In this document: positions 1 through 64,000 of the stretch, piece by piece | Numbering within the stretch: position 1 is the first letter of the stretch | How the letters are laid out: each line of letters begins with the position of its first letter | Source of the DNA: Hirudinaria manillensis | Lineage: Eukaryota > Annelida > Clitellata > Hirudinida > Hirudinidae | Direction of reading: 5' to 3' | Assembly (NCBI GenBank): GCA_034509925.1 | Contig: CM067529.1 | Span: forward strand, 1,366,001-1,430,000 | Length of the DNA: 64,000 nt | The notes under the pieces: generated by a model | The model's database searches: none | What the model was told of the DNA's origin: nothing | The model's input: only the letters and a program-made list of their open reading frames with translations | Translations under genes and position numbers: made by a program

Positions 1-159
1 ATGGAATTATTGAAATAGAGAAATCAACAATCACTTATAGTAGACACATTTGGGACACCAAAGTAACTTAGGTATATGAGATTAAAACTAAGTAGTGTTC
101 ATCATACAAACTCCAGTTTTCTTAACCATTAATAAATTATTATGTTATGTCAATGATAT

Positions 160-1005
160 TTAATAATTTATTCTTTTATTTAAACCTTCATGAAGCAAAG
201 GCTCCAGGAAATTGCTCGAATTGCTGTGCTTCAGGATCGGAGCAGGATGCAATGGTCCATAGTCTGAGGGCCAAAATGGCCCATTCATCCATCGGACAAA
301 ACCAAAATGGTCGATAAATTTCCCTGGTTCCACTTCGTGTAAATTTGTTCCGTCGGGCAATTTGCCCAGAGTCAAAGATTCTGTAAAGCCTTGAACAGTG
401 TGAACGTAATAGTAAGACTTTTTCTCACTTTTAGACATCGTTCCAAACTCATTGTTGGCCAACTGCATCATCTCTGCATAATATTTTCTTGTTTTGAACT
501 TCACTTCTGGATTTGGTATTTTGAGATGTTTTTTCTCTAAATCAAGAAACGTGAAAGAATTAATGATATGTTCTTTTTCAGATGAATTTCTATCATTTGA
601 GAATGTTACTGTCTTCTTTATCTTGTCTGGTTTCAAATCATTAATGGTTCCTTCATGAATCACATTTACAGAGCAACTGTTTTCATATTCTGACTTTTTA
701 AATTGATTAATTAGATTGTTCCGCTCCTTATTGAACGCACTTAGTTTAACTACTGTTTGACGCAATGGCTTCGTTGGCAATGATAAATTTGGAAACTGTT
801 GACTTAAAATTCTATGAACTTGTTCGTTCAGCTCTTTTTCAAGCTGGAGTTTTAGTTCTCTAGGGGTAAGGACTTGTTCTGAAAAGACAACTTGATATAA
901 ACTCAAAAAAAAAAAGTTTTTTATCATTTCCCACTAACCTTTCTGTCCGGTTCTTCTATAACTATTAGGGAAATGATTTTTTAAAGGTATAATGTCGCTA
1001 TCCAT
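160..1005 (-). CDS. Uncharacterised two-exon protein, 261 aa
   Basis: Two exons: 939-1005 and 160-878, joined across a 60-bp intron (donor GTTAGT, acceptor TTTTCAG); the phases agree (phase 1). The spliced start gives MDSDIIPLKNHFPNSYRR, replacing the poorly conserved-looking start that reads through the intron. The protein has a basic/glutamate-rich middle part (many Lys and Glu, probably helical) and a compact aromatic C-terminal part containing FVRWMNGPFWPSDYGPLHP. There is no signal peptide or membrane segment. I do not recognise the family. The proline/aromatic C-terminal block resembles the short conserved motifs seen in some axonemal proteins, but that is only an impression. The two-exon structure and clean phase make it a convincing gene. 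Confidence 0.7.
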
Positions 1006-2043
1006 AACTAGATAAGAAGATGTCGTGGGCAAGCATAAGACTCGCCCTGTTCAACATGAGAAGCCTAAAGTGCTATATAACTTGCTTCTGTTTACCATAG
1101 CAACAAAACTTTCTGACCCACAAGCGGTTAAAGGAACTTAGAAAGGTCATAGTAATATCTTATTATTATGAGTTTAAAGATGATATTGGTTGGGTGATAT
1201 GGATTTTCGTCAGTTCTCGGAATTTATGTTTTTAATTCATTTTTACTGATTTGAAACTTGAATGGTGCGCTCAAGGGGTGGTTTTTGGGTTCGAATCCCC
1301 AAACACAAATAATTACTAATTAAATATGAGTAATAATTAATAAACATAGCTTATTAACTAGTTTTAATGTTTAATTATCACAAATTTACTAAAAATTGGT
1401 TTGTGCCAATTGACACGCCGGGCCGCGAAAAAGTGCTATGCGGACCGCAGGGTCTGAGGACCGTATTTTTGCCCATCCCTATCCTATAAACCCCCCGAAA
1501 AATATCTGAGTGCACCACTGCTTTGAACAAATTTCCAACTCGGATTTTATTTAATTAATAATCCCCCTTTTATCCACCAAATATCCTCATTAAGTGTTCT
1601 TAATCGTCGTTCCAAATTGTCTTAAGTTAATTAACTGCGTTTACTGAATAGCACTTCACATTTATGGTGTAATAATTATATACCAGTTCTCCTGTTTTAA
1701 GGGTTTGAAATGGATATTTTTGGATGTTTTTTGTGAAAGTGTTTTTGTTACATATCTGACATTGTTTGCCATTTATCCAACAACGCGTCCAAAAAAAGCA
1801 GCAGAATTTTTATGGAAATCCTTGATTGTGCCATATCTAAGATGTCTGGTATAACTGACATGCAAGTACGAACATTGAAAATAACTGAAATATTGACAAT
1901 CGAGCGAGCAATAAAATCGTTCGTAGACGGATCACGGTGAACAGGTGAACAAGCCCGAAGTACATCCATCGAAGCTGGAATGATTTACGGAGCAAAGCAG
2001 CAGAGCCCGCGCAACCTCGCCACAAAATCGCCTCAAATCAGCC
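1006..2043. other. Intergenic, no gene seen
   Basis: Between the start of the first gene and the stop of the Ig-domain gene. Open frames here are short and unconserved in appearance. It contains a possible transposon remnant around 1255-1480. Confidence 0.5.
1255..1480. mobile_element. Possible degenerate SINE/DNA-transposon remnant
   Basis: Positions about 1288-1300 hold GGTTCGAATCC, which matches the pol III B-box of tRNA genes, but no full tRNA cloverleaf can be drawn around it. About 110 bp further on, a GC-rich patch (GGCCGCGAAAAAGTG, then GCGGACCGCAG) resembles the ends of hAT-type elements and differs in composition from the AT-rich surroundings. No target-site duplication or terminal repeat pair was found. 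This is a weak call. Confidence 0.25.
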
Positions 2044-3883
2044 TCAGGCGAGAACCGTGTATCCATTTGAAGATAGCGTCAATGGACTGTCCAATCCGTA
2101 ATCATTGGCCGGGAGATTTTCACGACTATAGCTGGGGTTTCCAAAAGTGATGTAAGTGCTCTTCTTGCCATTCCTCCGGTGCTTGTACAGAACCAGCGTG
2201 GTTGCAACCGCCGTGAGAATGATCGCTAGTGCCACACCGATGGCCACACCGCTGGCATTGTTTTCTTCCACTTTGAGGGCTTTCTGTTCTTCCATCTTTG
2301 CCGGCTCTTCTGCTATCTGGCTCTCGTTGGCTTTTTAATTTAAACTTCGCTATTTAGAATTATTAGATTATTAAAAAAAACTTTTGGTAGTAGAAATAGA
2401 AGGGCTGTTAGCCAACCGTTCGTTGCAGTCGACATATCTTCGGCAGGAAGAAAAGTCTTCAAAGCCTGAACTTGATTGTCTTCATCTTTGTTGGAATTGG
2501 TGTAAAGTAGACCAGTTGACGGCAAGAAGTCTACAGTTTCGGATGCAGTGGATGGAAATATATTTTCAGACGACGTCGATTTATTAAAATGAATTGAATT
2601 AAAAGAAGAAAGTTTTTCCGGAAGGGACGCTGTGCTTGTGAGAATAACCGGAGTGTCCTGTTGAGATGCTGAGTTGCCTCTGGTGGAATCTTCTGTGGAA
2701 TCTAATTGGGTGGAATAAACAGCTGGGAAAGGAATCGATTGTGGTTCTCCTTTATCAGTACTTCTTTCAGTCATTCCAATGATTGGAGGATCTGTATTTA
2801 ATAAATTTTTTGTAGAAGTTACTGGAAATTTAGAAAGTTCAGGAGAAAGATTCAGGAGCTTCAAGAAATGCTATTACGAGAAAATTATAGAAAATAGGAT
2901 CAATGGCTACCATCGGCCAACAAAGTAAGTTCCAGGGTTTTGAGAATCCAAACTTTGTTGGCAGGATCTTGGACAGCACAAGAATATGTTCCTGACTGAT
3001 CGGCACTGAAGGACGCTATCAGCAATATGACTGTGTCTTCGTTTTCAATCACTTGAATTCTGAGGAATTTGTTGTCTTTTATTTATTTATTAATTATTTA
3101 ATAGAGCGTAATTGCGATTATTTTGACATCTCCTGAAATAAAGGAAATATTTGTCAGGGTGAATCTTAACTACAGTCGACAGTTATCAATGCGCAATGTT
3201 GAACTTTCTTGAACGATCAATTCTTTACTAAGTTAAAATGGTGTTTAAATTTTTTTAAAATCCTAATAAAATAATCAGCGGACCCACCCGTCTTCTCTTC
3301 CTTTGTCACTCGAGTGGTTTAGCCACAGTATTTTCCATTTCCAGTTCACATTCATGGTGGAGTTCTTGCCAAAGTTTATATCAACAAATCTGGCCACGTC
3401 GTTCGGACCGCAGGTCAAATTGACCGGCTTCCCTGGTCTGATCTCCAATGTCATGTTCTCCGTTGTATATTCTTGATTGTTGGAAGATTTGACAAATGGC
3501 TCTTCTCTTCTGGTGTTTTGTGGTAAAGTTTCTGTGGAACTTATTTCTCCACTGCTGGTCTTTGTTACATTCTGTGTCACGGGAACAACAACATCTTGGT
3601 GATCTTCATGAGTTGTTTCCCCTTCTTCTGACGTGAGAAAGAATTCTGTCGTGTTAGGAGATGAAGAAAACGTATTCTCATTGTCGCTTCCCGGGTGAGG
3701 ACTTAGGAGATTGATTGGTGAAACACTTTCGATCTGATTGACAGCTTCACTAGATGTTCCAGAAGTTATTTTTGAGGAGGAATTGTCCGAAATGGAGGCT
3801 ATAGATCCTTGGCTCAAATCCGATGCGTGTATGAAGAAATCACAAGTTGAGTGCAGAACAAAGATTATTATCAGAATCTTCAT
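2044..3883 (-). CDS. Type I membrane protein with one Ig-like domain and Ser/Thr-rich stalks, 478 aa
   Basis: Four exons: 3288-3883, 2911-3059, 2417-2821 and 2044-2330. All junction phases agree (2, 1, 1). Order of parts: signal peptide (residues 1-20, MKILIIIFVLHSTCDFFIHA); a Ser/Thr-rich, probably O-glycosylated segment (about 21-150); one Ig-like domain (about 155-245) with a first Cys in VNLTCGPND, a Trp core (WKWKILW) and the hallmark second-Cys motif DQSGTYSC; a second Ser/Thr/Pro-rich stalk; a transmembrane helix (GVAIGVALAIILTAVATTLV); and a short cytoplasmic tail with tyrosines (YITFGNPSY, NGYTVLA). It looks like a cell-surface adhesion or receptor molecule. The ligand is unknown and I cannot name an ortholog. 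The last intron uses a weak donor (G|GTTGGC). Confidence 0.75.
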
Positions 3884-4813
3884 CGCTATCTGAGAGCTGC
3901 TGACAGAGAGATTTCGTGTAAATGTATTATTTTGAATTCGAAATTCTGAGATCCGACACTATAATCTTTTTATTTTTAAACTAGTTCTTTGTAATCTCGC
4001 TAGAGGAAATGATAGAATAGATTACTTCATATCTAAAGAGTAAACAGTGGAAAATCACAGGCAAAGAATCCGTCACCTATTTGCAACGATGTAAATTAGG
4101 ATCAATTCTGCTGCTGTTGCTGCCGAGAAATGCAGAAATGAAGCGACGTTTTACGTGTGCACCCTATGTCATATATTCGCAGAAATGAATACGAATATAG
4201 CACTTTGTTAAAATTTGAAAAACTTTAAATTTGTCCTGCAATATATCTTCGCTAGATCGGTATAAGAAGCAGATTCTCATGAGTATGAATAAATATAAAT
4301 ATCCGTATTTCGTGTTACAGGCAAATTTAACTGGTAATCATCCTTTTGAATGTATTTTTTTAAGAGTGGCAGAAGATATTTCGTATTGTGTTTTGTTGCG
4401 ACTGAAACTTCACAACAATGTTCGGTCCTACAAAGAGCTGTTATAAATTAGCTCAATCAGAGACATCATTTCAAGTAGAAGTCCAAGCATTGGCAAACAC
4501 CTTATTAAAAAAAACACATTAAAATCAACTGATTTTTGGGTTCAGTAACATCGAAGCTTGCTAATCACTAGATCATACGTCATTTAAATTTTGTGGAATT
4601 GAATTATGACCACCTTTGAGATTTTGTAATTTAAAACGGATGTAAATTACCAAATGAGCAACGTGGAAAATTTTTAATAGAATCAACCTTTGTACTCTTG
4701 AAAATGTTTAACAGGCATGAAGCATGGGCGATAGTAGGTGGAGGCGCACAGGTGTTTTTTGCCAATCGGAAAACTGAAATTAGAGAATCAATTTGGTAAA
4801 TAATTAGTGTGAA

Positions 4814-6147
4814 ATGGTTGCCGGAGTTCTTGAGTTTGCCGTTGGCGGAACTGCCGCATGTGGTGCCGGCTTGTTTACCAATCCATTAGAGGTCGCAAAA
4901 ACACGTATGCAACTACAAGGAGAATTGATGTCTAAAGGTTATCCATTGGTCGTGCCGAATCCACTTGAGATGCCCTCATAAGTACATTATTTCATATTCC
5001 AGGAAAATATACAGTACATTACAAAAACGTCTTTCATGCCTTTTACAAAATTGCTAGAACTGACGGCATATTGGCCTTACAGAAGGGTCTCGTTCCTGCC
5101 TTATGGTATCAGCTCTTTATGAATGGGATTAGATTGGGAGTTTATGAAACCATTGATGATCTGGGATACATAAGAACCAGTGGAGAACAAGTATCCCCTT
5201 TGAGGTCAATAGCAGCTGCTGGTTTCTCAGGATGTGTAGGGGCTTTGGTTGGAAGTCCCTTTTACATGGTCAGTTTACATGAAAGATTAATTTTCTGAAA
5301 ATTAATGTTGTTTATTTTTAAAACAAAATTTGGAAATATATTGTTGGGATTGAAATCAATTAATTACATGAATAATATTAAATATAATTTCATCCAGAGC
5401 TCCACTAATGAACAATCACTTTAAAAGCCATCAAACTTCATTCACTAAACAATTTTGCTGATGTTTCATCAAACAGATGAAGATTCAGTTCCAGTCAATG
5501 GCCGCAAAAGAAATTGCAGTGGGACACCAACATGGCCATCTTAGCTTTCGTCAGGCTTTTAATTCTGTTTATTCACAACACGGAGTCTTTGGATTATGGA
5601 GGGGTGCACCCTCTGCCATGACCAGGGTCATGGTTGGTTCTGCAGCTCAACTGACGACCTTCTCTTGGTGCAAGCAAAAGATTGTCGATGCCAAGGTTCG
5701 GCCAAAATTAATATTTGCTGACATGATAACATATTGTTAAACTAGTATTTAAAATAAAAATTATTCACATTTATTAGTAAAATTTGTAAAAAAATGTGAT
5801 TTGGCTTGATCATCTTGCAGCTATTTAGTTCCAGTGGTGATTGGAGGAACGGATTCTTGGCTAGCATGGTCAGTGGAGTCACAGTTGTCTTCTTCATGAC
5901 TCCTTTTGATGTCGTCTCCACAAGAATCTATAATCAAGGCGTCTGCTCCCAGGGAAAGGGAATGTTCTACTCAGGAGTTTTGGATTGTTTTAAGAAAATC
6001 TTGAAAGCAGAAGGACTTCTGGGCCTTTACAAAGGATGGGGTGCCTCCTGGTTCAGATCGGGACCCCATACCATACTGACCCTGGTCTTCTGGGACCAGT
6101 TGAAACGTCTCTCTCAAATCCTGAATCCACAACACCAACTCAGATGA
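4814..6147 (+). CDS. SLC25A35: Mitochondrial solute carrier, SLC25A35-like, 311 aa
   Basis: Four exons: 4814-4937, 5003-5268, 5477-5695 and 5821-6147, with all phases in agreement. The protein has the three-repeat mitochondrial carrier fold. Carrier signatures are visible in each repeat: [30 protein letters not shown] and [14 protein letters not shown]. Stretches such as [14 protein letters not shown]-like and [24 protein letters not shown] match the SLC25A34/35 branch, and the length is close to the human protein (about 300). It should sit in the inner mitochondrial membrane; the family's substrate is poorly defined (dicarboxylate-type transport has been suggested). In the third signature the usual basic residue is Ser, as in other SLC25A34/35 members. 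The stop lies 490 bp from the tropomyosin stop (tail to tail). Confidence 0.92.
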
Positions 6148-6637
6148 CGTGCCAGCAGTATTCCTGTACATAGAGCTTTGTTTTTGATCTGTTTCTCTTC
6201 GTCTACTTTCAATTTGTTTCATTTTGTACTGTTATTTATGTTGAGTGAGTGACTCGTGTACCAAAGCCTCGTATGTTTTATACTTTGTTTATCTGATGTT
6301 GCAAATCATAAATAGCATTTGTTTGTTTTATTCTCAAAATCAGCATTGCCAAGATCAAAGAATCTGATATTTGTTTAGAAAATATTGTACTTGGAGCCCA
6401 AACAATTTGTTTTTGTGAACCAAAGTGCAAGACCGATTAAAAGTTTTCGACAATTTTTCAAAACGAAATTCCAAACCTTCACACTTTAATACAATTCCAA
6501 ATATTATTAATCTAATTAATCAAAAATGAAACGAATTCCGAGCCTCTAATAACCGTGACAGTAATCTGATTACCTCAACACAAAACATAACAAAATAATC
6601 CCGAAAGTGTGGACAGTGGCTGATGAGAGGCAGCTTC

Positions 6638-9591
6638 TTAGAATCCCGTAAGTTCGGCAAAGGTAGCGTTGAGTTCGCTGTCGATGGTTTTGTATTTCTC
6701 TTTTTCGGCAGCCAATTCGTCTACAATTTCGAGGAAATTATCAGCCATTTCCGGTTTAATTTTCGAAATTATGTGATATATGTGAGAAAAGAAAGTTATA
6801 TGATCGCATGGAACCGTGAAATCAACTTCGGAAATAAAGCTAGACTCACCCTCGAGTTTGTCCACCTCTTTCTGGAGCAACTGAACGTAATTTTCTGCAT
6901 CGGCGCATCGTTGTTCAGCCTGGAAAAGTAGAAAAATTTACAAATTAGAAGAAAAAACCTCTTTAAAAAAGAGAAGAAAATGTTAATAGCTCACATTTTT
7001 AAGACCTTCAGTTAGCGCGGCAATCCTTTCCTCATATTCTTCTTCTCTTTGGTAGAACTGGTATTACAAATGTTCTCATTAACAGTTGAATAATAACAAA
7101 TATATCGTTGTTATATAATAATATAATGTAATTCTTTCTTTGTTTTATAAATGTTATATATTCTGCTTGACAGAAAGAAAAAGAATTAAGTTAATTACTT
7201 CTTGTTCCGATATTTCGAGAGATTTCATGTTGTTGGTCACCACATGAAGTTCCTCTTCGAGTTCGAGAACTTTCCTGGAAAATTATTTCAATTTCATGGA
7301 AAACAGTTCAGTCGAGGGAAGCAAATAAATTCCCGCTTGAGGTGAGAAAGAAACTTACGCGTCTGCTGCTTCGTAAGATGCTTCGGCACGTGTGAGTTCC
7401 ATATCCGTGGATGCCAATTTTTTGAATGTCTGGTTAAAAAGTTGTAATAAATAGTAAACGGGTCGGTAAAGATCTAGTAAATATCTTCTAAGTTCATGCC
7501 ACAATTCAACTATTATTGTAGAGGCTAATAAAAAATACTTTAAAGTAGATTTAAACAATTATGTCTGTGACAAATGTCAATCACCTCTTCAAATCTTCTG
7601 TCGGAATCTTCACCAGCCATGATTGTTTCTTCCAATTCCTTCTCCAATTGTTGGATCCTTTCCTCTTCGGTAATCATTTTGTTCTCTAAGACTTTGATGC
7701 CTCTGTTCAGATTTGATAAGTTTTTCATTGTTCACGTAGAGGAATTGTGGTCTTTTATTTATGTTAATATAATTCTTTTTGTAAGACTGAAGACACATCA
7801 TTTTAACGCCACTGTTTTATCGTTATCATGTCCTAATTAAGGGCAATATAAAAGAATGTACAACATGGATGGATTTAGTACAAAAAAAGATTTTTTTTTA
7901 GTACAAATACGATTATTTATCGGTAACCGAAAGGTAAATCAAAGAAATTTAAATAAAACTTCTGCGATTGACTGACCTCTCGCTCTCATCAGCAGCTTTG
8001 CTGGCCTGTTCAAGCTTTTCTGAGGTTGCTTTTAACTTGCCTTCAGTTGTTTCAAATTCCTCTTCCAACTGTCTGACCTTTTTCGTCAAATTCTGGACCT
8101 CAGCCTCTGCCTGGGATTTATACATAAGCGTTTATAATATAAATTGTTTAAATACAAATGAAGGTCATAATTAAAACTGTCTCTGGAGAGCGAAATTGTG
8201 TTTTCACTTGTACGAAATAATTGGTCTTAATGTTAAAATTTACTAATATTAAATTACTATTTAGAAAAAAGTTGGGTTGGCAATTGTTTTCAAGGAAAGC
8301 ATTTATGTATCTTAATTGGTAGCGGAGCTTATCGATATCAATAACTGTGCCATGGCAGGTAACAGATCGATTCCAAATCCAATGGATGTTAACCATGTCT
8401 GATTGTACAAATATTCTAACGATTAGCGGAAAAATCAATTCGGATGTAAACATTAACGGGATTTAAACATTAAGATATAAAAAGCACGTATGCCCTCAAG
8501 AAAGACATTATTTTTTTAGTATTACAGATAAAACGCATACGCGATTGATCGGGCTGGTTTTAACCTTGTCAAATGGGACTTGTTTTAACTAATTAAAATA
8601 AATAAATAATTAATTAATTAATCAAGGTTTGATTTAATACCGCTGCGAGTTCTTGTGTAATTGCTTCTACTTTCTGATTCTGTTCTTCTAAACTTGCTTT
8701 GGCGGCTTCAGTGTCTGCTTCCAGTTGAACTATTCGTTTCTGAAGATTGCTGATCTCCTCAGCCGACTTTAAAAAAAAGAGAGAAAAGATAATAATAAAA
8801 AAAAAACTTATTTAATAAAAACGTATAAATGTCCTTCAAGCCAAAATAACAAATTTACAGAAACAAATGGAATGATTGAGTACGACAAGAGGTAAGCGTC
8901 TTTGGACGGCGCTGGCAGCACGAAAAGCATCTTTGCATCGTGAACTTCGTGCAGCAGAACAGCTTGGAATGGGTTGGAGAAGGTTGAAAGTTCCAGGAGC
9001 ATAAATCATGTTCATGCGCCTTTGTTTTGAATCTATGCAGCTGTTACGAAGTTTTTTTGAGCGTTTTGATCATTGTTTTTCTTCTTCTCTTCTTTGCCGA
9101 GGAACTTGTCGCGTTTAGGTTTTCGAATTTAAAGAGGAATTGAAATTTAGAGAGGAATATACTGGAAAAGGATAATAGTGTACTAAGATCAACGCATTCT
9201 AAACGGTCGCCAAAAATTGAGAAAGTGTCGAAAACAAAGAAATCCAAAAGAAAGTCAAAATATGCATCTTTAATCCTTTTTTTTAGGTCAAATTGTAAAA
9301 GATGACTTGTCCATTTTCCTTCCGTCACTTCCACCATCACAAACAACATATTTAAAAGAAAAACAGTTTGGGAAAAAATTCAAATTTTACCAAATAAAAT
9401 GCAAAACAAAGGAGTTCGCAAAAAAAAATTTTTTTTTTAGAAATTGGGAAACTTCAAACCTTTTCAAAGACGACTTTCTGCTCTGCAAGTTTCTGTTCGA
9501 GTTGGTCGCATTTGTCAAAGGCCGTCTCTTTCTCCAGTTTCATGGCCTGCATCTTCTTCTTGATAGCATCCATAGTAGCGTTGGAACCCAT
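6638..9591 (-). CDS. TPM: Tropomyosin, 290 aa, nine exons
   Basis: Exons: 9460-9591, 8641-8766, 7977-8110, 7585-7702, 7359-7429, 7199-7274, 6995-7057, 6850-6919 and 6638-6720. Every junction phase agrees. The product is an unbroken two-stranded coiled-coil rod that binds along actin filaments. It has classic features: MDAIKKKMQAMKLEKE near the start, ADESER before exon 4, ELEEELHVVTNNMKSLEIS, QKEVDKLEDELAAEKEKYK, and the C-terminus FAELTGF. The usual length is 284; here an in-frame upstream ATG adds six residues (MGSNAT), and initiation at the inner Met would restore 284. Exons 4-5 are divergent from typical invertebrate tropomyosins. Only one version of each exon was found, so no alternative-exon cassettes are evident. 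One caution: the fine assignment of the start between the two ATGs is not settled. Confidence 0.95.
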
Positions 9592-11122
9592 CTTTGCTGT
9601 TTGTTATTTCCTTGCTAAACTACAAATTAATATTATAAAAATCGTTCAAACTATTATCACTTGCTCTTTTGTCCTTCGTGGCTTAATTATTATTATTATT
9701 ATTACTATCACAAACGCGGTTGCTTTCACAGCAACTAGAAACGATGAAACTCTCAATTCACGTAACTTGACGTGAGAGAAAAAGAAGAAGAAAAAACCAT
9801 CTAATTAAAAAATAACTGCAATCCCACCAAAATATTTATCCAAACACGGTTGAACCTGTAAGTAGACAACTACGAGAACTCTGAAACTCAAGCGCTCAGA
9901 ACACGGCCTTACAAATGGAAGAGTGAATTTACCGAAAAGACGTGAGATTAGGATCTTATGAGATCTCCGGCGTATCTTGCTCGTGGGATGCTGCTTCGAG
10001 AGCAAGCACTTCAGAGCAAGGCAAATGAGAAGCTTTCTAGACAAGCGGAGTTGCAGTCGAGTAGTTTATGCTCGCGTGGTCAGGCAGGCTTCACTGTTGA
10101 GCCTCACAGCGGTGCCTCCTGTGAGATGCAAAGGGGAGACTGGGCTCCTTGCGGATACTGCTGCTGGAATACTGAATGATTAATCTCAGGTGTAGAGATT
10201 AGAGCTTTCGTAAGGGTGAGGTATCAAAAGTATAGAATCGTACATGTTATTAACGACAGGTAATGAGCGAACAGCGATAACTGTAATCTTCACGTACGAC
10301 CCCTCGTGCTCTCCTCCGAGAAAAGTGAGAGTAGCACTAGGAAAACGTTTCTGCTTAAAGTAAAACAAAACATTGAAGTCTCAGCACGAGCTCAGGGGTT
10401 GTGTTTAAGTTGCAGTAATAACTGTAATACAGATTAATTTTGATATTTGTGTGGCCCAGTGCGTTGCTAAACATCCTACCTACTTGAGAGTGAACTTTGA
10501 CTGGCGAATATTTTTCCAAAAACTGGCTGGGAGGTGGAAATTCCTGAGCGGAAAAATCCAAGCGGAGGTGCGCACGCAGGCGGCACTGCTTCATTCGGCA
10601 TTCAGTTTAAATTTTTGGCATTTTATTTGGTAAAATTTGAACTCCGAAACAATCGTTCCTAACATGGCGAGAATCGTAACTAACCAGATCTGTATTCGAG
10701 ATACTCGAGAAGTTGAGCAAAGCATTTTAATACGATCATGTAAGGCCAGAAGTAAATAAATAAATAATTAATTAATTAATTAACTAATTCTTAAATGTAC
10801 TCGCAAGGCTTTGAAGGAGTGAAAAAATATCGATCATGAGCGTCTTCTTTATCGTAACAAACAAACAAAAAAAAAACAGAAATAAAAAAATAAATATAAA
10901 TTAAAACTCGTAAACGAAAACCACATCTAAAATACAAAATCACGATATTAGAAAATATTCTGAACAATTCACACGATTCCAAGACTCTCCCCGATGTCAC
11001 TCAGCTCCTATGAATCATAATTTGAGTGGGGAGCGAGCGAGTGAGTTAAGAGTGCACGAGCTGGGGATATTATTATTATTATTAACTCCAAGGAAGTTAA
11101 TAATTAATAATTAACATAATAT
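9592..11122. other. Intergenic: tropomyosin promoter side and DAPK-like 3' side
   Basis: No convincing gene. Several short open frames in 9.8-10.6 kb overlap one another on both strands and have no recognisable motif. The stretch presumably holds the tropomyosin promoter/5' UTR and the 3' UTR of the DAPK-like gene. A short ATT/TTAAT-rich run lies at 10755-10790 and 11070-11115. Confidence 0.5.
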
Positions 11123-14100
11123 CTAGAACAAATAGTCGGCACTTGCAAAGCTGCTGTCGAGTCCATTAGTGTGGCAAAACTGCTCGTACAAACCAACTCC
11201 ACCTCCGCCACTGCTGCAGTGCTGATCGTTTCCAAAGTCGTGACTGCAGTCGGAAATGTAGTCAGACTTGGAGTCTGCCTTTTCGCAAACGAAGAGAGGT
11301 CCGTAAGACATCAAGACCTCTGCAGCGTCCAGTCGATTCAGGTCTTTCAGCTTTGAAATCAGAATTCCGATCAGCGATCTCGACTTGTCTTTGTCTTCGC
11401 TTGTCCAAACGCTCAGGACTTTGTCCGTCTTGCTGCTCAAAGAGGATCCGTCTTCTTTGGAGTCCAGCGACGGCATCTGTTCCGACAGGCCCAGCAGGAT
11501 GGCCAGCATGCACCAATCGCAGCCCGTAACGTCGACGGGGTCCAGCAAAGAGGCCAGTTTCCGTCTGACGTTGATCGACAAGGAAGACGCACCGAGGTTC
11601 GGACTCGGCACGAGTCTGTTGTAGACCACCTCGCTTCCGAGAGCCAAAAGATCGAGCAGAGACTCGTAACATTCTTCTCCGTTGCACTCCGTAAATTTTA
11701 CGACGAAATCTCCTTCCGAATCCATGAAAGACTCGATGATTTCTTTCTGCGAATAAGATTTGATTTGTTTCCTGTGGTCCGACAAATGCAACGAGCTGAG
11801 TATCTCCTGCTTGTAGTCGAGCGACGGATAGCACGACTGGATGGTGCTCTTTATGACTTCTCTGATGCTCTCGGCAAATTCGAACAATTCCGTCGCCATG
11901 TCGGACGGACCCCTGTATTTCAGTTCAATGAATCCCCGACCGCATGAGCATTTCCCATCGTCGCAAGAGTCGTATCTGCCTGCAGAAGTGTCGTACGTGA
12001 CCAAGACTTCCAGGAGTCCTCTGCAATACTTGGAGCCCCAATGCCATTGATACAAGTCTACCTCGGAGTTCGACTTGTCCGGCAGATAGTGCCTCCTCAG
12101 CATCACCTGGATTCGTGGAAAGAGATGAGCCAGGTGGTTGTGCCGCTGCCCTCCGACGGGCGGAAGGAAAGGCGAAGCCGGCGGAGCGATCAGGGTCGGC
12201 GACTCCGGGGTTTGGTCGGCGTTCTGCTTCGCCGATAGCGATATGTTCTCCATGCTTGCGGACAGGAATGAAAATTTTCTGGACGAGCTCCTACTGAACG
12301 AACCGTTCGGAGTGAAGCACAAGTTCGACCTCGTTCCGGAAGTATCCGAAGGCCTGCTCTGGCAGCGGACGCAAACCTGGACGAACCTGGACCCCGCGTA
12401 AATCGTGTTGACAGCCAGTCTGACGTCGTTGCGGTCCCACAAACCCACGAGGGTTTCGACGAAGTTCAGGCAGGGGACTTCGTACTCGGTCGCGAAGCAA
12501 TCCCGGTCACGTCGTGCAGACGAAAAGAGCCGGTTGCCGACGGAAGCGACCTCGTCGCGAGCGTCGAAGGCCCCGCCGTAAGTCCCGGTGGTCGTCTCCT
12601 CGTCGTCGCCCTCTTCGTCGCCGAGGTCGCATCTCGTGCAGAACGCCAAAGCCTGCAGCAGCTGGAGCAATTCGACGGCTTCGCAATCGGAAAACAGGAG
12701 CTGGAAGTCGTCCGATCCGAAGCATCCCGTCGGTCTGCACTTGGAAGTGACTTCGTAGGACAACAACCTACCGAGGACGTTGCTGCACAGCCACTTGACG
12801 TCCAAAATGACTAAATCCTCTTCTCCAGAAATTGTCGTTTCCATAAAAATCACCTGTAATTACCAGTTGAAAAGAAAAAAATACAGGCTTAAACACAAAA
12901 ATTTGTCATGCTCTTATTTATTTCAGAATTTGGCAAATTGTCAAATATTGCTGAAAGACTTAAAATATATTTTTTTACAATTTCCAGAGAATTTATTTTC
13001 CAAAGAAGTGATTGGACATTCACCTCTCCCATGAGTTGAAGTTTATAGATGAGTTCCTTCATGTGCTCCTCACTGGCAAGAAGATTGACAGTAGATCTCA
13101 GGTATTCTATGAAGTTAGACCAGGTGACGACGGGGTAAGAACTCAAGACCCTTCTCCAACCTGGCAGTGCAATCACAGTGGATTCCAAGAAGCCGTTGGA
13201 TCGTGGTAAATCCTGGATATCCCGTTCATTCAAGACATTTTATGCCAGAGAGAAAATGATTTTTAAATTTATTTTTTATTTTTTTATCATATTCACCTTG
13301 CAGATGTCAGCCTTCATGTCAGCGATGAGGGATCTGAAAGACTTCATTTGAACCGACGTCGGATAATCCGGATCGATGGCAAAGACGGTGGAGCAGATTT
13401 CCAGGTCCATAGAGTAGATGTCTTTGAGGATACTTAAACATTCCAGGAGTTTCTTCCAAGCGTCCGTCTCTTCCTCGAATGAGCCTGAAGCCTTTCCGTA
13501 GTTGAGCAGAATTCCTACCAACACCACCTTGGCTCTCTTTGGCAATGCACCTCCAAAACCTAAGTGAATAAACAAGAAAATACTGAACCTCCCGAGCGAA
13601 TTTCAACCTCTGGTTTAAAGCGCAAAGCAAAACGAACTGATGGGTTCAGACGGAGGAATGCAGGATTTGATGAAGTTCAACCAAGAATTGATCTCGTTCA
13701 GCTGAACGTCAATCGATTGAAGTGGATTGAAGCACAGCACATGAATGCAGTTCACGTCTCCAATGAAAATATCATAAAACTGGTAATAGGCCTCGTACCC
13801 CGAAAACTCCCAGATGCTAAAGTCTCCGGCGCCTCCTTCGTCGGGAATAGAAAAAAACAGGTTGCAATTAATGAAAGTTGATTTATGCCAAATTTTCAAC
13901 AAATAACCGATTAATGACAAGAAAATGAAATTTAAAAACCTGGAATCGTGGCCGTCTGCACTTCTATTCCCTGCGTGTAGTGCTCATGGCAAGGAGCAAT
14001 ACTGGTTGAACGCTTCTTTTGATTTGCATCTAAGTCAAATTGATTAGCTGTTAACTGTTGATAGTTAATAATAGATATGGTTAAGCATTATTTATAGTTA

Positions 14101-16828
14101 AGCTAGGGTTAAGCACAATTTATAATTAAGTTGCAAGTTAATTTGTGCCAAATTCTTAACAATCATAATTTTTAATACTAATTATGAATGCTTGTAATAA
14201 TTAAGTAATGCATGGCCAAAACTTATGGCGTTAACGCGGACATCCGACGAAATCCGTTAAACCCACCGGTGACTAGCTGGGCGAGACTTTTGCCCGGATG
14301 GATCGGAGAACCGGGCGAGGCCGGGACCTGTCCTCCGCCCCTGATGCCGGCCCTCTTGAGGATGCTCCCGAAGAAGCCGCACTTGAGCGAATTCACGAAT
14401 CGGGTTTTGCCGACGCCGCTCTCGCCGAAGACCTTGAGTTTGACCTTGCCGAGGCAGTTAGACGACGGCAGGAGCTGCTTTATTAATACTTCCTGGCGAT
14501 CCCTTTCCTTCGACGATGGAAAATCAAGGAAAATAAATAAAAAAACTTTCGAATATGTTTCATTATGTCCTTAGTGACTATTGGTTCAATTTCATAAAAA
14601 CTAAATAATAATAATTGATAATAAATAATAAATAATAAGTGATAATAGAAATTTAAATATTAAACAGGAGATAAAACTTCATAAAGGAAAGTTTCTGCTG
14701 ATGGAATTCAGGTGTTAAAACTATGAAAAGCAATTTTAATGGACACAAATTTTGCAGTCACAAAAGGGCACCAACCGAGCTGAGCTTTGACAAAAGTTCA
14801 GACGTTTCATTTTTACCTCTGGCCAGAGCCATCATCTCGGCAGTTATGTTGTTCTGGAAAGATTCAATCGATGGTCAATCAAAAGTCAATCAACAGTCAA
14901 TCAATGGTCAATCAACAGTCAATCAATGATCAATCAATGTTCAATCAATAGCAATCCAAAAACAACCTTGCTGGGCAAATCAATCGAAGCGCCTGCCAAC
15001 AGAAGACATCTCACGATTTCCGTGCGACCGAACTTGGCCGATATGTGCAGAGGTGATTTGCCCATCTTTAAAAAACAATGGCAAGGTTATATAATTTATT
15101 ACACAATATTTATATACATATATATATATAAATTATAATTACGTATTAGACATCAAAACCTTGTTGATAATGTTGACATTGCAACCATAGGAACAGAGCA
15201 ACTGAACGATGGGCAGATTGGCCGATTGGCAGACGACGTGCAGAGCCGTGTCTCCGTTCTGATCTTCGGCATCCACGTCGCATCCACTCGACAACAATTC
15301 CCTGATGACGGGGAAGTGCTGGCAGTGACAGGCCAGGTGCAATGGAGTACTACCTCTCTGGACATAAATAAGTTATAAACGTTAAGCATGATTTTTAATT
15401 AATTAATAATTATTAATAATAGTTAACAATGATATAAATATATACAATATTTTGTTATGTGAGATACTATGTTTCATTTAATGTAAAGCCCAGAGGATCA
15501 GAAGACGAGTCTTAGTAATAATAAAATTTTCCACGACATAACTAATTATCGCTTGACTGCTAGAGCTGATAATGATGTATTGACCTTATCAGTGGCATTG
15601 ATATCAGCTCCATGGGCAACCAAAGACTGCAGGCATTCCATGCTTCCCCTTCCGGCCGAAATGTGCAGAGCCGTTTCTTCATTCTAAAGCAATAAAAAAG
15701 AGAATGTTTTTTATTATATATTTATTTTTTTAATTTTTATTCTGATTTTTATTCAATTCTTAAAGCGAGATGAAATGCATGTTCCTCTTTTCTCTCCTCC
15801 ACCTTGTTTTTAACGTTGAGGTCAGAGCAATTGCTCGCCAGGACATCACACAAGTCTCTTGGTGATGCCAGCCATGCTATCATGTGCAGTACAGTTTCTC
15901 CGCTCTAAAAATATAAAAAATGCAATTCATTAAATTGTTCTCTGACTAAAAATAATTAAGTTGTTAATATATTAATAATTAATTAATAAACTGCACAAAT
16001 TAAATAAATGCATAAATGATCTTTGCCTGACACAATGTTTGCATTTACAGCTGATTGGTACTAACAGAATCCTGTGTGTTGATGTCTGCTCCAATAGAAC
16101 ACAGGTATTTGGCCACTTCAACCTGAGAATATCTGGCAGCTGCATGAAGAGCCGTCTTCCCCATCTATAGGATTCATTAAAAACCATTTCAAAAATATTC
16201 TCAAAATATTTGTAAAAATGTAGAGATCATGATTTCATGAATTGTTTCTTGTTGAGAAGAAAAATTCAAAAAATTTAGAATTTCTCCACAAAGGCCTAAG
16301 AACTTCTCAGTAAGAAGTGGCCAGTCATTAAGCTTTCTTGACACTAAGTGTTAACAATAAAGATTAAGAGGACAGATAAGTTTAAAAAAAAATTGATCGA
16401 CCCGAAGTTCTGAATGGATGACGGCGACTATTTAGAATATTTAGAAATGATTCGAGTGATAAATATTTAAAGCCTACGTTAACAAGAGCCAGAGATAATT
16501 GTGACAAATTTGAAGTTCTTTGAAATTTGAAGTTAAAAGAAACAAGACAAAGAAAAGCCATTTAAAATTGTGAAGCCAAACGTGAGCACAAGATTAGAGT
16601 GAAAAAGTTAAAATTCTCGGAACCGAGCGACCGAGCGAGTCTCGGATGATAAAGGAAACTCGCCTTATTGGCGGCATTGATATCAGACCCGGCTTCCTTC
16701 AATAGTTCGATGACTTTCAAATGGCCCTGCCTTGCTGCCCAATAGAGAGGTGAATCGAGGTGCTGGAGATTGTAAATTAAATTTAATACAATTTATCCTG
16801 ATGTCATCAATTTATTTATCTAATTGAT

Positions 16829-16863
<35 letters not shown>

Positions 16864-19526
16864 TTTTATTTATTTATTTATTTAGCTCAACTGCCTCAAA
16901 CATGATGTGGGCAAAATGGCAATTACATTTGATTTGATTATAATTGTTTCAAGGGACTCGTGGCAATTATGTTTTCAAGAAAAGGTTAGAAACACAAAAT
17001 TATATAACCACTATTTTTATCATCATTATTATTATTATAATGCACTATTTAAAAGACAAAAATTATAACACAAAACAAACAATTTAACAAGACTGAATAC
17101 CACTAATATGGATGCATATATCCTGATAAAACCACTTAAACCACTGCTTTATCATCTCAATATCAGGCTAAGAGATGTTATCACTACCCATCTTCTGATA
17201 TCAAGTTTATCATTACCTAAGTTCTGATATCAAGTTACCCAGGTACAAGCAAACAGCAATTCAATGTTGAATAGATCCTCTTGACTATTCTAATATAATT
17301 TTAGTTAATCATTTTAACCAATATTTTGATTTCAAACTATCGGAATATAACGAGTGAAAATGATTAATTTAATTTTATAATAATTAATAATTAATAAAAG
17401 ACCGATTATTAACGAAATATGAAATGAAATGCAACTATTGTCAAACCTTATCCTTGCAGTGGACATTTGCTCCGTTTTTAATGAGCAATTGTACGATTTC
17501 GTGGTGGCCAGATGCGGAGGCAAAGTGAAGGGCTGTTTCCAGATGCTTTAAACATTTAGAGGAATAAATCAATGCATGCAAGAAGTAAACATCGATGCTG
17601 TTATTTCCATGGAGTTCTTCTCGTCATGGTGATTGTGATTATGATGACGATGTATAATAATGATGACATAAATCAAAGAACACAATCCATTCTGATGATG
17701 TAAACGATGTTATTCAAATGAAAAATCAAATGTTTTGGGATTTGCAATGGAGGAATATTGGCTATAATTATATTTACAATTTAAAAAAAAAGTGTCCTAC
17801 TTAAAAAATTAGTAAAACTAATTGGTAAAAAAAGGTAAGTTTAATATTATTAATTGCAAAACCTTATTGTGGATATTGAGGTTTATGTTTGGCAAGTCTT
17901 GCAAAAGATCTTTGATTTCTTGAATATTTCCTCCATCAGCTGCTTCTAACAACGTGTTCAGCACAAAGCTTTCTTCTTCCTCCTCCTGAAATAATTCTTT
18001 TAGATTAATATTCAGCCATATTTATTATATAATTAAACTAAGAATGTCATGCATTACTCAATCACTATTGCACAAAGTTCATGCACTCGGTATTCGAAAT
18101 TCCACATTTTTTCCCAAGTCATTAAAAGCATAATTATCGATGCAGAGTTGCTTCACTGAATTTATAAATCTGTTTCTGCAGCTTGATTGAAAATAATGAC
18201 TAATTACTTCCTTTTCATAATTATCACATAAATTAGTACATTTTGTTGTATCTCAGAAAATGAGAATATTAATCATTTTAAAAGATTGTGAATTAAATTC
18301 TTTGTACATTGCCATTTGAAATAGATTTAAATTTAGGGACTTTCTCAAGGGAAAAGAAATAGCAAAACAATTCAGATTGTGATTAAAAACTAGGAAAAGA
18401 AATGAGAAACATATACAGAGATGGCATTCATGAAGACATTCAAGTCACTGCCATTGGATCTGAATCCATATCGCCATCTGGTGGAAGTAAAATCATCAGA
18501 CAATATAACAGCATGTTTGCAGAAGTACATGTGATGTTGGATATTCTTCTTTCTGAGGGAATATTGTGGAAACTAGATTTTAAACATGTGTTGTAGTTGC
18601 TGTCTTTACTGGTATAAGCTAACCATTGAGCCAACCCTAACACATAAATACTTTTTATGCAAAATATTTTGTTTATCTCTAGTTCTCTGTGGTGACACTC
18701 AAATCGATGATGATGTTTTGTATTGCCTAGGGAGTCCAAAGTTCCCATTGATAGGAACAGACCCATGTGTTCCCTTGCTATGATTGTACAACATTCAGCA
18801 TGGTACTATAATTATCTTTATTTATATCACTTTATAATGATAATATTACTAAATTACTTGTTTTAATTTAATTACAAAAGTATTGCCTGGAAAAAAAAAG
18901 TTAAAATTGGAAAAAAGAACAAATTCTTTGAGGACACTAATAAGTTGTTACAAGAGTTTATCTAACCAACCTGAATTATGTTCAGTTGGCTGAATGAAGA
19001 CATCCCAATTTCATAATTTGTAAACCATTATGTATCACAATTATTCCAATAAATTCCAGTTATTTTAAAATAAATTTCTCCTGATAATAATCACCTAAGT
19101 CTGTTAATGTTGAATGGCAAAAGAAAAACAGAATACTGATTGGTTAAAGGACTTTGTCATGTATGTTAATGCTGTGAAAGTGCATAGCCAGCATACTTTT
19201 CTGAGTCTAGCACAAGCACCTATTGAAAGTACCTACTCATTGACATGCTCATGCATATTTAATGCAACTTAAGCACGCGAGCAAATGAAATTCTCAACAA
19301 CAAAGGCATTCTTTGATTTTATCAATTGGTCCTAGATCACGAAAACAAATGAAAATTTAGAATCCAATATCGACATTATATTTCTCCAGAGATAGCAAAT
19401 AAAAACTTATTCGCAGAAAAAGTCTTAACGACAACATTTCCTTACTTTATGATTTTCTGTTGATTCTACGGCTCCGTTACAAACTATAGTCAAGTCCTCG
19501 TAAGTCCCATAACGACAACTCGCCAT
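11123..19526 (-). CDS. DAPK-like protein without kinase domain: ankyrin repeats, ROC-COR, death domain, 1262 aa
   Basis: Sixteen exons: 19446-19526, 17863-17985, 17447-17545, 16664-16762, 16066-16164, 15803-15904, 15585-15683, 15160-15357, 14967-15065, 14776-14853, 14267-14507, 13940-14029, 13638-13835, 13297-13559, 13024-13212, 11123-12853. All phases agree. It follows the C-terminal three quarters of DAPK1: the lead-in EEEEESFVLNTLLEAADGGN; about nine ankyrin repeats (residues 40-335); a linker; a P-loop in KVKLKVFGESGVGKTRF (about 378-395) of the ROC GTPase; GDFSIWEFSG; a COR-like segment (VILDVKWLCSNVLGRLL); and a death domain (about 1115-1205) with LASLLDPVDVTGCDWCMLA. DAPK1 carries a CaM-regulated kinase before the ankyrins; here a 27-residue exon (MASCRYGTYEDL...) takes its place. 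It is probably a cytoskeleton or apoptosis scaffold; function is inferred from the family. The exon 4 donor is GC (AAG|GCGAGT). Confidence 0.85.
14864..14958. repeat. Short degenerate tandem repeat (TCAATCAAnnG)n
   Basis: About eight imperfect copies of a 10-11-bp unit (GTCAATCAACA / GTCAATCAATG) lie in the intron between exons 9 and 10 of the DAPK-like gene, between the acceptor of exon 10 and the donor of exon 9, and nearly fill that intron. Confidence 0.8.
16820..16884. repeat. (ATTT)n microsatellite
   Basis: A run of ATTT units, interrupted once by an extra T, in an intron of the DAPK-like gene. Confidence 0.9.
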
Positions 19527-20342
19527 TTCGAAGTGAAGGCATCACTAGCTGGGTTGAAACTGTAGAAAATTGTGTATCACGACTGGATTACAACCTTCTT
19601 TAAATCAACGAGAATTATTCGGAATCAATCAGCTGGCTTTTCAGGCTTACCTGCTCATACGCCGCAAGGATGCAAGAGCCTGGATGCTTTAAAGCCGAAG
19701 GCAGAGTATGGGAAATTCGGTTTTGATACAAAAATTGTTATTCCGTTGTGGTGAAGACAATTAATGCCCCATTTTTATTATTATTATTATAAGCCTTCCG
19801 TTCCTGTGGAGAACATACATTGTCGAACTTTTATCTCAACTTAATTACATATCATGACACTTAAATATAAATCTCAGCAGATCTCGCACTTTCTAAAATA
19901 ATAATACACTAGGTCCAGAGTGACCAGTGAGGCTTAGGCGACTTGTACATAATTATGGGTGATTGTGACCCCAATAGCCATTGTATGGGCCCACATATGT
20001 TCCACTCTTGGAAATTTTCTCAACATTAATCCTAAAATCACAACAAAATGACCTTATTCATACGTAAGTGATTTTGATTTCTAGTAAGCTAGTTAACGTA
20101 AATCAACACAATTCCGTTTGATGATATGTTATGTTCTAAAAAAAATAAGTTTTAATACCAAAACTATTTTTAACGTATGACCAATTCATAGACTAACATT
20201 TTAAATCATCTTCGAAACTGTTAGTGTGAATTCTAAAATATTGTAACCTGTAGCTTAAAGTTAGTTATTCCACATATTTATTATATTCCATATATTTATT
20301 TTAGGTTGACTTTTAACTTCAAGCATAAACAAATTTAGTTAA

Positions 20343-21651
20343 ATGGCCGGTAAACCAGCAAGGAGTAAGGTTCAGGGAGGATGGGCCATGTCTAACCCTC
20401 CTCGCCGTGATACATCCAAGTTTAATTCGAAGGACCATAAATCTGCCCCCAATGCACTTGATGATCGTGCCGAAAGATTTGCTTTTCAAAATGTGGTAAT
20501 GAATCTCAGCACCATCCGAAATATCAAAACATACTTTGTATTATGTGTTTGTTTCAGGTACTGGTCAAGGAACCGACTCATCGTGAGATAAAGTATCTCT
20601 TAATGTTTTTTGGTAGTAGATGTTTATTGAAATTCAAACAGTGTTATTTCTAAAGCAATGCAGGGGAATATCTAATCAGCAGTGAACCAAACGGGCCTTC
20701 AAGGTAATACTCAGATTGCATGTTTTCTATGCAGCACCCATGATAATCAATCTACTTATCATTTCTGTAGGCTTATCATAAAAACAGACTTCCTAGACCA
20801 AGATAATTGTGAATGGATTTTTCAACAATTACTTGATGAGCTCCAGTGGCAGCAGCACCAAGTCCAGAGAAAAGGAAACAGTTACTTGCAACCTAGAATG
20901 ACCGCCTGGATAGGAGACGTTCCATATTCATATTCTGGAATAACTCATAATCGCCTAACTGAGGTATAATCGCTCAATTGATCAATTTTTACCAGATTCT
21001 TAAATGCTCATTGATTCCATTTCAGTGGAGCCCCCTTCTCTCAATGCTGAAGGATACAATCGAAAGTCAGACGGGAAGAACTTACAACTCTGTACTTGCC
21101 AATTTGTACAGAGATGGCCACGACCACGTTCCATGGCATTGTGACGATGAACCAGAATTTGGAACCCATCCGTCCATTGCTTCTCTTTCGTTCGGTGAAA
21201 CCAGAATATTTGAATTGAGGAGAAAACCGTTCGGAGTGAGGACATTTTCTTTTAACTCCTTAGGGTTTAAAACCTATGAAGACTTTGAAATCCTGATGAT
21301 TTTAAACAAAGTTCTGACAATTTACAGGAATCTGTTGCTTCTGGTATGAATGAAATGAAAGATTCTGACTACACTGAATACATAAAAATCCCACTGAAGG
21401 CTGGAACTTTGCTCCTTATGGAGGGAGCCACTCAGCTGGATTGGCAGGTGACTAATCTTGTCTTTGAATTTCAGTGCATTTTAAATTTAAAACAAAGAAT
21501 TTGTTTTTTGAGTGCATATTTTATCATCTTGTAAACTTTTATCAGAAGCAATGAACAATTTTTATCACAGCATAGAGTTCAAAGAGAATATCACGACAAA
21601 AAGCCAAGGATCAATTTGACATTTAGACTCGTAACTGCAGAAAAAAAATAA
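20343..21651 (+). CDS. ALKBH3: ALKBH3-like Fe(II)/2-oxoglutarate dioxygenase, 273 aa
   Basis: Seven exons: 20343-20495, 20558-20582, 20664-20703, 20771-20963, 21026-21235, 21328-21447 and 21571-21651; all phases agree, including two very small exons (25 and 40 nt). The N-terminus has KVQGGWA, as in ALKBH3. The catalytic core (about 75-265) shows PRMTAWIGDVPYSYS (substrate-side loop), the metal-binding HxD in VPWHCDDEPEFG, SIASLSFGETRIFELR, MEGATQLDWQHRV with the third metal His, and RINLTFR with the 2-oxoglutarate-binding Arg pair. Known members reverse 1-methyladenine and 3-methylcytosine damage in single-stranded DNA and RNA. All metal and co-substrate residues are present, so it should be active. 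It starts 817 bp from the DAPK-like start (head to head) and ends 174 bp from the PDZ gene stop (tail to tail). Confidence 0.93.
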
Positions 21652-21824
21652 CTCAAGAAGCAGATTTTACGTTTTCAAATCGGAAATAAAAATGCGCGTG
21701 AAAAATAACGTTTAGCTTGCCATAAAAAAAATAATCGAATTAAGGCAAAATTAATTTTATAAACAATAATGTCCTGGGTGAGATCCAGAAATGATAAGAA
21801 TAATTTTGGATCTGGAATAATGGA

Positions 21825-23329
21825 TCATTTTTCATCCAACAATTCTGTGCTTTTGTTGTTATTCGCATCAAAACTGACAACCTTACGTAGAAACACAGCC
21901 CTGATGGCACAGCCTTTGGGTAGGGAATCCAATAGTTCTAAAATGCCTCTTTTGTTCATCTGAATCACAACAAGTCCATTGAGCTCAAGGAGTCTGTCAC
22001 CCTCTCTCAGCATTTTGTAGGAACCGACCTGAGAAACGAAAGGATGGTCGAATTCATCCGAGGACAAGGTGAAGGGTTCCAGGCAGTCCAAATGGAGAAA
22101 CTTCAGGGGCACTACTGTCCATGCTTCTTGTTTGGATGTATCCAGGGAACTGAAGATGTCAAAAAGGTGACTAGGTTTGTACTGGTGATTCCTTGGAGTT
22201 CCTTCTGAAAAGTTTGTGAACTGACGTGACTTTCTCTCTTTTTCATTGGCCATACCTCTGGAATTGGCCAGAATTGTTGAGCTGAGGACAAAGCTGCCAT
22301 CAACATCACTCAACGTGCCTTTGCTTTTATCATTCAAATCATTTGGACTGAGGTCTGATTCCGTTAAGGAAATGCATTTCAGGGATTCTGGAGTGAAACA
22401 CAGGCTCGGGCAGTCTATATTTTGGAAGACATCATTTGAAAAATTACCGAAACAGGTGTCGTCAACAAGACTCGACTCATTACGGCTATAGGTGTTCAGT
22501 AGACTTTGGTTGTTGATGGTGAATGTTGAGCTGAAAGATCTCCTGTTTGAAATGCTTTCCCTACCCTTTGAATTTCTGGGTAGTGGCACTGGGTGATCCA
22601 AATCGTATTCTTTATCGCCACATTTCTCCGTCTTGATCTTTTCACGCAGCAGGTTTGGGACATCTGAGCTCTGCAGATTATACTTGTTTTATCAGAACAA
22701 GGTTGAAAAATAGCTGATTATTAAGGAAATTTACATATTACCAGGAAAATAGTTTAACCTTAGCAAATCATAGACAATAAATATTTTGTAAAGTCAATGT
22801 AAGTACAGCTTGTTTTATATAACTACTAGATTATTTAACCTCATTTTCTGGTAGGATGTGCCTTTTAAAACCAGCACTTTTCTTACATGTGCTGCATAAC
22901 TGGGGAGAATCAAACCTAAGCCCCACCTTGTATTCATCAGCCAAGTTGGTCATGTTGAAATTATTTGTAGACTCATCATCTTCATCACCAGTACCTTTTG
23001 AAATCGTTTAAATTACACATGAACTAATTTATCACAAAACGTATAAAGTAACCTGTTACTGTTCTGAAGGTAAAAGTATCGTCACGACGTTTTTGAGTTC
23101 GCTTTTCATTTTTGCACGAATTTACCAGGTTATCGAGACTTGCCGACCAAGTCAATAAAGGGGTTCTGCGGCCAGAAGTTTCCTCAAATTCATCCTCACG
23201 TTCTAATTGTAATGACTTCTCGTCATTATTGAACTTTTCAAACTTAACATCCTTGCCGGTCGGATAGTGGCTCTCTCCATTATCGGCCTTTTTGCCCTTT
23301 TTAATGCTTCTTATGAGGTTTTTAAACAT
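21825..23329 (-). CDS. PDZ-domain protein, 396 aa
   Basis: Three exons: 23053-23329, 22927-22994 and 21825-22670, with matching phases (1, 0). The N-terminus is strongly basic (MFKNLIRSIKKGKKADNG), which could allow membrane association. The middle is Ser/Asn-rich and looks disordered. The C-terminal part (about 290-380) reads as one PDZ domain: a carboxylate-loop region preceding PFVSQVGSYKMLREGDRL, the GDRLLELNGL signature, then GILELLDSLPKGCAIRAVFL. PDZ domains bind C-terminal peptides, usually of membrane proteins. The expected GLGF-type loop is not clear in the sequence. I cannot assign an ortholog. The upstream acidic exon (TGDEDDESTNN) is small and could be alternatively used. Confidence 0.75.
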
Positions 23330-24753
23330 TTTTGTGATTGTATTTTAATAACATGAATCACAAAGTCAAAATTGAACCGAAGGCCCATCCATTACCCACA
23401 ATCACGCAACTATGCCACTAGCGAACTTCGAATGTCGCGCAACAAAGATGCAAAACAGTATTAAATTAGGAACTCAATGTTTTTAACTCAAATACATTAC
23501 ATAATACATAATAACTTATTTGTTTATAGGATGTAAAACGACGATAAAAAAAAATTCTATTTTAATAAGCAACGTCTGCTAGATCCTCCTTATGGTTTAA
23601 TCGTGCAATAGCCATGTTTTTACAGCTGCTCAAGGTGGAGAAGCAAAAGTTTTTGTATATTACACACATATTGCTTTGATATTCACGATTTGAAAAAGTA
23701 AAAAAAATTCAACGTTACCTTACCTATAAATCTGAAAACATTAAAACCAAGACATTAAAGAATGTTTCTGGAGACAGTCTTGGAAGATTAGCTGAGATTC
23801 TATTTCTTTTTTAAACATGCAAACCTTCTTCAACATTGATGAAGAACACTTTCTAAACAATTGGTGTTAACACCTCGCATTAACGAACAAACAAAATCGC
23901 TATTTTATCCTCAATCATAAACTCTCCAGAGAAACTGACTTATCTTCCAAAACTCAATAATTCAAATAACAGTATTTTCAATGCAAGTTTATTAAACGCC
24001 CTTTTAGTGAACATATTACGTAATAATATGAGAATGTTGAACGATTTCTCAGTCGTCTTTCAGGAAATAGTAACAATAAAAGTGGAATAAATGGAATAAT
24101 ACATCCATCCAAGTACGTTCATACAGTGCAGTCGGAAATGTTTGGTTTTCAAAATATACCAAATGAACCACAATATAAGCTGCAAAAGGAATAAAAAAAA
24201 AACCAAATCGTAAAAGGAAATGGTAGGGAATCATTACACTGTCCTAAAGGCAACCAATCAATTTTAATTCTACCAAAATCCCATGTGGAACTTCAGTCAA
24301 CTGGAATGCAGATCTAATGCATTGATTAAGCCAAATGGACATCACCATCTTTTAAGATAGCATGCTCTCCATTAATTTCCAAGTGTCTTAAATGATAGCA
24401 AGATGTCAAACACAATGGTAAGGATTTTGGAATCTTTAAATTAAAAATATACATCTATTTAAAAAAACCTTTTGGGACATCTTTAAAAAAAATGGAAGCT
24501 ACTTGGTGAGATCTCCAAAAGCATTGTTCAAGGCCTTCATCCTAAGTTAATGGAAAAAGGAAGCGACAGAAGTACTGGCTCGAAGCGCTGAAGCAGTTAC
24601 CGCAAATTAAACTAAAACCGATAAACAATCTTAAGGGTGTATATCTCAATAAATATAAAGTATAAAATCAAAGTCTAGAGGAAGGCACAGGGAACTATTT
24701 CTTCTTGAAAAATCAATCCTCGCACATGCCACATCTTCGTCTTCAAAACTCCA
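23330..24753. other. Intergenic, no gene seen
   Basis: AT-rich stretch between the PDZ gene start and the WASF stop. It presumably holds the PDZ gene promoter and the WASF 3' UTR. No frame shows a recognisable domain. Confidence 0.5.
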
Positions 24754-27205
24754 TCAAGCCCCGTCGCTCCAACCGCCATCGTCGTCTTCTTCATCCTCTT
24801 CAGAATCATCACCCTCCATGGCTTTCCTCCTCAGTTCCACTGCCGCCTCCATGATGGACTGCACGTCGAATCTCGCAGTGGTCCTCCTTTCCGTTATCAT
24901 TCTTCGTTCTTCAACCTTTCTGAGTTGAAAGCCTGAAGAGTTCAAAATAAATTCTCAACAAATTCAGATCAGTATGCTTTTTTTTTGACAAACCACCTTT
25001 CCTTATGGCCTCCAGCAGGTCTGATCTGGTATCTCTGATGATCCTCTGGTGACTGGTATTCAGGTGGTCGGGGGAAACTTCTTTTTCGAAGCTGGCGCTG
25101 CTCTTCACCGTAGACTTTGAAGCCGGAGTAGACGTGACGTGCTTCGGAGATCTCAAAGGATCCAGCACGTCGGCAGAGAATGCGGGATGTTTATCGCTAC
25201 TGTAAGGATTAGAATTCTCTGCCGGAACAGGATTTCCATGTGCCGTTTCTGCGTTCCTAGGAGGAGTGCCTTCGATCAAGTCCAGCAGATCCTGAACTCC
25301 GTCAGAGAAGTGGAACCCTATACCCCCCTCGCCTGCATTCTGAGAGGGCAGTTCGGCGATGTTCTGAGGAGGAGGCGGAAAGTAGCTGGAATCGTTCATG
25401 AGTTCGCCAGAATCAGAAAGGAATCGAGGTGGAGAAGGGAAGGAAGAATTAAGCATGTGTTGTTGCTGGAGGCTGCTGTCGTTTGGATCACCACCTTGTG
25501 TTCCGTGCAGAGTTGCAGGATCTAAAGAAAAGGGGTGAATGAATGCTATTTTATAAAGACAGCTTGAAAGGAATCACACCTGTTTGAGAATAATCAAAGT
25601 TGTAGCCGTAGTGTTGTGGCGTGCCTTCCTTAGGTCTAAAAACATGTTCATTTGCTCCCATCACATCCTTGTTCTGACCCATCAATGAAGATGGCTGAAA
25701 CCATAAGATTGAATGAGATCTTTTATGAATCTTAACTTAATACTGGAACATATTAAAAGTGCAAGAAATAAAAATCAAATGTAACCTCGCCATATCCTGT
25801 GTAGCCAACATTGTTGCTTTTCATGCCAGAAGGTATCGCTTGCTGCTGATAGAGCATCCCTCCAACGTTGAACTGGTCTGATCTGCTAAGTTTAAGTTTG
25901 AAGATTATCTTTAAAAAAAATTATGAAATGAAAATTAATACCTAGGCAGGCCAATAAATCAATTTATTCTTCATGTAATTTACATAATTTTAATTAACCA
26001 ATCAGCCTAATTGAGGTTCACCAATGACTAATTAGAAGCTACTTGATAAGGTGTCATTGACTGATTGATTTTGACTGATAACTTGACTTAAATTAACTGA
26101 TAATAATGTCATATCTACAGAAAAAAAAAGATTTTTCTTTCATAACTTACAATGGACCTAACCCTGACATTTGCTCAGCAAGACCTCTGCTTATCATCCT
26201 TCCATTTTGAGTGTCTATGATGACTTCTTCTGGACTCATATGCTGCTGCTGGACATTGTAGTTCGTTCTGCTGTCGTCTGCACTTTGTCCGCTCATATTC
26301 AAAGTAGGATCGAGGTCTTTCGTTGGCCTCTGCAAATTCACAAAGAGGATGGTTTTAATCTGGTCTCCAGTTTACAAATAATTAATAAAATATTTAGGTT
26401 AAACATTTAATTCATATTTGAATTCTCAAGAACCTCTAAAATCATTAAAATGAACGACCTCACAAAGTGATTACAAATAACTTTTTATTTTTATACCCTT
26501 TTAACTTTCTTTTGCTTCTTCATTTGATTTTTTGCATCCTTTGCCACCTCCTGTTTCCAAAGTTCAAAGAAATAGTCAGGATCTGTGTAGAACTTCATGC
26601 TCTCTTTTCCATCTTCCCTAATTCAAATGTTTGATTGCGATACAATCAATCGGTGAAATCATGACGGGCCAACTTAATTAGTCATTGCTGATGTTCTTTA
26701 TCATATATTAATTTATATACCTGTAGGGATCCAGAAGATATAGCGATGGAGCTGGATCAACGCAGTCATAAACTTCCTTAATGGCATTGGGTCTCGTCAT
26801 CATAGTAATGATCTCCTGATCTTTTTCAATCGTGCTCTTGAATGGTTTGCGTTGGTTGATGTCTCGCAGTGAAACTGAACCAAAATACATTTATCCTAAA
26901 ATTCGGAAAGTCGATTACAATAATAATAACTTCTAACCCTCTTCTGCTGTAGGGTTCAGACCTATGATCTGACTTTTCAATAGTTCAACGTGATGAGTGA
27001 CTCTGCAAGTTCTCTCAAACAACTGACATGTCTCCACATGAAGCTCAGAAAAAAGATCTTCAGCTAATTTGCTTAAAGAACTCAGCTGCATTACAATGTG
27101 AACCATAGTATTGTTACTGACGCATTCCAGCTCGTCTGTGGCACCTTTTAACACTTCTTTTCGACTAACATTAACAGGTTCTATGGATCTCTTGCAAATA
27201 GGCAT
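24754..27205 (-). CDS. WASF: WAVE/WASF family actin nucleation-promoting factor, 546 aa
   Basis: Eight exons: 26938-27205, 26721-26874, 26497-26617, 26151-26329, 25786-25885, 25580-25694, 24997-25521 and 24754-24932; all phases agree. The N-terminal WAVE homology domain (1-180) has MPICKRSIEP, ELECVSNNTMVHIVMQLSSL, then KPFKSTIEKDQEI, PSLYLLDPYREDGKESMKFY and DPDYFFELWKQEVAKD, with a following Lys-rich basic region. The middle is long, Gln/Asn/Ser-rich and has modest proline runs (FPPPPQN). The C-terminal VCA module has the WH2 helix (RSDLLEAIRKGFQLRKVEE), a central helix and an acidic tail with the conserved Trp (DDDGGWSDGA) that contacts Arp2/3. It acts in the WAVE regulatory complex downstream of Rac. 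An upstream in-frame ATG (11 codons earlier) exists, but homology begins at MPICKRS. The proline-rich region seems shorter than in vertebrate WASFs. Confidence 0.94.
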
Positions 27206-28361
27206 TGTGGTACGATCGGAAGGTTTTGTGAATCTCAATTAATATACTCTAATTTACAACTACTTGCAGCTTCGAGAAATACCAGCGACCAGAGTCACAT
27301 CTCATCCTATTTGTTTTGTTTACCCAATTCATCCGAGTGGCATTTCATGCTTGACAGGTCATTTTTTTCAACGTTTCACAATTTATCGAATTATAATTTT
27401 TATCTGATACAATAATTTTACCCGATTTAATATATTTGATAATTTATTATTTAAAGCGCCAATTAATAGTAGAATAGCTTATCCAATCAAGATTAACATC
27501 ATATTTCCTCGCTAATGTGAACAAAATTTAAATAATAAATAAAATATTAAATTGAAATCTGTTGTTGATTCCTAATAATCGAAATAACTCCTCTTAGTTT
27601 AGAGACTTCGAGTCAAGAAGGATTTGGTTAGGTGGGTAATTCCATCATGCAAAATTTCTCCAAATAACCTGCCTTAAGATTTTTTTGCTACAAAATGATT
27701 TGTTCAGTCTGAGACTGTGATAATATAACTAAAAACCTACTTGGTTTAATTAGAAGAAAACGATAAAATTTTACATATGTGATTATACTGTTTAATAAAC
27801 AATGTTTGTCACAATATACTGATATACCAGAGATTTGAACCCCTTGGACCCTACATGCCTTGCAGAAAAAACTATGGCCCACGAAGACTTCGATTTGGTT
27901 TTTTAAAACTAAATCCTCACTGAACATATTTTACATTTTACAATCTTAAATGAACCAGAAATATTGAAAATGTACGACTATCATTGACATAAATTTTCTC
28001 TAAAATGACACTTTAACTGCTTCCGCATGTCTTGATATCATGACCCTATTGTGTACATCAGAGGCACGACAATTCAGACTTTTCTTGTCTGTCCGAAGAA
28101 ATTTTATTAAGTTTTTTAACGAAAAAGATATTTACACACCGTTTTCAATCTCTTTTTATAATCTCCAAATATGACAAAAGCGTATTTTACGAAAACAGTC
28201 TCAAAATTATTATGCTTGATGGATCAATAGTAAAATCCAAACAATTCGCGTTCTAAAAACAGAACCAACTTTATAGACGTTGCCATAAGTCGAGCTTAAA
28301 TAAAGCACGTAAAAGATCATATAAAAACCAAATCAAAAATACATACAGAAAGTAAAATAGT
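27206..28361. other. Intergenic, no gene seen
   Basis: Between the WASF start and the Quaking-like stop, both on the minus strand. It presumably holds the WASF promoter and the Quaking-like 3' UTR. No convincing frame. Confidence 0.5.
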
Positions 28362-30935
28362 TCAATGTGCAAAAGCTGTATTGCAGACAGGCTCGTATTC
28401 GTAAGGCGTATTGTCGCTAGTTGGCGATTCTATCTGGAACATAAAGTTCATGTCGGTGACAGGGTGATGATATAGCATGGGTGAAGGGAGAATTCCTGGA
28501 CTGGAAAGAGGTGTAAGTGGAGCGGATCCTTGCAGCGGCATGTGTCCGTGAAAAAATGGTCCACTGGCGACAAATATCGGCGGTGGATTTGTTGGCGACA
28601 GAAACAATGAAGGAGGTGGTGGTGATAAAAGAACTCCCTGACCAGAATCTGAAATGAATTAATCCGAAACTAACTCAAGTGTTTCACGTTTCAGAAGTGA
28701 AATGCTGCTTTTTTAATTTAAAATTCCAAGATTTTACCTGCAGATTTTGCCAAAATATTTCCAGCCGTTCCTCTGTAAGTCCCATTCAGCATAGCTAACT
28801 CGGTCAATTGACGTTTCTTCAATTCGTCCTCATTCTCCGGCTGTTCAAAATGTTGTTAGTTTGGAATTGTTATTTAGTAGCTGAATTGTTATTTTGGTGA
28901 ATGCGATGAATGTAAATTCTTGATATTTATCGTAGCTGTGGCAAGCTAACTGCGCAAGTCAAAGCTTGTAGCTTCTGTCATCAAGTTACTTTCGTTGTAC
29001 CTCGCTTCGCCTGCTTTGAAAGCTCAGAGCATGTGTTAATAAATCTTTTATTGCAGCTTAAGATAGCGAATGAATTCGATAGTTAAAGTTGTCCAAACAC
29101 GATATGATTCTTTCTGTGACGCTCGACTTCCGACATTTCGGCCATTTGGGGATAAGTCTTTTAAATTCGGAAAGTAGTAGAGACATAACTGAGCAGAAAC
29201 CTTGGTGAATAGGATTTTCACGTTCAATTCATATGAACAAAAGGGCCATTGAAAGGAGCGAACGCCGTAGGAATGTTATGAAGAAAAATGCAAGAATTCT
29301 AATTCGTTGCCACCTCAACACGAGCAGAATTTATATTAAAGACTTCTTGAATGATTTCAATTCCGACTAACCACCGGCCTGAGCAATTTGTTGACTTCTT
29401 CGACTGCTCTTTTCATCTTTATGGTGGCCCTGTTCTTCGTATCTTCTACAGTCACAAGGACGTGCAGATCTTCATTCAAGTGCTCCCATTTGGCTTTGCC
29501 TTTCATTTGCATTTCCTGCAATAAACGAGCCAAACTTGCAAATGACGCCGCATTTTTGACATTTTAAAGCAGTTGGACAATTCGGAAAAAAAATGGTATT
29601 AGTTTGCAAAGGGTGGTATTTTAAAAGTCGGTTGTTTCATTAGTGGTCGGGATATCGATCAGGAATTGAAGACCATAAGTAGTATTCCTTTCTTACTGGT
29701 GAAAAAGTGTTCAGCTTATTAACTTTTTGAGGAAGTTGGTTGATTATAGTTAATCTACAAAACAATACTTTCAGAGGATGTTCCTAATTCTTGCCTTACG
29801 TATTAAATGATTGATTGAATTATTGAGCGATAATAAAGTAATGGGGTAATATTCAAGCAGTCGAAGACTCCATCTTGTAAAAACAAAGTACGAATTTATG
29901 TGTTTTTATCTTCGGATCCTACAAATAATTCAGAATTTCTTCGAAACCGACAGGAGTGTCACAATATGAAAAGCAGCATTTTAGGCATAGTAACGTTGTG
30001 AAGAAGAAAAGATGGCGGTTAATTTTGAATTACGGCTGAAATCTGCCGACGTTTTCAACAAAAATAACAGAAATATATTTAATAACCCATAATAAATTAA
30101 ATGCGTTCATTATTAACAAGAGAGCAGACGGCCGGATACTAGCGGAACTCGATATTGCGACCGAATTAATATTGTATTTAATAAAGTATGGGGCCACGTA
30201 ACATTATTATTATTATTTATTTATTATTATTATTATTATTAATTATTATTTGTAATTAATGATTAACAATTCAATCATTCGATCAATCAATTACCTTCTG
30301 CTTGTCTCTCATCGATCCCTGCCCTCTGATGAGTATTTTACATCCAGTGTCCAATTCCAATTGCTTTGTAGTTAAACCCCGTGGACCGAGAAGGCGTCCA
30401 ACAAAATTGAACTGAAGAATAACATTTACTAAGTTAAATAACAATAATAATAATAATTATTATTAGTTGATGTAATTACTATTATTATTATTATTTAAAT
30501 TATTATAATTATCATCAAGATATTGTCAACTATTTTCTAAATAGACTTTCAGTTAAAAAAACTAAATAGTTTAGTTTAACAAACAAAATAAAATTATTCG
30601 TTTCAAACAAGGCTTACATCTGGGTGGTCCTTAACAGGTACGACGATTTTTTCCGTCAGGGTAACGTTTGGTCCGTGTGGCTCGGGGAGCTGAAGGGGTC
30701 CCGAACCCAGACCGAGGTAGAATGCATTGCTTCTGACTCTGTTTATTTCTAATAAAATTCAAAAAGACCAAGAGTAATTGACAGACAAGCGACACCTATT
30801 TGCACATTTGGTATTGCCTTTATTTTCACCCTTACCTGAGTCCAAAAGTCGTCCTATGTGGAGGAAAGTGTTCGGAAATACGGATAGTTGCTGCCTGTCT
30901 TTGAGAAGTTGCAGAAGGTATTCTGATGAGTTCAT
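28362..30935 (-). CDS. QKI: Quaking/HOW-like STAR-family RNA-binding protein, 292 aa
   Basis: Six exons: 30836-30935, 30618-30748, 30295-30411, 29375-29515, 28738-28840 and 28362-28648; all phases agree. Domains in order: QUA1 dimerisation helices (residues 5-45, [28 protein letters not shown]); a maxi-KH domain (about 70-165) with [56 protein letters not shown]2 (about 170-195, [17 protein letters not shown]); and a Pro-rich tail ([18 protein letters not shown]). STAR proteins bind ACUAA-type motifs and control splicing, stability and translation. The ATG used is the first after an in-frame stop; the usual longer N-terminus (about 15 extra residues in vertebrate QKI) may come from an unseen upstream exon. 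The C-terminus here is one version; other 3' exons are not visible. Confidence 0.93.
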
Positions 30936-33900
30936 CGTTGGTGGCAAGATTTCCCCGAACAAAGGAAGCTTTCTCGTTGATGAGAATGAATATTATATTC
31001 GCTTTCGACTGAGAATTACATTATCATCGACAAAGCGAAAAGGTCTTCAAACTATGCCGTCGTAGTTTAAATTATCAACTGCTATCTTGAAATATGTTGT
31101 TGCGTTACTTTGCCTCATGAAATCTGGTCCAAGCTCTTGAATGAATTTTATACTTGCATGGCATTCACTACTTCTGTCAAGTAGAATGCTGAACGATTGT
31201 ATAGAGGGCAAGATTTATTGGCAATAACAATTTACGGTGTAAAATTGTTCTCTGCTTTGGTTTCATGAAAAACTAGCATCATGGTGTCTCAAATCCTCTG
31301 GCAATTTATTAATTAATTACTTGGTTAATTAGTTTTATTTTAGAAATTCTTTGAGATATTCTGTTAAAAATTACTTTTAAGAATAGTTTCGTTTATTATC
31401 TATTAATATTGTAATAACCCGGGGTTTACCATATTCTTCAGACTAACAACCTGTAATCATGATTAAGGCCATGTTTTAGGCTGAAATATTCTTACTTACA
31501 TGACCATAGACAAGGAAGTGTTAAGGCGTGTTAAATGCGCAGTGAAAATTCAATACTCGATTCGACCTTTTTTCTTTAAATGTTATCTGATAATTCACTT
31601 GTGAAATAGGTACAAATAGGTTCAAAATAGGTTCATAATTCAAGCATAAAGTTTGTCTCAAACTTAGCCTTTAGGATCCATAACTTAATGAAAAAGATGA
31701 TGAGGATGATGATTAAGTACAAGATTAAGATTATTGGCTTTGATGACCGCCTTTGATGATCATTTGTGAAAGTTGTTTATTTTATTCTGGATTAAACAAT
31801 GCCTGGATTTTTTTTAAAATGGATATTTCATAATAAAAATGATTGATTATTATAAAATGCATTATATTATAGAATATAAAATATATCGTCTTTCTGGTCC
31901 GACAATATTCAGGGAAGGACCAAGTAGGATAAAATTAGTAGGATCAATTTAAAGGCCTTGCATTGTTTCACTGTTAATTTCTCGTTCCGACCTGGTTGAC
32001 ACCAAGAACGTTAAAACATTGAAATATAGTATCTTCATGTCTTCGAAGATCATACATGCTACAACATTGAGGTAAATGTTTTAGAATAATTAAAGATTCA
32101 AAGCTTTAAAATAATGCTTTAAGGCAGAATTGTGCCATTTCTCTGATAACGAGATGGAGCTGATCATTGATGAAGTTGTGAGAATAGAAATATTTTTCTG
32201 CGGAGGATTTCGGTTGGATTTTGATGGTAAGTTAATTTCGTGACTGTAAATTAATCCGCCTTTGGATTTAAGTTCAAAGAAAAGGTACAATATAATTTTT
32301 ATTTAGTTTTTGGCCCGACAGTTTTTCTGCGCTTGGCATATTAGAATTCTCCATAGATAAATGAAAGTTGCAAAACCTTGTTCATCAAAAAGATTATCTT
32401 AGAGAATTAGAATGGCCTATTGCTTTAATTTGCATTTTCCGCTATAGTCTATCCTTAGGGGTTTCTAAATTCGCCATAGGTAGCAAGTGATGTAAGATTT
32501 AAGTCAGTAGAATAACATTTCTCAATAAAACATACAAAAAGTTTTAATTTGGTTTTAGTTTTTTTTTAATAAATTGTTTATATCTTTATCTGCACTTTAA
32601 TATCCTCACAAAACTTCGCAGGGAAGCGATCTCTAGCGAACCACTAGAAAATTATTTTAATCTGGTAACATCTTGGTGCGAAGTCCATTAAAACGACTTA
32701 TTTTAAAGATATTCTCAATGAGATGTCGAAGTCCAAGGCTGTTCAAGGTTGATTCCCTCAGATAAAACAGAAGTGATAGTCCCGTTGTTAAATTTGACGG
32801 TGTCCTGATTCAGATACTTGAAATTTTTTAAAGTTAAATGCTTTCGTAATTAAAAAAATAATAAACAAAAGCATGCTGTCTGCTGACGATTGCAAAGTGA
32901 TTTGTTATAATCACCTGCTTTATAATATGTTGAAATCATTTAAGACTCAGATTTGGAAATGCAGTCATATCCTGTTTAACAAATTATGAATTAATTGAGT
33001 CTTGCAAGAAAACTTGTGCTCGGAATAATTAATTCATAAATCATGCTCTATTCTAATTTCTAATTTCGGTGTTTTTCTGCTGGTAATCGTTATCTCAGTA
33101 TTAGTCAATTTATATCAAGTAACTACGTAAAATATCATACTATACTAGATTTATGTGCGTCTTTATAACTTTTTGAGGAAGATTTATAAAAACTCAAACC
33201 AAAGGAATCCTTTTTTTTCTTTATATAATAAGTCATCCGTGAACAACCTTTAGCTTATTTTAAGCATTTGCCCTTGTCCACTGTACCGAAATACGAAAGT
33301 ACAAATATTTGTGCCCGCAGAATGACATTCATTGTTATTTAAATGAAACGTGCCAGTACCAACACGAGAGATTATGCTTAGAAATCATGCTTATCAAGTT
33401 TATGTTGTAGGCTTTTATTCAGGATTGATTTTATTAAGTTTAAGCAGCTAAATCTCTAATTGGATACTTTGATATATTGGCCTTTCGCATTTTAATCTAT
33501 ATTTAAAATTAGTTTTGATATTGTAGAACTTTTATGATAAAATATAAAAAAATAGGGTGTGATGCAAACAAATCCTGCTGTCACAACAGCTACTGTTGAC
33601 GAAAGCGGGATGCCAGGTGTGTGGCGGATTGAATTTTTATTTGTCGTATTATTATAAATTTTAAATTTGTACTTAAATGATGATTATAAATATGTAAAGT
33701 TTTGCCAATGTGTTGACGTGGCGATGTGTTGAGACGCATTTCTTGGTGACTATGAAGTATAAACATTTGATCGGACAAGTATTCGAATTGACATTAAAGT
33801 GCTACGTTTATCCTATTAAAGCAGCGGATATTTGAATTTAATTATAAGCAAAAAAAAAATGGGACAAATCTTCAACTCCTCTAATCCAATGATTTGTAAC

Positions 33901-34182
33901 ATTAACTGTTGCACGTTGAATTAGGAAATGATTTTCGAATCTCAAGTCTTCTGCTGGAGACATTACAAAAACGGCAAACTTTACATTGATTTTGTAAATT
34001 CGAATCTAATGGAATTTTTAAATGTATTTGTATATATGTAATCTTTGTTTAAATTTGTCTAATTGGTGACAATTCACTTAAGAAACTTTGATGGTGTGAT
34101 GTTGTGTTTTGTGATTGATGGAAAGTGCCATGAAAATGAGAAAATGACATTGCAATTTCTTATTGGATCCATTTTATTAAAG
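30936..34182. other. Intergenic between divergent QKI and SLC35A genes
   Basis: 3.2 kb with no convincing coding frame. The two flanking genes are head to head, so both promoters and any missing 5' exons (at least one for SLC35A) should lie here. No obvious repeat or transposon. Confidence 0.5.
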
Positions 34183-35330
34183 TTACTCTCAGCTCATCAA
34201 AGACTGCCAAGTATACGAGCCTGCTATGCCTGACCTTCCAAAATGTGGCACTGATCATTGCCATGAAGTACTCAAGAAGCAGGCAGGGTGATAAGTACAT
34301 GATGACAACAGCTGTGGTCATATCAGAGATAATCAAGCTAGTCAGTTGCCTCCTCATAATTCTCATTCAGGAGGGCTCTTATAAGGAATGGTTGAAACAT
34401 CTGCATGTCAACATCATCAAACAACCGATAGATTGTTTGAAAATATCCATACCAGGCCTTATCTACATGGTCCAGAACAACCTACTTTACGTTGCCGTGG
34501 CCAATCTCGAAGCAACGACTTTCCAGGTACGAATCCGTTCGTATTTCATCCTCGTAACTTTATTTAAGTAATTTTATTTAAAAAAAAGAAAAAGATAAAG
34601 AAAAACAAAGATAAATTGGATGAATTTAATGAACTACTTCAACATTTTATAACAGGTCATGTATCAACTCAAGATCCTGACGACAGCTCTCTTCACCGTA
34701 GTCATGCTGGGCAGAAAGCTTTCAAGGACGCAGTGGTTTTCTCTGTTGGTACTTTTCATAGGAGTGTCTGCCATCATCCACCTCCAGGCCTCTCAAAGCA
34801 AAGAAGTCGGCGAGACTCCGACCGCCGAAGACAAAGGACTAAAACCTTTTCTCGGAGTGGCGGCGGTGCTGATTTCCTGCGTCTTGTCCGGCTTCGCGGG
34901 CGTCTACTTCGAGAAACTCCTCAAGAACACGCCCCAGTCGCTCTACATCCGCAACGTCCAGCTGGGGGTGTTCGGTGCTGTCACCGGCATGGCCACGGCC
35001 CTGACCTTCGACAGGGACCAAATCTTAGACAAAGGGTTTTTCTTCGGTTACGACGGTCTGGTGATGTGCGTTATCTTGCTGCAGTCCATGGGCGGGATTT
35101 TGGTTGCCGTGGTAGTCAAGTATGCAGACAACATCCTCAAGGGCTTCGCTACCTCGGCGGCCATCATCCTCTCGTGCATCGTTTCCACGTTCTTTTTCGA
35201 TTTCCAACCGTCCCTCACCTTCCTGCTCGCGACCGGATTGGTGGTAGGCTCCGTTTACATGTACAATTCCGGCGGCATTGGTACCTCAGAACCTCACTTG
35301 CCTTTCAAAAGGAGCCAGGAAGTGGTATGA
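34183..35330 (+). CDS. SLC35A2: UDP-galactose/UDP-GlcNAc transporter, SLC35A2-like (5' exon not found)
   Basis: Two exons are visible: 34183-34526 (enters in phase 1 from an upstream exon) and 34656-35330. The product is a multi-pass Golgi nucleotide-sugar transporter. Diagnostic stretches: YMMTTAVVISEIIKLVSC, LIYMVQNNLLYVAVANL, QLKILTTALFTVVML, SGFAGVYFEKLLKN, GGILVAVVVKYADNILKGFA and the GFFFGYDG loop, the last favouring SLC35A2 over A3. About 340 residues are recovered, near the family length; the missing N-terminus would be only one helix or less. These carriers exchange cytosolic UDP-sugars for UMP. The last exon is much richer in GC than the surrounding sequence. No start ATG exists in frame before the 34181-34182 acceptor, so the 5' end is partial. 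Confidence 0.88.
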
Positions 35331-37058
35331 CCGGTTTGTGAATGAAGCATTGACCCTTTTTTCTTTTAATTTATTTGGTCTGGTTTTTAGCATTTTGATT
35401 GGTTTTGAATTGGGTCAATAATTTCGACGGTCCTACGCTTTTCCTCTGCCTTTAGTATGCAGCCATCTCGGTATTTATTGATTTCGATCGCAGCTTACAA
35501 AGCACGGATTATGTGGCGGAGAAGGATTTTAATTTATGGAGATATTGATTGTATTTTTTTTTAGATCGATCAAGGAAAGGATCTCTGAAAAAAATAATTT
35601 TATCGGGTCGTGATATCAGAGTCTTCAAGTAGACGATGCTTTATTTTCGGGCTTTTTGCTTTTTAGAAGGGGTTTTTTTCATTCTTTACTTGTTAGTCTT
35701 TTTTTCTTTTTTTTTTGACCATCTTGCGTTTATTTGTCATCTAAAAATCAGTTCTTGTCATAAACTTTTGTAAATTTGAATTTATTTTAATATTAATGAA
35801 TGCACATGAATATGAATATTATGGATGTCTTCCATCTTCGAAGTCTTCTGTCTGTAATACTCTGAGACGTGCAAGTCCGATAACTGCAGTAAACGTAAAC
35901 TTGTGCTTGATATTATACGTTAATTAAACATTAAAACGTCATAATACTTCCCAACTTGTTAAGAATTAACGCGTGCATTAACCCCTTGCCAAAGTGTTCG
36001 AGCAATCAATTTTTGAGTGATTTTGAGAAGCAGCTGCTGGATTGAGTTGAGATTGATAGCTTAACTATAGGGATGTAGTTCTAGGAGTCCTCACAAGTCA
36101 TCTCACTTTTTCTGATTTGCATTTCAATTGTCAGTTTCTTTCCTCTGATCGTAGTCCGTCGATTCCAGGACATCTTTGAAGGCATTTTATGCAATCACAT
36201 TTAAGTTTTGTAAGAAAATTAAAAACAATTGGAAGTAATTTTTCATGGAATTGTGAAAATTTTCATTTGCCAGCCACTTGAATACTTGTCGAAGGAATGC
36301 ATTGTTGTTGTTATTGTTGTTTTTATCATCACTTCTGTTGACATCATTGCTGATTTACATATCACAACATTTCATCTTAATCCTTCTAAGCATTGAAATG
36401 CTAACCAATTCAAATCTCAAAATCATATTCAGTCATAAACTTAATAGGCATTTAATTATTTTAAATTCTTCATGGTCTTGTGTTCACAAAACAACTTAAC
36501 TGCTTCCATTCTAACCTTGCACGTTAACTTGCATGACCTATTGACCTATTAATAATAATAAACGAGCAGGACGCAAAGTTCTGAACAAACGGTTTCGACC
36601 GATTGCTTGTCACCAACGTCAAACGTCTGTGGAGATCACGAGTAAACATGTTTTCAATTTTTAACAAAGATAATCTTTAATCTGAATTGCTAATTCACCC
36701 AATGAATTTCTGCAACGATCGGCCTGGCAAAGCACCGATGAAACGCATCGAGCGATCCGCGGATTCTGGCAAGAAACGTTGCAAGTCTTAACGAATATCT
36801 TTGGTCAGGACGAGTAAAAACCTCCGTCCGGCTTCCTGGAGTATCCGTTGTTGCTCGTTTGCAAGTGATGGCTATCTGTTCGAAATATGTTTTTCAATTT
36901 AGGCCACTAGTGGCTCTGCTGTTATCAGAATTATCAGCGATATTATTTTTAATGTCATGCTTATATTCCATCCAACAACAATGAAGACAGCAACAACAAC
37001 AACAGTGTATTATATTATTCAGTGACAACAGCAGTACCACTCAAACTCATGATATCAA
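35331..37058. other. Intergenic, no gene seen
   Basis: The SLC35A 3' UTR side, then AT-rich sequence up to the stop of the cysteine-rich minus-strand gene. Only short frames with hydrophobic low-complexity translation. Confidence 0.5.
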
Positions 37059-37920
37059 TTAACATTTATCTGGATATCTAAGGTTATTCAAAGTTACAGA
37101 TGAGTGAGCGGAGTCTAACGCTAGAAATAAAGGTAATTGTTTTGCTCTTAAAATTCTTACAGCATCATTTAAACTAATGGTAGATTACTTTGTTGTGTCA
37201 TGGACTTAAACTTGGCTGAGTTAATTAGATAAGTTCTGCAACCACTTTTGGATGATTATTTTGATAAACGTACTTACGTATGATTGTTTTTGTGCTGTGT
37301 GGACTCAACTTCTCGCAAGACCCAACGATTCTTAGACCGTGATTGCATGATTCTTGGCATTCAGCCCAATGGCACCTGGAACTCCTGAGTAGTTGATTGA
37401 AAAGAATCTCTAATCGTTCGTTTGGGACACCTAGTCACATTTGTTTAAAGTCCTTCTAGTTGTAAAAAAAAGCCAACATTACTAACCCAATGGTTCTTAA
37501 AATAGTTTCCCTCTGTATGCACATTTCATTGTTGTCTTTGAAAAGTTCTCTGTGATGGTCATATTCGCTTCTCAACAAAAACTCCAATCTGTCTTTTGGA
37601 GCCTGAGGGCCACAATAGCTTACTTCTTTCACTCTTTTCGAACATGTGATAGATCTGTTCAGTCTTTGCCACGGGTTAAAATTTGGATAGATAACCTGGG
37701 GCTTTATTAACGCTTTGGCTTTCTAAAAATATAAGCTAACGTTAATAAAAAAAATGTGAGAGTTCGAATACTGATTTTATAAAAAAATAAAACACGTAAT
37801 CTCACTTCAAACTTGTCATCTTTTACGCGATGAGGAAGGTGCTTAGATGATTCTTTTGCGATCATGTCCCGTAGTATCGCACAGGCTGCACATCGATCAC
37901 TTCTCGGAGTGATTGTGTTC
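37059..37920 (-). CDS. Unrecognised cysteine-rich protein, 3' four exons (5' end not found)
   Basis: Four exons in phase: 37806-37920 (entered in phase 2), 37487-37722, 37278-37375 and 37059-37120; junction phases 0, 2, 1 all agree and donors are good (GTGAGA, GTTAGT, GTAAGT). The joined frame gives about 168 residues with ordered cysteines: RCAACAILRDM, ITCSKRVKEVSYCG, EMCIQRE, then GCHWAECQESCNHG, VGSCEKLS, and a final Cys as the last residue (RYPDKC). Cysteines in this density suggest a secreted, disulphide-bonded protein, but no signal peptide was found; it would be in a missing upstream exon. A possible additional exon near 38460-38506 (acceptor TTTCAG, frame containing RKQGLCVM) could join in phase, but is not secure. 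I do not recognise the family. Confidence 0.5.
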
Positions 37921-39118
37921 CTATAGAAACAGGAAGAATCCACTGCTTCAACATTTTGTTTAAAAATATGGCGATCGTATATCAGAAAAAAAAACATTGC
38001 ATACGAAAACGTTTTAGTAATAATTTTTATATATCTTTAGTGAGCTTTAAAGATTCTTATTTTGCAAACCTAAACTTAACCTTACTTTCGAGGCCTCGGT
38101 ATGAAAATGCCCCCTTTCCAACTTTATCTTTGATGCATTGTTTGAAAAAGATAGTGATCTATAGCTAAGTTAAAGAACAATTTTTATTAAATAAAATCTG
38201 AAAAACTTGGACATATCTTGACAGTTGTCATAAACTCAGCTCGACGAAAGAAGCTTACCACAATTTCACGTAACATAATATACTCAATAAAAAAAGTGCT
38301 TTGCGACCTGCGTTATGATTTTCCTACTTTCATCATAAGCAATACCTAAAGAATCTAAAACATCTTTTTTCTACCTCTCAGAATTTTTCCAAAAATATGA
38401 CAGGTGGCATAAGTAAATCACACTTAGGGAGAGTTTATGACTTTTTGGTTTTTAGTAGTCACACATCACACAGAGGCCCTGTTTCCTACTCATTTGAACC
38501 TTGACCTGAAATAAAATTATGGCTAAATTAGAAAGAAGATATTCATTTCCTCCCCGCGTCGAGAAAATATAATCATCTTCGGAAATGAATCATAAATCAT
38601 GAATATTTTCCATTATATAATCTTGTATAATAAGAAGATAATCTTACGAATAATAAAGATTCAATTCATATATGGTGTCTTTTTAGATTAATATTATTGC
38701 GTTGCATTGAAAGAGAAAGAAGTTATTCAGATGGTAAAGTTACGAATACTTCGAAGGCGTAATAATTTCTGAAAGAATTAAAAGAAATTTTTTGTAATCA
38801 TTACAAATCTATTATGTGATCATACTAGAACGTTTCACAAATATCGCTGCATTATGCCTGTTAAGTGCATACATCTGTCAAACTCGTTCAGATCTTTTTG
38901 TGACAAGATTCGATCTGGGAATTAATGATTCTTCTAAATGTAAGTATTGTTCTTCGCATCGCAGATAATGCACGTCTATCATTAAAAGACATCGTTCAAG
39001 ATTAGTTAGAAAGCTGGAAAAAGTTACTTATATTGTTTTTGTATCACTTAACTTTGAAATTAAAATGAAGCTGAATTTTTGAAGCGCTGAAACGTAGATG
39101 ATTTCTTCGGAAGACAAA
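37921..39118. other. Intergenic/possible 5' exons of the cysteine-rich gene
   Basis: Holds the missing start of the cysteine-rich gene (minus) and the promoter of the first lectin gene (plus). No secure coding exon. Confidence 0.4.
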
Positions 39119-40252
39119 ATGGTCCTCAAAGGTTTTTGGATTATTCTTCATCTATTTATAAAATTTTGATTTTAATTTGAGAAATAATCGACATTTCAGT
39201 ACTGAAAGCGGCTTTCTTGACAGTCCTGTTGCTTCTTCCAACATTTAGCTCGTTTTTCTTTCCTTCAACAAGCAACACAGGTTTTTTTTTTAATTTTAAG
39301 CGAGAATTTTACACTCTAAATAGTCATAATTTTTTTTACAAGTTTATGAATGAAATGTTTGTGTTTATCCGCAATACTTCATTAATTTCTTGTAAAAAAA
39401 AAAAGGTTATAAAAAAATTTGTATCCGCTCATTCACAATATTCAACAGCAGTGACATCGGAATGCGGAGAAGCAAATTGGATCAACTTTGGAGATTATTG
39501 TTACTCTATTGTCAACAACTTTGGAAACTATCTATCCGCCATGTTTGTTTGCAGAAACCTTGGAGCTCACATCGTTTCGATACAATCGGGAGCTGAAAAC
39601 ACTTTTGTCCAGTCTCTGTACGTTTTTAAACCGAGAGAATTTATTCGTAACATCGAAATGTTAAAAATGTTTTCATATTTCAGAACAAGTGGGTTTCTCA
39701 GTCGCTATTACATCGGAGTTATGGAAAAACCATGGCAAAGTTTTTCTGGATATTGGACTGATGGTAGTAAGTTGAAGTACGAAAATTGGAATCCATTTTC
39801 ATGGAAAATAGGTTGTGGTGTTATATCGAATACGGGTAGCTGGTCTAGAGTTCTATGTACTGATTACTTCTCTAAGCACATTTGCAAAAGACCTCTTAAA
39901 ACCACGGGTAATTTTAATTAATTGGTTTATTTATTTATTTATTTTAATCTGTCCTTTAAACAATACTTCAACTTCAACATTTTTTATTTTAAAAGTGAAA
40001 AGTTCAGACTGCGCTAGAGTGGTGTTTCTGCAGAGATATTTAGAAAGCAATAACTTGAAGGTGATTGAAACTTCAAGATGCACGGTTTTCCACTGTCTTA
40101 GGGAATGCATGAACGAGTTTGCCTGCATTGGATTTAATTTGGTGAATTACGACTCGACTTGTCTGTGCCAACTGAAAGGAGCGGAAGTGTGGATGTTTAA
40201 TCAGATCATCCCATCCGAAAATTCGAGTTATTGGGAAAGAATTGTTGTTTGA
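39119..40252 (+). CDS. Secreted C-type lectin + PAN/apple-like protein 1, 247 aa
   Basis: Five exons: 39119-39131, 39200-39280, 39449-39617, 39684-39907 and 39996-40252; all phases agree. A 13-nt first exon joins to complete a signal peptide (MVLKVLKAAFLTVLLLLPTF). The C-type lectin domain (about 35-160) has ECGEANWINFGDYCYS, LGAHIVSIQSGAENTFV, YYIGVMEK, and a closing CTDYFSKHICKRP. The Ca2+/sugar-binding loop has no EPN or QPD motif and no WND; it reads ENWNPFSWKIGCG. A PAN/apple-like Cys module follows (about 165-247): SRCTVFHCLRECMNEFACIG and TCLCQLKGAEVW. It is the most divergent of the four paralogs in this cluster. Likely extracellular; classical calcium-dependent sugar binding is doubtful here. 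Confidence 0.82.
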
Positions 40253-41362
40253 ATCAAGCGAACGTTATTTCAAGTGAAAATCCGAAAGCAAACACTTTAA
40301 CCGCCATCAATTCTTGAATTTTCGATTCGCTTCTTATTTGTAAATTATTTTGGAAACTACTGGATTCTGAAAATGATAGAGTTGCCTGCGATCGAGTTTG
40401 CCAATCGATATAACTAAAATTTATTCTGACAAATAAATATTAGATATTTTAATAAATGGGAGATATTTCGAATACAAAATCAAAATCTTTAGTAAGAAAT
40501 CCACAACTTTTCCAGATAAAACAAAGTGACCTCAGCTAATTTCGAATTCTAAAGCAGGAACTAACCGTTTTTAATTCAATATTTCTTAAAATATTTCTTA
40601 AGTCTGGTAATATCTGGTAGTCTGGGCATTGATTATCGTTTATTAAGAAATTAAATTGCTTTTTTAAATTAGAAATTAAGTTGTTACCAGTTCATTGTTA
40701 TCAATATTACAGTCACAGTATCGATTATTACAGTTACATCTAACATAGAACTTGAGATCCATCTCGGCCTTAACAATAACCAATCACGCGAAAAGTTGAA
40801 TTAATTCTTTGCAGATAAGAAAGAGCGTTTCGTATCTGTCGATGTTTCCTTATCTTGGAGTCTAATGGTGCTTTCGGGCAAGATTTTTTTTATTGCGGCA
40901 GGTCTTAAATTGCAGAATATTGAATCAATTCAATTAAAGTATTTTTAATTAAAAGAGTTTATTATTTGTAAATTTATTTGTAAAGACATCAACCTCATCT
41001 TATCTCGATATGAAGTGGCCTGTGGCATTGTTCGGCAGACAATTCTTCGATCAAACCAGAGATCGCTAAGTGTTCCTGTAATGTGGCCGATGACAATTCT
41101 AATGCAAACCTATTCTTTCTGTCCATTTGCATTTACCTTCTAGGAAGAAGGGAAACCGAAATATCTAATGTAACGTCTTTTGACTGGAAAAAAAAAGCTA
41201 AAGTGTGGATATAAAGTTTGTTGTCAAAGATCCTCAAAAAGAGATATCAGCCTTTTTTTTCTTCTTAGAAACAAATATTTCGATTAAATCTTGATAAATT
41301 GATCAGCGAATCTAACGACATAAATTGCGATTGGAAGGCACATTGAGAAGTTGCTCGAGGAA
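40253..41362. other. Intergenic between lectin genes 1 and 2
   Basis: AT-rich, no coding frame seen. Presumably holds the promoter of lectin gene 2. Confidence 0.5.
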
Positions 41363-42762
41363 ATGGTAAAGTTTAATATTTCACTCATCCAGATTGGCCT
41401 GCTGGTTTTCAATTGCAATTCTTCGATCTTGGCAAATGGTAAATATTATTGTTATATTATTGTTATTATTATTATTATATTATGTATTATATTATTATTA
41501 TTGTTATTATTGATGTTATTATTACTATTATTATTGGTATTGTTATCATTATTATTATTATTATATGTAAATATTATTGTTATTTTCAGTCATTCAACTA
41601 ATTAATTATTTGTTTTAGTCTAATAATTCTAGTTTGAATACATTTAATTATGCGGTGTACGAGAAGGAATGTCCACAGGTAATAGCGGAACTAGTGTAGG
41701 GGAAAGCTCCAGAATACCCAGGAAGCGAGCTACATGCTTTTACAAAAATTTTGTATAATAAATGTTTTTAAACATTTATATTCATTTTATATTTAAATTA
41801 TTGCATCTAAAATAGGTTTTATTTACATTATTTAACTATTATTAAAAGCTCCGGTATCGTCCGCACTTCGGACTAGAAATGGTATCGATAGGGATTCTTC
41901 GATGACAACCCATCGTATTAAATTTCTGTTTGTTTCATGTACACGTGCCTCTAGAAGCTAGCTGTCCTGTGGATTGGGTTCTTTACTTGTCAAGTTGTTA
42001 CAAGTTTGCGAATGTGTTCAGTACTTACTACGATGCCTTGCAATGGTGTAGAAACGAACAATCAGAACTTGCAAGCATCACTTCTAGAGAAGAAAACGAT
42101 TTCATCACTTCTAAGTATTAAATTATTAATAAAAAGATGTTGTTAAATATATTGATGATATTATAAAAGCCTCATTTTGTCTCCAGTTTGGTAGGTGATA
42201 CTTGGATAGGTTTGTACAAAAGAACGTGCGTTATCAGAGACGACGTGCAATGGTTGGATGGCTCTGAATCTGATTTTGTCAATTTCGCGAATACGGAACC
42301 GAATGATAAAGCATGTTGCATAAGGATAACTAGAGAAGGATGGAAAGATCAAAGTTGTTTCAAACAATATCCGTTTGCATGCAAAAGACCATTCGAAACA
42401 CAAAGTTTATTGAATAAATATTTCAATATTTTCTTTCGCAACTAAAATAAAATTACTTCGAAATGCTATTATTTCTAGGGATTCCATACAAACAAATGAA
42501 GATAATGAAGTCCAATGGTTACCTGGAAAGTCCAATTATTGCAAATATTGGAATAGAAAAGTGCACTTCAGCCCTGCAGTGCCTGATAAAATGTTTGGAT
42601 GTTTATGCCTGCAACGGATTCAACATGAAAAGGATTCCATTTCAGGGTGCTTGCATTTGCGAATTCAAGGGATCGGAGAGTTGGATGTCTTTCAAGATCG
42701 TTGAAGAGGAAGGGTCTGAGTTTTGGATGGACACGACGTTTCCAAAATTCTTCAGTTTTTGA
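41363..42762 (+). CDS. Secreted C-type lectin + PAN/apple-like protein 2, 245 aa
   Basis: Four exons: 41363-41438, 41955-42114, 42187-42404 and 42479-42762, phases 1, 2, 1. Signal peptide in exon 1 (FNISLIQIGLLVFNCNSSIL). The lectin domain starts ASCPVDWVLYLSSCYKF and has LASITSREENDF, WIGLYKRTCV, an EPN motif (NTEPND, the mannose-type selectivity triplet), WKDQ in the place of WND, and the closing YPFACKRP. An unusual double Cys (ACC) follows the EPN loop. The C-terminal PAN/apple-like module (about 150-245) has KCTSALQCLIKCLDVYACNG, CICEFKGSESW and a conserved EEEGSEFWMD tail. Start: the ATG at 41363 gives the best signal peptide. Intron 1 is filled with ATT-type microsatellite. Confidence 0.87.
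41445..41575. repeat. Imperfect (ATT)n microsatellite
   Basis: About 130 bp of ATT/GTTATT units in intron 1 of lectin gene 2; it produces a spurious poly-Leu/Ile open frame. Confidence 0.9.
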
Positions 42763-43182
42763 GGCATCACGTCTACTCAAGCTTAAACATTTCATTACGA
42801 ATTTTCATGATTTTCATGACGTATAGCTAAGTGAACTGAGGATTCATTTATTGTTGAAGGTTTTTGCACCGACATTATAGAAAACTTGGAACACGTTTCT
42901 CCATAAGTTGCACGTTTAGAGTTTTAATCTCATAATTTCATCCAATCTTAAAATATTTTCGAGAATAAAACTTCTGATGATCTGAACAAACATGTCATTC
43001 AAGCTCAATTTCTCCTCAAAGCCTTGTTTTAGATTTCGGTTCCATTTATTTTGAGTTATTTGAGCTCGAATCTCTATTTTTCCACGTCGATGCCAAAATA
43101 TTTGCCAATGAAATCTGAGATTTATTTCAATGCCATTTTATTCAAGTCAAGAGTTTGTCAACAGCCAGAAAGGAAGATCATT

Positions 43183-46091
43183 TTACAAGCTTTTGCATTT
43201 TTCAACTCTTTCTTCAGGGAGACTGTGGACGATGATGCAGCTTTTGGCCACGGTGTCGAAGTACAGATCGGAAGGACAATCCTCGACAGAAACAACTCCA
43301 GCATCGCAGACGACGTAAGAATGACAGTCCCTTGGATGTTCGTATCTTCCGTCAGGCATTTCGTAGCAGTTCAGCTTCTCAGGCGTTGAAGTTGTTGGCT
43401 TTCTGAAATAAATTTGAAATTTAAAGTTAGAAAACTAATATCATGAGTTTAGGCAGGAATGAGTTCAAGGTTACTCTAGTCCACACTCCTTCTTTCGCTC
43501 CACGGGTAGCCTGTAGGCAAAGGTGCAAGATTTCGTCACATCGTCGAAGAACAGCTTCAGAGGACATTCATTGACAGAGGCAACTCCATGTGAACAGGTG
43601 ACAAAAGAATGACAGTCACTCGGATGCTTGTAGTTTCCATCAGGTTTCTCGTGGCAGTCAAATTCGGGAGCGGAAGGTGTTGGAGTTCTGAAATTGAATT
43701 TAAAATATTATTGTAAAGTCAAAATCTAGAAACAAATATTACGAGAAAAATGTTCAAGGTTACTCTAGTCCACATTCTTTCTGACGCTCTTCGGGCAACT
43801 TATAGCCTTCGGTGCAAGATTTCGTCACATCGTCGAAGTATAGCTTGGAAGGACATTCCTTGAAGGAGGCAGCTCCATCCGAGCAGGTGACAAAGGAATG
43901 ACAGTCAGTCGGATTCTTGTAGTCTCCATCAGGTTTCTTGTGGCAGTCGAATTTAGGATGGGCAGTTGTTGATCGTCTGAAATAAATATGAAAAATTATT
44001 TTAAAGTCAACTTTTTAAATTTATTTGACATGAAAAGTGTTTAAGTTACCCTAGTCCACACTCCTTTTGTCGCTCTTCAGGAAGACTATCGCCGTAGGTG
44101 CAAGATTTCGTCACCTCATCGAAGTACAGGTTGGAAGGACATCCCGTGACAGAGGCAATTCCATTGGAACAGGTGACAAAAGAATGACAGTCAGTTGGAT
44201 GCTTGTAGTCACCATCAGGCTTCTTGTGACAGTCAAACTCAGAACTTGGTGACCTTAGTAAAAAAAGATATTAATCATCAAATTGTTTTATTCGTGCAAA
44301 TCAAGAGACCATTGTTGAATCAAAAAAATTACTCTATTTCACACTCCTTCTGGCGCTCTTCTGGCAGACTACTTCCATATGTGCAAGATTTCGTCACTTC
44401 ATCAAAGTACAGCTTGGAAGGACATTCCCTGACAGAGGAAATTCCATTGGAACAGGTGACAAAGGAATGACAGTCAGTTGGATGCTTGTAGTCACCATCA
44501 GGCTTCTCGTGGCAGTCGAATTCGGGAGCGGAAGTTGTTGGAATTCTGAAATTAAATTTAAAATATTATTTTAAAGACAAAATCTAGAAACAAATATTAC
44601 GAGAAAAATGTTCAAGGTTACTCTAGTCCACATTCTTTCTGACGCTCTTCGGGCAACTTATAGCCTTCGGTGCAAGATTTCGTCACATCGTCGAAGTATA
44701 GCCTGGAAGGACATTTCTTGAAGGAGGCAGCCCCATCTGAGCAGGTGACAAAAGAATGACAGTCAGTCGGATGCTTGTAGTCTCCATCAGGTTTCCTGTA
44801 GCAGTCGTATGAAGGACTCGGTGTTGTCTCACTTGATGGTCTTAAGAGAAAAAAGCATCAATAATTAAATAAAATGTTTTGTTTACATAATAAAATCATT
44901 ATCGAAACAGAAAAATTCGAGGTTACTCTAGTCCACATTCTTTCTGACGCTCTTCGGGCAACTTATAGCCTTCGGTGCAAGATTTCGTCACATCGTCGAA
45001 GTATAGCCTGGAAGGACATTTCTTGAAGGAGGCAGCCCCATCTGAGCAGGTGACAAAAGAATGACAGTCAGTCGGATGCTTGTAGTCTCCATCAGGTTTC
45101 CTGTAGCAGTCGTATGAAGGACTCGGTGTTGTCTCACTTGATGGTCTTAAGAGAAAAAAGCATCAATAATTAAATAAAATGTTTTGTTTACATTATAAAA
45201 TCATTATCGAAACAGAAAAATTCGAGGTTACTCTAGTCCACATTCCTTCTGTCTCTCTACTGGTAGGCTACTGCCGTAGGTGCAAGATTTCGTGACTTTA
45301 TCGAAGTACAGGTTGGAAGGACATTCCGTGACGGTGGCAACTCCACCGGAACAGGTGACAAAAGAATGACAGTCAGTTGGATGCTCGTAGTCACCATCGG
45401 GCTTGTCGTGGCAGTCGAATTCAGGACTTGATGGCCTTAAGGAAAAGATATTAATGATTAATATTAAACATTCTTATTATGAAGCCGTTGTTGAGGAATG
45501 TAAAAAAAAATCATAGTTACTCCAGTCCACACTCCTTCTTTCTGTCTATAGGCAGCCCACTTTCCAAAGCACAGGATTTTGATACGTCGTCGAAGAATAG
45601 TTCAGAAGGGCATTCATCGGCAGAAGCAACTCCATTGGAACAGATGACAAAGGAACGACAATCAGTTGGGTGTCTGTGCTTCCCGTCATTATTTGTTTGA
45701 GGTCCCTCTCTGCATTAAAAACATGTCGTTTAATCTAATGACAGCACTTGTTACATCTCGATAAGACTTAATAGGATATCTGGAAAAAGACAAAATAACA
45801 TATCAGAACTGTGTTTACAGCAACCTGCATTCTTTTCTCCTATTTTCTGGCAGATCGTACTCCTTGGCACAAGTCCTTTCCTCATTGTCAAAGTACAAAT
45901 TGGAGGGACATTTGATGGCTGAAGCAACTTCACTGGTGCAGGTCACAAACGAATGACAATCCGTTGGATGCTTGTAATCTCCATCGGGTTTTCCACGACA
46001 GGAGGAGTCAAGAGGAGATGTCGAGTGATTAGAATGGTCATGAACGGAATGATCATGACTGGATGTTTCAGACTCCGAATCCTTGGTTGAA
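43183..46091 (-). repeat. Array of ten CBM14 exons, all phase 2-2
   Basis: Exons approximately at 45825-46091, 45521-45709, 45232-45436, 44929-45147, 44624-44841, 44336-44547, 44051-44255, 43767-43979, 43477-43690 and 43183-43402. Each encodes one six-cysteine peritrophin-A type module. The 45521-45709 copy lacks the first cysteine ([12 protein letters not shown] in place of DCHxKPDGDY). Larger blocks including introns are also copied: the intron and start of the exon near 43690-43840 recur near 44545-44700. Confidence 0.85.
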
Positions 46092-48506
46092 CTGTCGGTG
46101 TGAAACATTTAAATGTTGTTAATTTCAATCTGCATTTAGCTGAGTCGCATTCTGTAAAATTTAAACTCACATTTTACTCTCTTCTTCCCCAAGTGCCTCT
46201 TTCAGAGCTGTCAAGAGGGGATATCTGCCGGACCCGCACACTGTTCCGTTGAAATCGTCCAGTGAAGTGTCCCAGAAGAACCATCCAGCGAATCCAGATG
46301 TTTTCAGGTATTCCACCTGCAATTAAAAATATGATTGCACGCTATTCCCAATTGAACTTAGAAGACATCCCATTAATTAGAAATAATAGTTTACAAATTA
46401 AACCTTCAACTTTAAGCTTTTGGCGTCGTCGTATCCAACCCAGAGCTTGCCATTGGACAAGAAAGGAACCTGTTGTTCTTCTGACCATTGCACTTTCGAA
46501 GATGGATCTTGGACAAGTTTGCAAATCTGCAAAAATAAAAAAAATTACTTTCATCAATTACATTTATAAATAAATAAAAATTGCGATGAGTTTAGTAAAG
46601 AACTGACGAACTTAAGAATATTTTGAAAATAACGACCTCGTAGTAGGAAAGGAATCCGGCTTCTTTGGTGAACTCGCCGGCTTCGCACGGACCAGTTACT
46701 GGAGCACCGATTCCGTTTTCTTCGGGATTTTTCAGCGTGAAACACCTTCCATAACCCGCCATTCCGATCAGAACTTTGGCAGGGTTGAGTCCTTTCGAAA
46801 CCCAGTACTTGGCACTCCAATCCTGAAAATAGGTTCAAGTTTAGTAAAGATAAAAACAGGAACGTCCTAGTCTAGTACAGTTGTGATACCAGATTGAGAT
46901 CATAGTCTTTGGAATACAGAGGTGCATTGTGACCAGTGACTGATTCCCAGGCTCCATGAAAGTCGTATGTCATCAAATTTATCAGATCGAACAGACTGGA
47001 AGCAAAAAATAGAATTAAAAGTCCAATCAAGACATGGAAATGATTTAAATTATAAACTTTGACCATTAATCAGTAAATTAATTACAATAAATAAATAATA
47101 ATAATAATAATGATAATAAATGTCTCGGTTGACTTTACCCGTTGAGTTTGTCGACTTCATAAGCGGCATCGATGACTTCCTTTACGCCGGACACGGTGGC
47201 AGTGAGCATCAGTTTCTTTTCCATCTCCGGTACCTTCTCGTTTTCAAAAGCCTCGCGAAGTTCCTGTGAGAATAAAAAGAGGAAATATATAAAAAAAATA
47301 TTCGATAAAGCATATCACTCGTAGAAATTAATTTCTACGATCATTCTAATTTATAAACGCAGCCTTTCCGGCCTTTCGGCTTAACCTTGACCAAAAGAGT
47401 GAATCGTTGTTTGTCCTCTGGAGGACTTTCCTTGTTTCCAGGGAATTCAAAGATCAGATCCAATCCGTCGAAGCTTCTGTCTCTCAGGTACTTGATTGAA
47501 GTCTTGATGAACTGGGTCCTGTTCTCCTTCGTTGACAGCATGCGAGTCATTTCGACAGTTTCGGCATTCGGTCCTCCGACTGAAAGAAGTGTCTTCAATT
47601 CCGGTTTCTTTTCCTTCAGATCATTGAGTCGTTTATACCTGAAATTGAAATAATTGAAATGGTTATCAATTTTCTCTTACAAAAAAAAAAAACACATCCT
47701 ACAATCGACGAGCTGAATAATGAAAAACAATCAGCACTCCTCGCATAATTGTCCGCCCATCAGGTGCAAATTGGTTCTATAAATTTAAATTAAACAAAAT
47801 GCAACTCTAACATTCCCTCGTGACACGGAAAAGTCTCGTCGCTCCAATGAAGTGGTTTCAGCTGGTTGTCGGACAGTTTGGCAAAGGCGAAGAACAGGTG
47901 GGTGCACAGATTGACGTCGATATCCTCGGGAAAGTGTTGGAAAGAATCCCTGAACTGAGCCCAATTGGTGAAGTAGCATCCTCTCAGATGTTCTGAAAAA
48001 TGTCAAAGCAAAGTTAAAATATTACAAATAATATAATAATTATAAATCATTGATCTCCTACACTCAATGCACATAAACATAAAATAAAACTACCATATCA
48101 AACCCACGACTTTCACAAAATACTGTCAACCCATTTACAATCTCATAGAGAACTTTATCTGTAAACCTCACTCAGTCAACGTAACAATAGACATTACGAC
48201 CATCTATTACTCAAAGCTTCATAGCTCTCCTCAATAGTTCCGTAATGGAACCAGAATATTAAACCCTAATGGCCTAACTCTCTCGACCTAAATCAGCCTA
48301 TCACCCTACAATAAAACACACCCTATCATGTACAATACCACTACCTCATACATACACCCTATCATGTACAATACCACTACCTCGTACAAAAACCACACCC
48401 TACCACCACCACTACAATGTCGATACGCTACCACTACGATATCTTAACTACCTGAGGAGGATAGCCCAGCTACCAAGGCAACAAAAAACCAAGTCAGCAT
48501 TCCCAT
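43183..48506 (-). CDS. Secreted GH18 chitinase-like protein with ten CBM14 chitin-binding modules, about 1100 aa
   Basis: Exons for the N-terminal part: 48452-48506 (signal peptide [19 protein letters not shown]), 47812-47992, 47386-47638, 47139-47263, 46890-46995, 46637-46822, 46404-46526 and 46171-46316; then ten CBM14 exons from 46091 to 43183. All checked phases agree. GH18 landmarks: [40 protein letters not shown] and [17 protein letters not shown]. The catalytic DxxDxDxE motif reads DGLDLIFE: the glutamate is kept, but the third aspartate is replaced by Ile, so chitinase activity is doubtful. After the catalytic domain comes a His/Ser-rich linker ([16 protein letters not shown]). Each CBM14 exon is phase 2-2 and has [21 protein letters not shown]. 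Likely extracellular chitin-binding lectin or lining protein. It sits between lectin genes 2 and 3. Confidence 0.88.
44625..45236. repeat. Near-perfect tandem duplication, unit about 305 bp
   Basis: The CBM14 exon at 44624-44841 and its following intron are repeated almost base for base at 44929-45147 and onward (for example GCCTGGAAGGACATTTCTTG at 44701 and again at 45006). Only single differences are seen (e.g. ACATAATAAAAT versus ACATTATAAAAT). Confidence 0.92.
48318..48420. repeat. Short direct duplication in chitinase-like intron 1
   Basis: The segment CACCCTATCATGTACAATAC plus CACTACCTC occurs twice, 36 bp apart, inside a CA-rich, low-complexity stretch. Confidence 0.75.
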
Positions 48507-48984
48507 AACTGAGGAAGAGCCAACATGCAAACCACAATTCCGAAAGCCCTTATATAGTTTTCCGAGGGTCTCTATCACGAGTGAGGCCAACGAAATAATC
48601 GATAAATTATAACAGAAAAATATGAATATTTCTGAAGTATTTATAAGATTTTTGAAATTTAAAAGCTGGATATTGGGAGTGAAAGCTATGATCGACCTTT
48701 TCATCCTGCCTGGAATATTATTATTGCATGAATTTATGATTTATGGGCAAATTACAGTGAAATATTTTAATTAATTATATTGGAAAGTCCCTGGCGTGGC
48801 AAGTTATGGCTGACTCATATCGTCAGTGATGAAATTGTAATTGTTGATGGTTCTAATTACTTTTATGGATCGTACCAAGTCGATATTTCATTGAGTGCAT
48901 TTTAATTATTTCTTTGCTCAACAATAGAATTATTGAAATATTATGAAATAATATAATATAATTACGATGGAGCTACTTTACTCC

Positions 48985-48996
48985 ATAATAATAATG

Positions 48997-49037
<41 letters not shown>

Positions 49038-49053
49038 CATAATAATAATAATT
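48985..49053. repeat. (AAT)n microsatellite
   Basis: About 20 AAT/AATG units between the chitinase-like gene and lectin gene 3, which are divergently transcribed (starts 48506 and 49919). No gene was seen in 48507-49918. Confidence 0.92.
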
Positions 49054-49918
49054 TGACATCGCATTTCCAAACTTCCGTTTGGCAACTTTTGCTGAAAAAT
49101 TTTAAATAAAATTTTGGCTTTCCTTCTATCTATTCTTTCCTTCTATCGATTTAAGGTCTCTGAGTGCATCACTAACTTCGAGTTAGGCAGATATTTTTTT
49201 GAGAATAAAAATTGATTTTTCGATCGTTTTCTTATTTTATTGCACCTTAATTGCAATATTGCTCATAAATAAATTTTTAATATTATTCATTATTATATTA
49301 ATTTAGTATTGTTTGCTTTTGTTTTTGTTTTTTTAGATTTTCAGAATATAGACTCCCCAAAATCTTGGCAGGTTTTGTTACATTAAACACCATAACTTCT
49401 CCAGTTTTACAGAGAAAATATGATAACTCAGATAACTCAGTCACTTACTTAAATGATAGTTCATAGTTTAATAATTTCAAACCACTTAACATTAATCTCA
49501 AAAATCATTTTCTTGCAGCATCTACGAAGGTGTTTCTCTGGAAAGCTTTTAAATTTTTTGTCGGAGCATTCACACCTATTCCCTATTCCATGAAATCAAA
49601 ATGGATGAATCTGAAAGCTGAAATTTGACAGCGTAGTTCAATGAAATGTGACCATAAAACACAAGATGCAAGATGACAAAGGGCTGACAAAGGGTCCTAA
49701 GTGTTTGAATCTTTTTGTTGAAATGCATTCCATATATTTTTTTTTCTTCGTTTGGAAAGATATTCGAAAGAAATTTGAGAACAATTGGATCCTCCTAATG
49801 GAAACCAGTCAATAAATTGGCTTGACTTCTTACAATCTCACAGATTCAAGGAAGTATTTTGGTTGAGATTGTATTTAACGTAAATAAATTTTATTTTATT
49901 TGGAGATTTCAACTTTTG

Positions 49919-50124
49919 ATGGATTTGAATAATTTATTCATGTTTATTGGTCTGTTTATGTTTGTCTCCATTCCATTGGACGGTAGATTTATTATTGGTT
50001 ATCTGATAATTTATCTAATGCGTGCTTAAAACTATTAGACAGCACTTTGATTTCACGTTAAACGCAAGATGGCGCTAGATTTATTTATGAGCTTTTCAAA
50101 GTTTTCAAAATTCCAGATAACAAA

Positions 50125-50178
<54 letters not shown>

Positions 50179-51134
50179 ATAATTAGTTTATTCAAATTAA
50201 TTCCTAAAACATTTTTCTCTGTCGCTTTAAAGATAAATAAATTTAAAAATGAAAAATAATTGCAGGCAGTTGTCCTTCAGGCTGGGTGACCTACATATCA
50301 AATTGTTACAAATTTGTGGATGTTCAGCTCAATGCATACAATGCTTCACAATTGTGCCGAAACGAACAATCGGAACTTGCAAGCATCACTTCTAGAGAGG
50401 AAGATGATTTTATCAATCAAAAGTATCAGATTATTATTACATTAATATTGTTAATTAATTAATTAAACGAGATAAATTCTGATGATATTATTAAAAGAAC
50501 ATCATTTTTGTCTCCAGCTTGGTTACAATGTCTGAAGCATGGATAGGTTTGTATAAAAGAACGTGCGTAGTCAACGATGATATGCATTGGTTGGACGGTA
50601 CCCAAGCCACTTACTCCAATTTTTTCCACACGGAGCCAAATGAAGACGCGTGTTGCGTAAGAACCACTAAGGACGGATGGAAGGATAAGACTTGTCTAGC
50701 AGAGTATCCATACGTTTGCAAGAGAAAATTGGAAACAAAAAGTAAGGGGTATTTTTTGAGATTATTGGATTAAATGATTAAAGTTGTATTTAAAATAAAA
50801 ATATCGTTCTCAATGATGGATATTTCTTCCAGAGAATCCATCCAAACAAGTAACGAAGCCTAAATCTGGGAGCTACCTAGAAAGTCCAAACATAGCAACC
50901 GCTGAAATAAGACAATGTACACCTCTGAGATGTATTTTACTCTGCTTGGATGTTTATTCCTGCCACGGATTCAACATGAGACGGATTCCATTCCAGGATG
51001 CTTGCATTTGCGAATTCAAAGGATCGGAGAGCTGGATGTCTTTTCCAGTCGTTGAAGAGGAGGGGTCTGAGTTTTGGATGGACACTCCGACATTTTTTGA
51101 TTTTCATTTCCTACAAAATTCTACTTTGATTTGA
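49919..51134 (+). CDS. Secreted C-type lectin + PAN/apple-like protein 3, 248 aa
   Basis: Four exons: 49919-49982, 50266-50422, 50518-50741 and 50833-51134, phases 1, 2, 1 as in its paralogs. Signal peptide MDLNNLFMFIGLFMFVSIPL. The lectin domain opens GSCPSGWVTYISNCYKF; it has LASITSREEDDF, WIGLYKRTCV, EPN (HTEPNED), the double Cys (ACC), WKDK and the closing YPYVCKRK. The PAN/apple-like module has QCTPLRCILLCLDVYSCHG, CICEFKGSESW and EEEGSEFWMD. It is closest to lectin 2, with long identical blocks in both domains, which implies recent duplication. The C-terminus is slightly longer (to NSTLI). A (TTA)n tract lies in intron 1. Confidence 0.88.
50123..50177. repeat. (ATT)n microsatellite
   Basis: About 17 ATT units in intron 1 of lectin gene 3, the same intron position as the ATT tract of lectin gene 2. 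Confidence 0.93.
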
Positions 51135-51994
51135 TCGAAGATGACGACATTCTGTTAGATTGCCATAAATACTTTATTTTAATAAATAAAAATGGAAGGT
51201 TTGGCTGAGTGTTTTTAGATTTTGTCTGTCCTTTATTATATGTAATTGTTTAAATAAATAAATAAATTAATTAATTAATTTTCGAATAAAATCGTTGAAA
51301 TCCTCATTTTGAATCAAACATCTTGTATAAATTCCTTCGAATTGGTCATAAAGAGCTGTGTTAATTAGAATTAACTTGTTCAGTTAATAAAACTATTCTA
51401 AGGATTACTTAATTAAAATTAATTAAAACTCGCTACAACATCTTCTGTGATGCCACACGAATATCAAAGGTTCAAAACCAAACATTTTGACAGTTTATTG
51501 CTGGGATGTTGCAACAGCAGTGCTTTTTCACATTTTCCGTTGCATTTTTAAAATTTTAAAATCATTATAAATTTGATCGTCCACAATTTTGTGGCTGAAA
51601 ATGGAGCTTCGGTGAAGTGCAAAGAGGTCATGCACTTGACTAAGGGGTTCAGCACTTATGCACTTGGTGACAGGTAATTTTGTGGCGAGGTTGTTCACAT
51701 CGTTGGATTTCCAAATCCTCTTTTCAATATCTTCATTAACGACGTCTCTACAATTGCACGAGATGAATGCAAATTGAGTTCATTGTAAGACGTCGATTAC
51801 ATTCCTACAAAAAACAATGACACGATGCATTAAATCTTCCCAAAGATGGAAAATCTAAGGAAATAGCCATTTGCATTTTCCACGTTTTCTTTTCCAAGAA
51901 AAATTAAAAGTTAACTTTTGTACATACATTTCTTATTTAAGGCAAGAGGCTTAGATGTTTAGTAAAGAATTTGAGTTAACATCAAGAACGAAGC

Positions 51995-53098
51995 ATGCTA
52001 TCACTTCTTTGGATATTGCTGCTTTGCAAGACCTCAAGTGGTAATTTTTTCATACTTTTTTTTTCCAATTTGTGCTTTATAGTCTGCTTGAAATTAACAA
52101 GTCAAAAGCTTTGTGCATCTAAATGTTTATCCTGAAGGCGGACCTCAACGTCCTCCAATCTCGAACCCAAGCATCCAAGGAGTTGGTTCAAATAGCTGTC
52201 CATTAGGCTGGAGTTCTTTCAAGCAAAGTTGTTATTATTACGTGGACGTTCATAAAAATTATTATGATGCATCGCAATGGTGTCGAAGCGAACGATCAGA
52301 GCTGGTGAGCATCGGTTCTAAGGAGGAGAACGATTTTGTCAGTAACAGGTGCCAAAGTCATTGTTACTTTTTCCAAAAAATATAAAAAATAAAATAATAA
52401 ATCAAAGCAAACAAAGGAGGAACAAAGTAAAGTAATTTTAAATTTACAATTGCTCTATTTATGAAAGTTTGCTTTTCTGTGGCGCTCAGATTGGTTACCG
52501 ACACATGGATCGGACTCTACAAAAGAACATGCGTTATAATCGATTCCATTTTCTGGATTGATGGTGACAATTCAACCTACAATAACTTTGCACTACCTGA
52601 TCCTAACGATGAAACATGTTGTGTTAGGATAATTGATGGGTTTTGGAGGGATAAAGATTGTAAAATTAATTTGCCTTTTATGTGCAAAAAGCCTAAAGAG
52701 TCAAAAAGTGAGTTTGATTTTTCACATGCTACCTGTTCAGTTAAATGAATTTTATTACAGTAATAAATCTTACAATGTGTTCATTTGAATCTAATGTTTA
52801 ATGATTTCGTTATAAAGCATTTGCAGATGACGTGGTAAAGAAAATGAGCAGAATAAAAGCAAACGGCTATTTGAACAGTCACAGCTTAGACACGATGGAA
52901 ATCAAACGATGTACGCCTATCCAATGTCTGGTTCATTGCCAGGGATTGTTTGCTTGCAATGGATTCAACATGAGGACAACACAGAATGGCTGCAAGTGTG
53001 AATTCAAGGCTTCAGAGAGCTGGTCTTTTGAAATACTTGATGAGGAAGGATCAGAACTGTGGATCGACAGGTCATTCCCAAAGTTCTTTCCCATTTAA
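51995..53098 (+). CDS. Secreted C-type lectin + PAN/apple-like protein 4, 248 aa
   Basis: Four exons: 51995-52040, 52138-52348, 52490-52707 and 52827-53098, phases 1, 2, 1. Signal peptide MLSLLWILLLCKTSS. An extra Pro/Ser/Asn-rich segment (about 16-35, GGPQRPPISNPSIQG) precedes the lectin domain, which opens NSCPLGWSSFKQSCYYY. It has LVSIGSKEENDF, WIGLYKRTCV, a DPN variant of the sugar-selectivity triplet (LPDPND), the double Cys (TCC), WRDKDC and LPFMCKKP. The PAN/apple-like module has RCTPIQCLVHCQGLFACNG, CKCEFKASESW and DEEGSELWID. Likely an extracellular lectin; DPN in place of EPN could shift sugar preference (inference). The stop is 533 bp from the ZBBX-like stop, tail to tail. Confidence 0.87.
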
Positions 53099-53630
53099 AG
53101 TTTTCCTACTTTCACTTCTTGAGAGCTTGTGAGTTCACTTGTGTTGATTAACTTACTGTTACGCTTTGGACTCGTAAATGCAATAAAGATCGTAACAAAA
53201 CAACAAGAGTTTGACTTTTTGAATGTCAGGGGACCCTAAGCGGGATAATTCGGGGTCAGGTTGAACTACCAATTAGGCCACATGTGGTCTCAACAGAGGC
53301 ATCACATCCCTATGACTCAAAAGTTACCCAATTGTTTAAGCTGCTAATGCAGTGAGGGTGCTTGTAGTTTGTTCAAATTGGGCGTTGAATTTGGCATGTT
53401 ACGACTGAAACTCATTGAAGAATTGTTGGAAAAAAAAATTTGATCACGAAAGTATTTTGACAATTCACTGTTCTAGGAAACAATGGCATCAGAAAACATT
53501 CTATGAATACTGAAAACCTTGCAGAACCCCAGCAAAAAAATATCTAAATAGAAATAATTTGAAGATAATTAAATGGAATAATTTTAAGATAATTATTAGA
53601 ATAATTTGAAAGGTCTCCTTAAATTGGTTT

Positions 53631-56600
53631 TTATCTGAGAGACTTGACAGCTTCTATATCTTCTTCATTGATATCATCATCATCATCACTGCCACTGCTA
53701 CCAAGAGACAAATCCAAATTGTTGAAACTCTTGTCGTGCGGAAGTTCGCCTCCAAAACCGATTTCAGTTTCATTTTCATTGTCCTCAGTACTTTCCAAGG
53801 AACGTCTTGAATTTGGAACGTCTTCGTTGCTTGTCAAAACGTCTGATTGTCTGCACAAATTGAAGCAACAACAAAAAAAAGTATTTTGATTAAATTATTT
53901 AAATTAAGAAATGTTGTGAATTTAAAAAAAAACTAAAATCTCATCATTGCAACAAAATGGTCATCGATCATCTTTATTCTACCTTGATTCGGCATAAAGG
54001 CCCTCCATGCACGCTGAAATAAACATTTCTCTTAAATATTTAATTTAATCAATTTAATTGTTTAAATTTAATTTAATCAATTTAATTGTTTAAATTTAAT
54101 TTAATCAATTTAATTGTTGCAAATACTGCATAAACTTGTCGTGAATCGGGCTTCAAAACTTTCTCACCTTTTTCCAGTCGAAGGAACTGATCCAATTCTT
54201 CCTCGTCAGTTGTCAACCTCTCCAAGTCATCATATCTTGCCATGTTAGCTCCCAAAGCAACTACATATATAAATAAATAAATAAAAAAAATAGATACATA
54301 AATAAATAAATAAACAATTATTTTAATTTTCAAGCATCCAAATGCATAATGTTTGCATGACATCAACATAGCCCAAGCCACACTTCCCTTGCAAATCACA
54401 ACAAACAACAGTGTTGAAAATGTTGTCCAACATGATAAAGTCATTCATGCATCTGATCAACAAATGTAATCACCAATTTTTTCATTCTTACTGTTGTCAT
54501 CCCCATCATCATCATCATCATCCTCTTCTCTGCTCTGGTCAGACATTGTTGATGAAGCAATAGGGTTCCTCCTATTGAGACCAAAATCTGAATTTGATTG
54601 TTCATCATCTCCTGCCATTTTATTCCCCGAAGTTTTGTCATCCGGTTTATTGGAAGAGCTCGGGCACCTACTTTCCGAAGGACTGACCAGAGTCACGGAT
54701 CTTCCCGTTACGACGAGCGGAGCGTTCGAATATCCTTTATGCGGAGCTGGAATGCTCTTGGAATGCTTAGGTGCGGGCCAGTTTCTTTCGGCCTCCTTTG
54801 CGTGCCTGTTTTGGGTCGGATTTTTGATTGCAAACTTTTCCGGGCAGCGACTACTCGGAGAACTGTCGTAGAAAGAAATCTCTTTCACGTCGGGCGAGAA
54901 TCTGGTCTTTTTCATCTTCGATTCCAGACCGGAAGCGTTTTTGAACCTCGCCGACATTTTCGAGACGAAAGACTCGTCGCTTTCGTTCCTCGCTCTGTCA
55001 CTCCTGCGATTGCACTCCTTCGCCTTCTTCCTTTCGTCGCTCGAAGCATTGAAGAAGTTCATGATCATCTCCTCTTCGGTGGAAAATCCACCGTTTTTGA
55101 GTTCATTGCCGACGTTGGAATCGTTCTTCGGTTCATCCAGGTCCTCTGCATGTTCCTTGACACTCCTCCTGGAAGAACAAAACAAAAACAACCCTTTTTA
55201 AATTTTTTCTTTCAAATAAAAAATTGAACTTTTTTAATAAATAAAACAAAATTGTCCTAAAATGTCCAATATGAATAACAAATCAATGTCTCAGCTATAA
55301 AATCTATGAACTTCTTTCTCCTATTTTATATCAATGTGCTTTCAAACCTCACTGTTCCATCCGAACTGAAATGCGTTGTGGTCGATGTAACGAATCCATC
55401 TTTGCCAATCATAAAATTGGCTTCTTCATTAATTTGTGAATCATCGCCATCATCGTCGTCGTCGTCTTCATCTCTGCAGATCTCATCATCATCATCATTA
55501 TCATCACCGCATTCATCATCGTCTGCTTGCTCTGCAATCTCCTTGAAACTTTTCATCGCTTCATCATCAAATTCTTCACTCAGATGATGATGATGATGAT
55601 GATGTTGACTTGCATTCGGCTTCCAGCTCTTTTGCTTGATCTGATAAACTGAAACACACTTTATTATTAATAGTGATTTATTACTAAACCATGCTCCTGC
55701 AATAATATCCTAAATAGATAAAGGCAAATGCTTTATCATTATTATTATTATTATTATTATTAATTTATTATTTAGCATTGTGGTTCTCCAATAGTTTCAA
55801 CAAAATTACCATAAATACTACCGACTAGACCTTAAATCTTTTACACTTGAGAAACAAAAACAATTTAAAAAAGATGATGCTATCAAAAGGTAAAGTCAGT
55901 TAAGTACACTGGTTGCTGATTTTGAAACCATCTTTCGTCCTCTCTGAGGGCAGAGTTTCCTGGCTTCTTGCCGAATCCCGTGGGGTAGAAGCGGTCTGCC
56001 CACCACCCTGTCTGTCTGTCACCAGGGTTGTGGTCAGGGCTGGTTTCTCCCCATGTGGAACACCAGCCATAAACATGGCATCCAAAGATGTTTCGACGAA
56101 AGCAATCGCATCGTCGCCATCTTTGTCGTCCATGCTGGCTATGTTTGAGATTTCATCGGAGACATTTTTTGTCAGTTTTCCTCTTGCACTGCACGTAGTT
56201 TGCAGAGAAATATCAGATAAATCCAAGTATAAGTTAATACTTGTTAATACTTAATATAAGTTAATACTCAAACAAGTATTTTTTTTTGTAATTAAATCTT
56301 TTAATAAGTAAAACATTTTTAACATGCAAAACAATAAAAAATGTTTCACTCTATCTGCCCATAGCAGCTCCAAATCCTCTCAGATCAACACAATCACTCC
56401 AAGAATCAGACTAATAAATGTAAAATGATAAACTCATTACAACACAGTAACAGCCTGAGATAACACGAGAAGTTATTAGTTAAGTTATTAGTTTATATTA
56501 AAGAGTTTATTAAATTACGATGAAATGAACATAATAACTATTAAAATAATATGTTAACTGATAAAACTAGTAAAAGAATCACCTGGTCAGTCTGGCTGAG

Positions 56601-57816
56601 ACCATCCTATTCTGACTTCTGGGTGTCATCTTTCGTTTGTTGCTTCTGTCGTTCTCCTCCTTCCTTGAATCCACGGATGCGTTGGATCTGCTCGAATCGA
56701 TTCGCGACGTTGCGACGGAGTTTCCATGCGCTCCTCCTCTTCCTCCTCCTCCTCTTCTTCCTCCTCCGTCGTCATCATCAAGGTCAGAGGTCTCTTCGAG
56801 ATTCAAATTCAACTCTGCGTTTTTTTTTAATCATTTACGTTAATGGATATGTTATGTTAATTATATTGTTTAAAAATTCACCTTCTAAATTGTTTAATAC
56901 CAAAATTATTAAAAATTTGAAATAAAAATAAAAAGAAGTCTCACTTTCACTGAGTTTTCTTAAATTTGGCTCGATTCTCGTAGAAAACATTCTCATATCC
57001 TCTCTCTGCGAATGAAGATCTTCAATCAGAAGAGAAGAATCGTTATCATCTCCGACACCATCTCCACGGCTTTCCCGATTGCTTGCATCCGCGTCTCGAC
57101 CTTCTCCGATTCTTCCGAATCGATTGTCGATCGATTCGACTCCGTGATTGCTTTTCCTGCCAAACTCGTCGATGATCCGAGCGAGGTTGCTCTCGGAGGC
57201 GGCCATTTGCACGTCGTAATCGCTTCTGGACCCCTCGGGTGCGGACGCGCCGCCCTCCTCTCCTTCCGAAATCCTGCTCGAAATCGAAAGACAAGACTTC
57301 GTTTCTCGGATGAAACTAGTGCTGAACTCGTTCCTCCTCAATTTCTTCAGCAGCAGTTTGTCCGAATAGGCCAAAGTGCACGTTTTCTGGATTTTCCTTT
57401 CCAGATTTTCTGCCAAATCATCCAGTTTCAGAGGTTCGACGGCAGGTGAAGACACCGTGCCCACAGCAATTTCTAAAAGTAAAAAGAAATGTATTCTAAT
57501 GGCAATGAGATGATTAAAAATTTTCCATTTAACAAAATTTAAAAGTTCATGATTGTTTGGTTTCTATATTATATAATTATTCTGAAAATCTTAACAAATT
57601 GCTGTTAAAATCCAACAAATAGATTCAGTACAAACTGTAGATAGTGAAATGGATAATATCACAAGCCATTATTTTAAACCTTGTGATGGTGGAGCTCTGA
57701 CATTTCTATGTGACATTAAGGCATCTTTTGCATTGCCAGATTCCTTGTTACCTGCTGCAGGTCAAATGTTAAAATATTAAAATTATGACTTAATTGGTTT
57801 TTTATAATTTAACATA

Positions 57817-57913
<97 letters not shown>

Positions 57914-60063
57914 TATTATTACATAACCATAATCAAAAATTAATCTTCATTCAGAAAGGTGTGCATTAAGTTAAGAATTAATGAATTAAGAACAATTTTC
58001 AAACAAATGCTGTTAATAAACTGCCTGTACCTCTCCAATCTCGAAGAGCCTTCTGGAATGACAAAGCACTCTCTTCTTCGTCAAACGTTCCTGTCATCAA
58101 CGATGAAGTATTTTTGTTGTTAACTTTGTTACTGTTGTTGCTAACGTTACTCCTGTTACTACTGTTGTTGATGTTGTTGTTGTTGTTGTTGCAACTTGTT
58201 GTGCTGCAACTGCTGTGAGTTCGAGCCTTTAGAGTTGGTGCAGAAGTCATTTGTTGCAATCCAGGCTGTCGTTTTTAGGAAAATAAAAATGATTGAATTT
58301 TTGAAACTACATGAAAGCATAAAATTCTTTAAAAAAAACTCACACCAACTTTATTTGGTCCTTCTTCATCAGTTGGACCAGTAACATTCCTGCACCGTGT
58401 TAAATGCAGTTTAGTTTTAATTAAATATTTAAATAGTTAAATACTTAAATCATTAAATCCAAACAGGCTGCCATCTTAGAAATCACATGATCCTTTGTGA
58501 CAATGTAGGATTATTTATCACAAGCAATTACAATAACATCATTTCAACAACTCATGGATAAAAGCACCACCAAGAGAACAGCCTTAGAGAACCTTAAGAC
58601 AGCAATTAACAAATAAATAAATAAATAAATAAAATTAATCAATTACTTAACCAAACCTCAACAACACGTCGTGTCTCGGCGTCCTCAGACCTTCGGCCTG
58701 TTGTGAGACGTTTAAGTTCAGAAGTTAAGAAAACAATGAAATAAAAGTGGCATTAAAAAGAAAATTTGAAAATTACAAGGTTAAGTTGCTTTGCACAATA
58801 TTTACTTCCAAGTCAAAATGTGACAATCATTTTAAGATACACTAGGAGACATTGGGATACACTGAGAAATTGTAAGATACACTATGATACATTTTAAGAT
58901 ACACTAGGAGACATTGAGATACACTAAGAGAAATTTTAAGATACATTAGGAGACATTGAGATACATTAAGATACCCACTCCGACTGGCCTTGACCTGTGC
59001 TTCTTGAGAGCACCTTTGAGGTGAAAAACGACGAAACACGAGGCACAATAGTCCTCACCACACTCCATGCAGTTCTGAAAAAAGAGAAAACATTTGAAAC
59101 CACATTTCGTGATTATTATTATTTTTGTTAAGAAAATGTGAAATAAAAAATGTTATCTTGGTTGTTGGAAATCACTTATCATTGCAATGTTATATCAAGT
59201 TGGATATTCATATCGATTGGTTTGTTTAACAACAGATTTATGTTGATGTGTGAGTAGCATGGTATCATTGGCTTGAATGAACTAAATGTTGAAAATCATG
59301 ATGGAACATGGAACACTACACTAGAAACAGTTCAAAAGACTTCAAAAACTTTTTTTCAATCAAAACTTTTTAGCAGTGAAATTTGGTTAAACAAATAAAT
59401 TAAAATGTTAATTATTTAAATTAATTAACAAAATTAATTAAATTATTGAAATTAATTAACATCGAAAAGTATGTCATGAACGTGTTAGCACGGACCACGT
59501 TGGCAGATTTTTCCTCACATTGTCCGCATCGCAAGGTTTTTGCAGAAAATTTTTTCTTTGGCGGAACGAGAGATTGTTTTACGAACTCCTTCAGTGTTTT
59601 CTCCTCTTTGGAAATGCCGGGTAATTTTATATCGGAAGATTTTGGATTTTCGTATTTTAGAAATTTTATGTTTTCCAGGTTGACCTTGAGTGTAACAAAT
59701 AATTTTTGTTGTCAGTATATCTTAATGAGTTTATGATTATGATAGATGAGACAGCATCAATGATATAATATCATTTTTTTTTAAACTTACATGATCAATG
59801 ATCCTATCATCTTTTCCACTCAAATTTTTGACATAATTCATTAATGGCCCGCTTTTTCCACTTTTCCAGAAACCGGATGATAAGGCTTTCCTAATGAGGA
59901 ATTGATCAATGAGAAATCATTCACTAAAATGTCAGAAACAAACCCCCTATCTTCTCTTCCAACTTCCAAAACCATTTTAAGACCTTGAAGTTCATTCTGT
60001 AAGTTTTCCGCATCTTTTTCGAGAACTTTCGTTCTTTCACGAACGTTCAGCCTTGTTTTCTGC
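53631..60063 (-). CDS. ZBBX: ZBBX-like B-box zinc-finger protein, at least 1087 aa (first exon not found)
   Basis: Sixteen exons, in order: 59944-60063, 59791-59890, 59496-59684, 58979-59074, 58657-58697, 58344-58389, 58031-58265, 57680-57754, 56945-57472, 56583-56814, 55908-56188, 55348-55648, 54492-55168, 54168-54260, 53983-54013, 53631-53850. All phases agree; a few junctions had more than one possible donor. The N-terminus is a coiled coil ([18 protein letters not shown]). The B-box has zinc ligands in [26 protein letters not shown] and [11 protein letters not shown], matching ZBBX. A second ZBBX match is [20 protein letters not shown]. The rest is disordered: poly-Asn, seven His in a row ([13 protein letters not shown]), Asp/Glu runs and Gly/Arg runs. 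ZBBX is linked to ciliated cells in vertebrates; the exact role is not known. The entry phase shows that an upstream coding exon is missing. Confidence 0.83.
54030..54118. repeat. 28-bp tandem repeat, three copies
   Basis: Unit TTTAAATTTAATTTAATCAA plus TTTAATTG repeated three times, in a ZBBX-like intron just downstream of the exon 54168-54260 donor. Confidence 0.9.
57819..57921. repeat. (ATT)n microsatellite
   Basis: More than 30 ATT units in a ZBBX-like intron. Confidence 0.95.
58838..58975. repeat. Minisatellite (AGATACACTAGGAGACATTG-type units)
   Basis: Six or more imperfect units built from AAGATACACTA / GGAGACATTG / GATACACTGAG, ending directly at the donor of the B-box exon (58979-59074) of the ZBBX-like gene. 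Confidence 0.85.
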
Positions 60064-61019
60064 CTGAAACAATATAATTTACATCATCATCGTCTCATTA
60101 TTTTTGCTCTTTTAAATCGATGCAAAGTAAACCACAAGCAATATCAACAAACATGGTTTTATTTGTCAACAGGAATTTGCGAAAATGCGCGACCACCGAG
60201 CGCCTCTAGCAACAGATAAAAACATCGGTTCCCAGTGTAAACATTACAACTTGGATTTGGTTTAGATATTTGGATATAGCGTTGATAGTTTATATTGACT
60301 TATTTCAATAAACTGCTGCAACATTTTAAAATATTTATTTTTTTTCTCTAGAACTATGTTTAGTTACAAATCTTTAACTTTTATCTAAAAGTGAATTGTA
60401 TTCAGAATTATCTAAACTGTTACAAATGCAAAAAAAATTAAGTCCCAGATGATAAATAATGTTAGACGGTTTAAATTAAAAAATTCAAACCTCGATAAAT
60501 ACTGGTGGCGCTGTATAGAATCAAAGTACGCATTTGTGTACCAAAATTTACAAAAATAAATAAATAAATAATTACATAACAAAATAATTTAAAAAAAAAC
60601 ATTATGATTTTCTTTAAATGGACAACCATGAGGAAGGTTCTTATTGCGTACCAATTTTTGAGGATGTCATGGGCATGGACAAATAAATTTGCATTTTCAA
60701 AATGTATCAAATAAACCGATCGGTGAATGTTAATCCAATATCTTGAATTGTTACAAATACCAAGAGCAAAGTTCAAAAAATTCTTTAAGTCAATAAGAAT
60801 TAAAACTTGGATTCAACAGTTTTTTAAAAACTGCGTCCACTACTTAATTTCCAGGTGGCAAAACGTTGATATTCCTTAAATTAATCAAATTTTAATTAAT
60901 TCGGTCCAATATATGGCAGTAATTTGGAGTTCATTTTTTTAAAAATGTTGACATCGACTGTTTGGGTTCTTAGAGCAACCACCTTATTATTATTAGATTA
61001 TTATCATTATTATTGTTAT

Positions 61020-61027
61020 TATTATCA

Positions 61028-61075
<48 letters not shown>
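61020..61075. repeat. (ATT)n microsatellite
   Basis: Run of ATT units with a few ATC variants at the left edge. Confidence 0.9.
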
Positions 61076-61077
<2 letters not shown>

Positions 61078-61500
61078 AGGCTTTGATTTATTTAATTAAA
61101 TTTAGCTTTTCATTATCGGAAATAAATGGAAATATGGAAGAGGAGTTGTGACAAATTTCAGAACAACGGAGTAAGATTTTAGAAAAAAGAAAATGAAGAA
61201 GGAAAGATTAAGGCGAGTTCTGGATTTTAAAGATTTTTAAAACACGAATTTGTAATAATAAAAAAAATATCTATAGTCTGAAATCTTGCTATTTTCTGAA
61301 TCTGATAAGACAAAAATTGCCCTGGAAATATTCCAGGACGACCTTCGAAGGTCATCCATATTGAACACGTGACTGGCATCTTGTCTCGACTTCCGGTTAT
61401 CATCCTCCATTATGGTAGACATCCATGCTGACATCTATGCTTTATTCCAGGTCATATTTTCTCCACTGCTAAGCTTTAAATTACAAAATAATATTTTAAT

Positions 61501-61504
<4 letters not shown>

Positions 61505-61598
<94 letters not shown>
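61505..61598. repeat. (AAT)n microsatellite
   Basis: About 31 AAT units; it produces a spurious poly-Asn open frame. Confidence 0.95.
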
Positions 61599-62045
61599 TG
61601 GAATATATAATCATATATTCTAAAATCCACCAAAAAAATACGACTTTGAAATTCTCTCGTACAATTTCAGTTTATTTAAAAAAAAATAAATAAAAATAAA
61701 AATAAAATAATAAAATAAAATAAATGATTGAACTTTCGGTGAAAGAAAGAAGTTCTTTTCCGTACGAAGATGGCCACTTAGGGACGATAATGGAGTATGT
61801 GGAGTAGGAGTCTCTTAATCAGTGACGTGCGTGGATCCTTGATTACAGTCCTACCCTCCTGTTGTACGTGTAATTGTATACTTATGCCAATTGCTGTAAT
61901 TGTCTTTTGCAATTTTCATTTGCCTCCCTATGCTCCATTATACGGTAATTTTGTTTCAATTTCACCTATATATACAAACACACACCGGTCCAGCCGCTCT
62001 TTTTGCTTCAATCCTTGCCTTAGGATAGCGTGCGGTTTCAATCGA

Positions 62046-62046
62046 C

Positions 62047-62096
<50 letters not shown>

Positions 62097-62105
62097 ATTG
62101 ATTGA
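62046..62105. repeat. (ATTG)n microsatellite
   Basis: About 15 units of GATT/ATTG, with one GGTT interruption. Confidence 0.95.
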
Positions 62106-62754
62106 TCGACAATCATCGCGATTGACAATCGAGGGGAGAGGTCGTACAACCTGCCTCAATTGCTACCCCGTCTTATCTACCTGGGATAGTTACCTGTAGT
62201 GATGGATTGACTAGATAGATCGATCATACGATACGAGGTAACAGGTTACCTTGCCGATGCAATACAGGTTGGAAATACCTGGACGAGCGGATTGATTTCG
62301 AGACGAGACTGGCGTAAATGCGAGGTTGGTGGGTTTATATACGAGTCACTCTTCCTAACTCTTGGAGATGATATGTAGTCCTAACCGATGCTCTCTGAAC
62401 TTGAACTCTGAACTTGAACTCTTGAACTTTTGAACTTTATTTAAATTAAGTTAATTTATTTTCGATCGTCTGATTGATTATTCGGTTGTAGTCTTTGATG
62501 ACTGATGTTTATTAAGTTTATTTATTTATTTAATTATTTGTTTATTTTTTAAGTTTATTTATTTATTTGTTTAAATTAACATTTTGAATTAACATATTAA
62601 AATATATTAACATATATTAACCTAATAATTTAAGCCATTGTAGGGAAACATGAATTATTTTCTGGTCATGTAAATTATGTCGGTACATTGAAATGTCTTT
62701 TTACTGATCCAATTAATAATAATTTTAATTATTATTATAATAGTTATTATTTTA

Positions 62755-62805
<51 letters not shown>
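62755..62805. repeat. (TTA)n microsatellite
   Basis: About 16 units. Confidence 0.92.
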
Positions 62806-63107
62806 GATAAACTTCTTATTTAATCTTATTGACTAATTATTCATTATCATATTACTTTTGATAATGATTCCGGTGATGACGATGGTAATGCTTATCACAC
62901 GTTGATGCTGCTGCTGATGATAATGCTGCTGATGATGATGATGACGACGACGACGACGACGAAGATGACTTTAATCATTAAAACGAAGATCACTATCATC
63001 ACCGGTAATTAAATAAATTGACAGATCGAAATTGGGGTCCTGCGAATGGTTGCCACTGACAACCGAGTGTAAACAACTCCGTAGATCCGGAACTTGGAAG
63101 TCTTTGA

Positions 63108-63135
63108 CGTTGTTGTTGTTGTTGTTGTTGTTGTA
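63108..63135. repeat. (TTG)n microsatellite
   Basis: About nine units; translated on the minus strand it looks like poly-Asn. Confidence 0.85.
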
Positions 63136-63308
63136 AACGTTGTGATGTTGTGTTGTTGTGAAGTTGTGCTTTGAAGTGCCAATTGCGATCATTATCATAA
63201 TCACTTTGATTCGTCAGTTGAACTCCAGTAGTGGTTCAGTGATGCATTATCAATTTTGATAGTTGATAGGTGTTTTAAATTTTATCAGTTAATTAATTTA
63301 TTTATTTG

Positions 63309-63310
<2 letters not shown>

Positions 63311-63355
<45 letters not shown>
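63311..63355. repeat. (ATT)n microsatellite
   Basis: About 14 units. Confidence 0.92.
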
Positions 63356-63359
<4 letters not shown>

Positions 63360-63454
63360 TTGTTGTTATTGTTGTGTTGTTAAGCTACAAGGAAAAGTAT
63401 TTCAGCCAAACAACACTCCATGTAATTGGCCAGTGAAATCACGTGACAACATCT

Positions 63455-63720
63455 CCTAAACTTTCCTCCTCATCTTCTTCCTCCTCCTCCTCCTCCTCCT
63501 CCTCTTCATCATCATCATCACAATCATCATCATCGTCAATGCCATCATAGCTGTCACAATTACCACTGTCATTACTAAACATCACGGTCACAATTCACAT
63601 TCTCATCATCATTCAGCACCAACGCCACCACCTTCATTAGCATCATCATCATCATCACCATCATCACCATCTTCTTCTTCTTCATCATTATCATCATCAT
63701 CATCATCGTCAGTACCATCT
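63455..63720. repeat. TCC/TCA/ATC triplet-rich low-complexity tract
   Basis: Alternating (TCC)n, (TCA)n and (TCT)n blocks over about 260 bp, strongly pyrimidine-biased on the + strand. Confidence 0.85.
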
Positions 63721-63876
63721 CACCACAAAAGCCATCATCGTCATCGTCATCAGGAGCACCTTCCTGAGTTCATACATGCGAAATAATTCTCCCAAACAAT
63801 TATCTGTTATTTCGACAGCATAATAATCGACATAAACGTTCGTCTGATCCACATTCATACAAGCTCAACTCTTTTA

Positions 63877-64000
63877 TTCATCCATCCATCCATCCATCCA
63901 TCCATCCATCCATCCATCCATCCATCCATCCATCCATCCATCCATCCATCCATCCATCCATCCATCCATCCATCCATCCATCCATCCATCCATCCATCCA
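63877..64000. repeat. (ATCC)n microsatellite, cut by window end
   Basis: About 31 perfect ATCC units continuing to the last base, so its true length is unknown. Confidence 0.97.

Follow-up and report, generated by a model that had tools for sequence, protein, structure and literature searches.

The leech Hirudinaria manillensis carries a family of six homologous genes (P1 to P6), each encoding a C-type lectin domain and a C-terminal six-cysteine module in one spliced frame. The gene structure, the lectin domain, the homology of the six and the selective constraint on P2 and P3 are direct observations; a PAN/apple fold is predicted for the module of P1. Four of the genes lie in the window, the whole stretch of 64,000 nucleotides analysed (C4:1366001-1430000 of the 148.4-Mb assembly in 23 contigs that was searched). 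These four genes and their C-terminal exons are, in window coordinates:

39119..40252, + strand: P1, five exons (39119-39131, 39200-39280, 39449-39617, 39684-39907, 39996-40252), 247 aa
39996..40252, + strand: C-terminal exon of P1, module with seven cysteines and a predicted PAN/apple fold (AlphaFold2 model and fold searches)
41363..42762, + strand: P2, four exons (41363-41438, 41955-42114, 42187-42404, 42479-42762), 245 aa
42479..42762, + strand: C-terminal exon of P2, six cysteines and EEEGSEFWMD tail (alignments; its own model has pLDDT 52)
49919..51134, + strand: P3, four exons (49919-49982, 50266-50422, 50518-50741, 50833-51134), 248 aa
50833..51134, + strand: C-terminal exon of P3, six cysteines (alignments)
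51995..53098, + strand: P4, four exons (51995-52040, 52138-52348, 52490-52707, 52818-53098), 251 aa
52818..53098, + strand: C-terminal exon of P4, six cysteines (alignments; 15.6 bits with a PAN-exon profile)

All introns of P1-P4 are GT-AG and the spliced frames are open from the first ATG at 39119 to the last stop at 53098, which bears out the first-pass annotation in its account of four locally duplicated genes on one strand. Its claim of identical intron phases (1,2,1) holds for P2, P3 and P4, whereas P1 has phases 1,1,2,1, with an extra phase-1 intron close to the start. The tandem is likewise correct as to strand, but is interrupted between P2 and P3 by a gene on the minus strand that carries GH18 and CBM14 exons. 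P1-P4 are all hydrophobic at the start, their best 11-residue segments averaging 2.47-2.81 in hydropathy, and the signal peptides of the family, called from hydropathy only, suggest that the P1-P6 proteins are secreted.

The interrupting gene (window about 43183-48500, minus strand) comprises a GH18 chitinase and a long run of CBM14 exons. Eight open frames on the minus strand of the P2-P3 interval match a simple CBM14 pattern, and a Pfam scan of five pieces of the gene gave GH18 in two, CBM14 in two and neither in one. Two CBM14 exons, 44618-44857 and 44923-45162 (-), are identical at 240 of 240 bases, and the enclosing 305-base unit at 295 of 305; they may reflect a very recent exon duplication, a conversion or an assembly artefact. 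Upstream of the cluster, the window contains a long open frame encoding a Death domain (11123-12859, minus strand; 38.8 bits), presumably resembling death-associated protein kinase, and a nucleotide-sugar transporter exon (34653-35330, plus strand; 261 bits).

The lectin domain predicted in the first pass for the four window genes was confirmed in all six proteins. Lectin_C (PF00059) scored 47 bits in P1, 55.4 in P2, 63.7 in P3, 56.4 in P4, 67.2 in P5 and 52.6 in P6, against a cut-off of 22.6, and the E-values for P1-P4 (4.7e-12 to 3e-17) exclude a chance match. WND is the calcium-ligand motif in strand 4 of sugar-binding C-type lectins; none of the six proteins has it, the corresponding residues being WKD (P2, P3), WRD (P4, P5), WTD (P6) and WSR (P1). 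The E/Q-P-D/N motif of C-type lectins (PMC6468738, in part) is represented in the long loop by EPN in P2, P3 and P6, EPD in P5 and DPN in P4, and is missing from P1. Judged from these residues, sugar binding by the family is doubtful, and calcium-dependent mannose binding cannot be assumed. P2-P6 have extra cysteines in common (YKRTC ... CC or equivalent), which probably pair with one another.

A paralog count, proposed with the first-pass annotation, gave six members, two beyond the window four. P5 and P6 have the same two-domain make and lie on the minus strand of the same contig, 2.5 Mb away (C4:3902688-3906711). P5 (242 aa) has intron phases 1,2,1, its start-exon donor being one picked from several possible; P6 (288 aa) has phases 1,2,2,1, with an extra intron within the lectin part. 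When the modules of P4, P1, P5 and P6 were used as queries against the genome, only the six genes came out below E 0.06, followed by weak matches at E 0.07-0.75 (C2:129758, C3:542691, C5:10555761, C12:6928413). A search with the whole of P2 returned the same six, with lectin exons elsewhere only at E 0.25 or worse. At least 36 exons genome-wide match PF00059 (all 115 first-look candidates scored), and the six-module profile showed no seventh copy of the module in stretches that take in 28 of the 33 PF00059 matches lying outside the window. Among the loci fetched, the best module match outside the six genes was an open frame at locus L049 (E 0.013 with a four-row profile, 0.036 with the six-module profile).

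Identity to P2 falls from 61% in P3 and 51% in P4 to 29% in P1, which on its sequence, also without an EPN-type motif and with a different tail, is the outlier of the family. Between P2 and P3, dN/dS by a simple counting method was 0.21 for the lectin part and 0.24 for the C-terminal part (dS 1.21 and 0.86). Constraint therefore acts on both parts; for most of the other pairs substitutions are at or near saturation.

We considered it extremely improbable that the lectin exons and the C-terminal exon belong to separate genes. In all six genes a phase-1 GT donor closes the lectin part and is matched by the AG acceptor in front of the C-terminal exon, and AATAAA lies 47-202 bases 3' of the C-terminal stop in all four window genes. 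The pairwise identities of the two domains are correlated (r = 0.88, 15 pairs), a value reached by 5 of 720 label permutations, true order included. What speaks for separate genes is that retention of the last intron would bring a stop 4 to 13 codons past the exon end in P1-P4, so that lectin-only isoforms are conceivable, and that on contig C10 (locus L052) PAN and lectin appear to be encoded by two separate, adjacent genes.

The C10 region contains five lectin matches of equal score spaced about 6.4 kb apart (C10:6552689-6578678). In one such unit, L052 (C10:6549000-6556000), a secreted-looking single-PAN gene (PAN_1 22.5 bits) lies beside lectin exons, which are also adjoined by an open frame with a membrane-type end stretch. 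A PAN-before-lectin fusion was considered here and rejected: the frame of the PAN exon runs into a stop, with AATAAA soon after, and PAN and lectin therefore look like neighbours, although splicing from inside the exon could still join them.

The C-terminal module occupies one exon in each gene. Alignments confirmed the six cysteines in all four window proteins and extended them to the whole family, P1 having a seventh. The conserved tail described as EEEGSEFWMD-like is exact in P2 and P3 and recognizable in P4 (DEEGSELWID), but P1 has only SENSSYWE. The core spacing C-x3-C-x5-C occurs in all six modules and in many of 29 PAN exons of this genome, for which the reference pattern is C-x3-C-x5/7-C-x10/13-C. 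The last core gap, to the first cysteine of a C-x-C, is 11 or 13 residues in five modules and 18 in P6, compared with 10-13 in all 29 PAN exons. In apple-type domains an outer disulphide links both ends. None of the six modules has conserved terminal cysteines near either end; two extra cysteines stand beside the core instead.

The profile search envisaged in the first pass gave a weak result. PAN_1 (PF00024) matched the P1 module at 15.9 bits, below the cut-off of 21.4, and no Pfam match to PAN_1 was listed for the modules of P2-P6. NDC10_II, an unrelated Pfam family, matched two modules with E-values on a par with that of PAN_1 in P1, presumably by chance. The other five modules are 24-33% identical to that of P1. 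Against a profile built from 28 of the genome's PAN exons, the P4 module scored 15.6 bits, above all 400 shuffles, and the observed score was reached by 0 of 200 full shuffles for P1, 1 for P2, 7 for P3, 0 for P4, 9 for P5 and 16 for P6. A PDB sequence search with a profile built on the modules of P1-P4 returned one match, a phage tail spike (E 0.59), and neither LAPP nor saratin was among the PDB chains at E <= 10. Assignment to PAN by sequence comparison is therefore weak.

Structure prediction was informative for P1. An AlphaFold2 model of its module (pLDDT 92.2, pTM 0.82), from an alignment that included 8 PAN exons hand-picked from the 29, had PAN/apple structures at the top of both fold searches, with plasminogen, HGF and factor XI scoring equal to or above LAPP; Foldseek gave no match at E <= 0.001 for the P1 or the P2 model. 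The P2 module, modelled from a six-row alignment without added PAN exons, reached a pLDDT of only 52. No PAN chain was among the Foldseek or VIA-align rows shown for P2, a result that we set aside because the model is so weak. The P1 module is thus predicted to have a PAN/apple fold, which we infer for the other five modules as well. The PAN/apple-like reading of the first pass stands on the predicted fold of P1, the weak, sub-threshold PAN_1 match in P1, the core cysteine spacing and the homology of the other five to P1.

The alternative that the module is a WSC-like or unnamed cysteine-rich fold appears highly improbable. The C-x-C and G-F/L features of the module are shared by three of the genome's WSC exons. 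WSC is itself abundant here, with at least 96 matches at E <= 0.001 from 150 scored candidates out of 333, and proteins joining a C-type lectin to WSC are named in bivalves (PMC10140915, in part). The single-sequence PAN scores, moreover, mostly reflect cysteine spacing: 14 to 73 of 200 cysteine-fixed shuffles reached the observed score in the five modules other than P4. Comparison of profiles nevertheless favours PAN (score 24.0, probability 34%, equalled by 1 of 150 shuffles with cysteine columns kept) over WSC (17.0, 3%, 11 of 150), in tests of unequal strength, since the PAN profile has 28 rows and the WSC profile three. The WSC reading is also at odds with the PAN/apple chains heading both P1 fold searches and with the absence of any Pfam WSC (PF01822) match at E <= 10 in the six modules, a search in which the HMMER filters discard weak matches.

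Both domain types are common elsewhere in the genome. PAN_1 is abundant and often clustered, with at least 150 matches at E <= 1 from the 150 candidates scored out of 206; the highest-scoring of these exons (locus L009, 741-1740) lies directly behind a von Willebrand A frame (132 bits) and may belong to a VWA plus PAN protein. WSC matches are also often clustered. Those at C12:882761-1405942 and C11:2646118-3622585 often break at profile position 45/46, as at an intron, and several of the second-half matches there contain stops, which would indicate either pseudogenes or frame run-on. Antistasin domains are abundant, with at least 63 matches at E <= 0.001 from 150 scored candidates out of 162. 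Hirudin, known from leeches, gave four matches (PF00713), three of them above the cut-off and three clustered at C4:12249308-12249728; the top-scoring match (33.9 bits) contains a single TAG.

As to function, we lean towards the six proteins being soluble two-domain recognition proteins that bridge two surfaces. Glycoconjugates would be bound at the N-terminal end, by the C-type lectin domain, and a second ligand, protein or polysaccharide, would be held by the PAN/apple-type module at the C-terminal end. A single molecule could in this way link a glycan of a microbe or of the host to matrix or mucus, to the vessel wall or to tissue of the leech. Such ligand binding and bridging would fit the leech in two settings: one is host defence together with surface biology, the other is the blood meal. 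If expressed in gut or body wall, the proteins would be candidate recognition molecules for symbionts or microbes; if expressed in salivary cells, they would be new candidates for medicinal leech pharmacology.

A role in feeding is a natural suggestion by analogy, the host being a leech. It would make the proteins salivary anti-haemostatics, with the lectin (lectoxin-like) and the PAN module (LAPP-like) jointly blocking the adhesion of platelets or clotting factors in the blood meal, which we regard as possible, if rather unlikely. A common fold shows no function, and the equal or better fold matches to plasminogen, HGF and factor XI point no more to LAPP than to these. There is no sequence-level match between the leech modules and LAPP (1i8n) or saratin, neither of which is known to have a lectin domain. 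On average, the P2/P3 dN/dS near 0.2 carries no hint of rapid adaptive evolution, and authors working on H. nipponia assign C-type lectin to the pattern recognition receptors of immune defence (PMC6195274, in part). The narrower proposal of a leech-specific bivalent antihaemostatic family, in which one secreted protein would occupy two sites at once, a glycan of the vessel wall or of platelets through its lectoxin-like lectin and a collagen or clotting-factor site through its LAPP-fold PAN module, seems quite improbable.

C-type lectins are present in leech salivary libraries and a genome, and those of Hirudo medicinalis occur in tandem copies with conserved exon and intron sizes (PMC3631404, PMC7303139, both in part). 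The Macrobdella archetype of these lectoxin-like salivary lectins has 13 cysteines (same sources), as does P1. These salivary lectins, compared by description and not by sequence, may be orthologues of P1-P6. PAN-domain proteins also occur in leech salivary secretion, LAPP being the known example (PMC7191736, in part). Both domains in one leech protein are not described in the parts available of PMC3631404, PMC7303139, PMC6195274 and PMC7191736, and the literature searched yielded no publication on an annelid lectin plus PAN/apple protein. The module is so divergent that Pfam lists no PAN in five of the six members, and published inventories of leech C-type lectins may for that reason include such proteins under plain lectins.

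Outside leeches, snake venom C-type lectins and snaclecs resemble the family as small secreted proteins of C-type lectin fold. They differ in that no PAN module is described for them and that snaclecs entirely lack the E/Q-P-D/N motif, (PMC6468738, in part), which persists as E/D-P-N/D in five of the six leech proteins. The bivalve proteins, also lophotrochozoan, join a C-type lectin to another carbohydrate-binding or immune-type domain (PMC10140915, in part). Their partner is WSC, the weaker match to the leech module, and PAN or apple is not mentioned in the parts available of PMC10140915 and PMC8878817. The closest parallel is found in nematodes. The first-pass annotation could not name the two-domain architecture, yet C-type lectin plus PAN (CW) is already a listed class, with 16 proteins in Caenorhabditis elegans (PMC5297725, in part). 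Like the leech family, these class IV proteins carry lectin domain(s) and PAN-type module(s) in one protein; they differ in phylum, in the kind of module (CW/PAN_3) and in having one or two of each domain (same source). The two pairings likely arose independently. Both domains and their pairing are thus already known in animals, and the leech family is a modest new one, adding an annelid case to the pairing known from nematodes.
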